A stretch of 64,000 nucleotides of DNA, taken from the NCBI RefSeq assembly GCF_019703855.1, contig NZ_AP024086.1, positions 1,074,501-1,138,500 of the forward strand, written 5' to 3'. The DNA is from Desulfomarina profundi (GTDB taxonomy: Bacteria; Desulfobacterota; Desulfobulbia; Desulfobulbales; Desulfocapsaceae). Below, in pieces: positions 1-64,000 of the stretch. Made by a program: the position numbers and the translations under genes. The notes under the pieces are model-generated. The model did no database searches. It was given only the letters and a program-made list of their open reading frames with translations, and was not told the DNA's origin. How positions within the stretch are numbered: position 1 is the stretch's first letter; each line of letters starts with the position of its first letter.

Positions 1-2
1 AG

Positions 3-413
3 TCGCAAATTGACGGTATTATGGGTGCGTTGCCGAAGTTTGCTGTGCCTATGCGTGAAGTGGGTGACAGGTTTCAGAATATGTATTTTGCTGCCGAAGG
101 CGGTAACTGGGCCCTGGCTTCATATATGTCGAGATATATGAACAAGGCGATGAACCCGGCAAAGATTACGAAACCAAATGCTTATCCGGACTGGGAATCT
201 TTTTATGCAGATGATTTTGCCGCAGTCAACAAGGCAATTGCAGCCGAAGATCTCAGCACCTTTAAAAAAGAATATAAAGCAGTCATCTCTTCTTGTAATT
301 CATGCCATTCAGGAATGGGTTACGATTTTATCAAAGTAGTAAAACTTCCAGCGCCACCGGATAAATTCATTGAATATAATCTTTCCTCCAAAGCAGCCGA
401 TGTGCCCAAGTAA
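3..413 (+). CDS. Monoheme c-type cytochrome, 5'-truncated by window edge
   Basis: The reading frame is open from the first bases of the window, so the true start lies upstream. The visible 136 or so residues hold one heme-binding motif, CNSCH, at about residues 92-96 counted from the first internal Met, followed by a short tail rich in Pro and Lys. The part before it is helical in character and rich in Met, Tyr and Ala, as in small periplasmic electron carriers of sulfate-reducing bacteria. No distal axial ligand can be assigned with certainty. The family is not recognised beyond 'cytochrome c family'. It is followed by 630 bases without a host gene, so it is probably the last gene of its transcript. 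Confidence 0.7.
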   Translation, partial: SQIDGIMGALPKFAVPMREVGDRFQNMYFAAEGGNWALASYMSRYMNKAMNPAKITKPNAYPDWESFYADDFAAVNKAIAAEDLSTFKKEYKAVISSCNSCHSGMGYDFIKVVKLPAPPDKFIEYNLSSKAADVPK

Positions 414-507
414 TTCTTTATACTTGACGACATTGATGGACTCGCAAAAAGCTCATCATACATTAAAGACGGCTGAGCTGAAAAGTTTGATATACGAGTC
501 GTAGTCC

Positions 508-557
508 TTTTCCCAGAACCTCAACGCTATATATGGTATGTTGAGGTCCTGGGAAAA
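508..557. other. Hairpin with long arms after the cytochrome gene
   Basis: Arms at 508-525 and 540-557 are complementary over 17 of 18 positions, around a 14-base loop. On the + strand the arm begins with T residues and ends with A residues, the opposite of a classic rho-independent terminator for the cytochrome gene. It may stop transcription weakly, stabilise the 3' end of the message, or be a remnant of a palindromic repeat. The region between 414 and 507 shows nothing recognisable. Confidence 0.5.
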
Positions 558-715
558 ATTTCTGGACAGACACTAGCCTGCATATTTCACAGGTTCATTG
601 AGCAAGCATATTATTTCAACTTCAGCGCATGTCATGGGCCGCACACACATATTTTGCAAATCAGTCGTCTTCAAATTGAACAAAATCCTGCCTGGAACAG
701 GTTAAAATACACATA

Positions 716-744
716 TTGACAGATAATGATAATCTATATCTTAA
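716..744 (+). promoter_or_regulatory. Fur-box promoter without an obvious gene
   Basis: A perfect -35 hexamer TTGACA at 716-721 is followed by GATAATGATAATCTATATC at 722-740, which matches the 19-base Fur-box consensus at about 17 positions. A weak -10 (TCTTAA) lies 17 bases after the -35. Fur bound there would cover the promoter and repress it when iron is plentiful. The DNA downstream holds a hairpin and then the IS200 element, not an iron-uptake gene. The promoter may therefore drive a small RNA or have lost its gene. Assignment is by motif only. Confidence 0.6.
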
Positions 745-769
745 AAGACGGGTAGTTCCCCCTCCACAT

Positions 770-842
770 ATCTCTTCAATCAGATTTATTCAGCTGCGCA
801 TCGGTATCTGCTGTAAGTTGCGATACACCTGATTGAAGAGAT
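770..842. repeat. 14-bp perfect inverted repeat downstream of the Fur box
   Basis: Arms at 770-783 and 829-842 are exact reverse complements (ATCTCTTCAATCAG and its complement) around a 45-base loop, with weaker pairing extending outward. As RNA this would form a stable stem about 25-30 bases after the predicted start of the Fur-box transcript. No T-tract follows it, so it is not a standard terminator. It could be the body of a small RNA or the end pair of a decayed insertion. Confidence 0.5.
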
Positions 843-930
843 CAATGTATGGATAACAGCTGGCGCATGAGACCCATACCTTACGAACGGTTATTTTTAC
901 CTGAGCTCCGATTTTAAATAAAGGAGTAAT

Positions 931-949
931 CCACCAGTTTTACTGGTGG
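931..949 (+). repeat. IS200 left-end hairpin
   Basis: A perfect 7-bp stem (CCACCAG/CTGGTGG) with the five-base loop TTTTA. It shares its loop and four stem-end bases with the right-end hairpin at 1502-1520, as expected for transposase-recognised ends of the IS200/IS605 family. Confidence 0.75.
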
Positions 950-986
950 GTCCCAGCTTAGCTATGCATGTATCATAGTGAATAAA

Positions 987-1045
987 ACTCAATACCTCCT
1001 TATCATCCGGGTTGGCGACTCGGAAGGGTAAAGGAGGTATTGAGT
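987..1045 (+). promoter_or_regulatory. Stem-loop that sequesters the tnpA ribosome-binding site
   Basis: A perfect 15-bp inverted repeat pairs 987-1001 with 1031-1045. The downstream arm contains the Shine-Dalgarno sequence AAGGAGGT (1031-1038) and the first two bases of the GTG start codon at 1044. In an mRNA that reads into the element from outside, this stem would hide the start site. IS200 elements are known to limit transposase expression this way. Confidence 0.75.
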
Positions 1046-1475
1046 GAGCGAATTACAAAAATTAGCACATGCGGTATGGCAATGCAAATACCATATTATT
1101 TGGTGCCCCAAATATAGGTTTAAGATACTGAATGGGGCACTAAGGAAATCAGTAGGAGAGATTCTACGACAATTGTGTGAATGGAAGAAGCTTGAAGTTT
1201 TGGAAATGAATGTCCAAGAGGACCATGTTCACTTGGTGCTTTCAATTCCACCCAAGAATTCGGTGTCAGAAGTGGTGGGCTTTCTCAAAGGGAAATGTGC
1301 TATCAAGATATTTGATAGGCACTTGGAACTCAAAAAGCGATACTGGGGGAGGCACTTCTGGGCAAAGGGTTATTGTGTAAGCACAGTTGGCTTGGATGAA
1401 AAAAGAATACGTAAATACGTAAAATGGTAAAAAGAGAAAGATCGTCGAATTGAGCAACTAAAGCTCTGGAAATAG
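1044..1475 (+). pseudogene. tnpA: IS200-type transposase TnpA, stopped at a conserved residue
   Basis: The protein has the Y1 HUH fold signature: HVH at residues 61-63 (metal-binding His pair) and GYCVSTVG with Tyr125 in the position of the catalytic tyrosine. A GTG start at 1044 follows a strong RBS. The frame stops at TAA 1428-1430 after 128 codons, but the same frame continues without interruption to TAG at 1473-1475 and reads as the usual family tail (KEKDRRIEQLKLW). The stop stands four codons after the catalytic Tyr, where the family carries a metal-coordinating Gln (CAA). A single C-to-T change explains it. The 128-residue product should lack this ligand and the final helix. Confidence 0.8.
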
Positions 1476-1501
1476 GTTACCCTTATAGGGTCGTCTTTAA
1501 T

Positions 1502-1520
1502 CCACCCCTTTTAGGGGTGG
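1502..1520 (+). repeat. IS200 right-end hairpin
   Basis: A perfect 7-bp stem (CCACCCC/GGGGTGG) with loop TTTTA, the partner of the left-end hairpin at 931-949. Beyond it, 1521-1711 shows no gene or clear signal. Confidence 0.75.
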
Positions 1521-1711
1521 TTGTTAAATATCAGTGGAAGAAAGGTTCAACGTCTTATTCCCAAAAAGGTATAACAAAATACTGGGCTGGTTTTTACTCA
1601 ACTACACCCCGTAAAATCCAGGGAGTTCATGCGCTCAAACTGTAGAAAAAGTAAAACTTTGATGAGTAGCAGGCCTCTTCTTCGGAAACGGGATAAAATG
1701 GATAAGGTTCG

Positions 1712-2693
1712 TCAGTTTGAATTGTTAATAGAGAATTTCTGTATACGATTGTTACCGAAGTCCACAACGTAGAGATTGCCATTTTCATCCAGAATCATAT
1801 CAGTGGGAAGATTGAACTGGCCGGGGCGATACCCTCAGTTCCGATGATTGCAAGGAACTTGCCTTTCCGGGTGAATTTCTGGATACGGTGGTTGTAAAAA
1901 TCAGCCACAAAGATATTGTTTTCCGGTCCGACAGTAACTCCGGTAGCGGTCCTGAACCAGCCTGGACGACTGCCGGAGATATTCATCCCAAACAGACCTC
2001 CCCATTTGCGGACAAATCTGCCATCCGCTCCAAATATCTGGATGCGGTCATTGTAGGCATCCGCCACCACCAGGCTGTTGTCGGGTAATAGAGCCACATC
2101 GGTCGGATAGTTAAAACGGCCTTTCCTTATACCGATCTTGCCGGTTTCGCCATATTGCCTGACACTTGAACCATCCTTTGCCAGTACCTGTATCCGCTGA
2201 TTGTAAAAATCAGCTATATACAACCGATCGTTGCTGTCGACAGCAACTCCACCCGGCGCATCAAACTGTTCCGGCCCGGAACCGGAAGAGCCGAAAGTTT
2301 CCAGGGGGTGCCGTCCAGTGAAAAAACTTGAATGCGGTCGTTGAGGTATTCAGCTACATAGAGCTTGCCTGCGTGAATATCCAAGTGCATGGGGCGATCA
2401 AGTTCACCCGGCCCATTCCCCTGACCACCGAACATTCTAAGAAATTTACCGTCAAGATCAAACACCTGGATCCGGTTATTGCCGGTGTCGCTGATAAAAA
2501 TTTCCCGGCCTGCTATGGCAATGCCTATAGGATTATTGAATTGTCCTTGAGCTGATCCTTGCTGCCCCCAGCTCCTGACGAAATTATATGTCATTTTCCC
2601 ATCGGCCTTCACGGGAGCAGACCAAAATGGTAACGACAGGAAACATATCAGGAAAATAAATTTTTTTATTAAATCAGCAATGATTATATTCAT
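1712..2693 (-). pseudogene. Secreted NHL-repeat (beta-propeller) protein, two frameshifts
   Basis: The N-terminus (start 2693) has a signal peptide ending near the Ala-rich stretch before residue 30. It is followed by NHL repeats of the form 'NNRIQVFD.DGKF', each starting with a 'F..P.GIA' strand. The frame breaks near 2300: adding one A to the run in 'TGGAAACT' restores TFGSSGSGPEQF and the next repeat. It breaks again near 1828, where one extra G in 'CCCCGGCC' restores GQFNLPTDM and a final repeat ending at TGA 1712-1714. Repaired, the protein would have about 327 residues. Both lesions are one-base losses in short homopolymers, so sequencing error is as likely as decay. NHL propellers bind proteins or ligands outside the membrane. 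The partner is unknown. Confidence 0.75.
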
Positions 2694-2766
2694 CGAATGA
2701 ACCAGTAAATGACAGCAGCAAACAGGAGGATCGCGGTAATATATGATGTAACCTTTTTTAGGGTGA

Positions 2767-3675
2767 CTAAAAATTCATCCGAAAACTGAGCGTTGTGATG
2801 AAATCATTTTCAAGCCCTGTACCGTTCATATCCTGGACAACCGGAATCTGAACGGTAAATTCGGCAACGGTGCGTTTTGTCACATACTGGATGCCTGGGG
2901 CCAGATACCAGGTAATACCACCGGAGTTACCGTCTTCCACCCCATTGACCCTGTTGTTATCCTGCCAGATAAGATTGCTCTCAAGTACACCATAAAGAAA
3001 TCCCTGGATTCCGGCCCCGAGTACACGGGGCCAGACACGATGTTGATAGGAAAAATCAAACCGGGCAGCATCACCAAACTCGAAGTTGTTTGCCTTGGTA
3101 TTAAACGTGTATGAAAGTGAGGTGTCTATCTGGCGGGCAAGTGTCTGGCTGGTTAGAACCAGTCCGATTGAAGGATCCCAGGATCCGGAGCCCATCTGCA
3201 GGGGCTGCGGTAATCGTCCAAAGCTGTCTGTTTCGTTATCGTCCCCGGTAGGTATTTCGAGGGTAATGAACGGGGCAAGCCGCAGGGTACGGCCGGGCTG
3301 GTCTTTTTTCCAGATCGTATACCGGGTCAGGGCCGTAAAATCACCGATACCTGCGTCACCGCGACTCACTCTGCCGACAGGGACAGTCAGTTTAATTTCC
3401 TTGTCCAGCACAGGCAGGATGCCAAACAGGGCCAGCTTTTCAGTAATACCATACGCCGCCACAATCGGGACAGCCCAGACTGTTAGCTCACGATCTGCGC
3501 CGGATGGATCATCTGTTGATCGCAGGAATTTTACCTGTGCCCTGAAGAGAAATTCTTCTCTCGCAACCGGCAGGGCGGTATTGAAGGTGACCGGAGCCGC
3601 AACTGCAATGCCTACCCTCAAAAAGAGCAGACAGAAAGTGGTGACAGATATCATTTTCGATATTCTGTGAATCAT
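2767..3675 (-). CDS. Outer-membrane beta-barrel, Phenol_MetA_deg-like
   Basis: 302 residues with a signal peptide (hydrophobic residues 10-26, ending AVAA). The rest has many alternating hydrophobic/polar strands and ends in an aromatic residue (SFRMNF), typical of an outer-membrane barrel. The pattern, with 'GIGDFTALTRY' and 'LAPFITLEIPTG', resembles the Phenol_MetA_deg family (PF13557) of putative outer-membrane channels, often found in metal and hydrocarbon loci. Its start overlaps the stop of the upstream HMA gene (ATGA at 3672-3675), so the two are translationally coupled. I infer a role in moving or sensing a metal at the outer membrane. The substrate is unknown. Confidence 0.75.
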   Translation of the reverse strand: MIHRISKMISVTTFCLLFLRVGIAVAAPVTFNTALPVAREEFLFRAQVKFLRSTDDPSGADRELTVWAVPIVAAYGITEKLALFGILPVLDKEIKLTVPVGRVSRGDAGIGDFTALTRYTIWKKDQPGRTLRLAPFITLEIPTGDDNETDSFGRLPQPLQMGSGSWDPSIGLVLTSQTLARQIDTSLSYTFNTKANNFEFGDAARFDFSYQHRVWPRVLGAGIQGFLYGVLESNLIWQDNNRVNGVEDGNSGGITWYLAPGIQYVTKRTVAEFTVQIPVVQDMNGTGLENDFITTLSFRMNF

Positions 3676-4181
3676 GGCCCCCCTCCCTCAATTGATTCCG
3701 GAGTCAGACTCCAGTTTGCAGCCGTTTGCCTGCTTACTGCACCACGTAGCAGGACAGATTTTCCTGATCCTGTAAGGTCGCTGAGCTGCGCAGCCATTTC
3801 GGTATTTCCAGGTTCAAGTATTAATGACAGGTCATCAAACTGTATGAAAAAAGAGTTGTTTTTTTGTTCAATAAAACCGTTGACTGTCACTACCATTGTT
3901 CCAGCTGTAAAACCGGCTTCTTTGATTGCCTTGGGGACATCCTGGTAATGAATGGAAACTTTCGGCCTGGCCACGAGATAAGCTGTCCCGTTTTTCATGT
4001 CAACTGCAACCGTTGCTACCCCTCTTACCTTTCTGAGTCTTTTTTCAACACCGAAAGCACAGAATGGACAGGACATGCCATCTACTGTCACTGTCATGTC
4101 CGCCACACGGGACTGGGCAATAGTTGTTAGAAGAAGAAGTACAACTCCTGTCAGGATCGCAACAATGAGTTTTTGGTACAT
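3672..4181 (-). CDS. Periplasmic heavy-metal-binding (HMA, MerP-like) protein
   Basis: 169 residues. An N-terminal signal peptide (about residues 5-24) is followed by an HMA domain (about 28-95) with the metal motif GMSCPFC, whose two Cys bind soft metals such as Hg, Cu, Cd or Pb. The C-terminal 70 residues do not match a family I know and may be an added domain. It is exported, unlike cytoplasmic copper chaperones, which recalls MerP. It is the first gene of a two-gene operon with the barrel protein downstream and lies 240 bases after a MerR-type promoter. No MerT, MerA or P-type ATPase gene is nearby. Confidence 0.8.
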   Translation of the reverse strand: MYQKLIVAILTGVVLLLLTTIAQSRVADMTVTVDGMSCPFCAFGVEKRLRKVRGVATVAVDMKNGTAYLVARPKVSIHYQDVPKAIKEAGFTAGTMVVTVNGFIEQKNNSFFIQFDDLSLILEPGNTEMAAQLSDLTGSGKSVLLRGAVSRQTAANWSLTPESIEGGGP

Positions 4182-4424
4182 TGGCAGCCTCCTTTATACG
4201 GACATACACGGAACCGGGAATATAAAAAATCTGCTGTTTTTCAATTACCCCTTATTTCTCTTCATGTTCCATCCTGGCTCAGACGACGGCAGGTGTCTGA
4301 CAGCTGCTGAGTGGACCTTGACAGGCGGAAACACGTCCTGGCAAAGCTTTCTTTTCAGCAGGTTCTCTACTTTGGGGTCAATGTTCGCAGTTTTTGTCTC
4401 GGCCTGCTTTTTCTCTTTTAGAAT

Positions 4425-4456
4425 ACTATAATCCCTAAAGTATACTTCAGGGTCAA
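4425..4456 (-). promoter_or_regulatory. MerR-family metal-responsive promoter
   Basis: On the minus strand, -35 TTGACC (4456-4451) and -10 TATAGT (4430-4425) are separated by 20 bases. Such overlong spacers are the hallmark of promoters activated by MerR-family regulators. The spacer is filled by a dyad, CCCTGAAGTA then TACTTTAGGG (4452-4433), with one mismatch between 10-base arms, much like CadR/PbrR operators. It points at the HMA gene and barrel gene. The 240-base leader between promoter and HMA start codon is unusually long. No merR gene is present in the window, so the regulator must be encoded elsewhere. Confidence 0.7.
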
Positions 4457-4653
4457 GATGCACATGAAAATGAATTCAATTAAGTTTTTTCTGAATGTTT
4501 AGATTGAGATTTTCAACATGGTTAAAGCCCGAGCGAAGTGGACCCTGTTTTGAAACCCAGATGGCCGCGGGAAACCGGATAATGACTTGTTGTGTGAAAA
4601 GAAAATATTGATTTGACTGTCTTGATGACGTACGTTTTGCAGGAGGTATCACT

Positions 4654-4737
4654 ATGAATATACTCAATGCAACTGAAGCCAGATCAAAACTTTACCGGTA
4701 AATTGATGAATTTTGGTATACCAGTGAAATATTCTAG
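4654..4737 (+). pseudogene. Relic of a Phd/YefM-type antitoxin
   Basis: A strong RBS (AGGAGG, 4641-4646) precedes an ATG whose frame reads MNILNATEARSKLYR then TAA at 4699-4701, then IDE and further stops. 'NATEARSKLYR.IDE' is the conserved N-terminal helix of YefM/Phd antitoxins. The stop takes the place of the usual Leu, and the rest of the protein has lost its match. No toxin gene remains. Upstream, TTGACT and the palindrome ACGTACGT may be the old promoter and operator. It reads as the broken remnant of a toxin-antitoxin operon. The surrounding gap, 4464-4916, shows nothing else recognisable. Confidence 0.55.
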
Positions 4738-4916
4738 ATAAAACAGCTGGTTAGTCGATCTCGTAGGCGTTTGCCAGAAATGCAAGTGGGATAATGAAGA
4801 ATGGGAATGGTGAAAATGGAGAAGACGTTAACAACTGCAAAGGTAATTGAAAAAATCGGGGCAATGCTGATACCGGATGGTGATTTGGTCCCCGGAACAA
4901 AAAGAGGAGTGGAATC

Positions 4917-5471
4917 ATGAATAGAAAACAGATTATTTTTATGATTATTTTCTGCCTGATCGCGACTGTTGCTTCTGCCGGCAATTTTGTTCTGACAGGA
5001 CCGACCATTAAAAATGGTGATTTTCTTTCCGAAGAACAGGTTTTTAACGGGTTCGGGTGCTCCGGAAAAAACCTGTCACCTGCTTTGAAATGGTCGGGAA
5101 GCCCCAAGGGAACAAAAAGCTTCGCGATTACGGTTTATGATCCTGACGCACCTACGGGTTCCGGCTGGTGGCATTGGGTCGTTTATAATATTCCCGCCAA
5201 TGTCTTTGAACTGGCAGCGGGGGCCGGTGAGCCGACGGGCAAACTGTTACCTTCCGGTGCTGTTCAAGGCCGCACTGATTTCGGTACCCATGCGTTTGGT
5301 GGTGCATGTCCGCCAAAAGGAGATAAACCCCACCGGTATATTTTCACAATTTACGCTCTCGATATTGAAAAAATCGATGTTCCATCTGATTCAAGCGCTG
5401 CATTGATCGGGTTTATGATCAATGCGAATTCTCTTGGAAAAGCCGGTTTTACTGCCAGATACGGTCGCTGA
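4917..5471 (+). CDS. Secreted PEBP-family (YbhB/YbcL-like) protein
   Basis: 184 residues with a signal peptide (1-21, ending ASA). The mature part has the phosphatidylethanolamine-binding protein fold: 'GKNLSPALKWSG', the ligand-pocket 'DPDAP' and 'WWHWVVYNIP', and 'FGGACPPKGDKPHRYIFTIYAL' split around the central loop, with the usual C-terminal GFTARYGR. Bacterial YbhB/YbcL proteins are periplasmic and their ligand is not settled. A good RBS (GAGGAG) lies 8-10 bases before the ATG. It is monocistronic and convergent with the kinase gene that ends at 5543. Confidence 0.88.
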   Translation: MNRKQIIFMIIFCLIATVASAGNFVLTGPTIKNGDFLSEEQVFNGFGCSGKNLSPALKWSGSPKGTKSFAITVYDPDAPTGSGWWHWVVYNIPANVFELAAGAGEPTGKLLPSGAVQGRTDFGTHAFGGACPPKGDKPHRYIFTIYALDIEKIDVPSDSSAALIGFMINANSLGKAGFTARYGR

Positions 5472-5542
5472 TTGCAATCTGAATATTCAAGTCGGAAAAT
5501 ATCATTCAGCTGGAAAAGCAATCATTCTTCCGCTCTCTTCAC

Positions 5543-8356
5543 TCAACTATCAAGAACAGACCGGAGTGTTTTGGCAAGATCGTGCATGGGTATCGGTTTG
5601 CTTAAAAAAGCAGTAACAGCGTTTGTGGTGTTGCGATGCTGGTTGTGGCCTGTACAGATGATCACAGGGATATCAGGATTGATGGTTTGGAGCTTTTCAG
5701 CAAATGATATACCTGTCATTTCAGGCATAGTCATGTCGGAAATGACCAGGTCAAAATGATTTGATTCTATCTGCAAAAGCTGTAATGCCTCCTGTGGACT
5801 TGTTGTCCCATGGACACTGTAACCAAGCCTTCGCAGCATTTGTGTGGTCATTGAGACTATTAATTCTTCATCATCCACCACCAGGATTTTTTCGTTGCCC
5901 GTACGGGGTGTTTTGTTATTTATTGCTGTTATTTCATGAGGTTGATTGGTTGCTGGAAAAAGTATAGTGAAAATGACACCATTATCGCTTCTGTTTCTGA
6001 CACTGACGGTGCCGCCGTGGTTTTTTACAATGCCATGGACAACAGCCAGCCCCATACCCGAACCTTTACCAATTTCCTTAGTCGTGAAATATGGATCAAA
6101 AACCCTGTCGATTATTTTGGGATCAATTCCCTGCCCATTATCACTTACTGTCAGGCGAACATAATTTCCGGGTAATGAGTGATTGCTCTCATTGCCTTTG
6201 TCGGCACAAGTAACCGTATCAACTGAAATCTCTATAACGCCTCTCTCATGGTCAATTTCATGAGAACTGTTAATACACAAATTCATAATAATCTGGTTAA
6301 TCTGGACAGGATCTGCAAGAACTGTTTTTTCGTTTTCGCATATTTTTTTTCGAAGTTCAATCGTGGTTGGAATTGTCGCCCGAAGAAGTTTCAATGTTTC
6401 GCATACAACAGGACCGATTTTTATCGGTATATGATGTTGGTTGGTTTTTCTGCTGAAACTGAGAAGCTGCTTAACTATACCTGAAGCTCTTTGACTGGCA
6501 TGATTAATCTCTTCAAAATGCCGGCGTGCTGGATTGTTATGGGAAACACTTTCCAGGGCCAGTTCACAATTGCCAAGAATTATGCTGAGGATATTGTTGA
6601 AATCATGTGCTATTCCGCCTGTAAGGGTGCCGATGGATTCCATTTTATGGGCGTGTCTCAGTTCCTCTTCCATCTGCTTTCGCTCAGAGATGTCCGTCAG
6701 AATAACAACAAGACCAGTGTGTTTTTCTGAAAAATTTCTAACTATTGCGGCACTCAGATGAACAGGAATTGTTTCTCCCTGTCTGGTTAATCTTGCTGTT
6801 TCCATTTGGAGAGGTTGGCCGGTTTTAAATATTTCCTTGATCTTACTCTCGGTGATATTTTTCTCCTCTTCAGGCACAAAAGGGATACGTGTTTTTTCCA
6901 GTTCTTCCAAAGTCCAGCCGAATACCTCGGTAAAAGAAGGGTTTAAATAAAGAGGAAAGCCGCTACTGTCGTAAACTACAAGAGGATCAGGGATAGCTTG
7001 AAGTATGGCAATGAGTTTTTCCTTACTGTCCCGCAGTTCGGTTTCAACCAATTTTCTTCCGGTTATTTCGTGGTTGAGTTTGCTCAGCATGTCCTGGAGC
7101 TGACTGGACATAGTGTTAAATGAGTTTGTCAAAGTGCTGATTTCAACAAATTGATTTTTATCTTGAATTGCGTTTCCCCATTCTCCTCTGGCAATATTGA
7201 GTGCACCGTTGCTGAGTTGTAAAATTGGCAGAGCTATCCTTTGGGCGATGAAAAAAATAAACAAGGTGCTGAATATAATTGCGCAGAGAGAAAGAAAAAT
7301 TGTTGTACGGTTGTTTCTGGTAATCTGTGCCATGAAATCTGCTTCAGGGATGACCACTCCAATGAGCCATGTGAGACCATTTGCATTTGTTAAAGGCGTA
7401 ATTTGTACCAGTTGACGTTCACCCTTTATTTCGAAATCAAAGTTTTCCGTTGAGGTAATAAGATTATAATCTGTAAAACGTTTTCTCAGTGATTCGTTGG
7501 CATATTTAATGGTCGGGTTTAAACTTTCAGTGCCATTCAATCGCCGTGGCTTTTGACCGACAGCAGGTACGGTGAGAGGTTTTTCTCCAGATGAGGCGGC
7601 AATGAGTTTGCCGGAGCGATCAATGATGAAGGCCTGGCCGTGGTGGCCAATGGCCAGGTTTTGTAAAAAATTACTGATTTGGGAAAGGAAAATATCGACT
7701 GAAACCACACCAAGCAGCTGGTGCTCCTTATTATATACCGGACGACTGGCTGCAATTGCCATGTCCTGTCCAGTAAAAAGAATGTAGGGTTTACTCCAGG
7801 TGTTTGTTCCTTCTCTTACGGCCCCCTTATACCAATCTCTTGTACGGGCATCAAATTCCGGGATTGCGACGATCAGGCTGGTACGATTACCATCTGCGTC
7901 TATGGCATATTTTTTGAGGGTTCCTTTACGAAAATCATCCGTCAGAATAACATATTGAGAATCTGTGATTCCTTCACGACCGCAGTTGACCAGACCTCCA
8001 TATGTATTACCAAAATAAATGCTGGAAACGGAATCATATACCAGGAGCTGGCCTCTGAAATAGTACTCGATACCTGCAGGATCATTTACATTGAGTAAAC
8101 CATTTTTCAAGACATTACTGTTGAGTGTATTGATTTTCCGTGGTGCGTTGAGAAAGGTTTCAAGGTGGTTTTCGATACGGGTTGCTATTTCATTGCGCAG
8201 AGCGTGGGCCACATCATTAACGGCATTTTTGCTATTGATAAAGGAAAGATACCCAACAAGTCCTACAATCAAGACAGTCAAAAAGGTAAAAGGGATAATG
8301 ATGGCGATGGTAAGTGGAACAGCTCTGGCAAATATGTTCTTAACGGAGTTGAGCAT
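5543..8356 (-). CDS. dCache-HAMP-PAS hybrid sensor histidine kinase with receiver
   Basis: 937 residues. Order: TM helix (about 15-40), periplasmic double Cache ligand-binding domain (45-345), TM helix (352-375), HAMP (376-430), PAS (445-560), HisKA with phospho-acceptor in GGIAHDFNNIL (about 585), HATPase_c with N, G1 (DNGQGID) and G2 (GKGSGMGLA) boxes (640-800), and a C-terminal receiver (815-937) with VVDDEE and the phospho-Asp in VISDMTMPEM. The receiver ends the protein without an output domain, so the phosphate must pass to another protein or act back on the kinase. Cache domains bind small molecules such as amino acids or carboxylates. The gene stands alone between a convergent PEBP gene and a region of unclear content. 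Confidence 0.93.
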   Translation of the reverse strand: MLNSVKNIFARAVPLTIAIIIPFTFLTVLIVGLVGYLSFINSKNAVNDVAHALRNEIATRIENHLETFLNAPRKINTLNSNVLKNGLLNVNDPAGIEYYFRGQLLVYDSVSSIYFGNTYGGLVNCGREGITDSQYVILTDDFRKGTLKKYAIDADGNRTSLIVAIPEFDARTRDWYKGAVREGTNTWSKPYILFTGQDMAIAASRPVYNKEHQLLGVVSVDIFLSQISNFLQNLAIGHHGQAFIIDRSGKLIAASSGEKPLTVPAVGQKPRRLNGTESLNPTIKYANESLRKRFTDYNLITSTENFDFEIKGERQLVQITPLTNANGLTWLIGVVIPEADFMAQITRNNRTTIFLSLCAIIFSTLFIFFIAQRIALPILQLSNGALNIARGEWGNAIQDKNQFVEISTLTNSFNTMSSQLQDMLSKLNHEITGRKLVETELRDSKEKLIAILQAIPDPLVVYDSSGFPLYLNPSFTEVFGWTLEELEKTRIPFVPEEEKNITESKIKEIFKTGQPLQMETARLTRQGETIPVHLSAAIVRNFSEKHTGLVVILTDISERKQMEEELRHAHKMESIGTLTGGIAHDFNNILSIILGNCELALESVSHNNPARRHFEEINHASQRASGIVKQLLSFSRKTNQHHIPIKIGPVVCETLKLLRATIPTTIELRKKICENEKTVLADPVQINQIIMNLCINSSHEIDHERGVIEISVDTVTCADKGNESNHSLPGNYVRLTVSDNGQGIDPKIIDRVFDPYFTTKEIGKGSGMGLAVVHGIVKNHGGTVSVRNRSDNGVIFTILFPATNQPHEITAINNKTPRTGNEKILVVDDEELIVSMTTQMLRRLGYSVHGTTSPQEALQLLQIESNHFDLVISDMTMPEMTGISFAEKLQTINPDIPVIICTGHNQHRNTTNAVTAFLSKPIPMHDLAKTLRSVLDS

Positions 8357-8514
8357 TTCAAACTGTCATATTGGGGAAATATGGTGAATTATCGGGCTGT
8401 TGCTTAACGGAAAACATTTTGAATTGCCACAAAATGGAATTGTTCATTGGTTGAGTTGAGAATATAATATATGAAAAATGATAAATTTAAAATAAAAAGT
8501 ATTTTAGTATTACA

Positions 8515-8805
8515 TTGTTTACTGTTGAAGGCGAGGTTACCATTCATGATGGTAATGCAGTCGGTAGTGATAACCCAGGAACCTCAGCCAGGTTGGAGAT
8601 GTGCCTGCTATATCTGGTGAATGCCCGGAAAATCGGACGTGATGAGATTTATTTTTCAGAGAATATTGAATTTGTCAGAGTTCTTTCTTCCAATGCGGTA
8701 CCGGGTCCTGGTAAAAACAGATTTATCAGGGCACAAAAGGATATTTTTGACCTGCTGCTGACACCAGGGATTTTACAGGGAGTACGCAAAACAATATATG
8801 AGTGA
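8515..8805 (+). CDS. Unrecognised small open frame, possibly a gene remnant
   Basis: A 96-codon frame beginning at TTG, also open upstream to 8491. It has no convincing RBS. The sequence (GEVTIHDGNAVG, KIGRDEIYF, AVPGPGKNRF) looks protein-like and the opposite strand reads as a typical shadow, so the frame may have been coding. I do not recognise a family. The lack of a proper start suggests an N-terminally truncated remnant. The following bases to 8872 carry no other frame of note. Confidence 0.3.
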   Translation: MFTVEGEVTIHDGNAVGSDNPGTSARLEMCLLYLVNARKIGRDEIYFSENIEFVRVLSSNAVPGPGKNRFIRAQKDIFDLLLTPGILQGVRKTIYE

Positions 8806-8872
8806 AGAGAAACTTGACGAGGTCGATATCACAAAGTATATCGGCGTAAATCAAAAGGGTGATACCTCAGAC

Positions 8873-9841
8873 TCAACCTCCTGTGAGATCTTTTCTTATC
8901 AATTCGGCAACAGCTTTGCCGTTCTGCCAGCATTTTCCTGCCACCTTGACCGGGTGTTGGGTCATATTACCTGCAGCGTAATATGACCTGTCGGAGCAGC
9001 GATTGTATCGGTCGAGCCTGGGAGCTCCAGTTGCCGGGTCTGATTCCAGGTGACTCATAAGCACTAGACCTGCTTCTGGTATAAATCGGCCGGTAAAAAG
9101 CACACCGTCGCATTCCATTACTCTTTCATTGCCTTTTTCATCGGTCACACGAACTCCATTGACCCTGTCTTTCCCTATTATCTCTGACAGTCTGGTGTTT
9201 CGGAGCAGAGGTACTCCGAAAACAGTTGAAGCATATTGAATCGGCCAGGAGACAGAGGGGCTGTTCTTTTCTTCCAGCATGGCGACAGGTTTGATTCCGG
9301 CTCTCCTGCAGGTGAAGAGGGCAGAGAAGCTGACAATTTCAGAGCCGATGATAACCGGTTTTCTGAACGGGATTTTGTTCTTGAGATAGACCATGGCCTG
9401 AAGGGCGCCGGTGTTGTATATCCCCATGGGACGACTGCCCGAAACAAACCTGGCGGAGCGGGGTGTTTCCCTTGTACCGGTGGCTAGCAGTACCCGTTTC
9501 GCCTGGAGTTCCAATTCACCTTCAGGGCGGAGGATGGTCAGTTTTCCATCAGGCTTCAGAGAAGTTACGGAACTCTTCACGGCGATATCAATACAGAGTC
9601 GTTTTGCGCTTTCAGCGAGACGCCTGGCATAGGCAGGTCCGGTGAGAATTCTGCCAAATTCCCGGATTCCGAAAGGGGGATGGCCGCAGTGACGTGGTAT
9701 GCCACCCGCTTCATTTTCACGATCAAGGACAATGATGTCGGTTATGCCGGATTTTTTCAGGGTAGTTGCGGCTGCCAGTCCGGCAGGACCTCCACCGATG
9801 ATTACCACATCCCACCTGTCGGATTTGAGAATATCAGTCAT
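8873..9841 (-). CDS. NAD(P)/FAD-dependent oxidoreductase of the glycerol-3-phosphate operon
   Basis: 322 residues. The N-terminus has the FAD-binding Rossmann motif VVIIGGGPAGLAAA and the C-terminus the second FAD motif around 'YYAAGNMTQHPVKVAGKCWQNG', a two-domain pyridine-nucleotide-disulfide-oxidoreductase-like flavoprotein. Proteins of this length follow an FAD glycerol-3-phosphate dehydrogenase in operons of anaerobes such as Thermotoga, sometimes with a DUF1667 protein that I do not find here. It probably passes electrons from the dehydrogenase to NAD(P) or another acceptor. The start ATG lies within ATGACTGA, overlapping the repaired stop of the upstream dehydrogenase, so the genes are coupled. 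Confidence 0.85.
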   Translation of the reverse strand: MTDILKSDRWDVVIIGGGPAGLAAATTLKKSGITDIIVLDRENEAGGIPRHCGHPPFGIREFGRILTGPAYARRLAESAKRLCIDIAVKSSVTSLKPDGKLTILRPEGELELQAKRVLLATGTRETPRSARFVSGSRPMGIYNTGALQAMVYLKNKIPFRKPVIIGSEIVSFSALFTCRRAGIKPVAMLEEKNSPSVSWPIQYASTVFGVPLLRNTRLSEIIGKDRVNGVRVTDEKGNERVMECDGVLFTGRFIPEAGLVLMSHLESDPATGAPRLDRYNRCSDRSYYAAGNMTQHPVKVAGKCWQNGKAVAELIRKDLTGG

Positions 9842-11251
9842 GGGCGTCTCCTACCACTATTGGATTGGCAAATTTATCTTCGGTGAGCTCAGCCAGACGT
9901 GCTGAGCAGTAAAATCCCTGGCAGCGGCCCATGGTAACCCTGGTTCTGCGTTTTAGACCCGCAAGGCTGCCTGCCGGGATTTTTCCCCGAGAGCTGCTTC
10001 AATTTCTCTACGGGTGACCATTTCGCAATGGCATACAATTTCACCGTACCCGGGTTTATGGCAATCCCTGGGAAGGTGCTCAGCAAGATTGGGTACACGG
10101 GGGACTTTCGGGTTCGTTCTCCCGGCGAACTGGGCTCCCATGTTCTGAAGAAGATCAAGGACATGATGAGCCAGGCCAAGAGCGGAAGTGAGCCCGGTTG
10201 AGCGGATTCCCCCAAGGGTGATCCAGTTGCGTTCTGAATCCTGTATGACTCTGTATTCTTTTCTTTCAGTGGCTGGCCGAATACCGGCATAGGTCGCTGT
10301 TACAGGCATTTCGGCAAGAGCCGGCAGCATGGTAACGGCCTTTTTCGAGAGCATTTCCAGGGTCTGGCTGTCTACTGAAGCATCATCCCGGCTGTCTTGT
10401 TCTTCAGCAGTTGGACCCACCATCATATTGCCGAATATAGTGGGAAAAAGGACAATACCCTTGGTCCGTTCGGAAGGGACCGGCAGAATAACCGAATTGA
10501 CGAGTTTTGCTGCGGCCATATCAAAAACCACAAACTGTCCCTTACGAGGTTTGATGGTGAATTCGCTGTCTCCCAAAACAGCATGGTCGACAATATCACC
10601 ATAAAGACCGGCACAATTAATGACATGACGTGCTCGAACCCAGCCGCGAGCGGTTTTCAATGTCCAGTGACTGCCGTCGAATTCACCTCCGGTGACTTCG
10701 GCATTGAAAAGCGCTTTACCCCCATTTTCAACAGCCTGGAGCAGGTAGGCCAGGGGCGCTGACCAGGGATCGATAACATATTCCCTCGGTACATGGATGG
10801 CAGCACGCACGTTTCCGGCCAGGTGCGGTTCTTTTTTCAGGATTTCAGACCGGCTGAGCAGTTTTAGATCTTCTATGCCGTTATTCAGACCTTTTTGAAG
10901 AACTTCTTCAAGCCGTTCCTCTTCTTCCTCTGTCCATGCGGTAACCAGAGCGCCGGTCTTCAGCAGTGGCAGGTTGAGGCTTTCATGTATCTCCAGGTAT
11001 TCTGCGTGTCCTTTCCGGACACATTCCCATTCGAGTGATCCCGGAGGGGCATCAAAGCCGGTATGGAGGATGGCGCTGTTTCCTTTACTGGCACCGTCAA
11101 GGATATCTGTCGCCTTTTCCAGAAGGACTGTGGAGGCTCCCTCCAGTGCCAGACGGCGGACAACGCCGCAGCCGACTACCCCGCCACCGATGACGGCAAT
11201 ATCGACATCAGCAACAGGTGTGAGTTTATTTTGTTGTTTTAAAGTATTCAT
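9834..11251 (-). CDS. FAD-dependent glycerol-3-phosphate dehydrogenase with BFD [2Fe-2S] tail, frameshifted near 3' end
   Basis: FAD-binding DAO-family oxidoreductase: VAVIGGGVVGCGVVRRLA near the N-terminus and 'RKGQFVVFD' and 'GIRPATERKEY' later. The C-terminal tail begins a BFD-like [2Fe-2S] domain with CHC. As read, the frame ends at 9953 (433 residues). One extra A in the AAAAA run near 9985 would restore IPAGSLAGLKRRTRVTMGRC and the second Cys pair (CQGFYC), ending at TGA 9836-9834, which overlaps the next gene's ATG. The intact protein would be about 473 residues. I chose the ATG at 11251, since upstream codons look non-coding. The frameshift would remove two of four cluster cysteines. 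It could be real or a homopolymer error. Confidence 0.83.
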
Positions 11252-11375
11252 GACTGAATGGTAACAAGAGACGACCGAATAATCAAGCCGGAAGTGCATG
11301 AATAAGCAGAATTCATAAAAAATGACAACCGATGTAACCTGCAAGGCACTTATCAGGTTCAGCGTACCGGGCGTT

Positions 11376-12146
11376 TTATTGGTGAGAAACAGGAATGACA
11401 GTGACTCCTGCCTTGGTGAGGGCAGTTTTGATATCTCCCTCAGGTGGACGATCACAGACAAGATTGGTCACCTGGTTGAGGGAGCATACTTCAAAAGAGG
11501 CAATACGACCAAACTTGGAATTGTCTGCCAGGATAGTTACCGATTCGGCCTGCTCAATCATGGCCCTGGCAATCTGGGCTTCGTTGATGCAGAAATCCAT
11601 AATTCCTGTCTTGTGGTCCAGAGCACTGATAGTCAGGATGGCGTGGTGCGCACGAAATGAACGGATATGTGAGATGGTCATACTGCCGATGGTTTGTCGG
11701 TTGTCTCCATTGAATTCTCCTCCCAGCAGAAATGTTTTGATCTGAGACTCTGAAAGACTCATGGTTCTGGCTATTTCGGCAGAATTGGTTACCACAGTCA
11801 GGTTTGCAATACTTGCCAGTTGTTCAGCGAAATAAAGCGTTGTGGAACCTGTATCAATAAAAAGGGTTTCATTTGCAGAGATCAGGTTGACGGCTTCTAC
11901 GGCAATAGCCACTTTGGCAGCAACATTTTCGCTCATCCTGTCCCGAAACGGGCCTTCTCCGGTGATGGTGGGAATTGACGCTCCACCATGGAATTTCTGA
12001 ACCTTGCCGATGCGGGCCAGCTCAGTCAGGTCGCGCCGGATAGTTTCCCGGGAAATATGCAGGGTTTGAGCCAGTTCCTCTACAGTTACCTGTTTCTGGC
12101 GACGAACGATGTTAACTATTTCGGACCTTCTGACGTCAGGAATCAT
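11376..12146 (-). CDS. DeoR/GlpR-family transcriptional repressor
   Basis: About 256 residues. The N-terminal winged helix-turn-helix (residues 3-58) shows VTVEELAQTLHISRETIRRDLTEL in two parts, the DeoR recognition helix. The rest is the DeoR sensor domain, an isomerase-like fold with FIDTGSTTLYFAEQL and the ligand motif region ILADNSKFG. It heads the operon that continues with two flavoproteins of glycerol-3-phosphate oxidation, so a GlpR-like role sensing a sugar or glycerol phosphate is likely. A TTG at 12152 is possible but the ATG at 12146 is preferred. It is divergent from the phosphodiesterase gene at 12313. The shared 166-base gap should carry both promoters and the operator. Confidence 0.88.
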   Translation of the reverse strand: MIPDVRRSEIVNIVRRQKQVTVEELAQTLHISRETIRRDLTELARIGKVQKFHGGASIPTITGEGPFRDRMSENVAAKVAIAVEAVNLISANETLFIDTGSTTLYFAEQLASIANLTVVTNSAEIARTMSLSESQIKTFLLGGEFNGDNRQTIGSMTISHIRSFRAHHAILTISALDHKTGIMDFCINEAQIARAMIEQAESVTILADNSKFGRIASFEVCSLNQVTNLVCDRPPEGDIKTALTKAGVTVIPVSHQ

Positions 12147-12312
12147 GGGCAAATTGGCAGAATACCACTTAGAAAAGATTAAATAATATTAAGAATATGT
12201 ACCAGTACCTCTTTTTGTTCCTGTTGTCAAGAATAGGGTTTGGGTAGATATTAATGCTTGTTTGGGCATAAATAGTGTGGTAATAGTCATACGACAGGAG
12301 GGAGGTGAAAAC

Positions 12313-13116
12313 ATGTTGATTGCACAGATAAGTGACTGTCATATTGCGGGCCCCGGAAAAAACGCCTATAAAATTGCTCATACGGCAGAAAATCTTGCCC
12401 ATTGTATAGATCATATCAACCAAAGTAATCCGACAGTCGATCTTGTTCTGGTGACGGGTGATATTACCTGCAGCAGCCAAATTGAGGAGGTTGAGCGAGC
12501 CGCCCGATTGCTGGATCGCCTGCGGTGCCCCTTTTATGTTGTTCCCGGTAACCATGATACACGTTCAGTTCTCTGGAGGGTTTTCGGCGGAAGAGCCTGT
12601 CCGGAAATGAGCGCCGGTTTTTGTAATTATGTTATCGAGGGCAGGGAAATTCGTCTGATAGCACTTGATTCCACGGTTCCCGGTGAGCCAGGCGGAGAGA
12701 TCTGTTCTATAAGGGCAGAATGGCTGGATAAGAGACTGGCAGAAAAACCTGCGCAGCCGACCGTTGTCTTCATGCATCACCCACCTGTAAAGTTTGGAGT
12801 ACTGGAAACTGATGAAGATGGCTTTGCCGGGGCAGGTATCCTGGGAAATGTTATTGAAAAATATCAGAATATTCTTCGGATTCTTTGTGGTCATATTCAC
12901 TTGTCCTCCCATGGGGGATGGAAGGGGACGATAATCACCACTGCTCCAAGTATGGGGCTTCAACTTGGGCTTGATCTCACTCTGACCCGACCTTCCGAGT
13001 TTTATCTGGAGAAGCCCGGGTACCTCCTACACTATTTTACACCTGATCGGAATCTCATAACTTACACGGTGACGGTCGGGAAAATGGATGGGCCATATCT
13101 ATTTGATGAACAGTAG
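12313..13116 (+). CDS. Class III metallophosphodiesterase, GpdQ/CpdA-like
   Basis: 267 residues with the full calcineurin-like metal site: Asp8 and His10 (SDCH), Asp50 (TGD), Asn80-His81 (PGNHD), His155/156 (MHHPP) and GHIH (His194, His196). The domain without further regions matches the GpdQ/Rv0805/CpdA group, which cleaves glycerophosphodiesters or cyclic nucleotides. Its place beside a GlpR-like repressor and glycerol-3-phosphate oxidation genes favours a glycerophosphodiesterase. A strong RBS (GGAGGTG at 12301-12307) fixes the ATG at 12313. Phosphate released through this route may link it to the phosphate importer genes that follow. Confidence 0.85.
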   Translation: MLIAQISDCHIAGPGKNAYKIAHTAENLAHCIDHINQSNPTVDLVLVTGDITCSSQIEEVERAARLLDRLRCPFYVVPGNHDTRSVLWRVFGGRACPEMSAGFCNYVIEGREIRLIALDSTVPGEPGGEICSIRAEWLDKRLAEKPAQPTVVFMHHPPVKFGVLETDEDGFAGAGILGNVIEKYQNILRILCGHIHLSSHGGWKGTIITTAPSMGLQLGLDLTLTRPSEFYLEKPGYLLHYFTPDRNLITYTVTVGKMDGPYLFDEQ

Positions 13117-13181
13117 ATTCTTCTGAATTCTCAGAAGACCGGTGCAGGTTCTACAAACCATTAGGTTTTCAAATTGCCGAT

Positions 13182-13826
13182 ATGAGTATTTTTAAAAAGA
13201 AAATTGGAGTTGAACAGAAAATTGATGGTTTTTTGGATCTTGTTATTCGTTCCGGGCTGATATTCAGCCAGGGAGCTCAGGCCTATCTTCAAGGAAACAG
13301 AGAAGATTTTGAGCAGAAATTATCAGAAATAATTGAAGTGGAACATTCCGGAGACGATCTCAGGCGTACCATCCAGCAATATCTTTACACCAGGACGCTG
13401 ATTCCCGAATCCAGGGGGGATGTTCTTCAACTTCTGGAGGATATGGACTCGCTGCTGGATCGTTTTAAAGGAGCTCTGTGGCGTATGGAGATAGAAAATC
13501 TTGATATCGAAAAGGATTTTCACCAAGATTTCCTACTGCTTATCCAGTGTGTCGGTGAGACAGTCGAGGCGATTGTCCGTTCCGTACGTGCTTTTTTTAA
13601 AAATATTTCAGCAGTGGCCGACCATCTGGACAAGGTTTATTACTGGGAAACTGAATCGGACAAAATCTCAACCCGCCTCCAACGGGCGATTTTCAGAAAA
13701 GAGGAGCTTCGTTTAAGTCATCGAATGCTGCTGCGGGAATTTGCCCGGCATCTCGATAAAATAGCGGACAGGGCGGAAGATGTTGGAGACAGACTCAATA
13801 TTTATGTGATCAAGCGTTCTTTATAA
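13182..13826 (+). CDS. DUF47 / TIGR00153 PhoU-like phosphate transport accessory protein
   Basis: 214 residues, all helical. It shows the repeated acidic metal-binding pattern of PhoU-like proteins (E..GDDLRR near residue 55, ETESDKIS near 155, DRAEDVGDRL near 200). DUF47 proteins are encoded directly before PiT-type phosphate permeases and are thought to regulate their uptake or coordinate with metal-phosphate complexes in the cytoplasm. The stop is nine bases before the next start, and both run in one direction. Confidence 0.92.
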   Translation: MSIFKKKIGVEQKIDGFLDLVIRSGLIFSQGAQAYLQGNREDFEQKLSEIIEVEHSGDDLRRTIQQYLYTRTLIPESRGDVLQLLEDMDSLLDRFKGALWRMEIENLDIEKDFHQDFLLLIQCVGETVEAIVRSVRAFFKNISAVADHLDKVYYWETESDKISTRLQRAIFRKEELRLSHRMLLREFARHLDKIADRAEDVGDRLNIYVIKRSL

Positions 13827-13834
13827 AGGATACT

Positions 13835-14992
13835 ATGTTTGGTTTTTTTTCAAGCGGTCTTTTCCTTGGCTGGTCTCTCGGGGCCAATGATGCTTCAAAT
13901 GTTTTTGGTACTGCGGTCAGTTCAAGGATGATTCAATTTCGTACCGCAGCACTGTATTGCAGCATTTTTGTCATTCTCGGGGCTGTAATCAGTGGAGCCG
14001 GAGCATCACATACCCTGGGAAAACTGGGATCGGTCAATGCGGTTGCCGGAGCCTTCACAGTTGCCTTTGCAGCGGCTGTAAGCGTGTCCCTTATGACGTA
14101 TGCCCGTTTCCCTGTGTCCACCTCCCAGGCGATAGTGGGTGCGATTATCGGCTGGAATATCTTCAGTGGTTCAGTTACAGATATGACATCCCTGACCAGG
14201 ATTGTTTCGACCTGGATCTTCTGTCCGGTATTGGCGGCGAGTGTCGCGATAGTTCTTTATCTGTTCACCGGCTTTTTCATACGTTATCTTTCTGTGCCCA
14301 TGTTCAAGCTTGATAATATCACCCGCTGGTCCCTGCTTTGTGCCGGGATTTTCGGTTCCTATGCCCTTGGTGCGAATAATATCGCCAATGTCATGGGTGT
14401 TTTTGTGCCGGTGGCGGACCTGAGTGATATTACCATCTTTAATGTAACGTTTACTCCTGCCAGGCAACTCTTTCTTCTCGGGGGAATAGCCATTGCGATC
14501 GGAGTTTTCACCTTTTCAAAGCGAGTCATGCTTACCGTGGGAAAGGGTATTTTTGAGCTTTCTCCGGTCATGGCAGCAGTGGTCGTCTGGTCGCATTCCA
14601 TTGTTCTTTTTCTGTTCTCCTCCCTGAGCCTTGAAACATGGTTGAAAAACCACGAACTGCCGACGTTCCCCCTGGTTCCGGTTTCCAGTTCCCAGGCAAT
14701 AGTGGGGGCAGTTATTGGTATTGGCTTACTAAAAGGGGGGAAAGCGATTCGATGGAGAACTGTGGCCGGTATTGCAAGTGGCTGGGTGACAACTCCGATT
14801 CTTGCAGGTGTGATCAGTCTGGTATCACTGTTTTTCATGCAGAATGTTTTTCAACAGGATACATATCATAAGGAGATAGTTGCATACGATGCCGGGACAG
14901 GAGATGTTGAATTGGGAAGCGGGTATGATTATCCCGATTTTTATATCAGTTCAGAGAGGATATGCCTCAAAGTTTTTGACAATGAACAGTAG
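13835..14992 (+). CDS. pit: PiT-family inorganic phosphate transporter
   Basis: 385 residues with two PHO-4 repeats, the signature GANDASNVFGTAVSS near residue 17 and GANNIANVMG near 180. It also has PVSTSQAIVGAIIGWN and its duplicate VSSSQAIVGAVIG. About ten membrane helices alternate with short loops. PiT carriers import metal-phosphate with protons or sodium and are active at high phosphate. The C-terminal soluble tail of about 40 residues is longer than in many homologues. It forms an operon with the DUF47 gene before it. No Pho box was identified. Confidence 0.93.
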   Translation: MFGFFSSGLFLGWSLGANDASNVFGTAVSSRMIQFRTAALYCSIFVILGAVISGAGASHTLGKLGSVNAVAGAFTVAFAAAVSVSLMTYARFPVSTSQAIVGAIIGWNIFSGSVTDMTSLTRIVSTWIFCPVLAASVAIVLYLFTGFFIRYLSVPMFKLDNITRWSLLCAGIFGSYALGANNIANVMGVFVPVADLSDITIFNVTFTPARQLFLLGGIAIAIGVFTFSKRVMLTVGKGIFELSPVMAAVVVWSHSIVLFLFSSLSLETWLKNHELPTFPLVPVSSSQAIVGAVIGIGLLKGGKAIRWRTVAGIASGWVTTPILAGVISLVSLFFMQNVFQQDTYHKEIVAYDAGTGDVELGSGYDYPDFYISSERICLKVFDNEQ

Positions 14993-15334
14993 TCCGCGTT
15001 ATTTTTCGTGAATAAGAGTGGAGAAGGTGATGCAGCTGGCATTGACTTCAACTGAATCAGGAAAATTTCGCGTTGCGGGTTCTGTCCTGTGGTGTCGAAG
15101 GAACCTTTATGCTTGTTCGGCCAAAGCAGCTGTGGTAACAATCAGAGGAGTTTTCAGGAGAAGTAATAATATTTTTGTAACATAATTATAATACTCATTC
15201 ATTACAGTGCCCCCGGTGTGAGTCTTTTGCCGGAGAAAATGAACTGAGTCACACTATATGGAGTTGTGGAGAGGCGTGTATTTCCTGAAATGGGTACGCG
15301 TTAAAAAAACCTGAATAAAAAAGGGGATTCAACT
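14993..15334 (+). promoter_or_regulatory. Leader/promoter region of the pot operon
   Basis: 342 bases without a gene. TATAAT at 15188-15193 may be a -10 element, though no good -35 is seen. A stem-loop pairs 15216-15224 with 15246-15254 (eight of nine positions) in the predicted leader, and a second weaker stem surrounds 15274-15300. No known riboswitch core was recognised. The RBS of potD (AAGGGGA) lies about ten bases before its ATG. Confidence 0.35.
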
Positions 15335-16396
15335 ATGAAAAAACTGGTATTGATCTGTACGGTAGCATTCATGTTTATTGCCAATGGTGCTGTGGCAAAA
15401 AACACTTTGAGACTGTTGACCTGGAAGGGTTATGCACCGGCCAAATTGGTAAAGGATTTTGAAGCGGAAACAGGTATCGATGTCAAAATCACCTATTCCA
15501 ACAATGAAGAAATGATTGCCAAGCTGAGGGCTACCCGCGGTGGAGGATTTGATCTGGCCCAGCCAAGTCAGGACAGGATTTCCTTTGTGCAGGCAAAATT
15601 CCCGGTGTACCAGCCGATCGATTTCAGCAGGGTAAACACTGGTCAGCTGACTGCTTCAATGGTAGAGGCTGTTAAGAAAAACAGTGCCTATGATGGTAAG
15701 GCTTATGCTGTACCGTTCTGCTATGGAACAACAGGTATGATCGTCAATCAGAAAATGGCTCCGGATGCAAAAGACTGGTCAGATCTGTGGAATCCGAAAT
15801 ATGCCGGAAAAATTTCCTATAGATTGAAAAGACCACTGCTGATTGCTACCGCTTTCGGTCTGGGAGAGAATCCTTTTGCCCTGTACAATGATATTAACGC
15901 TTATCGTGCTCTGATGAAAAGAGTTGAAAAAACTCTTATTGATGGCAAGAAGCTGGTAAAAAATTACTGGACCAGTGGTGATACTCAGGTTGCTATCATC
16001 AAGAGTGGGGATGCATGGGTTATTTCCGGTTGGGATGGCAAGGGTTGGAGTCTGCATGCAACAAATCCCGATATAGACTTTATTGCTCCCAAGAGCGGTG
16101 CGCTGGGATGGATAGATACTTTTGCAATTCCGGCAAAATCAAAGAATCTTGATGCGGCGTACAAGTGGATTAACTTCATGCTGTCACCAAAAAATGCTGC
16201 ATACTTCACCAACAAGGAAGGGTACGGTACCGCTTCCGCCGATGCCATAAAATATCTTAACGAAGATATTAAGGCCAATTTCAGTAGATCATTTCCCCCG
16301 GAGGTGCTTGACAACATCAAGTGGCACCCGCCGGTTCCTGAAGGATTTGAAACAATTGAAGCAAAGGTCCTGGACAGAATCAAGGCCGCAAAATAG
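15335..16396 (+). CDS. potD: Polyamine ABC transporter substrate-binding protein
   Basis: 353 residues with a signal peptide cleaved after about residue 21 (GAVA). The mature part is a type II periplasmic binding protein of the PotD/PotF family: 'LTWKGYAP..LVKDFEAETGI.V', 'YAVPFCYGTTGM', 'WSDLWNPKYAGKIS' and 'GWIDTFAIPAKSKN.DAAYKWINF'. These delimit the substrate cleft, with Trp and acidic residues suited to amine binding. Spermidine or putrescine is the likely ligand, but exact specificity cannot be read. It is the first gene of potDABC and precedes a 140-base gap with a strong hairpin, a layout that often raises binding-protein output over the rest. Confidence 0.9.
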   Translation: MKKLVLICTVAFMFIANGAVAKNTLRLLTWKGYAPAKLVKDFEAETGIDVKITYSNNEEMIAKLRATRGGGFDLAQPSQDRISFVQAKFPVYQPIDFSRVNTGQLTASMVEAVKKNSAYDGKAYAVPFCYGTTGMIVNQKMAPDAKDWSDLWNPKYAGKISYRLKRPLLIATAFGLGENPFALYNDINAYRALMKRVEKTLIDGKKLVKNYWTSGDTQVAIIKSGDAWVISGWDGKGWSLHATNPDIDFIAPKSGALGWIDTFAIPAKSKNLDAAYKWINFMLSPKNAAYFTNKEGYGTASADAIKYLNEDIKANFSRSFPPEVLDNIKWHPPVPEGFETIEAKVLDRIKAAK

Positions 16397-16455
16397 CCTG
16401 AAAGCGTCCTGATCTTAGGATACTTTTTTCATTACAGGCGAGTTTTCATCGTTAT

Positions 16456-16490
16456 CCGGAGTGATTTCATTACCTGTGTTATCGCTCCGG
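16456..16490 (+). other. Intercistronic stem-loop between potD and potA
   Basis: Arms CCGGAGTGAT (16456-16465) and ATCGCTCCGG (16481-16490) pair over all ten positions, one as G-U, around a 15-base loop. No T-tract follows, so it is more likely an mRNA-stabilising or partial attenuator structure. It would favour excess PotD over PotABC. Confidence 0.6.
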
Positions 16491-16536
16491 GTTCTGTTCA
16501 GTTTCTATTCAAAATTGACACTTCTCAGGAATCAGC

Positions 16537-17595
16537 ATGAGTTATGTTCTGGAAATAAAAAATATCACAAAAAAATTCGGCGATTTTACGGCCGTTGATT
16601 CTGTAAGTTTTACTGTGGATGATGGCGGGTTCTTTTCCATTCTTGGTGGATCAGGCTGTGGAAAAACAACACTTCTGCGGATGATTGCAGGTTTTGAAGA
16701 GGAAACGGAAGGAGAACTGTATATCCGTGGCGAATCCATGAAGGGTATTCCGCCTGAAAAACGGCCGGTTAATATTGTTTTTCAGAATCTTGCCCTTTTT
16801 CCCATGATGAATGTGGAAAAAAATGTCGCTTTTGGTCTACAGCGGCAGAAGCTGCCCAGGCAGGAAGTCAAACATCGGGTGACAGAGATGCTTGAGCGGG
16901 TAGGACTGGTCGGTTTTGAAAAGAAAAAGGTAACTGATCTTTCCGGCGGGCAGCGGCAGCGTGTGGCAATAGCACGCTCCCTGGTTCTCAGGCCATCCAT
17001 TCTTCTCCTGGATGAGCCCTTGGGTGCACTGGATCGAAAACTGAGGGAACATATGAAGATTGAACTCAAAGTCCTTCAGAAGGAAATCGGAACCACGTTT
17101 ATTTATATTACCCATGATCAATCGGAAGCGCTGGTTATGAGTGACAGTGTTGCTGTCATGAATGAAGGGCACTTTGAGCAGATTGATACTCCAAAAAATC
17201 TCTACAAGAATCCAAAAACGTCTTTTGTCGCAGGATTTGTCGGTGAAAGTAATGAGTTCTCAGTTACCGATTATCGGGACGGTATTCTGGTTACCGGAAG
17301 TGGGTGCCGATTAAACAAACCCGGACTCGATTTTCAGCCCCGCAAGCTTTTCATGCGGCCGGAAGCGTTCATTCTGAACCCTTCTCCTGATCTGGAAAAT
17401 GTTGAACTGATAGATATGAAGGTCAAGGCCATCCTTTTTGACGGTTCCAATACGAAAATATCGGCAAATATCCTTGATGGTAATGATGATGTTCTCATTT
17501 CTCTACCCCAGAATGCACAGTTTGAAGACCTCAGGGAGGGGGAAGAACTGAAGGTTGGCATTCACCGTGATGATTTAAAATGTTATCGGGATTGA
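16537..17595 (+). CDS. potA: Polyamine ABC transporter ATPase
   Basis: 352 residues. ABC ATPase domain (1-235): Walker A GGSGCGKTT (about 37-45), Q-loop FQNLALFP, signature LSGGQRQRVA, Walker B LLLDEPLGALD, and H-loop ITHDQSEAL. The C-terminal 115 residues form the TOBE_2 regulatory region typical of PotA/MalK-type subunits. It energises import through PotB and PotC. It ends four bases before potB. Confidence 0.94.
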   Translation: MSYVLEIKNITKKFGDFTAVDSVSFTVDDGGFFSILGGSGCGKTTLLRMIAGFEEETEGELYIRGESMKGIPPEKRPVNIVFQNLALFPMMNVEKNVAFGLQRQKLPRQEVKHRVTEMLERVGLVGFEKKKVTDLSGGQRQRVAIARSLVLRPSILLLDEPLGALDRKLREHMKIELKVLQKEIGTTFIYITHDQSEALVMSDSVAVMNEGHFEQIDTPKNLYKNPKTSFVAGFVGESNEFSVTDYRDGILVTGSGCRLNKPGLDFQPRKLFMRPEAFILNPSPDLENVELIDMKVKAILFDGSNTKISANILDGNDDVLISLPQNAQFEDLREGEELKVGIHRDDLKCYRD

Positions 17596-17599
17596 AAAT

Positions 17600-18454
17600 A
17601 TGAAAAAAAGAAGCGGCACATTTTACCTCCTGCTGGTACCTGTCCTTTTATGGCTTGTTATGCTGATTGTTGTTCCGCACCTGGATATGTTTTTTCGCTC
17701 TTTTCGTTTTGAAACTGATGAGGGAGCGATGATTTTTTCCCTGAACAATTATCTGGCATTTTTTGAAGATCAAATATACTGGCTCACCTTTGTCAAGACA
17801 GCATTGTATTCCATTGGTGTTACTTTTCTTGCTTTTGTGGTCACCTTTCCCGTAGCATTTTACCTGACCAAGGTTATTGCAAAAAAATACAGCAGTTTTA
17901 TGGTGTTGCTGCTTTTGATCCCCATATGGATAGGGGAGCTGGTGACGATTTACGGCTGGATGATTCTTCTGAGTGACAATGGTGTGATAAACAATTTTCT
18001 TATAAATATCGGATTGATAGACACTTATTTGCCCATGCTGTACAACAATTTCAGCATGACCATCGGTCTACTGTATATGTCCATGCTTTTTATGATTGTT
18101 CCCATGATGTCTGCTCTGGAAAGTCTTGATGACTCTCTCATCGAGGCGGCAAGTGATCTGGGTGCCTCAAAATGGACAATTTTCTATCGGATTGTAATTC
18201 CATATACAACACCGGGAATTGCTTCAGGGGGCATTATTGTATTTATGCTGGTGATAGGGGATTACGTTGCACCCAATATCCTTGGAGGAAAGAGTTCTCT
18301 ATGGTTCACGGAGCAGATTTACAACAAATTTCTGGCTACTTTCAACTGGAATGAAGGTGCGGCTTTTGGCTTTCTGTTGCTTATGCTGTCTTCGACCATT
18401 ATCTGGATAGCCCTGAAACTGACGGGACAAAAACTTGAGAAGGTTGGATCATGA
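17600..18454 (+). CDS. potB: Polyamine ABC transporter permease
   Basis: 284 residues, six predicted membrane helices, with the first near residues 8-28. The cytoplasmic EAA loop reads EAASDLGASKWTIFYRIVIP, which docks with PotA. It belongs to the BPD_transp_1 family. The stop overlaps the potC start (ATGA at 18451-18454), so the two permease halves are coupled. Confidence 0.93.
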   Translation: MKKRSGTFYLLLVPVLLWLVMLIVVPHLDMFFRSFRFETDEGAMIFSLNNYLAFFEDQIYWLTFVKTALYSIGVTFLAFVVTFPVAFYLTKVIAKKYSSFMVLLLLIPIWIGELVTIYGWMILLSDNGVINNFLINIGLIDTYLPMLYNNFSMTIGLLYMSMLFMIVPMMSALESLDDSLIEAASDLGASKWTIFYRIVIPYTTPGIASGGIIVFMLVIGDYVAPNILGGKSSLWFTEQIYNKFLATFNWNEGAAFGFLLLMLSSTIIWIALKLTGQKLEKVGS

Positions 18455-19305
18455 TACGTACATTACCATGCTCACGTCTATATAAGGTTGGGTACTCTCT
18501 TTATATTTTACTGTTTTATATCTTTCTCATCATGCCATTGGTAACGATCTGTGTGCTGGCATTTAATGATTCGAATTTCATTGCTCTGCCATGGAACGGA
18601 TTCTCCCTGGACTGGTTTTTTGCCGATACAGATGACCGGCTTGGCCTGTTCAAGGATCCTGACCTGATGATGAGTGTCTGGACAAGTGTGGAAACAGGTT
18701 TTTTTGTGGCTATGTTTTCCACTATTGTCGGTACTATTGCCGCGTTGCTTTTTGAGGAAGAGAGATTCAGGTTCAAGGGACTGCTCTATTTTCTGGCTCT
18801 CGCACCCCTGGTTATTCCAGGAGTTGTACTGGGTATTTCCATTTTGCTTACTTCGACTTACACTGGAACCTATATGGAGGAAACCTTTGGCTGGGATATG
18901 GAGTTTCTCAGTCCGGGGTTCTGGCTGGTTGTCATTGGCCAGTTTTCCTTCGGTGCAACTTATGTGATGCTTCTCGTTGGCGCACGACTGAAAAAATTTG
19001 ACAAGGTTCTGGAAGAGGCGGCACTCAGCCTGAGGGCAACCCGGTTGGAGGTGATCAGGCTTATCACTCTTCCTTTTCTGCGCCCAGCTATTATCGGTGC
19101 TTTTGTCGTTACGTTTCTGATCAGTTTTTCCAATTTCAATACAACTATTTTTCTTATCGGCTCTGATCCGACCCTGCCGGTTGACCTCTATTCCCGCATC
19201 AAGTTCAGCTCAACACCTGTTCTTAATGCAGTTTCATTTATGATTGTCATGTTTATCACCTTTTCTGCGATGATAAGCTTTGTACTCAACCGGAAAAAAA
19301 TTTGA
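18451..19305 (+). CDS. potC: Polyamine ABC transporter permease
   Basis: 284 residues, six membrane helices, with EAA loop EEAALSLRATRLEVIRLITL and the BPD_transp_1 architecture. The first helix (about 15-40) and a long first periplasmic loop (FIALPWNGFSLDWFF) match PotC. It pairs with PotB to form the membrane channel. It is the last gene of potDABC. No clear terminator stands in the 145 bases before trpC. Confidence 0.93.
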   Translation: MIRTLPCSRLYKVGYSLYILLFYIFLIMPLVTICVLAFNDSNFIALPWNGFSLDWFFADTDDRLGLFKDPDLMMSVWTSVETGFFVAMFSTIVGTIAALLFEEERFRFKGLLYFLALAPLVIPGVVLGISILLTSTYTGTYMEETFGWDMEFLSPGFWLVVIGQFSFGATYVMLLVGARLKKFDKVLEEAALSLRATRLEVIRLITLPFLRPAIIGAFVVTFLISFSNFNTTIFLIGSDPTLPVDLYSRIKFSSTPVLNAVSFMIVMFITFSAMISFVLNRKKI

Positions 19306-19450
19306 GCACAATTGGTGGTGGAAGGTCGGTTCATTGAAGATTTTTTGGAAAACAGGTAAGGTGCGTCTCCGAATTTGCAAAAACCTCAATCATGCAGGAT
19401 TGGGGCAGCATTACCTTTACGTTTAAAAAATCCCGGAGAGCCTGCCGCCG

Positions 19451-20227
19451 ATGATTCTTGATACCATTGTAGAAACAAAGAAAAAAGAAGTTGCTTCTCT
19501 GAAAGAAGAGGGCATTCGACTACCCTCTTCTTTCAGAGAAAATAAGATTGAACCTCCCCGAGGATTCCGAAATGCATTGGTTTCCTCTCCCGTCGTTTCT
19601 ATTATCGCCGAGGTAAAAAAAGCCTCTCCATCCAAGGGTGTTATCAGTGAGAATTTTGAGCCTGTTCGAATTGCTGAAAATTATGAGAAAAATGGTGCAG
19701 CAGCTGTCTCAGTGCTCACCGACGTTGATTATTTCCAGGGTTCACTGCTCTATCTCCTGCAGGTGCGGCACAGTGTGAAATTACCGGTATTAAGAAAAGA
19801 TTTTATAATAGATGAGGTGCAGATCAGAGAGGCTGCTGTGCATGGTGCTGATGCCGTTTTGCTGATAGCATCCATCCTTGACCTGTCGAGGCTACAGGAA
19901 TTTCGATTGTGTGCTGCGGAATACGGAATGGATTCCCTGGTGGAAGTTCACAATGAAAAAGAAACGGAACTGGCCGTTGAATCCGGAGCTGATCTGATCG
20001 GTATAAATAACAGGAACCTGAAAAATTTCTCCATGGATCTGGAAACTACTTTTCGTCTGAAAAAAATGATTCCTGCTGAGATTCCTGTTGTCAGTGAGTC
20101 CGGGTTGCGAACTGCCGAGGATATTGTCCGTCTCAGAGAAGCTGGAGTAAGTGCTGCCCTGATTGGTGAAGCTCTGATGCGGGCGGGGAGTGATTCCGGG
20201 TTGTTACGGGAGCTGAGAAGAGAGTGA
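19451..20227 (+). CDS. trpC: Indole-3-glycerol-phosphate synthase
   Basis: 258 residues, a complete monofunctional TIM barrel. Diagnostic motifs are AEVKKASPSKG (phosphate and catalytic Lys), VLTDVDYFQGS, 'LRKDFIIDEVQI', 'LIGINNRNLKNF' and VSESGL. It converts carboxyphenylamino-deoxyribulose phosphate to indole-glycerol phosphate in tryptophan synthesis. Its stop overlaps the trpF start (GTGA). The other trp genes are absent from this window, so trpCF is either split off or the rest lies elsewhere. Confidence 0.95.
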   Translation: MILDTIVETKKKEVASLKEEGIRLPSSFRENKIEPPRGFRNALVSSPVVSIIAEVKKASPSKGVISENFEPVRIAENYEKNGAAAVSVLTDVDYFQGSLLYLLQVRHSVKLPVLRKDFIIDEVQIREAAVHGADAVLLIASILDLSRLQEFRLCAAEYGMDSLVEVHNEKETELAVESGADLIGINNRNLKNFSMDLETTFRLKKMIPAEIPVVSESGLRTAEDIVRLREAGVSAALIGEALMRAGSDSGLLRELRRE

Positions 20228-20874
20228 ATTCTGTTTCCAGAACAAGGGTAAAGATGTGCGGTACGACCCGACTGGAAGATGCCGCAGCTGCTGTGCGTTA
20301 TGGTGTTGATGCCCTTGGATTTATTCTCTACGCTCCCAGTCCCCGGTATGTCTCTGTCAAACAGGCTAAAAAGATCTGTGATACCCTGCCTCCTTTTGTC
20401 GACCGGGTGGGAGTCGTGGTGAATGAAAAACCTGAACGGCTCGTTTCTCTGGTTGAAGCGGTCGGGTTTACCCATCTGCAGCTTCATGGTGAAGAGTCGG
20501 TACACTACTGTGAGCAGCTCAGGGAGAATCTTCCCCACGTTAAACTGTTAAAGGCCTTCCGGGTGGGGGAATTATCCGTGATGGAGAATTTTACTCCCTA
20601 TGAAGACTGTGTGGACGGCTTTCTTCTGGATACCTGGGTCAAGGGGGAGAAGGGAGGAACGGGGAAAACATTTGACTGGTCCATAATCAGAAGACTGGTT
20701 TTACGTCTTCCTGTTGTGCTTGCCGGAGGATTGAATAGAGAAAATATCGGTGCTGCAATAGCTTCGGTAAATCCTTATGCTGTAGATCTCAATTCAGGTG
20801 TGGAGAGTGCGCCGGGGATAAAAGATCATCAGTTATTAAAACAGGTAATGGGGCAGATAGTCAGCGGGCGATGA
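20224..20874 (+). CDS. trpF: Phosphoribosylanthranilate isomerase
   Basis: 216 residues beginning with GTG at 20224, inside the trpC stop. TIM-barrel motifs: KMCGTTRLEDA (Cys general base), 'LGFILYAPSPRYV', LQLHGEE, 'LLDTWVKGEKGGTGKTFDW' and LAGGLNREN followed by DLNSGVE (phosphate site and catalytic Asp region). It catalyses the Amadori step before TrpC. The last 39 bases overlap the 3' end of the convergent rlpA gene, so the transcripts are antisense to each other there. Confidence 0.94.
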   Translation: MNSVSRTRVKMCGTTRLEDAAAAVRYGVDALGFILYAPSPRYVSVKQAKKICDTLPPFVDRVGVVVNEKPERLVSLVEAVGFTHLQLHGEESVHYCEQLRENLPHVKLLKAFRVGELSVMENFTPYEDCVDGFLLDTWVKGEKGGTGKTFDWSIIRRLVLRLPVVLAGGLNRENIGAAIASVNPYAVDLNSGVESAPGIKDHQLLKQVMGQIVSGR

Positions 20875-21606
20875 TAAACGCCCCTTGTATCCATAATCAT
20901 GCAGGGCTTTTTCGGCTCTCTTTGCATTTTTCAGGGTTGCTCCCACATAAACCTGGACCCGGTAGAGTATCGACAGGGGGCCATAGTATTTCTGGATTAC
21001 CGTTGTATGCCCAGCGTCGGTAAACCTTTTCTGCAGTTTCAAGGCATTAATCTTGTGGGCAAAGGCGCCAATCTGCACATAGAATTCTCCGGAATTGAAA
21101 TCAGGATATGAAGATCTTTTTTCAGACAAAGCAACAATTTTGACCCTGGCAACCCCTTCACTTACCAAGCCTATTTTTTTGGCGGCCTTATAACTCAGGT
21201 CAATAATTCTTCCACGAATGAACGGTCCCCGGTCATTGACCCGCACCACGGTTTCCCTGCCGTTGTGCAGGTTCCTGACCAGCAGCATGGTATTCATCGG
21301 CAGGGTTTTGTGGGCGGCTGTCATGGAATACATATTGTATATTTCACCGTTGGAAGTCCTGCGGCCATGAAAATCTCGGCCATACCACGAAGCAAGGCCC
21401 GTCTGTATAAATCCAGAGGCGGAGGGGATGGGATAATACCGTTTGGCATTGATCACATAGGGTTTCTGGGTGTGATGGCGGCGAGTGGCGGACTCCCCCT
21501 GGTCTGTCAGCCAGAGAGAACAGAAAAGGATCAGGAAAAATGTAATCCGAAAAATATGTTGCCTACCTCCGTATTGTCGACTGAAATTATTGCTGGCTGG
21601 TTTCAT
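20836..21606 (-). CDS. rlpA: RlpA-family septal-ring lytic transglycosylase with SPOR domain
   Basis: 256 residues. An N-terminal signal sequence (about 18-40) precedes a double-psi beta-barrel (about 60-155) with GLASWYGRDFHGRRTSNGE and 'VRVNDRGPF', whose Asp is the catalytic acid in RlpA. A C-terminal SPOR domain (about 175-250, FYVQIGAFAHKINALKLQ) binds denuded septal glycan. No lipobox Cys is seen, unlike E. coli RlpA. Its start lies inside the end of the upstream cytochrome gene (20-base overlap), and its 3' end overlaps trpF by 39 bases. Confidence 0.9.
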   Translation of the reverse strand: MKPASNNFSRQYGGRQHIFRITFFLILFCSLWLTDQGESATRRHHTQKPYVINAKRYYPIPSASGFIQTGLASWYGRDFHGRRTSNGEIYNMYSMTAAHKTLPMNTMLLVRNLHNGRETVVRVNDRGPFIRGRIIDLSYKAAKKIGLVSEGVARVKIVALSEKRSSYPDFNSGEFYVQIGAFAHKINALKLQKRFTDAGHTTVIQKYYGPLSILYRVQVYVGATLKNAKRAEKALHDYGYKGRLSSPADYLPHYLF

Positions 21607-23059
21607 TTTTTAGAAAGGTGCTGATACGGTTTTTGTAGAAGAGTCCGGCTGCACCGGTCGTATGAGGTGTATAGGGGCGTCGTCCATTATGTTTTGAGTT
21701 GGCTTTTTGCGAGTCAACGCGAACCTCCTCCTCTTCATCAATCCATGATAAAAAGTAATCAAGTACAGGTCTTACCGTTGTGAGTGTACCATTTTTGCCG
21801 CGGCCAAGCAAAATCGGTCGCCAGCGGCGCATGGTATATCCCCTGTACCAGAGTCCGGTTTGTTGCCGGCCCGTAATCTTGTCTGTCATAGCCGGAGGCA
21901 GTTCATCCCTGTCAAAATCGGTATTGTTGGTCAATATCTTTTCTATTTCTGAACTACCCTGGTTGGTGAGATAAATCCAGGGTTCAAATTCATCTGTATC
22001 TGAACGGAGAAAATGTTTACCGAAATCATTAAAACTCCATTGGGCATGGCAGACCTGGCAGGATATGGCTTTGAGTTTTGTTCTGTCATGCTTCTGAAAA
22101 TGGGCCTGGTTATGCAGGAGGGGAAGGTTGTGGATCTTGCCCCTGTCAGAGAACAGAAAATAACCGTTGTCCTTTTTTGTTATCCTGGGTGGCAATGTTT
22201 TATCAAGCAGTGTCTTCCAGTGACAATCTGCACAGGTCGTGATTTTCTGTTGGTCACCTACGGCCATCAGGGATGAACCGGAATGGCAGTCAATACAGAG
22301 CAGACCTCGTTTTTGATGAATATCAGGCTGTAGCTGGTGGAATTCAAGACCATAGGGTCTTGGTTGAGGATCATCTGTTTTGTACGGGGTACGATATTCA
22401 TTGTTGAAATCATGTTCAAACCGGCCGTAATAATCGGCACCGACCCTGTTGCCATAATGACAGGACAAGCAGTTTTTATCAGATGGACTGCTGAAAATAT
22501 GGGAGAAACTGTCGTTTTCACGCTGGAGGTGGCACGCGGCACATCCTGTTCCCCTGCGGGTTGCAGGATAATTATCACCTGCGGAATAAGGATGGCATCT
22601 GAAACATCTTCGTCGCAGGAGATCATCGGCCAGATCAAGAGTTGTTTGGATAGTATCGTGTTGAGGTGTTTCAAGAAAGGAGTCCAGTTGAATTTCTGAG
22701 CCGAAAGCCTGTCTGAAAAGGTTTGTGCTTTTTTTCAGGGTGAAATGGAGGGAGTGGCGCACGTCTTTCACTGCATCTTCATGACATCCGCCGCAACGCT
22801 TTTTCATATGGTCAGGATGAGACGGTTGGCGAACCATATTGAAGTGAGCCACATCTTTCCTGGCGCTGCTACTGTCTCCGTCATGACAGGTAGTGCAGCC
22901 GATTCGATGATCCCTGTCAAGGTTGATGGAGTGACAGGTTTTGCAATTGTTTTTGCCCTGTTGAAGCTGACGGTCATTTCTGCAGCCCCAAAAGCCGGAA
23001 AAAAAAATCAGAAGGATGAGCGGCAGCAGGAAGTGGCTGTATGATGATCCGCTTTTCAT
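21587..23059 (-). CDS. Nine-heme c-type cytochrome, putative lipoprotein
   Basis: 490 residues. A hydrophobic leader ends at SGFWGC, where Cys26 may be lipidated, although Trp at -2 is unusual. Nine CXXCH motifs begin at residues 39, 55, 89, 152, 173, 197, 255, 276 and 334, with many spare His for distal ligation. The last 150 residues lack hemes and include a Trp/Arg-rich stretch (GLWYRGYTMRRWRP). I do not recognise a named family. It resembles periplasmic multiheme carriers that link membrane complexes to extracytoplasmic reductases. It overlaps rlpA by 20 bases, an odd partnership of redox and cell-wall genes. Confidence 0.85.
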   Translation of the reverse strand: MKSGSSYSHFLLPLILLIFFSGFWGCRNDRQLQQGKNNCKTCHSINLDRDHRIGCTTCHDGDSSSARKDVAHFNMVRQPSHPDHMKKRCGGCHEDAVKDVRHSLHFTLKKSTNLFRQAFGSEIQLDSFLETPQHDTIQTTLDLADDLLRRRCFRCHPYSAGDNYPATRRGTGCAACHLQRENDSFSHIFSSPSDKNCLSCHYGNRVGADYYGRFEHDFNNEYRTPYKTDDPQPRPYGLEFHQLQPDIHQKRGLLCIDCHSGSSLMAVGDQQKITTCADCHWKTLLDKTLPPRITKKDNGYFLFSDRGKIHNLPLLHNQAHFQKHDRTKLKAISCQVCHAQWSFNDFGKHFLRSDTDEFEPWIYLTNQGSSEIEKILTNNTDFDRDELPPAMTDKITGRQQTGLWYRGYTMRRWRPILLGRGKNGTLTTVRPVLDYFLSWIDEEEEVRVDSQKANSKHNGRRPYTPHTTGAAGLFYKNRISTFLKNETSQQ

Positions 23060-23120
23060 TGTTATTCCAGAAAATTTTCGACCTCAAGCTGGTCTGAAAA
23101 TAGTAAGTATATTTGTTGAA

Positions 23121-23364
23121 CCTAAATCCTGCAATTGGCAAGTTTTCGGAGATGCGAGGCATCAAGGGCGCAGACGTATTAACATACTTCAAGCACTTGA
23201 TAACGAAGCAGATTCGATAAAATTGCCAATCCCCAGGGCAAGGGAATAAAGAAAAAACAATCTCACTCTGATAGTGAGTAGTATAGCCCCTACTGTGATA
23301 CAGATAACTATCTGTTTATACAGTATAAATATTTTTTCTTTATTCCCGAAGTGCAGGATTTAGG
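23121..23364. repeat. Intergenic element bounded by inverted CCTAAATCCTGCA repeats
   Basis: CCTAAATCCTGCA at 23121-23133 and its complement at 23352-23364 bound 244 bases with nested inverted repeats: ATTGGCAA with TTGCCAAT (23133 to 23229), and a perfect 16-bp pair at 23242-23257 and 23332-23347 enclosing two small hairpins. No reading frame of note is inside. Shorter relatives occur elsewhere in the window (for example 27720-27781), so this is a member of a dispersed palindromic repeat family. The rest of the gap, 23060-23466, shows nothing else recognisable. Confidence 0.55.
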
Positions 23365-23466
23365 TTGAATATAATTGGTTTTATAATAAGCTTCTTATAA
23401 AAAACATATTCTACATAGAATATCCACATGTTCAATACTGGCAAGAATGGAAATTCAAGGTAATGG

Positions 23467-23495
23467 TTGAATTTTCACCGATTACCTGATATATA
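23467..23495 (+). promoter_or_regulatory. Promoter of the tRNA-Thr gene
   Basis: TTGAAT (23467-23472) and TATATA (23490-23495) are separated by exactly 17 bases, close to the sigma-70 consensus. The predicted start is about 30 bases before the mature tRNA. No other gene lies between. Confidence 0.6.
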
Positions 23496-23532
23496 GGCGT
23501 ACTGATTTTGTCCGTTCCGGAACAGGTCACCT

Positions 23533-23608
23533 GCCAGCATAGCTCAGTTGGTAGAGCGGCGCTCTCGTAAAGCGCAGGCCAGCGGTTCGATCCCGCTTGC
23601 TGGCTCCA
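23533..23608 (+). tRNA. tRNA-Thr (anticodon CGT)
   Basis: A complete 76-base cloverleaf: acceptor GCCAGCA with TGCTGGC, D stem GCTC/GAGC, anticodon stem GCGCT/AGCGC with loop CTCGTAA (anticodon CGT at 23566-23568, reading ACG), variable loop AGGCC, T stem AGCGG/CCGCT with loop TTCGATC, discriminator T and an encoded CCA. It stands alone between its own promoter and terminator. Confidence 0.95.
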
Positions 23609-23652
23609 AAAAAAAAAAAGGATTTGCAGCTGAAGCTGTAAATCCTTTTTTT
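23609..23652 (+). terminator. Rho-independent terminator after tRNA-Thr
   Basis: Stem GGATTTGCAGC (23620-23630) pairs with GCTGTAAATCC (23635-23645), with one G-U, around loop TGAA, followed by a run of seven T and preceded by an A-tract. It follows the tRNA CCA end directly and would also work on the other strand. Confidence 0.85.
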
Positions 23653-23668
23653 GCTCGGTACTGCGGCC

Positions 23669-23704
23669 AAAAAAAGAGGGACAACCGGAAAACCGGCTGC
23701 CCCG
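23669..23704 (-). terminator. Rho-independent terminator of the cold-shock gene
   Basis: On the minus strand a GC-rich hairpin built on GGGGCAGCCGG and CCGGTTGTCCC is followed by CTCTTTTTTT. It lies about 145 bases after the cspA stop and is placed to end that message. Confidence 0.7.
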
Positions 23705-23721
23705 AAAACTCAAAATAAAGC

Positions 23722-23847
23722 CGGATTTCTCATCAGTTCAGGCTGTGCCAGGTTTAAAGTTTTTTTTACAGTAAACAACAGTCTCCTGTGTTTACGGTAA
23801 CTATACTGAAAAATCGACGATCCCTGGATATTGATGAGAAATGCAGG
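23722..23847. repeat. Short element related to the 225-bp MITE ends, abutting cspA
   Basis: GGATTTCTCATCAGTTCAGG at 23722-23741 and GATGAGAAATGCAGG at 23833-23847 are inverted relatives of the ends of the 225-bp element at 27344 and 54594. The second arm touches the cspA stop codon (TTA, 23848-23850), so the repeat forms the 3' untranslated end of the cspA message. The DNA between the arms holds a small hairpin and no gene. Confidence 0.45.
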
Positions 23848-24048
23848 TTAGAGCTTTGTAACGTTTTGGGCGGCGGGGCCTTTCTGTCCGTCGACAACAT
23901 CAAAGCTGACTCGTTCGCCTTCATCGAGGGATTTAAAACCGTCTGCCTGGATGGCGGAATGATGAACGAAAACATCCTGACCTCCATCCTGCTCGATAAA
24001 GCCAAAACCTTTTGCGTCATTAAACCATTTTACTGTTCCATCTGCCAT
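23848..24048 (-). CDS. Cold-shock protein (CspA family)
   Basis: 66 residues, a single cold-shock domain beginning [18 protein letters not shown]. Both RNA-binding motifs are intact: KGFGFIEQ (RNP1) and DVFVHHSAI (RNP2). It binds single-stranded RNA and DNA and acts as an RNA chaperone. A clear RBS (AGGAGT) precedes the ATG. The 200-base gap upstream is in keeping with the long structured leaders of csp genes. Its neighbour upstream encodes another single-strand RNA-binding protein. Confidence 0.95.
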
Positions 24049-24249
24049 TGCTGATACTCCTGTGTGTTTGGGATTTTGTTTTCCCGTTTTGTGAATTGCC
24101 GAAAACCGACTGTGGTCTCCCGGCTTCAGCCGTATTGTCGGCTGAATGTGCTGTTACACCTCTTCCTGGGGAAGACGTGTGACTGAAATATATTTATTTG
24201 TAATTATTTATTTTTAAATAAAGAAAAGGTAGTCTTCTGCATTCAGCTG
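24049..24249 (-). promoter_or_regulatory. Probable long 5' leader of the cold-shock gene
   Basis: 201 bases without a gene. The half near cspA contains a strong hairpin (CAGCCG/CGGCTG, 24127-24144) and further GC-rich inverted stretches. The half near the RRM gene is very AT-rich (24184-24232) and is a likely place for the promoter. Thermosensitive csp leaders have this layout, but no defined cold box was identified. Confidence 0.4.
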
Positions 24250-24513
24250 TTACCTGCGGCGTTTACCTTTTTTCTGTGGCTTGGCCTCATTGCAGACAAG
24301 CTGCCTGTGCCTGTATTCTTTCTTGTTGAGCGTCTCCATCGCCCGATGACCTTCAGACCTTGTGGCCATTTCCACGAAGGCAAAACCCTTCGAGCGACCT
24401 GAGAAATGGTCTATCACCAGACTCGCATTAACCACCTCTCCATAGGTACTGAAAAGTTCAAGAACTTCCGGCTCTGTGATGTCATAAGGTAAATTACCGA
24501 TAAAAAGTTTCAC
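24250..24513 (-). CDS. Single-RRM RNA-binding protein
   Basis: 87 residues from a GTG at 24513, chosen because the RRM fold begins at once with VKLFIGNLPYDIT (RNP2), while the longer upstream frame looks non-coding and includes an AT-rich promoter-like stretch. RNP1 reads RSKGFAFVEM. The tail is basic (KPQKKGKRRR). Bacterial single-RRM proteins are small RNA binders, often cold-induced in cyanobacteria and common in Desulfobacterota. It lies upstream of and in line with cspA. Its own 5' region has a CTGCAG hairpin at 24563-24579. Confidence 0.9.
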   Translation of the reverse strand: MKLFIGNLPYDITEPEVLELFSTYGEVVNASLVIDHFSGRSKGFAFVEMATRSEGHRAMETLNKKEYRHRQLVCNEAKPQKKGKRRR

Positions 24514-24909
24514 TCTGCTTCTCCATGGGTTGTGATCGGCCAGAGTCTTTATCGGCATCAGGACTGCAGGAAAACTGCAGAAGGGGTGACGAGTAATACT
24601 TTGCTTGATCTGATTTACAATGATTAACCAAATTAAAATAATACCTATTAACTGAAAAAGCAAGCTTTTGTTTTTATTCTTTCCCAGGTGAAAAACTTTT
24701 CTCAATATCAGTGGTCTCTTTGGCCACTGTGTCAACATTATGATGCCTTTCATTTTCGAAGCGCAGGATCCAGGTGGTACCTGACGCCACCTGAACTGAT
24801 GAGAAATGCAGGATTCAGGTGGTAAAAAAAATAGCGGTTACATGAAAAAAATATTGAAAAAATAAATTCATTCTGCAGCCCTTGAAAAATCGGGGTGTTC
24901 CGGGAAAAG
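24514..24909. other. Intergenic stretch between RRM gene and nrdJ box, with repeats
   Basis: The half next to the RRM gene is AT-rich and likely holds its promoter. From 24761 to 24825 a repeat cluster reads GCAGGATCCAGGTGGTA, then a relative of the right end of the 225-bp MITE (CTGAACTGATGAGAAATGC), then GCAGGATTCAGGTGGTA, so the MITE end is flanked by two near-identical direct repeats. No gene is visible. Confidence 0.45.
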
Positions 24910-24925
24910 CCACTATATGTTGTAG
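24910..24925 (+). promoter_or_regulatory. Candidate NrdR box upstream of nrdJ
   Basis: CCACTATATGTTGTAG fits the NrdR-box pattern acaCwAtATaTwGtgt in its central ten bases except one. NrdR represses ribonucleotide reductase genes when dATP is high. A second box in phase is usual. Only weak candidates (near 24940 and 24951) are seen. The box is 188 bases before the nrdJ start. Confidence 0.45.
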
Positions 24926-25112
24926 AATGGCCTTGAGCACTGTATAAATGTAGTGTATATACGGTTGGGAATGATTCATGACTATTGAATTTTCCCGCCT
25001 GATGATTTTTAAATTTGACAGTGATTTTTCAAGGTCCGCGGAACGGAGTGGCTGTCATGGTTTCCGGGTTGATATATGGCGTTTATTGCCGATTATAAAG
25101 TAAGAGGTTTTT

Positions 25113-27284
25113 ATGACACCTGATATGAAGAAACAAGTTTTAACAAGTACTGCTGAAACCGTGCTGGCAAGGCGGTATTATTTAAAAGATTCCAGTGGGA
25201 AATGTGTTGAGACATGGGAGACCCTTGCCCGTCGGGTGGCTGACTGTGTGGCCGCGGTTGATAAGGATCCCGAATATCATGAGCAGTTACGTGATAATTT
25301 CTTTGATATGATATATCATATGGATTTTCTGCCTAATTCTCCCTGTCTGATGAATGCCGGAACTGATATCGGTCAGCTTTCTGCCTGTTTTGTTCTACCG
25401 ATTGAGGACTCCATGGATGGAATATTTACGGCAATTCGCAATGGAGCGCTGGTGCATAAAACCGGTGGGGGAACAGGTTATTCTTTTTCCCGGCTGCGGT
25501 CCAAAAATGCTTCTGTCCGATCCACCCAGGGTGTGGCTTCCGGGCCTCTTTCCTTTGCTGCTGTTTTTGATGCAGCAACCGAAACAATCAAGCAGGGAGG
25601 CAAAAGACGCGGGGCCAATATGGGGGTGCTGCGCATTGATCATCCGGATATTATGGATTTTATATCTGCCAAGGAAGATCAGAGTAAATTCAATAATTTC
25701 AATTTCAGTGTCGCTGTAACTGATATTTTCATGCAGGCTCTGGAGGATGATGATGAGTACGACCTCATTGAGCCATCCAATGGAAAAGTGGTCCGACAGC
25801 TCAATGCACGGGTTGTTTTTGATAAAATTATTGATCTTGCCTACCATAATGGTGAACCGGGTGTTCTTTTTATCGATACGGCAAACAGGGACAACAGTAC
25901 ACCACAGCTTGGGGATTTCGAAGCAACCAATCCCTGCGGCGAGCAGTGGCTGCTGCCATATGAGAGCTGTAATCTCGGGTCCGTGAATCTTGCCAGGTTT
26001 GTGAAGGAAGGCAAGATTGATTTTGACAGGTTGAGGAAGATTGTTGAAAATGCAACTGTTTTTCTCGATAATGTTATTGATTGTAATCGTTTTCCCATTC
26101 CTGAAATACAGGAAATGACCCTGCAGACCAGGAAGATTGGTATGGGTATCATGGGCCTCCATGATTTACTGATTCAGCTTGCAATTCCGTATGGCAGTGA
26201 AGAGGGCAGACGGGTTTCAGGAGAGTTGATGCAGTTTATCCGTGATGTGGCAGAAGAACGTTCCATTCGACTCGCCGAAGAGAAAGGGCCTTTTCCCGCC
26301 TATGACGGTTTAGTGAATGCTTATCCACCCAGGCGTAATGCCGCATTGACTTCGATCCAGCCCACGGGTACGGTTTCCATGATCGCTGACTGTGCATCGG
26401 GGTGTGAACCTTATTTCTCCATTGTCATGGTCAAACATGTGATGGATGATGATCGCCTGATCATGGTCAATAAACATTTTGAGGAGGTTGCGAGAAAAGA
26501 AGGTTTTTATTCAGAAGAACTGATGAGTAAGGTTGCCGACTCAGGGACTGTCATGGGCCATGTTGAGATACCTGAAAAATGGCAGGCCGTTTTCTGTACA
26601 GCCCAGGATATCGCCCCTGAAGACCATATCAGGATGCAGAGTGTGTTACAAAAAAACGGTGTTGATTCTTCTATTTCAAAAACCATAAATCTGCCGTCCG
26701 ATGCCACAAGGGATGATGTTGAATTTGCCTATCTGACCGGATACCGGCTTGGCTGTAAGGGGCTGACCGTTTACAGGGACGGTTCGCGTGATTCCCAGGT
26801 TCTTAATACCAAGGCATCTTCGGAAGAAGAAAAGATGGCCATGGTTTCCGAACACGGTCCCACCAAACGGATTCTCCCGGATACGCTGGATGCCAAACGA
26901 TACCGGGTGAAGGATCAGCACCAGAAATCGGTGTATATAATTGTCTGTTTTGACGAAAATGAGAAACCGATGGAGGTTTTTGCAAAATTCCCCTTTGATA
27001 ACCGTGTTGATCTGAAAGATAAATCCACCATGTGGACAACCACCTGTCGGCTGGTCTCCCTGGCTCTGCGTTTTAATGTGCCCATGGATGAAATTATCAA
27101 ACAGCTGGATCGATCCAGTGGACATATGCTTGATCTTCCAGCTCAATTGAGTAAACTGTTCAAATCGTTTATGGCCGGAACGCAAAAAGGGTTTGCTTCT
27201 ACTTGTCCGGAGTGCACCGGGGCTCTTCGTTTTGAGGAGGGGTGCGAGACATGCCATGACTGTGGTTACAGTAAATGCTCATAG
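25113..27284 (+). CDS. nrdJ: Class II (adenosylcobalamin-dependent) ribonucleotide reductase
   Basis: 723 residues. The catalytic barrel has Cys92 (SACF), the substrate-pocket signature KTGGGTGYSFSRLR (116-129), NPCGE with Asn273, Cys275 and Glu277, and SCNLGS with Cys286, as in vitamin B12-dependent reductases. The C-terminal 150 residues hold a TSCPB-type domain and end in a zinc-ribbon-like, Cys-rich tail (CPECTGALRF, CETCHDCGYSKC) that may relay electrons or bind zinc. It makes deoxyribonucleotides without oxygen, suited to an anaerobe. The ATG at 25113 follows TAAGAGG. It is monocistronic, with repeats on both sides. Confidence 0.93.
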   Translation: MTPDMKKQVLTSTAETVLARRYYLKDSSGKCVETWETLARRVADCVAAVDKDPEYHEQLRDNFFDMIYHMDFLPNSPCLMNAGTDIGQLSACFVLPIEDSMDGIFTAIRNGALVHKTGGGTGYSFSRLRSKNASVRSTQGVASGPLSFAAVFDAATETIKQGGKRRGANMGVLRIDHPDIMDFISAKEDQSKFNNFNFSVAVTDIFMQALEDDDEYDLIEPSNGKVVRQLNARVVFDKIIDLAYHNGEPGVLFIDTANRDNSTPQLGDFEATNPCGEQWLLPYESCNLGSVNLARFVKEGKIDFDRLRKIVENATVFLDNVIDCNRFPIPEIQEMTLQTRKIGMGIMGLHDLLIQLAIPYGSEEGRRVSGELMQFIRDVAEERSIRLAEEKGPFPAYDGLVNAYPPRRNAALTSIQPTGTVSMIADCASGCEPYFSIVMVKHVMDDDRLIMVNKHFEEVARKEGFYSEELMSKVADSGTVMGHVEIPEKWQAVFCTAQDIAPEDHIRMQSVLQKNGVDSSISKTINLPSDATRDDVEFAYLTGYRLGCKGLTVYRDGSRDSQVLNTKASSEEEKMAMVSEHGPTKRILPDTLDAKRYRVKDQHQKSVYIIVCFDENEKPMEVFAKFPFDNRVDLKDKSTMWTTTCRLVSLALRFNVPMDEIIKQLDRSSGHMLDLPAQLSKLFKSFMAGTQKGFASTCPECTGALRFEEGCETCHDCGYSKCS

Positions 27285-27287
27285 TTC

Positions 27288-27627
27288 GTAAGTGATCAGG
27301 GGCACCGCACATTCGCACATTCGCACGGTCGCGACTGGCCGCATAGCTCGCATTTCTCATGAACATTGTGTCAATTTTGAGATTAGCTGTAGAATACAAA
27401 TAATTAGCCAACTATCAGTAGTCGAACAAAATTGACACAATGTTCACCCAAGGTCAGCCCAGGCGACGCCATCTTCTACAATATTTCAACAGTAAAGATA
27501 GGCCACTATTATTTACTGTTGAAAATTTTGTAGCTGACGCCGCCTGAACTGATGAAAAATGCGGGATAGGGGGCTATAGCGGGGCCAGTCACGCCTGCAC
27601 GAATCTACGGCACCCCTGATCACTTAC
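27288..27627. repeat. Outer palindrome interrupted by the 225-bp element
   Basis: A perfect 15-bp inverted repeat (GTAAGTGATCAGGGG at 27288-27302, complement at 27613-27627) continues inward as an imperfect match of about 50 bases per arm, including GACTGGCC on both sides. The 225-bp element sits between the arms. Without it the DNA would fold as one long hairpin after nrdJ. The bases from 27628 to 27719 hold nothing recognisable. Confidence 0.65.
27344..27568 (+). mobile_element. MITE-like element, copy A (225 bp)
   Basis: 225 bases from TA to TA, matching the copy at 54594-54818 in length and orientation; the 217-bp core (27349-27565) differs at four positions with no gaps. Ends are imperfect terminal inverted repeats built on CCCGCATTT.TCAT. 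Internal inverted repeats pair GAACATTGTGTCAATTTT with its complement, and TTCAACAGTAAA with TTTACTGTTGAA, so a transcript would fold into several stems. No coding capacity. TA at both borders suggests IS630/mariner-type mobilisation by a transposase encoded elsewhere. Confidence 0.7.
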
Positions 27628-27719
27628 AGGGTTAATGTAGATGAAAACACAGAGTTACTCCTGTGACCAGTTATCATAGTTCTATGTTTATAAGTAAATG
27701 CTTATGGGTTCAGATTAAA

Positions 27720-27781
27720 ACCTGAATCCTGCAATTCTATGGTTCGTATTTTCGGTGAGATTGCCAATTGCAGGGTTGAGG
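27720..27781. repeat. 62-bp palindromic repeat with CCTGAATCCTGCAATT ends
   Basis: CCTGAATCCTGCAATT at the left and an inverted relative (AATTGCAGGGTTGAGG) at the right enclose 30 bases that share ATTTTCGG and GCCAATT with the larger element at 23121-23364. It reads as an internally deleted member of the same family. It ends 24 bases before the SEC-C gene. Confidence 0.5.
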
Positions 27782-27805
27782 TAAAAAAGATTGACGGAAT
27801 AAAAA

Positions 27806-28321
27806 ATGGCAAAAATCGGCAGAAATGAAAAGTGTCCTTGTCGCAGCGGAAAAAAATTTAAGCACTGCTGCGCGCGAAAGGAGAGTATTACACAACCTTC
27901 CGCATCTCCTGAGGAGCAGTTAAAAGTCACCCTGATGGATGGAGTAAAGGAGATTCAGGAACAGGCTGTCCTCAAGAAGAAGACGGACAGGGAGCTGGGT
28001 GTTTTCTTCTTTTATTCGACAGAACAGGGTGATGCCTGGCTCCTTGAAATGACCGATTGTGACTGTGTTCAGGTGGCAGCTGCTGGAAAAGTCCTGGAAC
28101 CTCCCATTGATGAAAATTCGGAAACAATCGAAATTAACTGGAGCCATATGTTTTCTTTTCGTGACAGGCAGCTTGAACTGACGGCATACAGTGACAAAAG
28201 TGTGCAGATCCTGGCGGATGCTCCCAGCCATGGCATACGGGCCGCAATTCGCAGGATACGAAAAAAATTCTCCCGGGATCAGCTCAGCAAAGTCCATCTG
28301 CCGGCTCCAGAATCCACCTGA
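27806..28321 (+). CDS. SEC-C zinc-motif protein
   Basis: 171 residues. The N-terminus carries the SEC-C metal motif CPCRSGKKFKHCC (residues 10-22), known from the SecA tail where it binds zinc and contacts SecB and ribosomes. The remaining 145 residues have no family I recognise. They contain an acidic, Cys-bearing segment (EMTDCDCVQV) and end in a basic helix (AIRRIRKKFSRDQL). It probably binds zinc and a protein partner in the cytoplasm. A VanZ-family gene follows 31 bases later on the same strand. Confidence 0.8.
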   Translation: MAKIGRNEKCPCRSGKKFKHCCARKESITQPSASPEEQLKVTLMDGVKEIQEQAVLKKKTDRELGVFFFYSTEQGDAWLLEMTDCDCVQVAAAGKVLEPPIDENSETIEINWSHMFSFRDRQLELTAYSDKSVQILADAPSHGIRAAIRRIRKKFSRDQLSKVHLPAPEST

Positions 28322-28352
28322 AATCCTGCAATTTACGGGATTCGGAAGAAAG

Positions 28353-28736
28353 ATGAAGTTATCCGGAGTAGACTCAGTTCGTATGGTTCCCATGTTGATC
28401 GTCATGGGAACCATTTTTTTTCTCTCCAATCAACCGGGAGATGCCCTGTATATGCCACCTCTCCCCTGGTTTGACAAAGCTGCCCATCTGGTAATATATG
28501 CGCTGTTGGCAATTTCTGTCCTTTATGGTTTTTTCCCTTTGCTGAAAGAGAAAAACATCGCGGCAGTAACTCTTTCAGTTGTAGTTTTCTGTGTTCTCTA
28601 CGGAATCAGCGATGAGTTTCACCAATACTTTATTCCGGGACGTTTCGTCAGTGTCGGTGATATTGCAGCGGATGGGGCGGGTGCGTTGCTGGCCTGCGGC
28701 GCCTGGATTTTATGGCGAGCCCTTTTTCAACGATAG
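28353..28736 (+). CDS. VanZ-family membrane protein
   Basis: About 127 residues from the ATG at 28353 (preceded by GGAAG). Four membrane helices with the VanZ signature: FLSNQPGD after helix 1, DKAAHLVIYALLA, GISDEFHQYFIPGR and 'VGDIAADGAGAL'. VanZ proteins are small integral membrane proteins; in enterococci one gives low teicoplanin resistance, but the general role is unknown. The upstream extension of the frame overlaps the SEC-C gene and is not used. Confidence 0.85.
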   Translation: MKLSGVDSVRMVPMLIVMGTIFFLSNQPGDALYMPPLPWFDKAAHLVIYALLAISVLYGFFPLLKEKNIAAVTLSVVVFCVLYGISDEFHQYFIPGRFVSVGDIAADGAGALLACGAWILWRALFQR

Positions 28737-28743
28737 GTACGGA

Positions 28744-28782
28744 AACTGACACCTGAAGCCGTAACGGCTCCAGGTGTCAGTT
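28744..28782. terminator. Strong hairpin shared by convergent vanZ-like and hemB genes
   Basis: AACTGACACCTG (28744-28755) pairs exactly with CAGGTGTCAGTT (28771-28782). Inside, AGCCG pairs with CGGCT around TAA, giving about 17 paired positions. It lies in the 55-base gap between convergent genes and is well placed to end both messages. T-tracts are short, so efficiency may rely on the long stem. Confidence 0.65.
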
Positions 28783-28791
28783 AAAATGAGG

Positions 28792-29766
28792 TTACTGTTT
28801 CAGTATTTTTGCCATATCTTTGGCGAAATAAGTGATAATAATGTCCGTTCCGGCTCTTCTGATTGACAGCAGTGTTTCTGCCATGACCCGGTCGCCATCA
28901 ATCCATCCTTTTTCAGCAGCAGCTTTGATCATGGCGTATTCCCCACTGACATGATAGGCAGCGATAGGCAGGTCAAATTCCTCTTTCAGTTTTGCAATAA
29001 TATCCAGGTAGGCCACAGCCGGTTTAACCATAAGAATATCTGCCCCTTCATCCACATCAAGGGTTGCTTCCCGCAGGGCTTCCCTGCTGTTTGCCGGATC
29101 CATCTGGTAACTGCGACGGTCACCGAACTGGGGGGTGCAGTCGGCGGCTTCCCGGAATGGTCCGTAAAAGGCTGACGCATATTTAACCGCGTAGGACATG
29201 ATGGGAACAGATTCAAAATTATTTTCATCCAGTGCGCCCCTGATTTCAGCAATACGTCCATCCATCATATCCGAGGGTGCAACCATGTCAGCCCCGGCCC
29301 GGACATGGGAGAGGGCCGTTTTGGCAAGTATTTCCAGGGTGGCGTCATTATCAACATCCTTGTTGATGATACAGCCGCAGTGACCATGGTCCGTGTATTC
29401 GCAGAGACAGACATCGGTTATGACAAGCATCTCGGGGACCTTTTTCTTCAGTTCCCTGATAGCGGTCTGGATAATGCCGTCTTTCTGGTGTGCGCCGCTC
29501 CCCATGGCATCCTTTTTTTCGGGCAGGCCGAAGAGGATAACGCTGTTAATCCCCAGGGCCAGACATTCTTCGGCCTCCTTTTTCAACTTGTCCACTGTAA
29601 CCCTGTATACTCCAGGCATGGAAATAATCTCTTCTTTTCTGTTTTTTCCGGGCATGATAAAGAGAGGATAAACAAGTTGTGCTGCGGATAATCTTGTCTC
29701 CCTGATAAGGGCACGAAAACTGCTGTTTTTACGGAGTCGTCTTGGTCTGTATTCTGGAAAAAGCAT
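28792..29766 (-). CDS. hemB: Porphobilinogen synthase (delta-aminolevulinate dehydratase)
   Basis: 324 residues, complete TIM barrel. Active-site lysines lie in [19 protein letters not shown] and ILMVKPA. The motif [13 protein letters not shown] supplies the three cysteines of the zinc site, so this is a Zn-type enzyme. It joins two 5-aminolevulinate molecules into porphobilinogen for heme, siroheme and B12, which the cytochromes and NrdJ of this window need. It is followed upstream by the ntrX gene, whose end is 52 bases away in the same direction. Confidence 0.95.
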
Positions 29767-29818
29767 ATTGATTCCTTGTGGATTGAGTTGGTTTATCTGA
29801 ACAGGTGAGAAAAAGGGT

Positions 29819-31192
29819 TTAAATTATTTCATAAGATTTTAATTTTTTGTGCAGGTGGCTTCGTTCCAGGCCCACCTGGTCTGCAGTTTTGGAGATATTA
29901 TGCCCATTGAGGTCAAGTTTCAACCGGAGATATTCCTTTTCAAACATTTTTTTGGCTGTTTTAAAGTCCATATTAAGATAATTACTCAAGGTACTGTTGT
30001 TTCCATCGTTTCCATCTATCGGACCGGTCTGGTTACTGCTGAGAAAGAGACGAACCTGATTGTCTGTAATTTTTGGTTCCGGGCACATGATTGCCAGTCG
30101 TTCGATAAAATTACGCAGTTCCCTGACATTGCCCGGCCAGCTGTGTTCCATGAGTGCTTTGAGAGCCTTGTCAGTAAAATCCTTGCGTTTCAGTCCTTTT
30201 TTTACCAGGTTCAGCATGAGTGATTCAACAAGCATGGGTATGTCTTCCAGTCTTTCCTTGAGCCGGGGAACATGGATGGGAACGACGTTCAGGCGCCAGA
30301 ACAGGTCTGCCCTGAAATTACCAGCCTCAATTTCCTCCTCCAGGTTTTTATTGGTTGCCGCCAGAACCCGGACGTTGACCTGGATGGTTTTGTTGCCGCC
30401 AACCCTCTCAAATTTCTGTTCCTGGAGGATACGTAGTATCTTCGCCTGGGTATTGAGGCTCATATCTCCAATTTCATCCAGAAAGAGGATCCCGCCGTCA
30501 GCCTGGTCGAATTTGCCACGTTTACTGGTATGGGCACCGGTAAAAGACCCTTTCTCATGACCGAAAAGTTCAGACTCAATAAGCTCTTCAGGGATGGCCG
30601 CGCAGTTGACTTCAATCATCGGCAGATCCCGGGAGAGTGATTTGCGATGAATGGATTGGGCAACCAGTTCCTTGCCGGTACCGTGATCTCCACGAATAAG
30701 GACCCAGGCATCGGTAGGGGCAACCATTTCTATCTGTTTTTTAAGGGCGGTGATGACTTCAGACTTGCCTGTGAGAACGGGTTTTTTGCCACTGCCCTGC
30801 TTGAGAAGCAGGTTTTCCTGTTCAAGTTTTGCAAAACGCAGGCCGTTGCTGATGGCAAGGATTACCTTGTCATAAGATAGCGGTTTTTCGATAAAATCAA
30901 AAGCACCTTTGCGGGTTGCCTGAACGGCGGTTTCAATTGTGCCATGACCTGAGATCATGATGACCGGCATGTTAAATTTTTCCCTGATCTTTTCCAGGGC
31001 CGTCATGCCGTCCATATTGTCTCCCAACCAGATATCGAGGAGCACAAGATCGATATTTCTGGTTTCAAGCAGTTCCATACCCTCTTCGGCGGAAGAAGCG
31101 CAGATGGAGGAAAAACCTTCGTCTTCAAGTATACCGGACAGTGATTCCTGTATGCTTATTTCGTCATCAATGAGCAGAATACGTTTGTTCAT
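29819..31192 (-). CDS. ntrX: NtrX-like sigma-54-dependent response regulator
   Basis: 457 residues. Receiver (1-120) with DDE near the N-terminus and phospho-Asp in [17 protein letters not shown]+ sigma-54 activator domain (about 137-370) with Walker A GDHGTGKE, the sigma-54 contact loop in the form GSFTGA, and Walker [13 protein letters not shown]. Fis-type helix-turn-helix at the end (about 418-455). It activates sigma-54 promoters on phosphorylation by NtrY, usually for nitrogen or envelope functions. The start overlaps the ntrY stop by four bases. Confidence 0.92.
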
Positions 31193-33465
31193 GAAATATT
31201 CCTGTTTTCCCGATTGGCTAGGGGGAGCTCTATGACGAACACAGAGCCTGTTGGTTCATTATCCTGGACCCGGATATAGCCATTATGGTCCGAAATGATT
31301 GTTGAAACAATGGCAAGGCCGAGTCCCGTACCCGTCTTCTTGGTGGAAAAATATGGTTCAAAAAGTTTCAGTTTATTCTCCTTGGAGATACCTGGCCCAT
31401 CATCCGCCACCCTGATAAAAACATTTTCCATTTCGTCATCGGGAGAGAGTTCGGTAGTGATTGTGCCGCCATCGCTTAAAACGGCAACACTGTTGTCAAT
31501 AAGGTTGATAAGACACCTTTTTAATTGCTCCCGGTCAAAACTGAAAACAGGTATCGGTTTGGTTTCAATGCAATTGAAAGTTATATGCTTGTGTGCTTCC
31601 TTGTAGAGAATAAGTGTATTTTCCACAAGTTGTGTCAGGTTATTTGGAGATTTCTGTACCTTGGGCATACGGGCAAACTGGGAGAACTCGCTCACCAGTC
31701 GTTTCAGTTCATCCACCTGGGTGATAATGGTGTTTGTGCATTTATCAAAAACACTGTTTTGTTCCGCCAGTATTTCCGGGTAGCGTCGTCGCAGTCTCTG
31801 GGCCGAGAGTTGAATCGGGGTGAGAGGGTTTTTAATCTCATGGGCAATGCGCCGGGCCACTTCGCGCCATGCGGCAACCCGCTGCATTTTTTCAAGTTTG
31901 GTCAGGTTGTCAAAGACCAGGACAAAACCGAGGGGTTCGCCCTCTTCATCTTCAAGCCGGGTGAAGTTCACAAGAAGGGAATAGTTCTTGCCAAGTACAT
32001 TAAGCCTGATATGCTGCTCAACCGTAATCTTACCCGTATCGTGAAGCTCATCGATGAATCCCTGGACAATAGCTGCCTGGTAAGGGGGGAGAACATCATT
32101 GAAGTTGAGGCCTATAAAGAGGGTTTTATCTATGTTCAGGAGGGTTTCGGCAAACCTGTTTATGGTGATGATCTGGCCGGTTTCATCCAGAGAAATAACC
32201 CCGGCAGAGACATTCTGGAGAATAATTTCAGTATACCGTCTTCTCTGTTCACTCTCCTGAGAACTCTTCTGCAGTGCCCGGTGAGCCTCGGCCAGTCTTT
32301 TATTGCTGGAGTTGAGGTTGATTGTCATCTTGTTGAAAGATTCAACGAGCAACCCCATTTCATCGTTTGATTCATGTTCCATTTTGAACTCAAGATCACC
32401 TTCGGCCACACGTCGGGTGGCAAGCACCAGCTGTTCTATCGGTTCTGTAATCCCCCTGGAAATATAGAGACCGAACCAGATGGCGGCAAAAATGATAAGA
32501 AGGGTGACAATCAGCAGAATAATCAACAGCCAGAATTTAAACGGTTCCTTGAAGTGTTTCAGCTGTCTGTATCCTTCCAGCCCTCTGGAAATCGTGGTCA
32601 TTCTGGCAAGCTGGTCATTTTTCACGAGAAGGGAGGTGACAAGAATCCCTTTGCCGAGATTATTACTGCCTATCTGCACTTCGGCAATAGAGCGGACAAG
32701 GTCTCCCTTTTTCATTTCCTGAATCAGGGTTTTCTGCCCTTTCTTCTCACGAATTTCCTGGATAACACTGGCTGGAATGGCAGGCAGAATCATGTTGCGG
32801 AGTAGTGGACCCCGTACCGCGATTTCCAGGTTTTTGTCATTGGTAATAAGGGTAAGGCCGTCCGGTCCATTGATCGGATTGAAACTGAGTATATTTTCGA
32901 GGGTTTTGCTGATCGTCTCGGTAGTATACGAAGAGATATCGAGATTTTTCAGACGGTCGGCGATGCCTTTGTTCATCTGGGTGACCTGATCTTCCTTGTC
33001 CCGCAGCAGGGACTGGGCAAGCTGGAGAGATTCTGTCAGTGAGTCCTCGATACTGGCATTGAACCAGTAATCCATACTTGTTGAAACAAACTGAAGTGCA
33101 ACAAAAAAGAGGAGGATGGTGGGAATCAGGGTCAGGGAAAGAAAGGAGGCGATCAGTTTTGTTTTCAGCTTGTTACCGAGGCGGTTGACCTTTCTTTCAA
33201 AGAGCAGTTCCGCCAGATTTCTCAAGACCAGGAAAAGGACAAAAAGAACAAGGAGTACGTTAACATTTATAAGAGCGAAGATGAGGATGTTGTTATCGAA
33301 AGGAAGAACATCTTTTTTAAAGAGAAGGCTCTGGATCCAGATGAGGAAAGGGATCAGGAGAATACAGAACAGGATAGCACGTCTGATCAGTCTGCGTTTC
33401 TGCTGTCGCTGCTGTTCCGTATATGGTCGTCTTGAACCTTTTTTCTCTGGAATCGTCTGTTCCAT
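31189..33465 (-). CDS. ntrY: NtrY-like membrane sensor histidine kinase
   Basis: 758 residues. Three N-terminal membrane helices (about 27-47, 58-82, 107-132), a periplasmic region, another helix (about 312-337), HAMP, PAS (about 415-520), HisKA with ARRIAHEIKNPLTPIQLSA, and HATPase_c with LIDNSVAVL, DDGPGIS and GTGLGLAIV. This order is that of NtrY. The start lies 743 bases from the start of the divergent NifX-like gene's region via the DUF4390 gene, which is upstream in the same direction with a 155-base gap. Confidence 0.92.
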   Translation of the reverse strand: MEQTIPEKKGSRRPYTEQQRQQKRRLIRRAILFCILLIPFLIWIQSLLFKKDVLPFDNNILIFALINVNVLLVLFVLFLVLRNLAELLFERKVNRLGNKLKTKLIASFLSLTLIPTILLFFVALQFVSTSMDYWFNASIEDSLTESLQLAQSLLRDKEDQVTQMNKGIADRLKNLDISSYTTETISKTLENILSFNPINGPDGLTLITNDKNLEIAVRGPLLRNMILPAIPASVIQEIREKKGQKTLIQEMKKGDLVRSIAEVQIGSNNLGKGILVTSLLVKNDQLARMTTISRGLEGYRQLKHFKEPFKFWLLIILLIVTLLIIFAAIWFGLYISRGITEPIEQLVLATRRVAEGDLEFKMEHESNDEMGLLVESFNKMTINLNSSNKRLAEAHRALQKSSQESEQRRRYTEIILQNVSAGVISLDETGQIITINRFAETLLNIDKTLFIGLNFNDVLPPYQAAIVQGFIDELHDTGKITVEQHIRLNVLGKNYSLLVNFTRLEDEEGEPLGFVLVFDNLTKLEKMQRVAAWREVARRIAHEIKNPLTPIQLSAQRLRRRYPEILAEQNSVFDKCTNTIITQVDELKRLVSEFSQFARMPKVQKSPNNLTQLVENTLILYKEAHKHITFNCIETKPIPVFSFDREQLKRCLINLIDNSVAVLSDGGTITTELSPDDEMENVFIRVADDGPGISKENKLKLFEPYFSTKKTGTGLGLAIVSTIISDHNGYIRVQDNEPTGSVFVIELPLANRENRNIS

Positions 33466-33620
33466 TTGACTTATGTCTTTCTCGGTAACCTGTTTAAAAT
33501 CCCTGGTCTTAAACCTGGATCAGTGGGCGGACGCGCCGCAGGACGACAAGTGTTTTTTGAATCAACTGGATCTTCAGTATATTACTTATGGCAAAATTAC
33601 AAAGTCGTCACGGTTTCAGG

Positions 33621-34208
33621 TTAATACCTGAATTCAATTGTCTGCCAGTCGGTTTTTACATCCCACCAGGACAGGAATGGCAGTATATTGTGAAGACTTA
33701 AGGGAAGTGTTTTACGGTAAAGATCGGCTTTGATTCTGATTTTATAGAGATTGTCGGGGATGAGCTGTCCCAGCTCCACGACCTTGGCTCCATTTATTTC
33801 GTTTATGACTTTCTGTGCTTCGAAAAGTGAACGAAAGGTGTGAGTTTTATTTTTTTCTTCTTCAAGGGTCACCTTGTAGGATTCTTTGAGCGTGTCAAAT
33901 TCCATTGTATGTTGCAATGTTATGGATGAAATCATTTCGTCCGGCCAGTTTTTCGCAGTTTTATACAGTTCGATATAGAAGGTGAAGTGAAGGGGAATAC
34001 CACTGTGCAGAACTTCTATCATCTCTGAATTAAAGCTGTTCTTTAATGTTCCAAAAAGAATGAGATGGGTTTCGGAAGTTGTTGCGGTCAGCTCTTCTAT
34101 GGTTACTGCAGATTTTGAACTGTCATCAGCTGTCAGGTTGGGAATGTGGAAATAAAAGGTAAGAAAAAAAAGCAGACAGAACAAAAATATAAGTGGTTTC
34201 AGAGTCAT
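33621..34208 (-). CDS. DUF4390 protein, secreted
   Basis: About 195 residues from the ATG at 34208. A signal peptide or membrane anchor (residues 3-26) is followed by a beta-rich domain matching DUF4390: 'LILFGTLKNSFNSEMIEVLHSGIPLHFTFYIEL' in parts, and a C-terminal 'LPFLSWWDVKTDW'. DUF4390 genes commonly precede ntrYX in Desulfobacterota, so it may help NtrY sense an envelope signal, which is inference. The longer frame to 34280 looks non-coding. Confidence 0.82.
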   Translation of the reverse strand: MTLKPLIFLFCLLFFLTFYFHIPNLTADDSSKSAVTIEELTATTSETHLILFGTLKNSFNSEMIEVLHSGIPLHFTFYIELYKTAKNWPDEMISSITLQHTMEFDTLKESYKVTLEEEKNKTHTFRSLFEAQKVINEINGAKVVELGQLIPDNLYKIRIKADLYRKTLPLSLHNILPFLSWWDVKTDWQTIEFRY

Positions 34209-34351
34209 AATTATATATAAAACAAACAGCCGATGGGCCGGATGAGGGTATATTGAATTTGAGGTATGAATAGACCACAATTTACCTGAAATGGCAGGTG
34301 TTGTCCATCACTTGACAGGGGAAATTAAATGATAATTGTCGTTGAACATCA

Positions 34352-34392
34352 GTTCGCACATTTTTCATAAACACTGTGTTCATTTGTAAATA
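34352..34392 (+). repeat. Partial relative of the 225-bp element
   Basis: The stretch CGCACATTTTTCATAAACAC and the next 20 bases resemble the left end of the MITE-like element (CGCATTTCTCATGAACATTG and on) with a few changes. It lies in the divergent gap between the DUF4390 and NifX-like genes. A weak Fur-like sequence (ATGATAAT at 34329-34336) is nearby but not convincing. Confidence 0.35.
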
Positions 34393-34460
34393 ACTCCATC
34401 GCTGATCTTGTCGGGTCGGCCATGGGGTGGGAGCTAGTGAAAAAAGGGAAGGAGAAAAAG

Positions 34461-34850
34461 ATGCGTGTAGCAATACCTGCAGTGAATCCGGGAGGTCTGA
34501 AAGCTGTCCGATCCGACCATTTCGGTCATTGTGATTTATTTACGGTGATTGATCTGGATGAATCAGGAGAAACAGTCAATATTGAAAATGTTGACAATGG
34601 AAAACATGAGGCAGGGGGATGCATGGTTCCGGTGCAGGTTCTGAAAGATGCGGGAGTGGAGGCAATAGTGGTAGGTGGTATGGGGGCCAGACCTATGCAG
34701 GGGTTTGCTGAGGCTGGTATTGATGTGTATTTCGCCGATCGAAACAGATTTGTGACCGTGGAAGAGGTACTGTTACAATTTATAAAAAATAAGCTGCCAC
34801 TTATGCACCCAGATCAGGTTTGCAGGGGATCAGGCAATTGCCACCACTGA
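34461..34850 (+). CDS. NifX/NifB-type iron-molybdenum cofactor-binding domain protein
   Basis: 129 residues from the ATG at 34461, preceded by GGAAGGAG. A single Nitro_FeMo-Co domain (PF02579) with 'DHFGHCDLFTVIDLDE', 'GGCMVPVQVLKDAGVEAIVVGGMGARP' in parts, and a C-terminal Cys/His tail (CRGSGNCHH) likely to bind metal. Family members carry Fe-S or FeMo-co precursors in the cytoplasm. Stand-alone copies beside DUF134 are common in sulfate reducers without linked nif genes, where the function is unknown. Confidence 0.87.
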   Translation: MRVAIPAVNPGGLKAVRSDHFGHCDLFTVIDLDESGETVNIENVDNGKHEAGGCMVPVQVLKDAGVEAIVVGGMGARPMQGFAEAGIDVYFADRNRFVTVEEVLLQFIKNKLPLMHPDQVCRGSGNCHH

Positions 34851-35018
34851 GTGGTTGAATTTTTAGGTTGAAGTCTGTATAAAAGGCAGAGAGTAACGAA
34901 CGTATGTCCATAAATGGCTTTTTCGCCCGCCTTCTTTACCGCTACGAAAAATTTCATTTTCGGACAAAAAGTAACGAATCGTTTTGGAGTTTGTTGTTAA
35001 ATTCAATCACTGATTATT

Positions 35019-35315
35019 ATGTCACCAAGACCAAAAAAGCTGAGAAGGTGCCGGGGGAAGTTCTGTGGACTTGCCTTTAAACCTACCGGAACGCCCTTAA
35101 CGGAGCTGGAACAGATACCGCTCCACAGGGATGAACTTGAGGCGTTGCGGTTGTGCGATGGCAAGGGGCTGACCCAGGAGGAAACCGGCAGGAGTATGGG
35201 GGTTTCCCGGGGGACTATCCAGCGGATAATTACTGCTGCCAGAAAAAAAACGGCCAGGGCCCTGACTGAAGGAGCAGCCCTCGTCTTTGTCGATGAAGAG
35301 GAAAAGGAGTCTTAA
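35019..35315 (+). CDS. DUF134 (UPF0251) DNA-binding protein
   Basis: 98 residues. It starts with a Cys-rich basic segment (RPKKLRRCRGKFCG) and contains a sigma-70 region 4-like helix-turn-helix: 'RDELEALRLCDGKGLTQEETGRSMGVSRGTIQRII' in two parts. UPF0251 proteins are predicted regulators and often neighbour NifX-like proteins, as here 168 bases upstream. It may regulate that gene. The gap 34851-35018 has a sequence (TTTTTCGCCCGCCTTCTTTA) related to repeats at 37216 and 53330. Confidence 0.87.
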   Translation: MSPRPKKLRRCRGKFCGLAFKPTGTPLTELEQIPLHRDELEALRLCDGKGLTQEETGRSMGVSRGTIQRIITAARKKTARALTEGAALVFVDEEEKES

Positions 35316-35539
35316 TTTTCCCCTGAATAGTTTGTTGAACGAACTACCTATTCTCGGATAAGCTCTTGGTGTTGTCGCATCAAAGCGGCTCTGACACTTA
35401 TTACTTGTCCTTTTTCGTGCCTTTCCTCCATACGACTTGAGCACACAACACAACTATGCGCCTCAAGCCGTGCCTCGCAGCCACAAAAACTCCCGGCGCA
35501 ATACGGCACAAATTCAGGCTGATGCGAAATCACTAGCGA
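35316..35539. other. Gap with dispersed repeat, convergent end region
   Basis: 224 bases between the ends of the DUF134 and prfC genes. CCTATTCTCGGATAAGCTCTT (first 20 bases from 35347) resembles CCTATTCTCGAACAAGCTCC at 53429, so a shared repeat is present. A 61-codon minus-strand frame has Cys-rich sequence but no RBS or family and is not called. Confidence 0.35.
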
Positions 35540-37135
35540 TTATATGTTTTCCCGTGTTTTATCAAAGGTGATTGTCGGCCATTTTTCCATAAAATAATTG
35601 AGCATCCACTCACTCTGGGCAAGATAAGTTAAAAATCCCTCTGAGTCTCGGGCAAGAGATGCCTGATTTTTACGTTCAAATTCCGCAAAAGCTTTTTTGT
35701 CTTCACAGCGAACCCACCTGGCAGCCTGGTAGTCCACGTTTTCATAGATGGCATCAACTCCATATTCATTTTTCAGGCGTGCCATGGTTACTTCAAACTG
35801 GAGAACACCAACTGCACCCATGATATAATCTGAGCCGATAAGGGGGCGAAAAACCTGGATTGCCCCTTCTTCGGCCAATTGTACCAGTCCTTTCTGCAGC
35901 TGTTTCATCTTGAGCGGATTTTTCAGAAGTACACGGCGGAAATGCTCTGGGGCAAAATTGGGTATCCCCGTAAATTTCAATTCTTCCTTCGGAGTAAAGG
36001 TATCACCGATTTTTATTGTACCATGGTTATGGAGGCCTATAATATCACCAGGCCAGGCTTCCTGGACATTTTCCCGTTCCTGGGCCATGAAAATAGTGGC
36101 ATTCGCGAGGGTAATATCCTTTCCAAGCCGGTGATGTCTGACTTTCATTCCCCTGGTAAATTTTCCGGAACAGATGCGAAAGAAGGCGATTCTGTCCCGG
36201 TGGGCCGGGTTCATATTGGCTTGAATTTTGAAAACAAAACCTGAGAAGGCTTCTTCCGCCGGAGAAACTTCTCTGGTCACGGTTTGCCGAGGCCCCGGGG
36301 GAGGGGCCATTTCAACAAAACAATCCAGCATTTCCTGTACACCAAAATTGTTAATGGCGCTGCCGAAGAAGACGGGGGTCTGGCTGGCATTGAGGTAATG
36401 ATCGTATTCAAACGGATTAGCCGCACCTTCCAGCAGTTCGATATCATCGCGTAGTTCATCCGCCTGTTCTCCAAGCAGCTCATCTACCTTCGGGTCCGAG
36501 AGATCTTCAATTAAAAACCCCTGTTCATTGAGTGTAGCCTGGCCAGGGGTAAAGAGATGCAGGGTCTTATGGTGAATATTATAGACACCCTTAAACGTTT
36601 TTCCCATACCGATTGGCCAGGAAAGGGGAGTACATTCGATCTGTAGTTTTTCCTCAATTTCTCCCATTATATCCAGCGGGGTCAAACCTTCTCTGTCAAG
36701 TTTGTTGATAAAGGTAATGATGGGTGTGTTGCGCATCCTGCAGACTTCCATCAGCTTTTCCGTCTGGTTTTCCACACCCTTGGCACTGTCAATTACCATA
36801 ATGGCGGAATCTACAGCCGTCAGCACCCTGTAGGTGTCTTCGGAGAAATCCTGGTGACCGGGAGTATCCAGGAGATTAACTTCATAATCCTTGTAGGTGA
36901 ACTTCATAACCGAGGTGGTAACCGAGATACCACGCTCCTGCTCGATAGCCATCCAGTCACTTGTCGCGTGTCTCTCCACTTTCCGTGATTTGACGGCACC
37001 TGCCATATTGATGGCTCCACCGAACAGCAGCAGTTTTTCAGTCAGTGTAGTTTTTCCTGCGTCGGGATGGCTGATAATGCCGAAAGTGCGTCGTCTGGTT
37101 ATTTCCCTGAGGAGTTGTTTACTCATGGTATTCAA
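35540..37135 (-). CDS. prfC: Peptide chain release factor 3
   Basis: 531 residues. Translation-factor GTPase with P-loop [11 protein letters not shown], switch [16 protein letters not shown] and NKLDREG, followed by the beta-barrel and RF3 C-terminal domains ('EGAIQVFRP', '[15 protein letters not shown]'). RF3 removes RF1/RF2 from ribosomes after release. The ATG at 37135 is used; an internal ATG three codons later is equally possible. It is monocistronic. Confidence 0.95.
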
Positions 37136-37489
37136 AATATGACTTTAATTTATACAGTGACTTTATTATAAGGACAATGATCCGAAATCATGATCAGTCA
37201 GTGTGTAGTCGGAAATGATCTTTTCGCCCGATTTCTGCGTTGTTATGAAAAATAAAAAGTTTACATATGACCAATATGCTATGTTTTTATTTTCCATTCT
37301 CCTGGAACTCGGATGAAAAATCTCGTTTCCGGACGGACACCGGTTTCATGGCATGGGTCCAGAAACATGAGAAAACTGAGAAGAATATGCTTTTTTTATA
37401 ATATTGCAACCTAAATCCTTAACCAGGTAGTTACTCTGTCGTTAATAAAAGTGGGATTTGGGGTATCAACATTTAGCCAGAGAGAGAAG
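37136..37489. other. Divergent gap between prfC and rfbB with repeat remnants
   Basis: 354 bases. From 37216 a stretch TTTTCGCCCGATTTCTGCG and a later GATGAAAAATCTCGTTTCC recall repeats at 34921 and 53330. AACCTAAATCCTTAACC at 37405 is a degenerate copy of the CCTGAATCCTGCA repeat. The two promoters must lie here but no clear hexamer pair was settled. Confidence 0.35.
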
Positions 37490-38560
37490 ATGGAAACAAA
37501 ACGAACACTTCTTGTGACCGGTGGTTGTGGTTTTATCGGCGCAAATTTTGTGCGGCTTGTCAATCGACAGTTTCCCCATTGGCGGGTTGTGAATCTCGAT
37601 AAGCTGACCTATGCCGGAAACCTCAAAAATCTGCAGGGACTTGAAGAAGGGGCGAATTATCGATTTCTCAGGGGAGATATCTGTGACGGGGAGATGATGG
37701 AGCTGATTTTCAGAGAGGAGAGAATTGATACCGTCGTTCATTTTGCCGCCGAATCCCATGTCGACAGGTCAATTACGGGGCCCCAGTCCTTTATTCAGAC
37801 CAATATTGTCGGAACATTTACCCTGTTGGAGGCGGCCAGGAAATACTGGCTCAATGGTGACAGAAAGAAGGAATGTTGTTTTCTTCATGTGAGTACCGAC
37901 GAGGTTTATGGATCTCTCGGAGAAACAGGGTATTTTACGGAGGAGACACCTTTTGATCCCCGCTCTCCCTATTCGGCTTCAAAGGCGTCTTCAGACCACC
38001 TGGTCAAAGCCTATTTCCACACTTACGGCCTGCCAGTAAAGATTACAAACTGCTCAAATAATTACGGCCCCTACCAGTTCCCGGAAAAGCTTATTCCCCT
38101 TGTGTTCAATAACGGTATGAAGGGGAAATCCCTCCCGGTATACGGAGATGGAAAAAATGTGCGGGACTGGCTTTATGTGCAGGATCATTGTGAAGCCATT
38201 ATTGAGGTCGTACGAAAGGGAAAAACAGGGCAGTGTTATAATATCGGCGGGAACAATGAAAAGCAGAACCTGGAAGTTGTTACCCTGATCTGTGACATTC
38301 TCGACAGCAAACTTGGGCGGCCTGTCAACGGGAAGCCGCGCAGATCCCTGATCACTTTTGTTAAAGACAGGCTCGGGCACGACAGAAGATACGCCATAGA
38401 TGCTTCCAGAATAAAGGATGAGCTGGGCTGGGAGCCGAAGGTCAGTTTCGAAGAAGGAATGGAAAAAACAGTTGACTGGTACCTGGCTAATCAGACGTGG
38501 GTTGATGAGATTGTGGATGGTTCTTATCAGCAATATTACGAAAAGATGTATACTGTGTGA
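37490..38560 (+). CDS. rfbB: dTDP-glucose 4,6-dehydratase
   Basis: 356 residues from the ATG at 37490 (METKRTLLVTGG). Extended SDR fold: NAD motif TGGCGFIGANFV, VHFAAESHVDRSI, catalytic STDEVYGSLG, and YSASKASSDHL with Tyr and Lys. It converts dTDP-glucose to dTDP-4-keto-6-deoxyglucose in rhamnose synthesis for surface polysaccharides. It is followed directly by rfbC. The rfbA and rfbD genes are not in the window. Confidence 0.95.
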   Translation: METKRTLLVTGGCGFIGANFVRLVNRQFPHWRVVNLDKLTYAGNLKNLQGLEEGANYRFLRGDICDGEMMELIFREERIDTVVHFAAESHVDRSITGPQSFIQTNIVGTFTLLEAARKYWLNGDRKKECCFLHVSTDEVYGSLGETGYFTEETPFDPRSPYSASKASSDHLVKAYFHTYGLPVKITNCSNNYGPYQFPEKLIPLVFNNGMKGKSLPVYGDGKNVRDWLYVQDHCEAIIEVVRKGKTGQCYNIGGNNEKQNLEVVTLICDILDSKLGRPVNGKPRRSLITFVKDRLGHDRRYAIDASRIKDELGWEPKVSFEEGMEKTVDWYLANQTWVDEIVDGSYQQYYEKMYTV

Positions 38561-38562
38561 AA

Positions 38563-39111
38563 ATGAAAATAATAAAAACGGACATACCCGAGGTCCTTGT
38601 TATTCAACCCAGGGTTTTCAGTGATGATCGAGGATTTTTCTTTGAGAGTTTCAATGAGAGGAAATGGCGGGAGCAGACTGGATTGACATGCAATTTTGTC
38701 CAGGATAATCACTCGAAATCTGATCATGGAGTTTTACGTGGGATACATTATCAGATCCAACAGGCCCAGGGGAAACTGGTAAGGGTTGTTGAGGGTGAGG
38801 TCTTTGATGTGGCTGTCGATCTGCGCAGGAATTCCCCTACTTTCGGGAAATGGGTCGGGGAGTTCCTGAGTGCCGAGAATTTCAAACAGTTTTGGATTCC
38901 TGAAGGGTTTGGTCATGCCTTTGTTGTTCTTTCAGAGAGTGCGCAGTTCCTGTATAGGACTACTGATTTCTGGGCACCTGAACATGAGCGATGCATTGTC
39001 TGGAATGATCCCGATCTGAATATTGACTGGCCCTTTAAATTTATACCTGTGCTTTCAGAAAAAGATGCGGACGGCACATTCTTTAAAGATGCTGAGCTTT
39101 ATGAACTCTGA
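38563..39111 (+). CDS. rfbC: dTDP-4-dehydrorhamnose 3,5-epimerase
   Basis: 182 residues. RmlC cupin fold with DDRGFFFESFN, 'VQDNHSKSDHGVLRGIHYQ' (catalytic His) and 'FWIPEGFGHAFVVLSE'. It epimerises the product of RfbB. The ATG at 38563 matches the usual MKIIKTDIP start; a GTG at 38557, overlapping the rfbB stop, is an alternative. The pair forms an operon. Confidence 0.94.
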   Translation: MKIIKTDIPEVLVIQPRVFSDDRGFFFESFNERKWREQTGLTCNFVQDNHSKSDHGVLRGIHYQIQQAQGKLVRVVEGEVFDVAVDLRRNSPTFGKWVGEFLSAENFKQFWIPEGFGHAFVVLSESAQFLYRTTDFWAPEHERCIVWNDPDLNIDWPFKFIPVLSEKDADGTFFKDAELYEL

Positions 39112-39202
39112 TTATCAATTGAATTCAGCGGGATTGGAGATGTATCTGTATTGAGTCGTATGTAATCAGATTATGAACATTTCCTGAACCAGGAGCAGAT
39201 AA

Positions 39203-39418
39203 ATGGGGAAAATAAGTGCAATTTGTGTGATGCTGTTGCTTGGTGGTTGTGCCTCGTTCAGTGGGAAACCGGAAACGGTGATTCTCCGGAATCCCCAAAC
39301 AATGGAATTTGTAAACTGTGAAGTGAGCAAGTGGGAAACGGAAAGCTCATACAAGGCCAACGAACAGTGTGTGAAGGACTATGAGGCCAAAGGCTTTGTG
39401 GTGTGGGGGAAACGCTAA
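39203..39418 (+). CDS. Small lipoprotein
   Basis: 71 residues. The leader ends in the lipobox LLGGC with Cys16. The mature part of about 55 residues is polar, has two further Cys (FVNCEVSKW and NEQCVKDYE) that could form a disulfide, and ends GFVVWGKR. A good RBS (AGGAG, 39191-39195) supports it. Similar small lipoproteins are widespread in proteobacteria with no known role. The stop overlaps that of the convergent dCache-AlbA_2 gene by four bases (CTAA). Confidence 0.8.
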   Translation: MGKISAICVMLLLGGCASFSGKPETVILRNPQTMEFVNCEVSKWETESSYKANEQCVKDYEAKGFVVWGKR

Positions 39419-40962
39419 TCTCCTGAGAGGTCTATGGTGTGATCCTGGGTAACATAGCGAACGGTCTGGGAAGGTGTGAGTTTCGCAGACGACGGTCCGG
39501 AGCGCACATAAAATTCTTCATTTTTACCTATATGGAGGAAAATCGGTGTTGAAGCTGGAGAGCATTCTATCAGCAGGGCTTCCTTGTCTTCAATTTCAAC
39601 CAGGGTTGTTTCTATAAATCTTGAGAATTCAGCGCCAATATGGTGATTGATAAGGTTTTTGACATGAAGAAGACACTTGTCCCTGTTTTCAAAATTGTCT
39701 TTTTCCAGCCCTGTGAGTTCTCCGTTATCATTGACACCTATAAGCAATGTTCCGCCTCTGGTATTCAAAAAGGCAACAACAGTTTTAAGCCACGCCAGTT
39801 CAATTTCCTTGCCGTTTTTATCTGTTTTCAGATTGAAACGGACTGTTGATTTAAATTCAATCTCAGGCCCTTCCCCCCGGTTGATTGCCTCATTGAGTCG
39901 TACAATCGGAGTCTTATTTTTTTTCTTTCGCTGGTGGGTCTTCATAAAGAGTAGATAGACCAGCCCTGTTCCGGCAAGAGCGATCAGCAGGTCGAAAAAA
40001 TCGATTTGAAACAATTTGGCATTGATCTGGCTCATAAACTGTTTTTCAGGTGCTGCCACCCCAAGCCAGAAATTAGGGTGATCCGTGTTCAGGGGTTGCA
40101 GCGATGCAAGCCATGGCTGCTTACCCTTGAGGAACTGGACAACCTGGTTTCTTGGCTGCCCTGAATCGTTCCATTTGTGGATAAGGATATCCAGCAGTTC
40201 ATTTTTCTGGGAGATTTCATCAGAGTTGCTTGAGATATACGTGTTTTCGGAAGAGTTGATAAGAAAGACGATTCCGGAATATTTCTTATTTCTGATGGAA
40301 AGGAATTTTTCTATATTGGCAAGGGGAATATTGAGTCCGAAGACTGAATAGACCTGGGAACCATTATGTTTCCAGGAAACAGAGGTGGTGACTCCTTTTT
40401 CCTTTGAGTAAATGAATGTTCGCACCGGGGTGATATGGATGCGATTTTTTTTGTCAGGAGTAAAAAACCAGCTCATCTGCCGGGGATCATAGTCGTCAGT
40501 TTTTTTCCATGTTTTCAATTCCTTATCCACGGTCTGCCATTCGGCAAAATGAAGCGTCCGGGGAGTACTTTTTAAATCATGTGAATACCTGGTTATTGTC
40601 CTTTGGCCATCCTTGTAGAGAAAATATTCGTCCCCCATGCTGTTGGCCAGGACAAGACTGTTGATGATGGTCTTGTTTTCAAGAAGAGGGAAGAACAGTT
40701 TATTAAGATCGTGGATGTTTTCGTAGTGAAGAGCGCCATTTGCTCCCCACTCCCTTACAATATTGAGTTGTTCCGTGATTGAGGCAAAAAATACCCGTAT
40801 TTCACCCAGTTCGACATTGCTTATTTCTGAGATCAACGTTGGCGCAATTTCTGTTTTGATTTTCAGGTATTGATAGATATTGATACCGGCCAGGAAAAAG
40901 ATGAAACTTGTGGCCAGCAGAAAAATCTTTTTCATCAGACTGATTTTTGTCATATTCAGCAT
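39415..40962 (-). CDS. Membrane-bound dCache sensor fused to a Schlafen/AlbA_2 domain
   Basis: 515 residues. TM helix 12-32; an extracytoplasmic domain 40-318 with Cache-like features (LVLANSMGDEYFLYKDG, 'WFFTPDKKNRIHITPVR', 'PNFWLGVAAPEKQFM'); TM helix 321-341 followed by a basic stop (HQRKKKNK); then a cytoplasmic AlbA_2/Schlafen-type domain 365-505 with EIEFKST (Glu367, Glu369, Lys371), 'VVAFLNTRGGTLLIGVNDNGELTGLE' in parts and EFYVRSG. AlbA_2 domains bind nucleic acid or act as RNases, usually in soluble regulators. Here the domain takes the place of a kinase or cyclase. The SBP lipoprotein gene ends 58 bases upstream. Start could also be Met4 or Met10. Confidence 0.8.
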   Translation of the reverse strand: MLNMTKISLMKKIFLLATSFIFFLAGINIYQYLKIKTEIAPTLISEISNVELGEIRVFFASITEQLNIVREWGANGALHYENIHDLNKLFFPLLENKTIINSLVLANSMGDEYFLYKDGQRTITRYSHDLKSTPRTLHFAEWQTVDKELKTWKKTDDYDPRQMSWFFTPDKKNRIHITPVRTFIYSKEKGVTTSVSWKHNGSQVYSVFGLNIPLANIEKFLSIRNKKYSGIVFLINSSENTYISSNSDEISQKNELLDILIHKWNDSGQPRNQVVQFLKGKQPWLASLQPLNTDHPNFWLGVAAPEKQFMSQINAKLFQIDFFDLLIALAGTGLVYLLFMKTHQRKKKNKTPIVRLNEAINRGEGPEIEFKSTVRFNLKTDKNGKEIELAWLKTVVAFLNTRGGTLLIGVNDNGELTGLEKDNFENRDKCLLHVKNLINHHIGAEFSRFIETTLVEIEDKEALLIECSPASTPIFLHIGKNEEFYVRSGPSSAKLTPSQTVRYVTQDHTIDLSGD

Positions 40963-41020
40963 ACTTCTGAATCCGTGACGGTTTTTTTATTTTTATATGG
41001 TAGGGGGCCTCAGGAGGAAA

Positions 41021-41803
41021 TCATGGTTGATAATATGGTACCCACTGCTGTATTAACGGGACGAGATTTCCGGTCCGGGTAAGACTTTTAAGATAATTAT
41101 TGGCATTTTCAAGTAAATTTCCGTTGTCGGGACGAATTGCCCAGGCCAGGGATTCTTTTGTCAGGAGAATATGGGTGGGAATGAGTCCTTTGTCTGCATA
41201 TTTTGAGGCGAGATACAGATTCTGGGGCAGATCGTAGATTAAGGCATCAATTTTCTTTTCCAGCAGTGCCTTTACACCATCGGTTGAAACAGGATAAATT
41301 TTTCGTGCGCCTTTTGCCTTGATATCCTGGATGAAAAGGTCTCCGGTGGTACCGGCTACTGTACCAAGCCTCACCTGAGGATTGAGCAGGTCCGAAATGG
41401 ATCCGTCAAACCTGTTTCTGTCTGTTCTGCGGATAAGGGCAATTTGGCCGGAAACCATATATGGAGTGGAAAAACGGATTTGATACCTGCGGAGTTCGGT
41501 AATCGTCATACCGGACATTATAATATCAATTTTACCCCGTAGGAGTGAAGAGATCTGATCTTTCCAGGGGAGTTGCACCAATTTCAGCTTTTTGCCTGTA
41601 AATCTGGCCAACCCCTCGGCAAAACTGACTTCAAGACCTGTGATTTTCCCTCCCTGTCGGTAAGCAATGGGAGGAGAATTGGTTGATATGCCGACCCTGA
41701 GGAAATTATTCAGGTTTTCTTTTTTAACTGTTTTTTCGCTGACAAGACTGGTGCAGCCTGAAATTATAAAGAAAAGGAAAACAAGAAGAGTCAGGTTTTT
41801 CAT
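41021..41803 (-). CDS. Orphan solute-binding lipoprotein, SBP_bac_3 family
   Basis: 260 residues. Lipobox IISGC with Cys17. The mature part is a family 3 periplasmic binding protein: LRVGISTNSPPIAYRQGGKITGLE in two parts, 'LLRGKIDIIMSGMTITELRR' (the ligand-site Arg), 'LGTVAGTTGDLF' and 'VKALLEKKIDALIYDLP'. These bind polar amino acids or related compounds. No permease or ATPase gene is adjacent. Instead it is transcribed toward the dCache-AlbA_2 gene. It could present its ligand to that sensor or to the hybrid kinase upstream. Confidence 0.87.
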   Translation of the reverse strand: MKNLTLLVFLFFIISGCTSLVSEKTVKKENLNNFLRVGISTNSPPIAYRQGGKITGLEVSFAEGLARFTGKKLKLVQLPWKDQISSLLRGKIDIIMSGMTITELRRYQIRFSTPYMVSGQIALIRRTDRNRFDGSISDLLNPQVRLGTVAGTTGDLFIQDIKAKGARKIYPVSTDGVKALLEKKIDALIYDLPQNLYLASKYADKGLIPTHILLTKESLAWAIRPDNGNLLENANNYLKSLTRTGNLVPLIQQWVPYYQP

Positions 41804-41971
41804 AGTAGTTTTGAGGGATGGAGAAAAATTGCCAGGCTTATCAGACCTGTATCTGAATAAGCCTTGTTGCGGAAGAAATGCTGGTCAGGAACGATAGTAT
41901 TCCATGACTCTTATTTTTACAATCTTTTATGCCGGAATAAACAAAGAGAAAGATACAGTTGAAGGGGAGAG

Positions 41972-43876
41972 CTATCTTCTGATTTCCTTGTGAATGGTCA
42001 GGGCGAGATCTGAAAGGTTGAGGGGTTTTGAAAGATAGTGTATCACTCCAAGTTCTTTGATTTTATTCAGCTCCACAGGGTTGAAGAATCCTGATGCTAC
42101 AACGGCCTTTTGGTCGGGAACAATCTTCAGAATCTCCTTGTATGTTTCATATCCGTTTATCCCTGGTTCCATAACCATGTCCATAAGCAGGAGGTCGACT
42201 GGCCATTTTTTTATATACTCAATGGCTTTTTCTCCGCTTGACGCGGTTACTGGATTATAGCCGAGTCTTTTCAGGATACAGGCAGTCAGGTCTCTCTGGG
42301 ATTGTTCATCGTCAATGACAAGAATTATTTCACCGTTTCCCAAAAGAGAATCGAGGGATACGGATGAAGTATCTCTGCGCGGTTCTTCTTCATTTGCCGG
42401 GAAATAAAGTTCAAAAAGAGTACCGTTTGAGTCGCTTTTTACATCAATATATCCCTGGTGGTCGCGTACGGTATGAAGAATAACTGTCAGGCCAAGACCG
42501 GAACCGCTTTTCCCCAGTTTTTTCCTGGAAAAAAAGGGTTCAAAAATATGAGGAAGTGCAGATGCGGCGATTCCGGATCCGGTGTCCTGTACAGAGAGTA
42601 CAGCATATTTTCCAGGAGGAACAGTATCATAACCATTCTTAGGTTCTGCCAGGATCTCATCCCTTGTGGACAGGTATATATGCCCCCCACTGTTGATGGC
42701 CTCGGCTCCATTACGGATGAGATTGATAAGAACTTTTGTGATATGGATCGGCGAGACCAGGCTATTGCTGAGATGGGGGGAGAGGTGAAAATCAATAAGA
42801 ATTCCGGGGAAAGACTGAATAAGCTGGTAATAGTCGAGGGAATCCAGGTAATCTTTTATGATATCATTGAGATTATGATTTTCTTTCTGGCAGGTGGATC
42901 CCCTGGCAACGGTCAGCAGGTCTTCCACAACTGCTGCTGCCTGTTTACCTGCTGCCCTGATACGGATAATGTCATTCCTGTATTTTTCCGATGAAGGCAT
43001 GTCGAGGAGCAGGAGTTCGGGAAAGGTGACGATACTGCTGAGAATATTATTCAGGTCATGGGCCACGCTGCCGGCCATCAAGCCAATTGACTCCATTCTC
43101 CTGGCATGATCCAGTTTTTCACGCATCAACAGGTGTTCCTGTTCATGTTTCTTTTTTTCAGTGAGATCACGTATGGCTGCAACCCATAACAGCCTGCCGT
43201 CGTCATCAATCTGCCTGAGTCTGATTTCAGCAGGAAATGTTTCACCGTTGAATCGTATTGCTTCTATTTCACAAATATGACTGAGTGATTTTCTGCCGGA
43301 GAATATTTCAAATTGTTCTGATAACGGCAACGCCGGAAGAATTTCAAAAAAATCACGACCTAAGACTTTTTTTTCATCCACAGCCAGTAGTTTGCAGAAC
43401 TGGTCGTTGACTTCAATAATTTCTTCCATGGAAAAAATGACAATTCCTTCCCATGTGGCCTCTGAAAGTCTCTGAAATTTGTTTTTGTTGGCTGTCAACT
43501 CAGTCTTCAAATTCTGTGTTTCAATGGCTCGTTTAATGACCTGGTGTACTCTTTCCGGTTTGCAGGGTTTGGTGAGATAATCATAGCAGCCTGTACGGAT
43601 GGCCTGGATGGCGGAGTCAACAGAGGCTCTTCCTGTGAGAATCACGGTAGGCAGGTCCGGATAATTTTGAGTCAGGTATTCCGCAATTTCAAGACCATTG
43701 AGATCCGGGAGATGCAGGTCGAGAAGAACGAGATTATATTTCTGTTGGGAAAGAATGGTGAAGACTGCTCCACCCGAAGATACAGTATCGACAGTGTAGC
43801 CTTGATTCTGCAGCACACGTTTGATACTGTCTCGGAACTGGGGTTCGTCATCTACAACTAAAATTCTTTCTGGCAT
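41972..43876 (-). CDS. REC-PAS-histidine kinase-REC hybrid protein
   Basis: 634 residues, no membrane helices. N-terminal receiver (1-120, LVLLDLHLPDLNG), PAS (about 132-240), HisKA with MAGSVAHDLNNILSSI, HATPase_c with IRNGAEAIN, DTGSGIA and GKSGSGLGL, and a C-terminal receiver (about 515-634, LLLMDMVMEPGING). Double-receiver cytoplasmic hybrids act inside phosphorelays, taking input from another kinase. It has no DNA-binding domain. It lies between the HDOD kinase and the SBP lipoprotein, all in one direction. Confidence 0.9.
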   Translation of the reverse strand: MPERILVVDDEPQFRDSIKRVLQNQGYTVDTVSSGGAVFTILSQQKYNLVLLDLHLPDLNGLEIAEYLTQNYPDLPTVILTGRASVDSAIQAIRTGCYDYLTKPCKPERVHQVIKRAIETQNLKTELTANKNKFQRLSEATWEGIVIFSMEEIIEVNDQFCKLLAVDEKKVLGRDFFEILPALPLSEQFEIFSGRKSLSHICEIEAIRFNGETFPAEIRLRQIDDDGRLLWVAAIRDLTEKKKHEQEHLLMREKLDHARRMESIGLMAGSVAHDLNNILSSIVTFPELLLLDMPSSEKYRNDIIRIRAAGKQAAAVVEDLLTVARGSTCQKENHNLNDIIKDYLDSLDYYQLIQSFPGILIDFHLSPHLSNSLVSPIHITKVLINLIRNGAEAINSGGHIYLSTRDEILAEPKNGYDTVPPGKYAVLSVQDTGSGIAASALPHIFEPFFSRKKLGKSGSGLGLTVILHTVRDHQGYIDVKSDSNGTLFELYFPANEEEPRRDTSSVSLDSLLGNGEIILVIDDEQSQRDLTACILKRLGYNPVTASSGEKAIEYIKKWPVDLLLMDMVMEPGINGYETYKEILKIVPDQKAVVASGFFNPVELNKIKELGVIHYLSKPLNLSDLALTIHKEIRR

Positions 43877-44083
43877 GAGTGCGAGGTTTCTAGCAACTGT
43901 ATGTAGTATATTATTGTTTTCTTAAGGAATATCACAAGTAAGGCTAGATGAAATAGAGAAAGAAGTCAATTGAAATTCCAACTCTTCATGAAACTCTGAA
44001 CAATTGGAATAATGCGACTTATTTCCGATAAGGCTGATGTTGAATAGTGCTGAAAAATCGGGTGGATTGATGTCTAAGGTGTT

Positions 44084-46222
44084 TCAGGATGTTAATGGAA
44101 TCGTCACGGTAAATGTGGTTCCGGTTTCCGGGTCTGAAACATGTTGTATTGACCCACCCAGGTCATTGATAATTTTGCGGATGATAGCCAAACCAAGTCC
44201 TGCATGCTCCCTATCCTTAGTTGTGTGGCCAGGTTTGTAGAGTGTTTCGCTCACTGATGAAGAGATACCGGGGCCATTATCGGACACAATAATTTTTACG
44301 CAAGGGGATTTTCTGAGGGTATTATCATGTTCCAGCCGTGTTTCCACTCGTATCGTTCCTGTGTCTCCCAATGCTTCAATGCTGTTGTTTATCAGGTTGT
44401 TCAGAATCTGGCGAATTGCACCGGGGCGGCTGAGTGCGGTAATCTCTTCGGGCGCAAGGGACAGGGTGATCCCTATAGTCGAAGTGGTTTTGAAAGATTT
44501 TTTGAAGAGATCCACCGCTTCTGCCACGATTCTGTTGATATTCACTTTTTCAAGGCCTGCAGGGGATTCAGTGCCTGAAAGATTGTTGAGTCTTTTGCTG
44601 ATACCGTTAATTCGATCAAGTTCATTTGAAATTACCTGGAGATCCTTCTGGAGTTCCAGGTCTCGAAGATTGTCGGCAAGCAGAGAAATGTAGTTCTGGA
44701 TAATGGACAGGGGATTTGATATTTCATGTGCTATTGAGCGGGCAATCGATTCTTTAGCAGCTGCACGTTCCCTTGCCAGTTCTTCAGCGTGTTTTTCTTT
44801 CAAGAGCTCCAGATTGAGACGGTTTCCCAGATAAGTGCATGCAAGAACGAGGGGCTTTTCTTTTGACATGACTGTTGCGAACTCATGGGAGTCCATTGCA
44901 ACCAGAACTATTCCCTTGCTGTTACCCATCAAGGTGAAAGGGACTACAGCAAAACAATTTTCCTTCATGATAAGGCGAAGTCGGCTGACAAAAATACGGG
45001 ACTGGTCATTGCCGCCATCCTGCAGACGGATTATTCCATGATTCTCTGTGAGTTTCTTGAAAAAAGCAGATTCTGTATCGAGCGACAGAATGCCATGTTG
45101 CATCTGTCGGGCAATCGGATTTCCGGTTGAGCCGTGAACAGACAGTTTTCCTGGAGCACGGTTGTCCGGCAGCAGGATTATACATTTATGGATACAAAAT
45201 ACTGTCTGGAGATTTTCTTCAAAGAGTGCAAATATCCGGTCTGGTGTTTCTGCCCGGCTGAGGCTGTCCAGAAGACCATGATTCAGGGCAATAGTCTCCA
45301 CTGTTTTCTGTAACTGTTCTTTACCGGTTTTTTTCGCGGATACAGTTTTTCTTCCCTGTAATCTCTGCTGGGGGATTTCCGGAGCGGAAATACTCATGTT
45401 CATCGATTCAGCGATGGAAAATACAATGGCTTTTTGTTCCTGAATGATTTCCGGTATTCTCTCACCCGGAACTTCAAGATTTTCAACCTGCCGGAGGGTG
45501 TTGTTGTACCCGGTTCCTGTTTCCAGTGCCAGGGGATTTGCAATATGGATCAGCCGACTGAGTCTGTCGGTTTTTTCCAGATGCAGTGTGGACGAGTGGT
45601 GTTCCCGAATGGCACGGGTTATTTTTTCATCAAGTTTCCAGCGCTCGGTCAGCAAGGCGCCGATTTCCTGGTGTGAAATACCAAAAACATGGTGCTCAAG
45701 CTCTGTGAGTTCATCTGGTGAAGTACAATTCTCTGTAATTTCGCTGTATTTTTCAGGACTGAACTGGTTGAAAATACATTTACCGATATCGTGCAGTAAT
45801 CCGGCAAGATAAGGCTCAGCCGGGTGTGGATAGGTACAGATTTCCGCAAGCCTTTTAGCAATCAAAGCGGTCAGCAGGGAATGGTACCAGAATTCTCTGA
45901 GATTAAGCGGGCCAACCTGGTTCTGTTGAAATGTTTCCTGAACGGAAACAGATATGGCCAGGCTCCTGACGCTGTCAATACCAAGAAAAATTACAGCCTG
46001 TTCGATGCCGGTAAAGGACGATCTGCTCCCGAGAAAGGCGGAATTAGCCAGTTGCAGTATTTTGGCGGACAGCAAAGCGTCCCGGGATATGGTTTTACCA
46101 ATCAGTTGAATGTCAACTTCCGGGTTGTTGCATATATCAAGCAGTTTTGCAAGAGTATGCGGCAGGGTGGGCAGCTGGTCAATGGCTGTAAGCAGTTCTC
46201 TGGTGATTGAAGTTTTGTTCAT
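44084..46222 (-). CDS. HDOD-GAF-histidine kinase
   Basis: 712 residues, soluble. An HDOD domain (about 10-215: LPTLPHTLAKLLDIC, LLHDIGKCIF, 'HQEIGALLTERW') precedes a GAF-like region (about 315-465) and a kinase module: HisKA with SIARSIAHEISNPLSI and HATPase_c with NLINNSIEALGD, DNGPGIS and HAGLGLAI. HDOD domains relate to HD phosphohydrolases but lack full metal sites and usually scaffold signalling. It heads the signalling cluster. It starts 126 bases from the end of sbcC, which runs the same way. Confidence 0.9.
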   Translation of the reverse strand: MNKTSITRELLTAIDQLPTLPHTLAKLLDICNNPEVDIQLIGKTISRDALLSAKILQLANSAFLGSRSSFTGIEQAVIFLGIDSVRSLAISVSVQETFQQNQVGPLNLREFWYHSLLTALIAKRLAEICTYPHPAEPYLAGLLHDIGKCIFNQFSPEKYSEITENCTSPDELTELEHHVFGISHQEIGALLTERWKLDEKITRAIREHHSSTLHLEKTDRLSRLIHIANPLALETGTGYNNTLRQVENLEVPGERIPEIIQEQKAIVFSIAESMNMSISAPEIPQQRLQGRKTVSAKKTGKEQLQKTVETIALNHGLLDSLSRAETPDRIFALFEENLQTVFCIHKCIILLPDNRAPGKLSVHGSTGNPIARQMQHGILSLDTESAFFKKLTENHGIIRLQDGGNDQSRIFVSRLRLIMKENCFAVVPFTLMGNSKGIVLVAMDSHEFATVMSKEKPLVLACTYLGNRLNLELLKEKHAEELARERAAAKESIARSIAHEISNPLSIIQNYISLLADNLRDLELQKDLQVISNELDRINGISKRLNNLSGTESPAGLEKVNINRIVAEAVDLFKKSFKTTSTIGITLSLAPEEITALSRPGAIRQILNNLINNSIEALGDTGTIRVETRLEHDNTLRKSPCVKIIVSDNGPGISSSVSETLYKPGHTTKDREHAGLGLAIIRKIINDLGGSIQHVSDPETGTTFTVTIPLTS

Positions 46223-46347
46223 TTCAATTTCCTTGTATGCGGGAGCTGGTCAGACAGCCATCCTTCAGCGTGTTGTGGCAAGGTGTAATTTCCAATATCT
46301 TCTAGCAGATAACGACAAAAAATGACAAGAAAAATCGGCAGGATCCG

Positions 46348-49300
46348 TTATGAAACTCCAGCACCGGTTATTTTGCTTGTGCCATCATATCCCGGTTCAA
46401 TCCTGATCTGTACGGGAATTCGTTCCCGGATGGCAGGAACGTGAGAAATGATACCGATTGTCTTTCCGTCCTGCTGCAGACGGCCCAGGCTTGCAAGGGC
46501 TGTCTCGAGAGATTCTTCATCCAGGGTGCCAAAACCTTCATCAAGAAACAGTGAATCCACCTGGATGTTTTTACTGGCCATTGAGGCGAGACCAAAGGCA
46601 AGGGCAAGGCTGACAAGAAAAGATTCTCCACCGGAAAGGTTGCGCGTGGGCCGGAGCTCGCCGGCCTGATAGTTGTCAATCACATTCAGTTCAAGAGGTT
46701 TTGTACGATCACGAACGAGGAGATAACGGTCGTTCATTTTCATGAGGATTGTGTTGGCGTGGTAAACCATCTGTTCAAAAGTGAGTCCCTGGGCAAAGTT
46801 GCGGAATTTTTTGCCATCGGCTGAACCGATAAGATGATGGAGCTGATCCCAGTAATGACATTCCTTTTCCTGCTGTCTGATTATTTCCTGCTGACCGGCA
46901 AACTGTTTTTTGATATGTTCCTGCTGTGTTATTCTGTTTTTCAGTGCCCCTAAGCTTTCCTGCAGTTCATTTATTTTTTTTTCGAGACCAGCAGCCTGAA
47001 GTTGAAGTTCTCTTTCAGGCTTTAAAGTCAGTTTTTGCTGTTGTTCTCTGGCAAATCGATTAGCACAGTCTTCCACCAGGGCTGAAAGCTCAACCCGACG
47101 TCGGATTAGCGAGTCCCGCTCCGCTGTCATGGTTGCCAGGATATCTTTCGGAATGAGACTGGCCTCAAGATCTTCTTCAGACCTGAACCCTTTTTCAGCC
47201 AGATCCAGTTGGAAACGGGTTTGCAGTTTATCCAGTTCCTGTAAAATGTTTTTTCTGTTTATTTTCAGAATTTCAATGCGTTCGCTGAGAGTAATGCTTT
47301 GTTTTTCAAGCTGGTCCAAAATTTTCTGATGTTTTTTTCTGGTTTTTTCCGCTTCATCGAGCAGTTGCTTCAGTCGCTGTTCCTCCCGGTCCGGATCTTT
47401 TCTGCCGTAAATATGTATCCGTTCTTCATTGAGAAGTTCAATCTTTTTCTTTATTTCCTGGTTATGTAAAAGCTTTTTTTCCAGTTCAGCTTCGGCATGG
47501 GCAAGCGAATAAACAACCTTGTCTCTTTCAGCATCTGTCGCCTGCATGGATGATTTCAGTTCATCCATTTTTCCATGCCATTTTGTCCAGAGACCCGCAA
47601 GGTCCCGGAGTTTTACATTTAAATAAGACAGGTTGTCACCATCGGCCAAGGCAATCTTGTAGCGTCTGCACTCACTGGTGATAGCTGAGAACAGTTTTTT
47701 CCTTTCATTCACAGCCGTCTCAATTTCCATGGCCAGACGTTTTTTTTCATCTCTTGATTTTTCCAGTTCATAAGACCTTTGTTGCAGGTGTTTTTCCCCG
47801 GCGGAGAGATCGTCCTTTACCGTACTGATATGATCGTTAATTTCTTCTATTCTCTTTTGCAGGCCGGCTGTTTTTTTTATTTTTTCTGCTATGTTCTTCT
47901 GTCTGTTCCTGAGATCAGTGCAGGTGCTGTTTACAGCTTTTCTTTTGAGCATGGACAGTTCTGCTTTAATTTTATCCAGGTTGTCAATCAGAAGTTTACG
48001 CTCTTTTTCCAGCTGCTTTCTTTGTTCAGCGATCACTCCAAGATCTGTCTGCAGGCGAGTGAGTCGGCCTGATATTTCTTCCAGATTCTCTTGTTCCTGG
48101 AGGAGTTCCTGCCGGTAATTGTCTTTTGCAGGAGTAGTGATATGTTCTGTGGCAAGAAAAGGATGGTGTTGCGAGCCGCACAGAGGGCAGGGGCTGTTTT
48201 TTTTCAGTTTTGCCCTTTCTGCTTCAAACTGTTCTATCTTGTTATGGAGAAGTACCAGTTCTTCAAGTTTTGTTATTGTGTCTCTTTTTTCTGTACGTTC
48301 TGATCTTGTTCTTTCAATACGGTCTGTCAGTTGCGTGTACTCCCCGTCAAGTGTTCTTCTGCCCTTGTCACAGTCAGTGAGATGACGTTGCACTGTTACC
48401 TTTTTCTCTTCCAGTTCATCAATGAGAAGTAGGGTTTCAAGCGATTTTTTCAGAGTATCAGCCTCTTCATACAGAAAATGCAGGGAAGTGGCTGGACTCC
48501 TGGCAAACTGTTCAGAAATGTGTTCTTTTTCTTTAAAAAGCTGCTGAAGCCTGTTTCGCGCAGTTTCTCTCTTTTTTTCCCACTCTCGGACAGTTTTTTT
48601 CTTCTCTGTAATTTCCAGCTCAATATTCTTATGCTTTTGGGTAAGCAGGGTTTCTTCGACTCTTTTTTTATCATGATTGCTGATCTTCTGTCGGATAATG
48701 GCTGTTTTTTCCGCTAGGTCGGCTAGATACCTGTTGTTTTCAATGGTTTTTGTCTGTTCATCCAGTTCTTTTTCCAGTTCTCTTTGTTTTTTCCGGATAG
48801 CCAGTTTTTTTTCTTCCAGGTGTTCAATATTCAGTTTCTCTTCATTGACAGTCTTTTGGAGCCGGGCAAGTTCCTGTTGTCCTGTATTGATGAGAAGATC
48901 AAGGCGTCTTGCCTCTTTTGCGCCAGTTTCACTTGCGTTTTTCTCTTGAACTTGGCGACTGTAGTTGGAAGCACTCTTATTAACTTCTTGTCTGGCTTGT
49001 TCCATCTCAACTGTAATATTCCCTGCTTCTTTTCTGCTTCTCTCCAGTTCATTGCTGTTTTTTTCTATATTTTTTCGCAGCTGGTGAATCATCCGACAGG
49101 TATCATGGAGGAGTCTGGCTTTTTCGGCCTTGTTGATTCTCTGATGTGAAGGTTTTTCTTTTTTCCACCGGGTTTCCACATCTGACAGTTCAGCTTTGAG
49201 TTGCGTGATCTGTTCTTCGAGATGTGCAATATTTTTCAGCCAGTCGAGTTTGGTATGAACCTGTTTGAGAAGCTGTCGTGTCTTTGTCAGATCGGTGTCA

Positions 49301-49983
49301 TGGTCAGCAATCGTTCTGTACAGTTGGGACAGCTCTTCTTCAGGGATAAGAGTGAATGTATCTCTGGTCTGTTTCAGTCTGTTCAGCTTTTCCTTTTCTT
49401 CCTTCCAGCGATGGTGTGAGTGCTGTGATATCTCGGAATAGATGGTTGTTCCTGTTATCTGTTCAAGAATGGGGGCTTTTTCATCGGAAGTAGCTTCAAG
49501 GAATTTATTGAAATTTCCCTGGGCCAGCAGGACGGACCGGGTAAAACGATCAAAGTCCATTCCTGTGACTTCTGTTACTTTTTTCAGAACATTCCGCAGT
49601 TTTGATTCCAGTATCCGACCGGTTTCCTCTGCAACTATTTCGTGTTTCGGGGGTTGAAGGTCTCCAGCGGGCTGCCGCCTGGCTCTATGCTGGGCCCAGT
49701 GGCAGCGAAAAACACCCTTTGCAGTGGAAAAGGTGACTTCTGAAAAACATTCCCCGGTTCTGCGGCTCATAATTTCGTTGGTACTTTTGCTGATTGACTC
49801 CAGACGTGGTGTCTTCCCGTAGAGTGCAAGGCAGATGGCATCGAGGATGGTGCTTTTTCCGGAGCCGGTGGGACCGGTTATAGCGAAAATGTTTCCCGCC
49901 CTGAAATCCGGTGTGGTGAAATCAACAGCCCAGCTTCCCACAAGAGAGTTCAGATTACGGAATCGGAGGTGCAGTATTTTCAT
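46348..49983 (-). CDS. sbcC: SbcC nuclease subunit (Rad50-like ATPase)
   Basis: 1211 residues. N-terminal Walker A TGPTGSGKSTILDA (about 34-47), two very long coiled coils, the zinc hook CPLC at residues 599-602, and C-terminal signature LSGGESFLVSLALAFGLA with Walker B LFLDEGFGTLDEE. With SbcD it cuts DNA hairpins and blocked ends. The abundance of palindromes in this window is noteworthy since SbcCD normally attacks long ones. Same strand as sbcD, 147 bases after it. Confidence 0.95.
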   Translation of the reverse strand: MKILHLRFRNLNSLVGSWAVDFTTPDFRAGNIFAITGPTGSGKSTILDAICLALYGKTPRLESISKSTNEIMSRRTGECFSEVTFSTAKGVFRCHWAQHRARRQPAGDLQPPKHEIVAEETGRILESKLRNVLKKVTEVTGMDFDRFTRSVLLAQGNFNKFLEATSDEKAPILEQITGTTIYSEISQHSHHRWKEEKEKLNRLKQTRDTFTLIPEEELSQLYRTIADHDTDLTKTRQLLKQVHTKLDWLKNIAHLEEQITQLKAELSDVETRWKKEKPSHQRINKAEKARLLHDTCRMIHQLRKNIEKNSNELERSRKEAGNITVEMEQARQEVNKSASNYSRQVQEKNASETGAKEARRLDLLINTGQQELARLQKTVNEEKLNIEHLEEKKLAIRKKQRELEKELDEQTKTIENNRYLADLAEKTAIIRQKISNHDKKRVEETLLTQKHKNIELEITEKKKTVREWEKKRETARNRLQQLFKEKEHISEQFARSPATSLHFLYEEADTLKKSLETLLLIDELEEKKVTVQRHLTDCDKGRRTLDGEYTQLTDRIERTRSERTEKRDTITKLEELVLLHNKIEQFEAERAKLKKNSPCPLCGSQHHPFLATEHITTPAKDNYRQELLQEQENLEEISGRLTRLQTDLGVIAEQRKQLEKERKLLIDNLDKIKAELSMLKRKAVNSTCTDLRNRQKNIAEKIKKTAGLQKRIEEINDHISTVKDDLSAGEKHLQQRSYELEKSRDEKKRLAMEIETAVNERKKLFSAITSECRRYKIALADGDNLSYLNVKLRDLAGLWTKWHGKMDELKSSMQATDAERDKVVYSLAHAEAELEKKLLHNQEIKKKIELLNEERIHIYGRKDPDREEQRLKQLLDEAEKTRKKHQKILDQLEKQSITLSERIEILKINRKNILQELDKLQTRFQLDLAEKGFRSEEDLEASLIPKDILATMTAERDSLIRRRVELSALVEDCANRFAREQQQKLTLKPERELQLQAAGLEKKINELQESLGALKNRITQQEHIKKQFAGQQEIIRQQEKECHYWDQLHHLIGSADGKKFRNFAQGLTFEQMVYHANTILMKMNDRYLLVRDRTKPLELNVIDNYQAGELRPTRNLSGGESFLVSLALAFGLASMASKNIQVDSLFLDEGFGTLDEESLETALASLGRLQQDGKTIGIISHVPAIRERIPVQIRIEPGYDGTSKITGAGVS

Positions 49984-50093
49984 AGTATCCTGAATTCATA
50001 AAAGTTCGCAGTGTAACTGGTGACTTTGCTGCGGCTATCTACAAAACAGTGCAGTGGAACGGCACCATTATTATCCCGGGAACATAAATACAT

Positions 50094-50118
50094 AAAGAGC
50101 ATGAAAGATTTGCTCTTT
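50094..50118 (-). other. Small hairpin between sbcD and sbcC
   Basis: AAAGAGCA (50094-50101) and TGCTCTTT (50111-50118) are exact complements around nine bases. The arm overlaps the DNA just before sbcC, and no T-tract follows in the direction of transcription, so it may stabilise or pace the message rather than end it. The whole gap 49984-50130 holds nothing else. Confidence 0.35.
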
Positions 50119-50130
50119 GAGGCCAGTGTC

Positions 50131-51360
50131 TCATTCTGCGTTTTTATCGGCTTCGCCCAGATCCGTTAAAACTTCATTGAAGCGTCTGATCAGTTCGTTT
50201 CGGTCATTTCCCTCAATTTGATTGGTATCAAGGCACCGTCTAAAAACATCATTTTCCGACAGTTCTTCAAGAGTTTCCCTGGGTGCAGCAGGGAGGAGAA
50301 TATTCTTTACAGCTGTTGTATTGACTGTTCTCAGGATCTCCATATCGGATGATTGTATTGTTTCATTGAAAAGGTGGGAGAGGTCAGCGGCAGCATTATT
50401 GCCGGTATAGAGAATCTCCACACGGGCATTACTGCCTGTTTCCAGCAGTCGGGTAAGGGAGGCCTTGATCTCTTCAATATCCCCCTGAAGAGAAACAAGT
50501 TCCCTGAAACATGGAACGATGAGGGGTGTTATCTCTTTTACCTTGTGATCAAATTCAACCAGCAGAACTTGTTTTTGATTTTCGGCTTCCTTGAAGCTCA
50601 TCTGAAGAGGACTGCCGCAGTAGCGAAAAAGGGGATTCTGCCCTGCAACCTGTGGCGTGTGCAGATGGCCCAGTGCCGCATAGTTTACGATTTCAGGAAA
50701 GATATCACAGCAAATACGGCCAAGACCGCCCACGTACAGGTCCCGGGTTCCATCACCGTCAAATGTTTTACCACCCGCCATAAAAAGATGGCCCATAACA
50801 ATTACAGGTACCGGTTGCTCAAGTTTTTTCTGTACTGAGCCTGCATGGTTGATTACTTCTCTGAAATGGTTGCGAATACCTTCCAGAAGCAAGTGTTCCT
50901 TTTCTACACTTTCTTCCCCCGGGCGAGATTGTCTGACATCACGATCCCGTAGATAGGGCACGGCGCAGACAATGGCCAGGGGTGTTTCATTTTCATTTTT
51001 CAGCAGCAAAACTTCTTTTTCCGGGAGCTCTGTTTTACTGCCGATGACATGAATATCAAGAGAACGGAGCAATTCGCCCGGTGCTTCAAGAAGAGTGGGG
51101 GAGTCGTGATTGCCTCCAATGATGATGACGTGGCTGCATGAGGTAAAGAGTATTTTTCTGAGAAACCTGAAATAGAGAGACTGGGCCCGATTACTGGGAG
51201 TAGTCGTGTCAAAGATATCTCCGGCAATACAGAGAATATCTATAGATTGTTCTTCGATGACCCCATGGAGCCAGTTAAGAAAGTGTTCATGCTCATCAAT
51301 CCGTTTTTTTCCATAGAGATGGCATCCCAGGTGCCAGTCGGAAGTGTGCAGCAGTTTCAT
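50131..51360 (-). CDS. sbcD: SbcD nuclease subunit (Mre11-like)
   Basis: 409 residues. Metallophosphoesterase motifs in order: LHTSDWHLG (Asp, His), GDIFDTTTPSN, GGNHDSP and GHLHTPQ, then a capping domain and a C-terminal region that contacts SbcC. It supplies the Mn-dependent nuclease of SbcCD. The ATG at 51360 gives the standard MKLLHTSDWHLG start. The gap to sbcC is unusual, as the two genes commonly overlap. Confidence 0.95.
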   Translation of the reverse strand: MKLLHTSDWHLGCHLYGKKRIDEHEHFLNWLHGVIEEQSIDILCIAGDIFDTTTPSNRAQSLYFRFLRKILFTSCSHVIIIGGNHDSPTLLEAPGELLRSLDIHVIGSKTELPEKEVLLLKNENETPLAIVCAVPYLRDRDVRQSRPGEESVEKEHLLLEGIRNHFREVINHAGSVQKKLEQPVPVIVMGHLFMAGGKTFDGDGTRDLYVGGLGRICCDIFPEIVNYAALGHLHTPQVAGQNPLFRYCGSPLQMSFKEAENQKQVLLVEFDHKVKEITPLIVPCFRELVSLQGDIEEIKASLTRLLETGSNARVEILYTGNNAAADLSHLFNETIQSSDMEILRTVNTTAVKNILLPAAPRETLEELSENDVFRRCLDTNQIEGNDRNELIRRFNEVLTDLGEADKNAE

Positions 51361-51722
51361 GTCCTGTTGTCTTTATCTGAAAATCCAGCTTTTTGAGGTT
51401 ATTCGCCCCAGTCAGATTTTGTACTCAAAGAGCATAAATACCAAGAGGGTATAAACACCCATAGGGCATAAATGGCAGAACCATTGGGGCCAGCAATGCC
51501 GGTCTGTTCTCAACTCTGTGTTCTAAACTCTGATAACCCATGAAAAAAAGGCTTTTATGTGTCAAGCTGAATTGGGTATTTAATCAAAATATTTTACTCG
51601 AACTGTTTGAAAATAAAACTGTACCACACCAGTTCAAAAAGAAAATGAGAATTGGAAGGAATGAAAAAAAAAGCCAGGCTGCGTAACCATCTCAGGGTGG
51701 TTGACAGGAGGAGAAATGGGGA
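51361..51722. other. Gap with ATAAAT-type short tandem repeats
   Basis: 362 bases upstream of sbcD. Between 51429 and 51475 there are three imperfect tandem units resembling AGRGCATAAATACC. The unit also occurs near 50084 as AACATAAATACATAAA and at 63545 as GGGCATAAATGG. Near 51663 a run of eight T on the minus strand follows a short inverted sequence, a possible weak end for the small zinc protein gene. No coding frame is supported. Confidence 0.3.
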
Positions 51723-51929
51723 TCAGCCTTCGGAGACGGCAAAAGGATAGTGTTTTTTTACACAGTCGGGGCAGAAGGTATGACTTAAAGTGTCACTTGA
51801 GTCGAGATGCAGGGGTGTTGCCGGTATTGTCCACTCTCCATGGGCGGTTAAGACCTTGTTGCAGAAGCAACAGACAGTTGTGAAGTCTTTTTTCGTGGTT
51901 GCCAGTTCTGTATGGGGTACTTTACACAT
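51723..51929 (-). CDS. Small zinc-ribbon-like protein
   Basis: 68 residues. Two Cys pairs: CCFCNKVL (about 20-27) and FCPDCVKKHYP near the end, separated by 'GEWTIPATPLHLDSSDTLSHT'. The end motif SHxxCPxC resembles short modules found alone or fused to receiver domains in Desulfobacterota signalling proteins. I infer zinc binding. It stands alone, divergent from the LysE gene, with a 253-base gap. Confidence 0.65.
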   Translation of the reverse strand: MCKVPHTELATTKKDFTTVCCFCNKVLTAHGEWTIPATPLHLDSSDTLSHTFCPDCVKKHYPFAVSEG

Positions 51930-52182
51930 AGGCGATTTTGTAGTAAAAATGACCGGACATGATTGTTTTATGACTCATATCCTGGAGACCGAATTGGAGT
52001 AAAAATAATTAAAAAATTTCCTGACCAAGTTTTTTCTGCTCAGGCAGTTATTAATGAGTGTTCCATAACCGGGATAAGGTTCAAAATAAAACTGTCCAGC
52101 CGATGATAGCTTGTAAAGATTTACCTGCCAAGTCAGGTTTTGGTAATCTTTCAGTAAGGAACTGTTATGAATTGGAGGCGGT

Positions 52183-52803
52183 ATGTCACCGGAGAGTGCG
52201 TTGACCTTTTTTACAGCTATTTTTCTTTTTGCCATAACTCCCGGACCGGGAACGTTTGCCCTGACAGGCAGGGCCCTGGCATTTGGGTGGCGGTCCTGCA
52301 GAGGAATGGCGTTCGGTATGGCTCTGGGTGATGTGATATATCTGGTTTTTGCATGTTTCGGGTTGGCGATAGTCGCCGAGCGGTATGAAGAAATTTTTAT
52401 GGCTATCAGATATGCAGGGGCTGTTTACCTGGTTTATCTCGGGCTGAAATTATGGTTTGCTCCTTCGGAAGACGGACAATCCATGTCCCATAAGAAAACG
52501 GGAAAAAAGGCATGGGCCGGTGTTCTGCAGGGATTTCTGATATCCTCATCCAATCCCAAGGTGATCCTTTTTTATATTGCGTTTCTTCCAACTTTTATTG
52601 ATCTGACAAGTCTTGGTGGCCGAGATGTTCTTTTAGCTTCTCTACTGACCATAGTTGCACTGATGAGCGGTCTCATGCTTGTGGCTTTCTGTGCCGGATC
52701 GGCTGGAAAACTTCTCAGGTCTCCCTCATCTGTCAAGAGGATGAACCGGGGTGCTGGAACAATTATTGCCGGAGCAGGCATCTACCTGGCCTTCCATGAC
52801 TGA
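52183..52803 (+). CDS. LysE/RhtB-family amino-acid exporter
   Basis: 206 residues, six predicted membrane helices. Family marks: ITPGPGTFALTGRALAFG in the first loop, 'AIRYAGAVYLVYLGLKL', and 'KAWAGVLQGFLISSSNPKVILFYIAFLPTF' in parts. It exports amino acids or derivatives by proton exchange. Substrate unknown. RBS GGAGG (52174-52178) supports the ATG at 52183. Confidence 0.9.
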   Translation: MSPESALTFFTAIFLFAITPGPGTFALTGRALAFGWRSCRGMAFGMALGDVIYLVFACFGLAIVAERYEEIFMAIRYAGAVYLVYLGLKLWFAPSEDGQSMSHKKTGKKAWAGVLQGFLISSSNPKVILFYIAFLPTFIDLTSLGGRDVLLASLLTIVALMSGLMLVAFCAGSAGKLLRSPSSVKRMNRGAGTIIAGAGIYLAFHD

Positions 52804-52836
52804 GTTTTGTCAGCGTTGTTTCACATGCTCCGCGAA

Positions 52837-53259
52837 CTATCCGTAAACAAGTTCCCCACCTGAATATCCTAGTCCGCCTGCACATGCCAGGCAGAGAATG
52901 TAGATCAGAAAAATTGTTCTTGGTTCTTTTCCTTTTCTTTTAAAAATAATAGAAGTTCCAAGAAGGACAATCAACGTGGTTCCAAGAACCATTTTGATTA
53001 TGATGAATGTATTCCATTCCCCTTCCATGAACTGAAGCCAGTCCAGCAGACCTGCCCCAATTACTGGAAAGACGCCAAGAAAAGCAAGAACGGAGCAATA
53101 AAAGGCGGTCTGGTTAAAGTGGCTGTTTTTCCAGATCAGACCGAGAAACGCGAAGGTAACCATGCCAATAATCATTCCCATGGGAACGTGGGTGAGCATG
53201 GGATGCAGTGGATGCGTAAAACCAACTTTTGCCAGAAATCCATAAATGCTTTCAACCAT
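52837..53259 (-). CDS. DUF2231 membrane protein
   Basis: 140 residues with four membrane helices. The N-terminal THPLHPMLTHVPMGM carries conserved His typical of DUF2231, proposed to bind heme or act in redox biology. Function not known. The gene is convergent with the LysE gene (33-base gap). Confidence 0.82.
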   Translation of the reverse strand: MVESIYGFLAKVGFTHPLHPMLTHVPMGMIIGMVTFAFLGLIWKNSHFNQTAFYCSVLAFLGVFPVIGAGLLDWLQFMEGEWNTFIIIKMVLGTTLIVLLGTSIIFKRKGKEPRTIFLIYILCLACAGGLGYSGGELVYG

Positions 53260-53612
53260 AAGCTTCTCCAGTTCATTGATATATCGGTTCTTGTTTCACT
53301 ACAGCTCAGCTGGGAGACTGTCCGAGAATGGTCTTTCGCCCAAACTCTTCAGATTTATCAGAAAAATATCCTCGGAATATCAATCATATGCCTGTGGTAT
53401 TTTTGATAAATCTTCAATTTTGAACAAAATGCCTATTCTCGAACAAGCTCCTGGTACCATACCTTCATTTCTAAAATGGGATATAGAACATCTTTTTGGT
53501 AATAGTAATCATTGTTTGTGTAATTGCATCATTGCAATTGAGATTCTCACGATCCATGCTTTTCAAAAAGAGCATGTTTCATCACTATCGAATGCCATGA
53601 ATACGGGGGACA
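53260..53612. repeat. Gap with a palindromic dispersed repeat
   Basis: 353 bases without a gene. From 53318 to 53450 an imperfect inverted repeat pairs AGATTTATCAGAAAAATA with TATTTTTGATAAATCT, with outer arms CGAGAATGG and CCTATTCTCG. It contains TCTTTCGCCCAAACTCTTC and GAAAAAT, resembling sequences at 34921 and 37216, and CCTATTCTCG.A.AAGCTCYTGGT as at 35347. A fuller member of that repeat family. Confidence 0.45.
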
Positions 53613-54569
53613 TTAAAAAGAGGAGTCGCCTCCTCCAGGTTGAATTGTTACTGTTTCTCCAATTCTGATCGGAAAGAATTGTGTTTTCTCATATTTTTCA
53701 GATTTGAGAATTGTTTTTAAAAGTCGTGGTGGTTCAAAAAATGGTTCATGGGTCAGTTGGAAAGTCCCCCAATGAATTGGAATGGATAATTTCGATATGA
53801 TATCTCTATGAATAAGAATAGCCTGGGCTGGATCCACGTGCTGAGATAACATAAAATATCTCGGCCCGTAAGCGCCGATGGGGATAAGGGCCAGATCATA
53901 TGGTCCTGTCCGTTGGCCGATTTCTTTAAATAACATGGAATCATACGCGGTATCACCGCCAAACCAGCAGGTGAAATCCATTATCCTGATTGACCAGGAT
54001 CCCCATAAGCTTTTGTTGGTGTCCCAAGGTGTTCTTTTGGACCAGTGAACAGCAGGGGTGAATGTAACCGTCACATCTTTATTGTAAGTATGTGACTGCC
54101 ACCATTCGGATTCCACAATGTTGCACGAATCAATGCCCTGTTTTTTAAACCATCTCTTCAGCCCCCATGGGACGAACCAGGTAACAGAATTGCCGAACAG
54201 TTTTACTGTGCGATGGTCGAGATGATCGTAGTGGTTGTGTGAAATGACGATAAAATCGATATCAACCAGTTCTTCATAAGATAGAGCCGGTCTGGTGTGC
54301 CTTGTTGGAATGAAAAAGTCAACGGGGGCAGGCCAGGCAGTGAAATGGGGGTCGGTAAGAATATTGATTTGACCATATTGGATCAAGACCGTTGCATGAC
54401 CTATCCAGGTCGCACGTGGTTGATCAGCTGGAGAGAAAATCAACTTCCTGTCTGGTTTTACGACTATTTTCTGCAGGTCCAGAGGATTGATACCGGGATA
54501 TCGCCCCTCTTTCAGGCGCATTTTAAGCCATTTCAGAAATGATGTACGGCTTGTGTTTCTGTTCTGCAT
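53613..54569 (-). CDS. MBL-fold metallohydrolase (NAPE-PLD/UlaG-like)
   Basis: 318 residues. 'ATWIGHATVLIQYGQINILTDPHF' in parts, then the metal motif SHNHYDHLDH, and later His (PAVHWSKR), GGDTAYDS and the terminal IPIHWGTF. This set is that of the NAPE-PLD-like and UlaG-like hydrolases. Two zinc ions activate water to cut a phosphodiester or lactone. The substrate cannot be read. It stands alone, upstream of repeat DNA. Confidence 0.9.
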   Translation of the reverse strand: MQNRNTSRTSFLKWLKMRLKEGRYPGINPLDLQKIVVKPDRKLIFSPADQPRATWIGHATVLIQYGQINILTDPHFTAWPAPVDFFIPTRHTRPALSYEELVDIDFIVISHNHYDHLDHRTVKLFGNSVTWFVPWGLKRWFKKQGIDSCNIVESEWWQSHTYNKDVTVTFTPAVHWSKRTPWDTNKSLWGSWSIRIMDFTCWFGGDTAYDSMLFKEIGQRTGPYDLALIPIGAYGPRYFMLSQHVDPAQAILIHRDIISKLSIPIHWGTFQLTHEPFFEPPRLLKTILKSEKYEKTQFFPIRIGETVTIQPGGGDSSF

Positions 54570-54593
54570 GAAATAAACCTGAATCCTGCACTT

Positions 54594-54818
54594 TAGCCCG
54601 CATTTCTCATGAACATTGTGTCAATTTTGAGATGAGCTGTAGAATACAAATAATTAGCCAACTATCAGTAGTCGAACAAAATTGACACAATGTTCACCCA
54701 AGGTCAGCCCAGGCGACGCCATCTTCTGCAATATTTCAACAGTAAATATAGGCCACTATTATTTACTCTTGAAAATTTTGTAGCTGACGCCGCCTGAACT
54801 GATGAAAAATGCGGGTTA
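54594..54818 (+). mobile_element. MITE-like element, copy B (225 bp)
   Basis: Same length and orientation as copy A at 27344-27568; the 217-bp core (54599-54815) differs at four bases. TA marks both ends, and here the inverted ends are clearer: TAGCCCGCATTTCTCAT at the left and an inverted relative (AAATGCGGGTTA) at the right. It lies in a 379-base gap. A CCTGAATCCTGCA repeat precedes it (54579-54591) and a shorter relative of its end (CATTTCTCATGAGTTC, from 54830) follows, so insertions have piled up here. Confidence 0.7.
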
Positions 54819-54948
54819 GCCAGCATTTCTCATGAGTTCAAGCAGTGTCATATTCAGAGTTCTCGGAGTTTTTGTTTGCCTGGCTATCTTTGTGAATGAA
54901 AAAAACAGATAAAAATTAACACAATGGTCATGAGCAATGGGAGTTGAG

Positions 54949-55257
54949 TTATAAATCTGTCAAAAAACCAATATCAATCCGGTACGATTGATTTTTATAG
55001 GTAAAAGAGTTGAGAAGGAGGTCAACCCCATTGTTCGATAATATCTGAGAAGGAATGAATTTACCCACAAGTTTATATGGATCAATTCGGGATGTTTCGC
55101 AGTGCAGAACTTTTACCGCCGGAATAAGTTTGTATATCTGTTCCGGGGTCCTGAGATCGTGCTTGAGGATGATTAGCCTGTTTCCCTGTAATGTTGCTCT
55201 TTTTTCCAGAATAAGCTCTTCAATTTTGTCCTGAAAAAGAAAGAATCGTTTTTTCAT
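54949..55257 (-). CDS. Conserved-looking small protein coupled to dacB
   Basis: 102 residues, no signal peptide or membrane helix. Basic N-terminus and mixed hydrophobic strands; no family recognised. The ATG shares one base with the dacB stop (TAATG), so translation is coupled and expression with dacB is likely. The frame has normal codon use and no shadow character. Confidence 0.55.
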   Translation of the reverse strand: MKKRFFLFQDKIEELILEKRATLQGNRLIILKHDLRTPEQIYKLIPAVKVLHCETSRIDPYKLVGKFIPSQILSNNGVDLLLNSFTYKNQSYRIDIGFLTDL

Positions 55258-56486
55258 TAATTATTTTTCCGTGGCCGAAAAGAATGTTTTAAATATTGAA
55301 GGACTTGTTTTCTTGTGTTTGCCTTTTGATTGAGCATCAGAACAAATGGATTGTTTTTCTGACCATTTTTCACATACCCTGCATAACAAAAAACATCAGT
55401 GAGAGTACCACTTTTTATATAAACATGCTCTTTTTCATTGAGGAGAGTTCTATAGGGATAGAACCGTCTGAGGATCTTCAGCATTGCATCGGGGGTGATT
55501 CTGTTCTTTCTGGAAAGACCGGAACCTTCTATTATGTTGAATGCATCTGGCGTCAGGCCGAGGGTGTTTCGGGCATAGTTTTGAAAAAACCGGTGGGATT
55601 TCTGCCAGTTGGCCGGATAGCCATAGGCTGCTGCACCGCATGTAAGAAAAAGCTGGTTTGCTATAAAATTATTAGAGAACTTCAGGCAGGATCGTACGAT
55701 ATCAACTAAGGCTTTTGAGGAGACGTGGATGTAAAGAATCTTTTCATTATCAATGGCGGGAAATTTTCCCGCGTAAATTTTGTTTCCGACCTGAACGCCG
55801 GATTTTTTGAGCATGGCTGCGAAAAGTTCTCCTGTGTACTGGAGTGAGGGTGGATTCCGGGTCATGCCTGCAAGCGTATCAACATTAATGCGATGAATTC
55901 CGGCAGAGAGATTTCCTCGTATATTCTGCATAATCGGTAGATTGGGCGTCTGTTGTTCTCCACTGACGACAGATCCGTTTGCAGAGATAAAAACCGGCAG
56001 GCTGTTGAAGTTAACAGCCAGAGCAGAATTCGGAGCATCATAAGGGTTGTTGGAACCTTCGCTGCCGTCAGTGGGGGTTGCCAGGTTGAAGGCACTGTCA
56101 TCAAGGACAATTGAGGTGATATCTCTGAGCCCGAGGTCGACAAGTTTTCTGCAGATTCGCTCAATTTCTTCCGATATGAGAAACGGATCACCCCATCCTC
56201 TGATAAAAAGGACTTTGTGATTGTCCAGAAAGAAATCTGTTTTGAAGCGGTAATTATCCCCCAAAGTTTCAAGGGCCGCGAGCGAAGTGAGAATTTTCAG
56301 AGTCGAAGCGGGGATGAAGGGATCGTTTTCCCTGAACCCGGAAATATTCACGCCATGGGCGACACCATATCCACCATTTCGAATGAGATTGTTAACCCAT
56401 GGAGGATGCCCATAAGACAAAGAACAGCTTCCCAGAAGAAAAACCAGGAGAAGCGGAATTCTCCATGTTCCTGCCGGGGAACACAT
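55257..56486 (-). CDS. dacB: D-alanyl-D-alanine carboxypeptidase/endopeptidase, S13 family
   Basis: 409 residues. A hydrophobic leader ends LLGSCSLS, either a signal peptide or a lipobox with Cys21. Penicillin-binding motifs: SXXK as STLK at 61-64, SXN as SNN in KFSNNFIANQL, and KSGT in place of KTG near residue 370. The GSGLSRKN segment matches PBP4. It trims peptidoglycan cross-links in the periplasm. It is shorter than E. coli DacB (477 residues) because the inserted domain is reduced. The upstream radical SAM gene ends 23 bases before it. Confidence 0.9.
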   Translation of the reverse strand: MCSPAGTWRIPLLLVFLLGSCSLSYGHPPWVNNLIRNGGYGVAHGVNISGFRENDPFIPASTLKILTSLAALETLGDNYRFKTDFFLDNHKVLFIRGWGDPFLISEEIERICRKLVDLGLRDITSIVLDDSAFNLATPTDGSEGSNNPYDAPNSALAVNFNSLPVFISANGSVVSGEQQTPNLPIMQNIRGNLSAGIHRINVDTLAGMTRNPPSLQYTGELFAAMLKKSGVQVGNKIYAGKFPAIDNEKILYIHVSSKALVDIVRSCLKFSNNFIANQLFLTCGAAAYGYPANWQKSHRFFQNYARNTLGLTPDAFNIIEGSGLSRKNRITPDAMLKILRRFYPYRTLLNEKEHVYIKSGTLTDVFCYAGYVKNGQKNNPFVLMLNQKANTRKQVLQYLKHSFRPRKNN

Positions 56487-56508
56487 CTGAAATATTCTAA
56501 AATTGATT

Positions 56509-59040
56509 TTAATGGTTCATTGTCCTCCAACCGGTTTTGAGAATTGCCGTCTCCAATGCCCTTTTTTTGTTAACACCAATAATGTGGGTTAGAATTTCAA
56601 CAGGTTTAATACCAGGTCTGGAGGCAATTGAAACCGTTTCCAGTTCAATGGTGTCAGGTTTTGTGCACCGGAGTTTTCTTACCAGGGGACGGACGTCGAG
56701 GGAAGTTGTTTTCCCCTTTCTGCTCCTCTGTATGGAAAATGAACGACTCTCAGAAAAATCGGTTATTCTTGTTTTTTCCTTGTCACTCAGGGGACTGTGC
56801 AACACCATTATATAGGATGTCAGAATTTCCTGCGCTATTTTTCCGGGATGTTTTTCCACGGTTGTCACTTCAAGACCCTGTGGAAGCTTGTCGTTGAGTT
56901 TTTTAATAACAGTTTTTCTGTCTGAAAGGGGAGTGGTAAGGTCCATAATAAAGAATTCAGCCAGGCTTTCTGTGCCCACAGCCAGTGCCGGTCCAAAGGA
57001 AATCTTGGGAGAAGGGTTGAACCCCTTACTGTAATGGGTTTTGATATTTGCCCGTCGAAGGGCTCTGAAAATGACCTGGAGAATCTCCAGATGGCCGAGA
57101 AAACAAATTTCCCCTCTTTTAGAGTAGTGGACAATATACCTGTAGTGGCTGTCGTTTTTTTTGTAATCCTGATCGGTAGACAGTGGCAGGCCTGATTCCT
57201 GCTGTTTTTTTGACCTGTTGTGGACAATCGGCAGGATGGTTTTGAAATCACAAAGGCCACATTTCTGGCAGCTGTGATATCTGCAGTCAGGTGTATATGA
57301 TTCGGTAAGGGCTTTTTCATACTCGTTTTTCAGAAAGTCAAGATCAACTCCGGAATGGAGGTGTTGCCAGGGAAGAGTCTCATCCATCGACCGGGGACGG
57401 AGGTAATCTTCCAGATCAAGGTGACATTTCTGTGCCGCTTCCTGCCAGGTCCTGAGCTGAAAATACTCTGTCCAGCCGTCAAGCCTTGCTCCGTCGTGCC
57501 AGGCCGTAACGATCAGGCGACCCAGGCGCCTGTCTCCCCTGGAAAAAACACCTTCCAGAAAACTGAGTTCAGGATTGTGATACTTGAGATTGACACCCTT
57601 GAGTTTCAAGTCACTTTTCAATTTTTTAAGGGTGGAGTAGCTTTCTTCCATGGACAGTTGTCTTTCCCACTGGAACGGGGTGTGGGGTTTTGGAACAAAA
57701 GTACCGACACTGACATTGATCTGTTTTTTTCCTCTGGCTGTACCCTGGTCCCGTTCAAGTTTGGCCTTTTTTACGAGTTCCACTATCTCTTCATGATCTT
57801 TTTTTGTTTCAGTCGGCAGTCCGATCATGAAATAGAGCTTAACAAGTTTCCAGCCCAAACCAAAAGCCTCTCTACAGGTCGAGAGAAGATCTTCCTCGGT
57901 TATGCCTTTATTGATGACCCGGCGTAACCGCTCACTTCCTGCTTCAGGGGCCAGGGTGAAACCTGTTTTCCTGACCCGTTTGATCTGATCCATGATAGGT
58001 TGTGTGAGAGTACCCACACGCATGGAAGGCATGGAGACAGAGGTGAAATTGTCGGCGAACCTGTTCATCAGTTCCGGTAATGTCTGCTCCAGGCAGGAGT
58101 AATCCCCAGTTGAAAGGGACAGGAGTGCCAGCTCCTCAAAGCCGGAGTCTTCAATACCGGCCATGGCCAGCTCCCTGATCTGTTGAGGTGTACGTTCCCG
58201 AACCGGTCTGTAGATGATCCCGGCCTGACAAAAACGGCATCCCCTGGTGCAGCCACGTGCAACTTCGATTCCCAGTCTGTCATGGACAATCCTGGCGTTG
58301 GGGACGATGGGGTTCTTGAGATGATCAATACGATCAAGATTGGGGATGATCCGTCGTGAAATGTGTGACTGTGAATCTGAACGGTGCTGGATTTCCACTG
58401 TGTGTCCAGCCTTGTCGTAAACCGGTTTAAAATGAGACGGGATATAGACCCCTTTAATTTTTCCCAGCTGTTCCAGCAGTTTTTTTCGCTCTCTTTGATT
58501 GCCTGGTGTATTGCCTATGATTTCGGCTATCTCCAGAACAGCTTCTTCTCCATCACCCAGGAGGATGGCATCAAAAAAATCAGCCACCGGTTCCGGGTTC
58601 AGGGCCCCGGCCCCACCGGCCAGGATAATGGGTTGGGTGTCATCCCTTTCTGCGGCTAAAAACGGCACGCCTGCAAGATCCAGCACCGTCAGGATATTGG
58701 TATAACAGAGTTCATATGGCAGGGTGAACCCAAGCAGGTCAAAATCAATCAGTGGATGGGAGGATTCAAGGGTTGTAAGAGTCTCATTTTTCTCCCTTAT
58801 GAGTTTTTCCACATCGGTATCCGGACAGTAGCATCGCTCGGCCAGAAACTTGTCATTACCGTTAAGTATGTGGTAAAGTATCTGCAATCCCTGATGAGAC
58901 ATTCCAATTTCATATAAATCCGGAAAGATGAGGGCACAGCGGGTCATGACGGTATCCCATGGTTTTATGGTGGAATTGTATTCATGTCCCAGGTAGCGAC
59001 CGGGTTTGGAAACATATGGAAGTATTTTCTTGTTTATCAT
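56509..59040 (-). CDS. TIGR03960-family radical SAM protein fused to DUF2344
   Basis: 843 residues. A B12-binding-like N-terminal region (to about 240) precedes a radical SAM core with Cys264, Cys268 and Cys271 (GCTRGCRFCQAG). A Cys cluster follows (CRYHSCQKCGLC, about 560), and the C-terminal 220 residues match DUF2344/TIGR03936 ('YIVHYSKRGEICFLGHLE', 'SKGFNPSPKISFGPALAVG' in parts). The family is universal in many anaerobes, often near rng, with RNA modification suspected. No substrate is proven. It may be co-transcribed with dacB. Confidence 0.92.
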   Translation of the reverse strand: MINKKILPYVSKPGRYLGHEYNSTIKPWDTVMTRCALIFPDLYEIGMSHQGLQILYHILNGNDKFLAERCYCPDTDVEKLIREKNETLTTLESSHPLIDFDLLGFTLPYELCYTNILTVLDLAGVPFLAAERDDTQPIILAGGAGALNPEPVADFFDAILLGDGEEAVLEIAEIIGNTPGNQRERKKLLEQLGKIKGVYIPSHFKPVYDKAGHTVEIQHRSDSQSHISRRIIPNLDRIDHLKNPIVPNARIVHDRLGIEVARGCTRGCRFCQAGIIYRPVRERTPQQIRELAMAGIEDSGFEELALLSLSTGDYSCLEQTLPELMNRFADNFTSVSMPSMRVGTLTQPIMDQIKRVRKTGFTLAPEAGSERLRRVINKGITEEDLLSTCREAFGLGWKLVKLYFMIGLPTETKKDHEEIVELVKKAKLERDQGTARGKKQINVSVGTFVPKPHTPFQWERQLSMEESYSTLKKLKSDLKLKGVNLKYHNPELSFLEGVFSRGDRRLGRLIVTAWHDGARLDGWTEYFQLRTWQEAAQKCHLDLEDYLRPRSMDETLPWQHLHSGVDLDFLKNEYEKALTESYTPDCRYHSCQKCGLCDFKTILPIVHNRSKKQQESGLPLSTDQDYKKNDSHYRYIVHYSKRGEICFLGHLEILQVIFRALRRANIKTHYSKGFNPSPKISFGPALAVGTESLAEFFIMDLTTPLSDRKTVIKKLNDKLPQGLEVTTVEKHPGKIAQEILTSYIMVLHSPLSDKEKTRITDFSESRSFSIQRSRKGKTTSLDVRPLVRKLRCTKPDTIELETVSIASRPGIKPVEILTHIIGVNKKRALETAILKTGWRTMNH

Positions 59041-59311
59041 TGATAAAATCCGGTTGAGGATTGTTTAATTCAAGGTTTGCAGTCTTGATTGTATGGGAGT
59101 TTTCTTTTTTCGATCACCCATGAACTTCGGCCTGGTTGAAGAAATGCCCGTTTCACCTTGATGAGTCCCGTACAGAGTCGGGTTTCTTTCTGGCCAGCCC
59201 CTTCATTTACTGGAATTTGGTTGACTTTTCAAGCCGGGATGATGTAATCAGAAAGCTTAAAGAAAAGAATGCGTATAACCAGGCGTTTTAATATATAAAA
59301 AGGATTTTCTT
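59041..59311. other. Divergent gap between radical SAM and AMIN genes
   Basis: 271 bases. No gene or strong hairpin is seen. The AMIN gene start is preceded by AAAAGGA at about -11. Promoters for both directions must lie here but no confident hexamers were found. Confidence 0.3.
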
Positions 59312-60346
59312 ATGAAGTATTTTTCCCTTCTTCTGCCTCTTTTTGTTTGTATGTATTTTTTTTCGACCCCACTCTGCAGTGCCGGAGAAAGTGATACGGT
59401 CGCTCTTCAATCCATATCCTACAATCCCCTGACCAATGACAGAGAGACTGTTGTTTTTAAACTCGGTGCTACCATATCAGCAAAAATTTTTCAGTTGCAT
59501 GGGGATAATCCCAGAATTGTGATAGATTTTCCAAATGTTGTCTACAGGGGGAAGAATGTTATTCCCGTGGAAAACGGTATCTTTGCCAATGCCATACGCA
59601 TTGGTGCTCATACTGAACCGATTCGGAAAACACGGGTTGTGATTGATCTCGTAAAAAAGAATAAGATCCGGTACGAAAAATCATTTTCTGAAGAAGATAA
59701 GACATTGTTACTTACCTTGCTCAGAAAAGAAACAAAAACAGCAGATCCTCAGTCCACTGTTGTCAAAATGAAGATTGAGAAACAGGAAAGGGCAGTTCCA
59801 CCGGTCTTTGCGGACAAGCCGGTATTGCAGGACCGGAAGGCTCCTCCACAAAAAGCAAATGTAAACCAGGTTGCAGCAAAACGACCTTCAGTGGCGGGGG
59901 AGGCAGATAAAAAATCTATCACTGCTCCGGAAATCGGAAAAGATATCGAGGAAAATAAAGCCAGGTTACTGGAAATTTCCTTTGATGATTCATCCAACAA
60001 GGGCGAGATGGTCATTTTTCGTCTCAATGATTTTTATCCTCCCTCTGTCTCCGCGATGGAAAAGGAAACACCCAGGGTAATCTGTGATTTCATGGACATG
60101 GAGTTGGGGCCGGATGTGAACAGGGCAATTTCTGCCAACGGAAAATATGTTGAGAAAATCACCACCACCAATCAGGGAAGTACAGATAAGATTGAGGTTG
60201 TTCTTGATCTGGCTCCGGACAGGGATTACGATCTGCAGCAGGTGTTTTTTAAAAATGACAATCTTTTTGTCCTGATCGTCAATGAACTGCCTCCGGAAAT
60301 AGTCAGTGGCGGGAAAAAAAATAAAGAGAAGGGCGCTACGGAATGA
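59312..60346 (+). CDS. Secreted protein with two AMIN domains
   Basis: 344 residues. Signal peptide (1-25, ending CSAG). Two AMIN-type beta domains: residues about 30-125 (VALQSISYNPLTNDRETVVFKLG in parts, 'NPRIVIDFPNVVY') and about 215-335 ('PRVICDFMDMELG'), separated by a Pro/Lys-rich linker. AMIN domains bring proteins to peptidoglycan or to secretin complexes such as PilQ and AmiC. No catalytic domain is present. The 3' end overlaps the convergent LolB-like gene by 11 bases. Confidence 0.82.
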   Translation: MKYFSLLLPLFVCMYFFSTPLCSAGESDTVALQSISYNPLTNDRETVVFKLGATISAKIFQLHGDNPRIVIDFPNVVYRGKNVIPVENGIFANAIRIGAHTEPIRKTRVVIDLVKKNKIRYEKSFSEEDKTLLLTLLRKETKTADPQSTVVKMKIEKQERAVPPVFADKPVLQDRKAPPQKANVNQVAAKRPSVAGEADKKSITAPEIGKDIEENKARLLEISFDDSSNKGEMVIFRLNDFYPPSVSAMEKETPRVICDFMDMELGPDVNRAISANGKYVEKITTTNQGSTDKIEVVLDLAPDRDYDLQQVFFKNDNLFVLIVNELPPEIVSGGKKNKEKGATE

Positions 60347-61157
60347 TCTGGCGCACATAGCCTGCCGGTGCCTTGAGATGGAAGTCTTTTTCTGTTAGAT
60401 CGTCGGCAACAGCTATATTGCTCAGTTTTAAATCAATTTCCGTTGAATATTCAAGTCCGCTTACCCTGATTGTATATGGTTGCGCGCAACCGCTGACTGT
60501 TTTCCAATTGCCATAGTGAATTTCGCCGACCACTTTACCCCGAGCGTTTTCCAGGATACGTGAAAGAAGAAGAGTTTTTTCAGGATCAACCAGAAAATGT
60601 GTCAGTCCTTTAGCCGCAGTATGATCTCTTTTCTTCCTCCGTATTGTAATCCACACACCTCTTTTTTTTGCATCATTTCTCAGGTCAATAATATCTCCTT
60701 CGGGGAGGTGCACTGTTCCCCGCAACCATTCATTCCATGTGCCCTGGGTCAGTATTGATGGGATATTGTGCAGCATGCCGTAGGAGTAAGTATTGCCTTT
60801 GATATATCTTCTTTCAAAAGTGTTGATCAGCTGAAATCTTCTTTCAGTAACTGCAAAGGCCAGCAGTGTCTGGCCAAAGGGATTGGTGACGATAAATTTA
60901 AGGGAGGATGGATAATACAGCTGGAAATAACCTGATATCAGCTCTTTATTAAAGAGATTCTTGTAAAATATGGAAATATCACCATCAATGGGCTGTTCAC
61001 AAAAGTTGCTTTTCTGATCGAGTGCCTGGAGGAGCTGCGTGGCCTTTTGGTTGTCCTCGTCTTCAATGGGGGCTGTCCATGGGTGATAGGCACACCCCGA
61101 GGCCAGAAGCCAGAAAAGGCATAATAAAACAGACGTTTTGCTATAATTACTCACCGC
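60336..61157 (-). CDS. LolB-like outer-membrane lipoprotein
   Basis: 273 residues from a GTG at 61157, chosen because it overlaps the TPR gene's stop (GGTGAGTAA) and puts a short leader before the lipobox LLASGC. The mature domain (PSSLKFIVTNPFGQTLLAFAVT) resembles LolB and similar half-barrels that carry lipoproteins to the outer membrane. Two extra Cys (NFCEQP, SGCAQP) are seen. A longer start at 61220 is possible. It is the last gene of the pdxA-tmk-TPR operon. Confidence 0.72.
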   Translation of the reverse strand, partial: AVSNYSKTSVLLCLFWLLASGCAYHPWTAPIEDEDNQKATQLLQALDQKSNFCEQPIDGDISIFYKNLFNKELISGYFQLYYPSSLKFIVTNPFGQTLLAFAVTERRFQLINTFERRYIKGNTYSYGMLHNIPSILTQGTWNEWLRGTVHLPEGDIIDLRNDAKKRGVWITIRRKKRDHTAAKGLTHFLVDPEKTLLLSRILENARGKVVGEIHYGNWKTVSGCAQPYTIRVSGLEYSTEIDLKLSNIAVADDLTEKDFHLKAPAGYVRQIIP

Positions 61158-62847
61158 TTTCAAAAGCCCTGATTTTTTGCTTGACCAGGTTACGTTTTTT
61201 TTCATCCTTGAACATCTCATAAGCCTTTTTCCAGGTCTTCACAGCCATTTTATTCTGTTTCAGGGAGCTGTAGATGTCTCCCAGGTGTTCGAAAATGTGG
61301 GGGTCCCGGGGCTCCAGTTCCAGAGCTTTCAGTATTTCCTGCCGTGCTTTTTCAAAATTACCGAGGCGGTAATGGACCCAGCCCAGGCTGTCGATGATAT
61401 ACCCGTTGCCGGGTTTTAATTGTGCTGCTTTTTCAATATATTTCAGGGCTTTTTCCAGATGCACATTGTTGTCTGCCCAGGTATAGCCGATGAAATTCAA
61501 GGCTTCCGCATGGTCCGGCTTCAGGTCAATCACTTTCTGCATAATGGTCATTGCCTGACTGTGCGCACCATTTTTCTCCAGCAGAAGGCCATATTCAAAA
61601 AAGAGTTGAGGGTTTTCGGGATAAATATGCACAGCTTTATCGAGCAGGGAAATTGCCTTGTTATTTTTTTTCTGTCCCTGGTAGAAAACTGAAAGCAAGG
61701 CATAAAAAAGCGGGCTGCGTCTCTTGGGTGAAGCGATATTTTTTTCAAGCAGGTTTATTGCATCTTCAGGTTTTTTCAGTTTTCGCAGGATGCGGGTCTG
61801 CAGGTAGACGGCTTCTTCAAATATGACACTCGAGGGTGCAATTGATTGCAGGTGATGCAGGGCCAGGCTGTAATTTTTATTCTGGAAATAAATCATTGCC
61901 AACAGGTAATGCGGTTCCTGCTTTTCAGTTTTGTTGACGAGGTCAAGAAGAAGAGATTCTGCGGACGAGAGATCTTTTTTTCGCAGCAGAATTTTGGCTG
62001 CGATGATATCGATTCTTGTTTTATCCCTGCTTCGTTTCCGAATCTCTTTTAATTCTGTAAGAGCCTTGTCGTTGCGACCCATATCGAGAAGAACCTGGAT
62101 GCGACTGAGCGATGCTCTTTCATCGTCGGGATCATTTCTGCTGACGGAAGAGTATATTCTGAGGGCGTCGGTATACTGTTTCTGTTCCGCATAGAACTGA
62201 CCAATTTCAAAGGCCAGTTCTCTGGACCAGTTGAGGGCCAGGGCCTTTTCATACTCTTTAGCGGCTTCCTTTATTTTACCTTCTCTTTTCAGGGTACGGG
62301 CCAGGTAAAAATGAGCAAAATAGTGTTCATCATTATTTTTCAGCAGAAGTCGCAGTTTTTCCTCTGCAATACTGTACTCTTTTTTATAGCTGTAAAGGAA
62401 GGCGAGACGGAACTGGACATCTTCGTTATCCGGCTCTATTTCCAGGACGGCGTTATAGAGCTGGATAGCCCTGTCAGCCTTGTTTTGTCTGGCATAGAGA
62501 TTGGCCAGAAAGAGTTTGAGTCGTATGGCATCGGGACTCTTTTCAATTTCCCTTTCAAGCCAGGCAATAGCCTTATCGGTCTCACCCATCTTCAGAAGAA
62601 GAACAGGGAGTTTACGTTTGACATAATCGGCTCTCCTGTCACAGATGAGGGCCTTCTGGTATGCTTCCAGAGCTTCCCTGTACTGCTCATTGCTTTCAGC
62701 ATGGGATCCCCACAGGAAGTAGAAATAGGAGCAGGAAAGATCAGTGTTATCGTCTTCCGGTTGCTGGACGGTAGATGGGCGCGGAAAGGTACAGGATCCA
62801 AGGAGGATGCAGAACAAAAGCATGAGTGTTGCATACAGGCGGCTCAT
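61147..62847 (-). CDS. TPR-repeat outer-membrane lipoprotein
   Basis: 566 residues. Lipobox LLGSC with Cys19. The rest is built of about twelve tetratricopeptide repeats ('AIQLYNAVLEIEPDNEDVQFRLAFLYSYKKE' is a typical pair in parts), with the last ones (EIIDSLGW-type, LGNFEKARQEILKALELEP) most regular. It likely scaffolds envelope assembly together with the LolB-like protein. It starts inside the tmk stop (ATGA at 62844-62847). Confidence 0.9.
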   Translation of the reverse strand: MSRLYATLMLLFCILLGSCTFPRPSTVQQPEDDNTDLSCSYFYFLWGSHAESNEQYREALEAYQKALICDRRADYVKRKLPVLLLKMGETDKAIAWLEREIEKSPDAIRLKLFLANLYARQNKADRAIQLYNAVLEIEPDNEDVQFRLAFLYSYKKEYSIAEEKLRLLLKNNDEHYFAHFYLARTLKREGKIKEAAKEYEKALALNWSRELAFEIGQFYAEQKQYTDALRIYSSVSRNDPDDERASLSRIQVLLDMGRNDKALTELKEIRKRSRDKTRIDIIAAKILLRKKDLSSAESLLLDLVNKTEKQEPHYLLAMIYFQNKNYSLALHHLQSIAPSSVIFEEAVYLQTRILRKLKKPEDAINLLEKNIASPKRRSPLFYALLSVFYQGQKKNNKAISLLDKAVHIYPENPQLFFEYGLLLEKNGAHSQAMTIMQKVIDLKPDHAEALNFIGYTWADNNVHLEKALKYIEKAAQLKPGNGYIIDSLGWVHYRLGNFEKARQEILKALELEPRDPHIFEHLGDIYSSLKQNKMAVKTWKKAYEMFKDEKKRNLVKQKIRAFESGE

Positions 62848-63599
62848 AGTTTTTCCTGAAAGTCGGGAGATCTGGAGAGCAGGAGGGAGACATGGTTGAG
62901 AACTCGACGGTGGACTTCTTCTATGGAACCATCGGCATCAATAATTTTTATATACGGTCTTCTGAGGTTGGCAAATATCCTGGCTGTCTTTTGTAAGTTT
63001 TCCAACTGTTCAAAATCATTTGGTTTTTCTTTTCTGCCAGAGATAATTCGCTCTATTCCCTGTTGAGCAGGAAGCTGAAAAAGCAGTGCCAGATCGGGAT
63101 CAGGGGCAAAACTGTTACGTTCAAGTACCTCTTCAGGGTCAAAACCAAGAGCCCCCTGGTAGGCGGCGGTGGAAAGAAAATACCTGTCACAGAGAATTAT
63201 TTTGCCACTGTCAAGTGCCGGTTGAATCAATTCGTTCACATGTTCGCGCCTATCAGCAAGGAAGAGTTCAAGTTCTTCTTCTCTACTGGATTCCGTTCGG
63301 TTCGTGTAGAGTTTTCTGATCAGCTGGCCGTACTGTCCGTTCGTTGGTTCCCTTGTGGCAATAACAGGGAGATTTTTATTACGGAGAACTGTGTAGAGGA
63401 GTTGCAACTGGGTCGATTTGCCAGTACCGTCTGTTCCTTCAAAGACGATGAGCAATCCTTTAGCCGCTTTATGCTGATCTGAAAATTCTTCCTCAGAAGG
63501 TGTTTCAGTCGCTGTCGGATTTATATCAGTTTTATTGCACCCGGAGGGCATAAATGGTTGAGCATTCTTGTCCAGCCGTTCTGGTTTATCAGGTTTCAT
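62844..63599 (-). CDS. tmk: Thymidylate kinase
   Basis: 251 residues. P-loop [12 protein letters not shown], catalytic region ATREPT, '[14 protein letters not shown]' with the DR motif, and the LID region near RKEKPND. The kinase core starts near residue 48; the 47 residues before it are polar and unusual for this enzyme, so a later start cannot be excluded, but no better one with an RBS was found. It makes dTDP, also the sugar carrier used by RfbB. The ATG overlaps the pdxA end by 11 bases. Confidence 0.92.
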
Positions 63600-64000
63600 A
63601 GATGTTGTTGCAGAGCCTTTTTTTTCGGTTGGAACTGATTTCAGAAGCCAATTGTACAGCTTCCGTGAGGCTGTCGCAACGGGCTATGCCTTTTCCGGCA
63701 ATATCATAAGCAGTTCCATGATCAACCGATGTGCGGACAATACTGAGACCAAGGGTTACGTTTACACCATCATGAAAATGAAGGAGTTTGAAAGGTATGA
63801 GCCCCTGATCATGATACATACAAATGATTGTATCATAGGTGCCATACTCAGCCGCAGTAAAAAAAATCGTATCAGGAGGAAAAGGGCCGCTAACGTCAAT
63901 ACCTTCTTCCCTGGCCTGGAGAATGGCAGGATGAATCAACAGATCTTCTTCGTCCCCGAAAAGTCTGTTTTCACCGGCATGGGGGTTGACTCCGGCGACA
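63589..64000 (-). CDS. pdxA: 4-hydroxythreonine-4-phosphate dehydrogenase, C-terminal part
   Basis: The frame runs off the window edge; about 137 C-terminal residues are visible. [13 protein letters not shown], 'GPFPPDTIF', '[12 protein letters not shown]' with the metal-binding His and '[10 protein letters not shown]' are diagnostic of PdxA. It oxidises phosphohydroxythreonine in pyridoxal phosphate synthesis. It is the first visible gene of the pdxA-tmk-TPR-lolB-like operon. Confidence 0.94.

Follow-up and report, generated by a model that had tools for sequence, protein, structure and literature searches.

Bacterial membrane receptors are usually viewed as controlling kinase, cyclase or phosphatase outputs, chemotaxis, or domains that bind DNA. 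Those with a dCache sensor, including chemoreceptors, histidine kinases and cyclases, share a common sensor fold and transmembrane (TM) layout. In the eukaryotic ER, Ire1 follows another logic, in which a stress sensor outside the cytosol is linked by a TM helix to a cytosolic RNase output; its domains are unrelated to those considered here, and the comparison is an analogy only. Vertebrate SLFN13 and SLFN14 are bilobed, cytosolic and devoid of a sensor, and the Schlafen13 RNase site has been placed at E205/E210/D248, mutation of which abolishes activity (PMC5862951). The worm piRNA nuclease PUCH is a Schlafen-domain nuclease that a TM helix recruits to the membrane, and is described as a eukaryotic, mitochondrial trimer of different subunits without a ligand sensor (PMC10567574). 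LuxP–LuxQ pairs a periplasmic binding protein with a double-PDC sensor (PMC8534201). Prokaryotic Schlafens linked to BREX and other defense loci have been described in which the Schlafen-family domain shares a chain with a minimal histidine kinase and a wHTH (PMC12839542).

Here we analyzed a locus within a 64,000-nucleotide stretch of the Desulfomarina profundi genome (the window), encoding a putative receptor and a binding lipoprotein (Table 1). As read from sequence, the receptor has a periplasmic sensor joined directly to a Schlafen-type domain. Among the papers listed in literature searches, no title or abstract opening described a Cache–Schlafen/AlbA_2 fusion.

Table 1. Features of the receptor locus, in window coordinates
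Feature	Position	Strand	Extent or role	Basis
TM-dCache-TM-AlbA_2 receptor gene	39415..40962	-	515 aa	ORF, Pfam, model
SBP_bac_3 binding lipoprotein gene	41021..41803	-	260 aa	ORF, Pfam
TM1	40864..40926	-	residues ~13-33	hydrophobic stretch by eye, inside model helix 3-74
Periplasmic stalk and dCache sensor	40000..40863	-	residues ~34-321	sub-cut-off Pfam, fold, model
TM2	39943..39999	-	residues ~322-340	by eye, model helix 306-344
SLFN_AlbA_2 (PF04326)	39478..39873	-	residues 364-495	Pfam and PDB profile matches
E364	39871..39873	-	counterpart of rSLFN13 E205	invariant 77/77
E369	39856..39858	-	counterpart of rSLFN13 E210	invariant 77/77
D412	39727..39729	-	counterpart of rSLFN13 D248	invariant 77/77

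Receptor architecture and gene family

By sequence and structural models, the receptor is organized as TM–dCache–TM–AlbA_2. Both ORFs of the original prediction were recovered at the same positions on the minus strand; the receptor start codon is uncertain, the candidates being the ATG at 40962 and M4, the first residue of the same-genus orthologues. A second AlphaFold2 model of the whole protein, built with 77 sequences, reached a mean pLDDT of 90.1, with values of 95–98 per block of ten across residues 351–500.

The assignment of a Cache sensor stood at the level of fold and family, whereas the protein's own Pfam matches fell short, dCache_1 scoring 25.8 bits (curated cut-off 45) and MCP-like_PDC_1 22.9 bits (cut-off 27). 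By contrast, dCache_1 is detected at E ≤ 0.01 in 59 of the 77 family members aligned, and fold comparison (VIA, first AlphaFold2 model) gave Z scores of 15.1–17.8 among the 50 entries listed, where the matched domains are the sensors of chemoreceptors, histidine kinases and a diguanylate cyclase. The Foldseek and VIA matches listed, obtained with the whole protein as query, cover the dCache half only. The window receptor departs from the dCache_1AA ligand motif, with M163 and N211 at the equivalents of PctA R126 and D173; all five motif positions tested, a set without the D146 equivalent, are kept in 57 of 77 relatives.

Homologous Cache halves elsewhere carry Guanylate_cyc (L131, L134, L138), SpoIIE (L133) or PAS-kinase (L135) outputs. 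Because these sensor halves drive a cyclase, phosphatase or kinase, AlbA_2 fills the output slot of an otherwise standard receptor, as had been proposed. Compared with other dCache receptors, the window protein differs in this output and in the HAMP domain, none being found after TM2 in a Pfam scan of the receptor.

An alignment scan of genome contigs recovered 147 relatives, of which the best 80 were kept; a single-protein pattern scan of the contigs found none. Near-full-length alignment to the receptor was seen in 75 of these best 80, the other five being truncated matches. The same fused frame thus recurs in many other genomes, so that an assembly error, raised in the original prediction as an alternative, is rejected and the fusion is considered genuine. 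By sequence, the receptor belongs to a real and widespread gene family. The family alignment comprises 77 rows and excludes the five truncated matches, two loci of the 80 whose main gene was missed by the ORF caller (L096 and L112) and four duplicate contigs (L042–L044 and L065). Conservation within it is uneven: 27 invariant columns lie in AlbA_2 and none in TM1, dCache or TM2, with median identities of 56% and 26%, respectively, marking AlbA_2 as the constrained half of the aligned proteins.

The AlbA_2 domain and its candidate catalytic site

The C-terminal part was confirmed as SLFN_AlbA_2 (E 3.4e-22; 79.6 bits against a cut-off of 25.3), with one match per chain and detection at E ≤ 0.01 in all 77 family members. 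PDB profile matches of this half are to SLFN14 and Schlafen13 (best E 4e-6), a likeness that rests on sequence alignment. As in SLFN13 and SLFN14, the E/E/D triad occupies matching alignment positions; the first spacing agrees, whereas the second and third carboxylates are separated by 43 residues in the window protein versus 38 in both vertebrate proteins. Because none of the three Schlafen13 carboxylates varies among the 77 aligned proteins, a nuclease is favored over mere nucleic-acid binding.

The same conservation bears on an alternative in which the membrane-bound protein would bind DNA or RNA and leave it intact, with AlbA_2 working like a tethered regulator of transcription or translation that dCache controls. 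DNA-binding outputs are already known among one-component membrane regulators, the name AlbA_2 and the motif reading of the original prediction are in keeping with this, and the gene adjoins operons that it could regulate. Plain binding, however, would not need all three RNase-site carboxylates, and the Pfam scan detected no helix-turn-helix or other DNA-binding family in the receptor at E ≤ 1; we therefore regard this alternative as unlikely.

Invariance within AlbA_2 extends beyond the triad, for instance to W391, H441, R487, G489 and P490, which could form another pocket. Together with several partial plasmid matches annotated as "ATP-binding protein", these residues would fit a nucleotide- or partner-binding module, making the receptor a ligand-controlled membrane scaffold rather than an RNA enzyme. 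Such annotations are automatic names, however, and the triad aligns with an experimentally tested RNase site, first spacing included, leaving the scaffold rather improbable.

Each receptor chain carries a single AlbA_2 lobe following the TM sensor part, compared with two lobes in Schlafen13, which counts against a ribonuclease. With two lobes in one chain lacking, it is not classed as SLFN13-like; a homodimer could substitute.

Binding-protein partner and neighboring genes

As predicted, an SBP_bac_3 lipoprotein gene lies directly upstream on the same strand, separated by 58 bp, with no transporter genes adjoining. The match is strong (E 5.4e-27; 94.6 bits against a cut-off of 26.4), and a lipobox, ISGC with Cys17, was judged by eye. 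ABC permease or ATPase genes were not found adjacent to it within the window, and the lipoprotein is accordingly not classed as an ABC importer binding protein. Promoter and terminator scans rose barely above shuffles (11 vs 8.5; 8 vs 5.1). Within the genus, the genes of the locus keep their order. The hybrid kinase gene at 41972–43876 was rejected as an operon partner, as a same-genus genome (G004) has another gene upstream of the SBP gene. In G032, a selenate/PhnD-type SBP gene lies upstream instead, together with ABC ATPase and permease genes, the latter two identified by eye.

Across the family, SBP neighbors were counted by six-frame profile search in 66 of the 77 rows, 11 being set aside for short upstream DNA; the count includes L045, L047 and a partial SBP in L044 (= L013). 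An SBP gene adjoins the receptor gene in 14 of 30 informative rows of one clade (the window and 13 more) and in 0 of 36 outside it. On a quick midpoint-rooted tree, with several long branches, its presence requires at least five changes over the 66 rows counted. The SBP partner is thus, on sequence evidence, a trait of one clade, and binding-protein assistance therefore cannot account for how the family as a whole works; the proposal of a binding-protein-assisted sensor may hold within that clade but does not extend to the rest. We also considered whether SBP-paired sensors had lost their own amino-acid pocket. This is rejected as a rule, as 10 of the 14 paired rows keep the five tested positions; among these 14, the R126 equivalent is lost only in the four rows of the window's genus.

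Other recurring neighbors include mla/PqiC/DUF3124 genes, Na+/H+ or K+-efflux-type antiporters and, in gammaproteobacteria, hopanoid-type genes. A Pfam tally of 51 same-strand upstream genes gave 8 SBP_bac_3, 8 squalene/phytoene synthase, 4 Na_H_Exchanger and 1 NhaA; it was derived from a longest-ORF caller, which in GC-rich contigs called ORFs on the antisense strand and overlooked some SBP genes. The theme is not uniform across loci. The neighbors listed are metabolic, lipid, ion and signaling genes, and no defense theme emerged from the Pfam scan, among the families listed (25 of 55 and 25 of 46). Judged from neighboring genes only, the context suggests envelope homeostasis rather than phage defense.

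These neighbors also weigh against an anti-phage effector in which dCache would detect phage entry or damage to the envelope, and the Schlafen domain would shut translation down. Such a role would accord with the link of Schlafen RNases to BREX and other defense loci (PMC12839542), with same-clade AlbA_2 domains in GmrSD_N-type proteins (L128), with matches of L040 and L041 to PADLOC HEC-05, and with the genome's two other AlbA_2 proteins, which adjoin restriction-type genes as read by eye. The window receptor shares the Schlafen-family domain with the defense proteins but carries a periplasmic sensor, and its own PADLOC match is a weak, partial one to pAgo (17.3 bits; profile positions 59–167 of 1121). 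Comparison with 72,556 plasmid and 50,697 phage records yielded hits in 16 plasmid records and 1 phage record, none of which covers 80% of the protein, and a mobile or phage gene is rejected. With locus order conserved within the genus as well, we consider the anti-phage role very unlikely.

A proposed ligand-gated ribonuclease

We hold with about even confidence that the protein is a one-component receptor acting as a ligand-gated, membrane-bound Schlafen-type ribonuclease, in which cleavage, substrate and ligand are all inferred. This reading is drawn from the domain order, the presence of AlbA_2 in all 77 aligned proteins, the invariant triad, the constraint on AlbA_2, the homologous outputs, the precedents of PUCH and LuxP–LuxQ, the SBP pairing and the recurrent neighbors. 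A small molecule in the periplasm would act on dCache; in the SBP-paired clade, the neighboring lipoprotein possibly presents the ligand, as LuxP does for LuxQ. LuxP belongs to another SBP family, LuxQ is a histidine kinase whereas the window receptor ends in AlbA_2, and the SBP–sensor pairing here is known from gene adjacency. The signal would then travel along TM2, without HAMP, into the AlbA_2 domains of an assumed receptor dimer; there, a pair of single lobes could build the RNA valley for which animal Schlafens use two fused lobes. Cleavage of structured RNA, perhaps tRNA, would be switched on or off (the direction is assumed), and an envelope or ionic signal might thereby adjust translation. 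The purpose, from gene context only, would be envelope or membrane homeostasis.

More tentatively, the family may have assembled an Ire1-like logic from unrelated parts, with a single protein turning an envelope signal directly into RNA cleavage by a Schlafen-lobe homodimer. Neither a phosphorelay nor a second messenger would intervene, and the system would be linked to genes for lipid transport, hopanoids and ion antiport.

If the ribonuclease reading is true, a Schlafen-type nuclease output would add direct RNA control to the repertoire of bacterial receptors, and prokaryotic Schlafens would gain a role outside phage defense. The family is compact (~520 aa in one chain), its candidate catalytic residues are clear, and one clade has a candidate ligand-presenting protein, making the proposal directly testable.

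Domain organization of a recurrent Cache–AlbA_2 family

The Cache–AlbA_2 fusion is a protein family. Among 58 genomes (the window's genome and its relatives), a match was present in 21, and 8 of them, among which the window's genome, encoded the whole protein, with the call for genome G022 read via its ORF. A phylum survey of 297 genomes yielded near-full-length matches in at least 10, counting the window's genome. Scanning of 84,980 species genomes gave 228 pattern matches, 147 of them encoding relatives; 75 of the best 80 of these 147 aligned from residue ≤66 to residue ≥504, and the fusion, for which an assembly artefact had been considered, is thus a recurring protein. Going by record titles, the same best 80 comprised 53 sequences from Desulfobacterota/former Deltaproteobacteria, 21 from Gammaproteobacteria or "Proteobacteria", 2 from Kiritimatiellae, 1 from Bacteroidetes and 3 labeled "bacterium" only. 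In an alignment of 77 distinct full proteins, Pfam (E ≤ 0.01) detected AlbA_2 in 77, dCache_1 in 59 and MCP-like_PDC_1 in 45. Our literature search, with most subscription papers and bioRxiv beyond its reach, found no description of a Cache–AlbA_2 protein; the parts are known, and the combination is widespread and looks new.

Of the two halves named in the original prediction, AlbA_2 was directly identified by Pfam, while the window protein's own Cache matches fell below curated cut-offs (dCache_1, 25.8 bits; MCP-like_PDC_1, 22.9 bits), the dCache fold being supported by structure prediction. An AlphaFold2 model built from the 77 sequences (mean pLDDT 90.1) is organized into helix 3–74 (TM1 and stalk), a mixed α/β periplasmic part, helix 306–344 (sensor end and TM2) and AlbA_2, with pLDDT of 95–98 per ten-residue block across residues 351–500. 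VIA-align comparison of an earlier 8-sequence model returned Z scores of 15.1–17.8 across the 50 entries listed, which are sensor domains from chemoreceptors, histidine kinases and one diguanylate cyclase, and Foldseek with the 77-sequence model recovered the same kinds of protein. No HAMP domain was detected in the window protein (Pfam, E ≤ 1), so TM2 runs almost directly into AlbA_2.

Putative catalytic residues and output

Sequence constraint is concentrated in the output half: AlbA_2 (residues 352–506) contains 27 columns invariant in the 77 proteins, versus none in TM1, dCache and TM2, and, relative to the window protein, AlbA_2 shows 56% median identity against 26% for dCache. E364, E369 and D412 are all invariant. 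The PDB matches of the domain profile include SLFN14 (9nyy, E 4.1e-6) and Schlafen13 (5yd0, E 3.6e-5). On SLFN14, E364 and E369 align with the glutamate pair of TESTHVEF, and D412 with the second aspartate of GVDD. Excerpts of PMC5862951 give E205, E210 and D248 as the putative rSLFN13 site, with E205A and E210A inactive. Triad spacings in SLFN14 (5 and 38, counted by hand) equal those of rSLFN13; the window protein has the same aligned triad but a second-to-third spacing of 43 instead of 38 residues. The triad and its AlbA_2 setting suggest that the sensor's output is probably an RNase.

Both halves occur with other partners, and hence look like interchangeable modules, with AlbA_2 occupying the output slot. 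The family's Cache part also matches proteins ending in Guanylate_cyc (L131, L134, L138), SpoIIE (L133) or HAMP-PAS-HisKA_3 (L135). A histidine kinase inside the window likewise matches the family profile through its sensor half, a shared receptor scaffold coupled to another output. Conversely, AlbA_2 is found in 268–311-aa proteins that lack Cache and have two hydrophobic stretches (L122–L125), apparently membrane-bound Schlafen domains with another sensor or none, as well as on a 448-aa membrane protein (L127), a 341-aa protein without hydrophobic stretch (L126) and as the terminal part of a GmrSD_N protein (L128, Pfam); L129 and L130 are further matches to the profile. The N-terminal parts of L040 and L041 match PADLOC HEC-05, and the L040 AlbA_2 is 45% identical to the window's. 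L128, L040 and L041 carry a close AlbA_2 at the end of GmrSD_N/HEC-05-type candidate defence proteins. The remaining two AlbA_2 proteins of the window's genome, L002 (489 aa) and L003 (633 aa), have helicase/restriction-type and HsdS-like genes next to them (by eye), a setting unlike that of the sensor gene.

dCache receptors are usually dimers. Schlafen13 is described in excerpts of PMC5862951 as a pseudo-dimer of two lobes, and we propose by extension that a receptor dimer could pair two AlbA_2 lobes, whose spacing would be set by the signal.

The binding-protein gene and ligand positions

Features of the gene pair, its surroundings and related loci
Feature	Position	Strand	Details
Sensor, 515 aa	39415-40962	-	SLFN_AlbA_2 residues 364-495, 79.6 bits (Pfam)
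SBP_bac_3 lipoprotein, 260 aa	41021-41803	-	SBP_bac_3, 94.6 bits (Pfam)
Small lipoprotein-like ORF	39204-39418	+	By eye; convergent with sensor gene, overlaps its stop by ~4 bp
Terminator-like site	41849-41833	-	Scan barely above chance
Receiver-PAS-kinase-receiver	41972-43876	-	Next gene upstream of SBP (Pfam)
HDOD-kinase	44084-46222	-	Upstream of SBP
dCache-HAMP-PAS-histidine kinase-receiver	5543-8356	-	Sensor half matches family profile
Locus L013, ORF resembling the small lipoprotein-like ORF	1049-1291
Locus L142, Desulfogranum japonicum, mla run with SBP orthologue	5512-10454	-	Away from sensor gene (L067)

The SBP gene precedes the sensor gene by 58 bp and carries the lipobox ISGC (Cys17, judged by eye). 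As originally predicted, it stands apart from transporter genes, with no adjoining permease or ATPase gene among the window's ORFs (Pfam). A terminator-like site separates it from the receiver-PAS-kinase-receiver gene, and the same scan, itself barely above chance, listed no such site in the SBP–sensor gap. From the short gap and the conservation of the pair, we infer a shared transcript.

A six-frame search upstream of the 77 sensors found an SBP in 14: the window, three same-genus sequences (one of them with an incomplete SBP where its contig ends), L045, L047, L050, L051, L052, L054, L055, L056, L057 and L061. All 14 belong to one 31-member clade (SH-aLRT 100), giving 14/30 informative members inside versus 0/36 elsewhere; the tree requires a minimum of five changes. 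An antiporter gene separates SBP from sensor in L050 and L051. For a possible partnership of this kind, excerpts of PMC8534201 provide a precedent in LuxP–LuxQ, where an SBP signals via a double-PDC sensor.

Residues T102, R105, D186 and D191, ligand-contact positions in amino-acid SBPs, are kept in eleven SBP sequences, and the closest relatives of known structure comprise ancestral cyclohexadienyl-dehydratase-type proteins as well as amino-acid SBPs. Five positions of the dCache amino-acid motif (Y158, R163, W165, Y/F166, D211 in the numbering of the window protein) are all kept in 57/77 sensors. In the window sensor, aligned to PctA, M163 and N211 stand at the positions of R126 and D173, whose roles are described in excerpts of PMC10104139; it is therefore not to be called an amino-acid sensor.

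Recurrent neighbors and a possible envelope role

We scanned 88 sources (80 contig loci, 7 genome loci and the window, some contigs under two ids), most of which had none of the mla/PqiC/DUF3124, antiporter or squalene/phytoene-synthase neighbors. Upstream mlaE/F/D genes were found in L052, L054, L056 (just mlaD, at a contig edge), L057 and L037, in both halves of the tree's midpoint split (L037 in one, L052–L057 in the other). PqiC likewise precedes the sensor in L052, L054, L056, L057, L037 and L116, and DUF3124 in L045, L046, L047, L050, L051, L055, L057, L061 and L116. DUF3124 and MlaD are located elsewhere in the window's genome, so the window locus retains only the SBP; a single region above the PF00999 cut-off and a single DUF3124 indicate that such genes are not common there. 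These neighbor genes suggest that the sensor may serve an envelope purpose. The SBP of Desulfogranum japonicum, which shares 50% identity with the window's, is on a contig other than the sensor's and closes an mlaE-mlaF-mlaD-PqiC-DUF3124 run; a place in lipid transport, or in sensing it, is therefore possible for the orphan SBP.

NhaA is directly upstream in L037, L038, L039, L116 and L139. A CPA2/Kef-type antiporter takes that place in L050, L051, L088 and L098, and in L139 lies further up. In eight gammaproteobacterial loci a squalene/phytoene-synthase-type gene lies upstream of the sensor gene (NCBIfam types the one in L104 as HpnC), with a second such gene downstream in 7/8; L104–L106, L108, L109, L111 and L121 have the sensor gene flanked by two HpnC/HpnD-kind genes.
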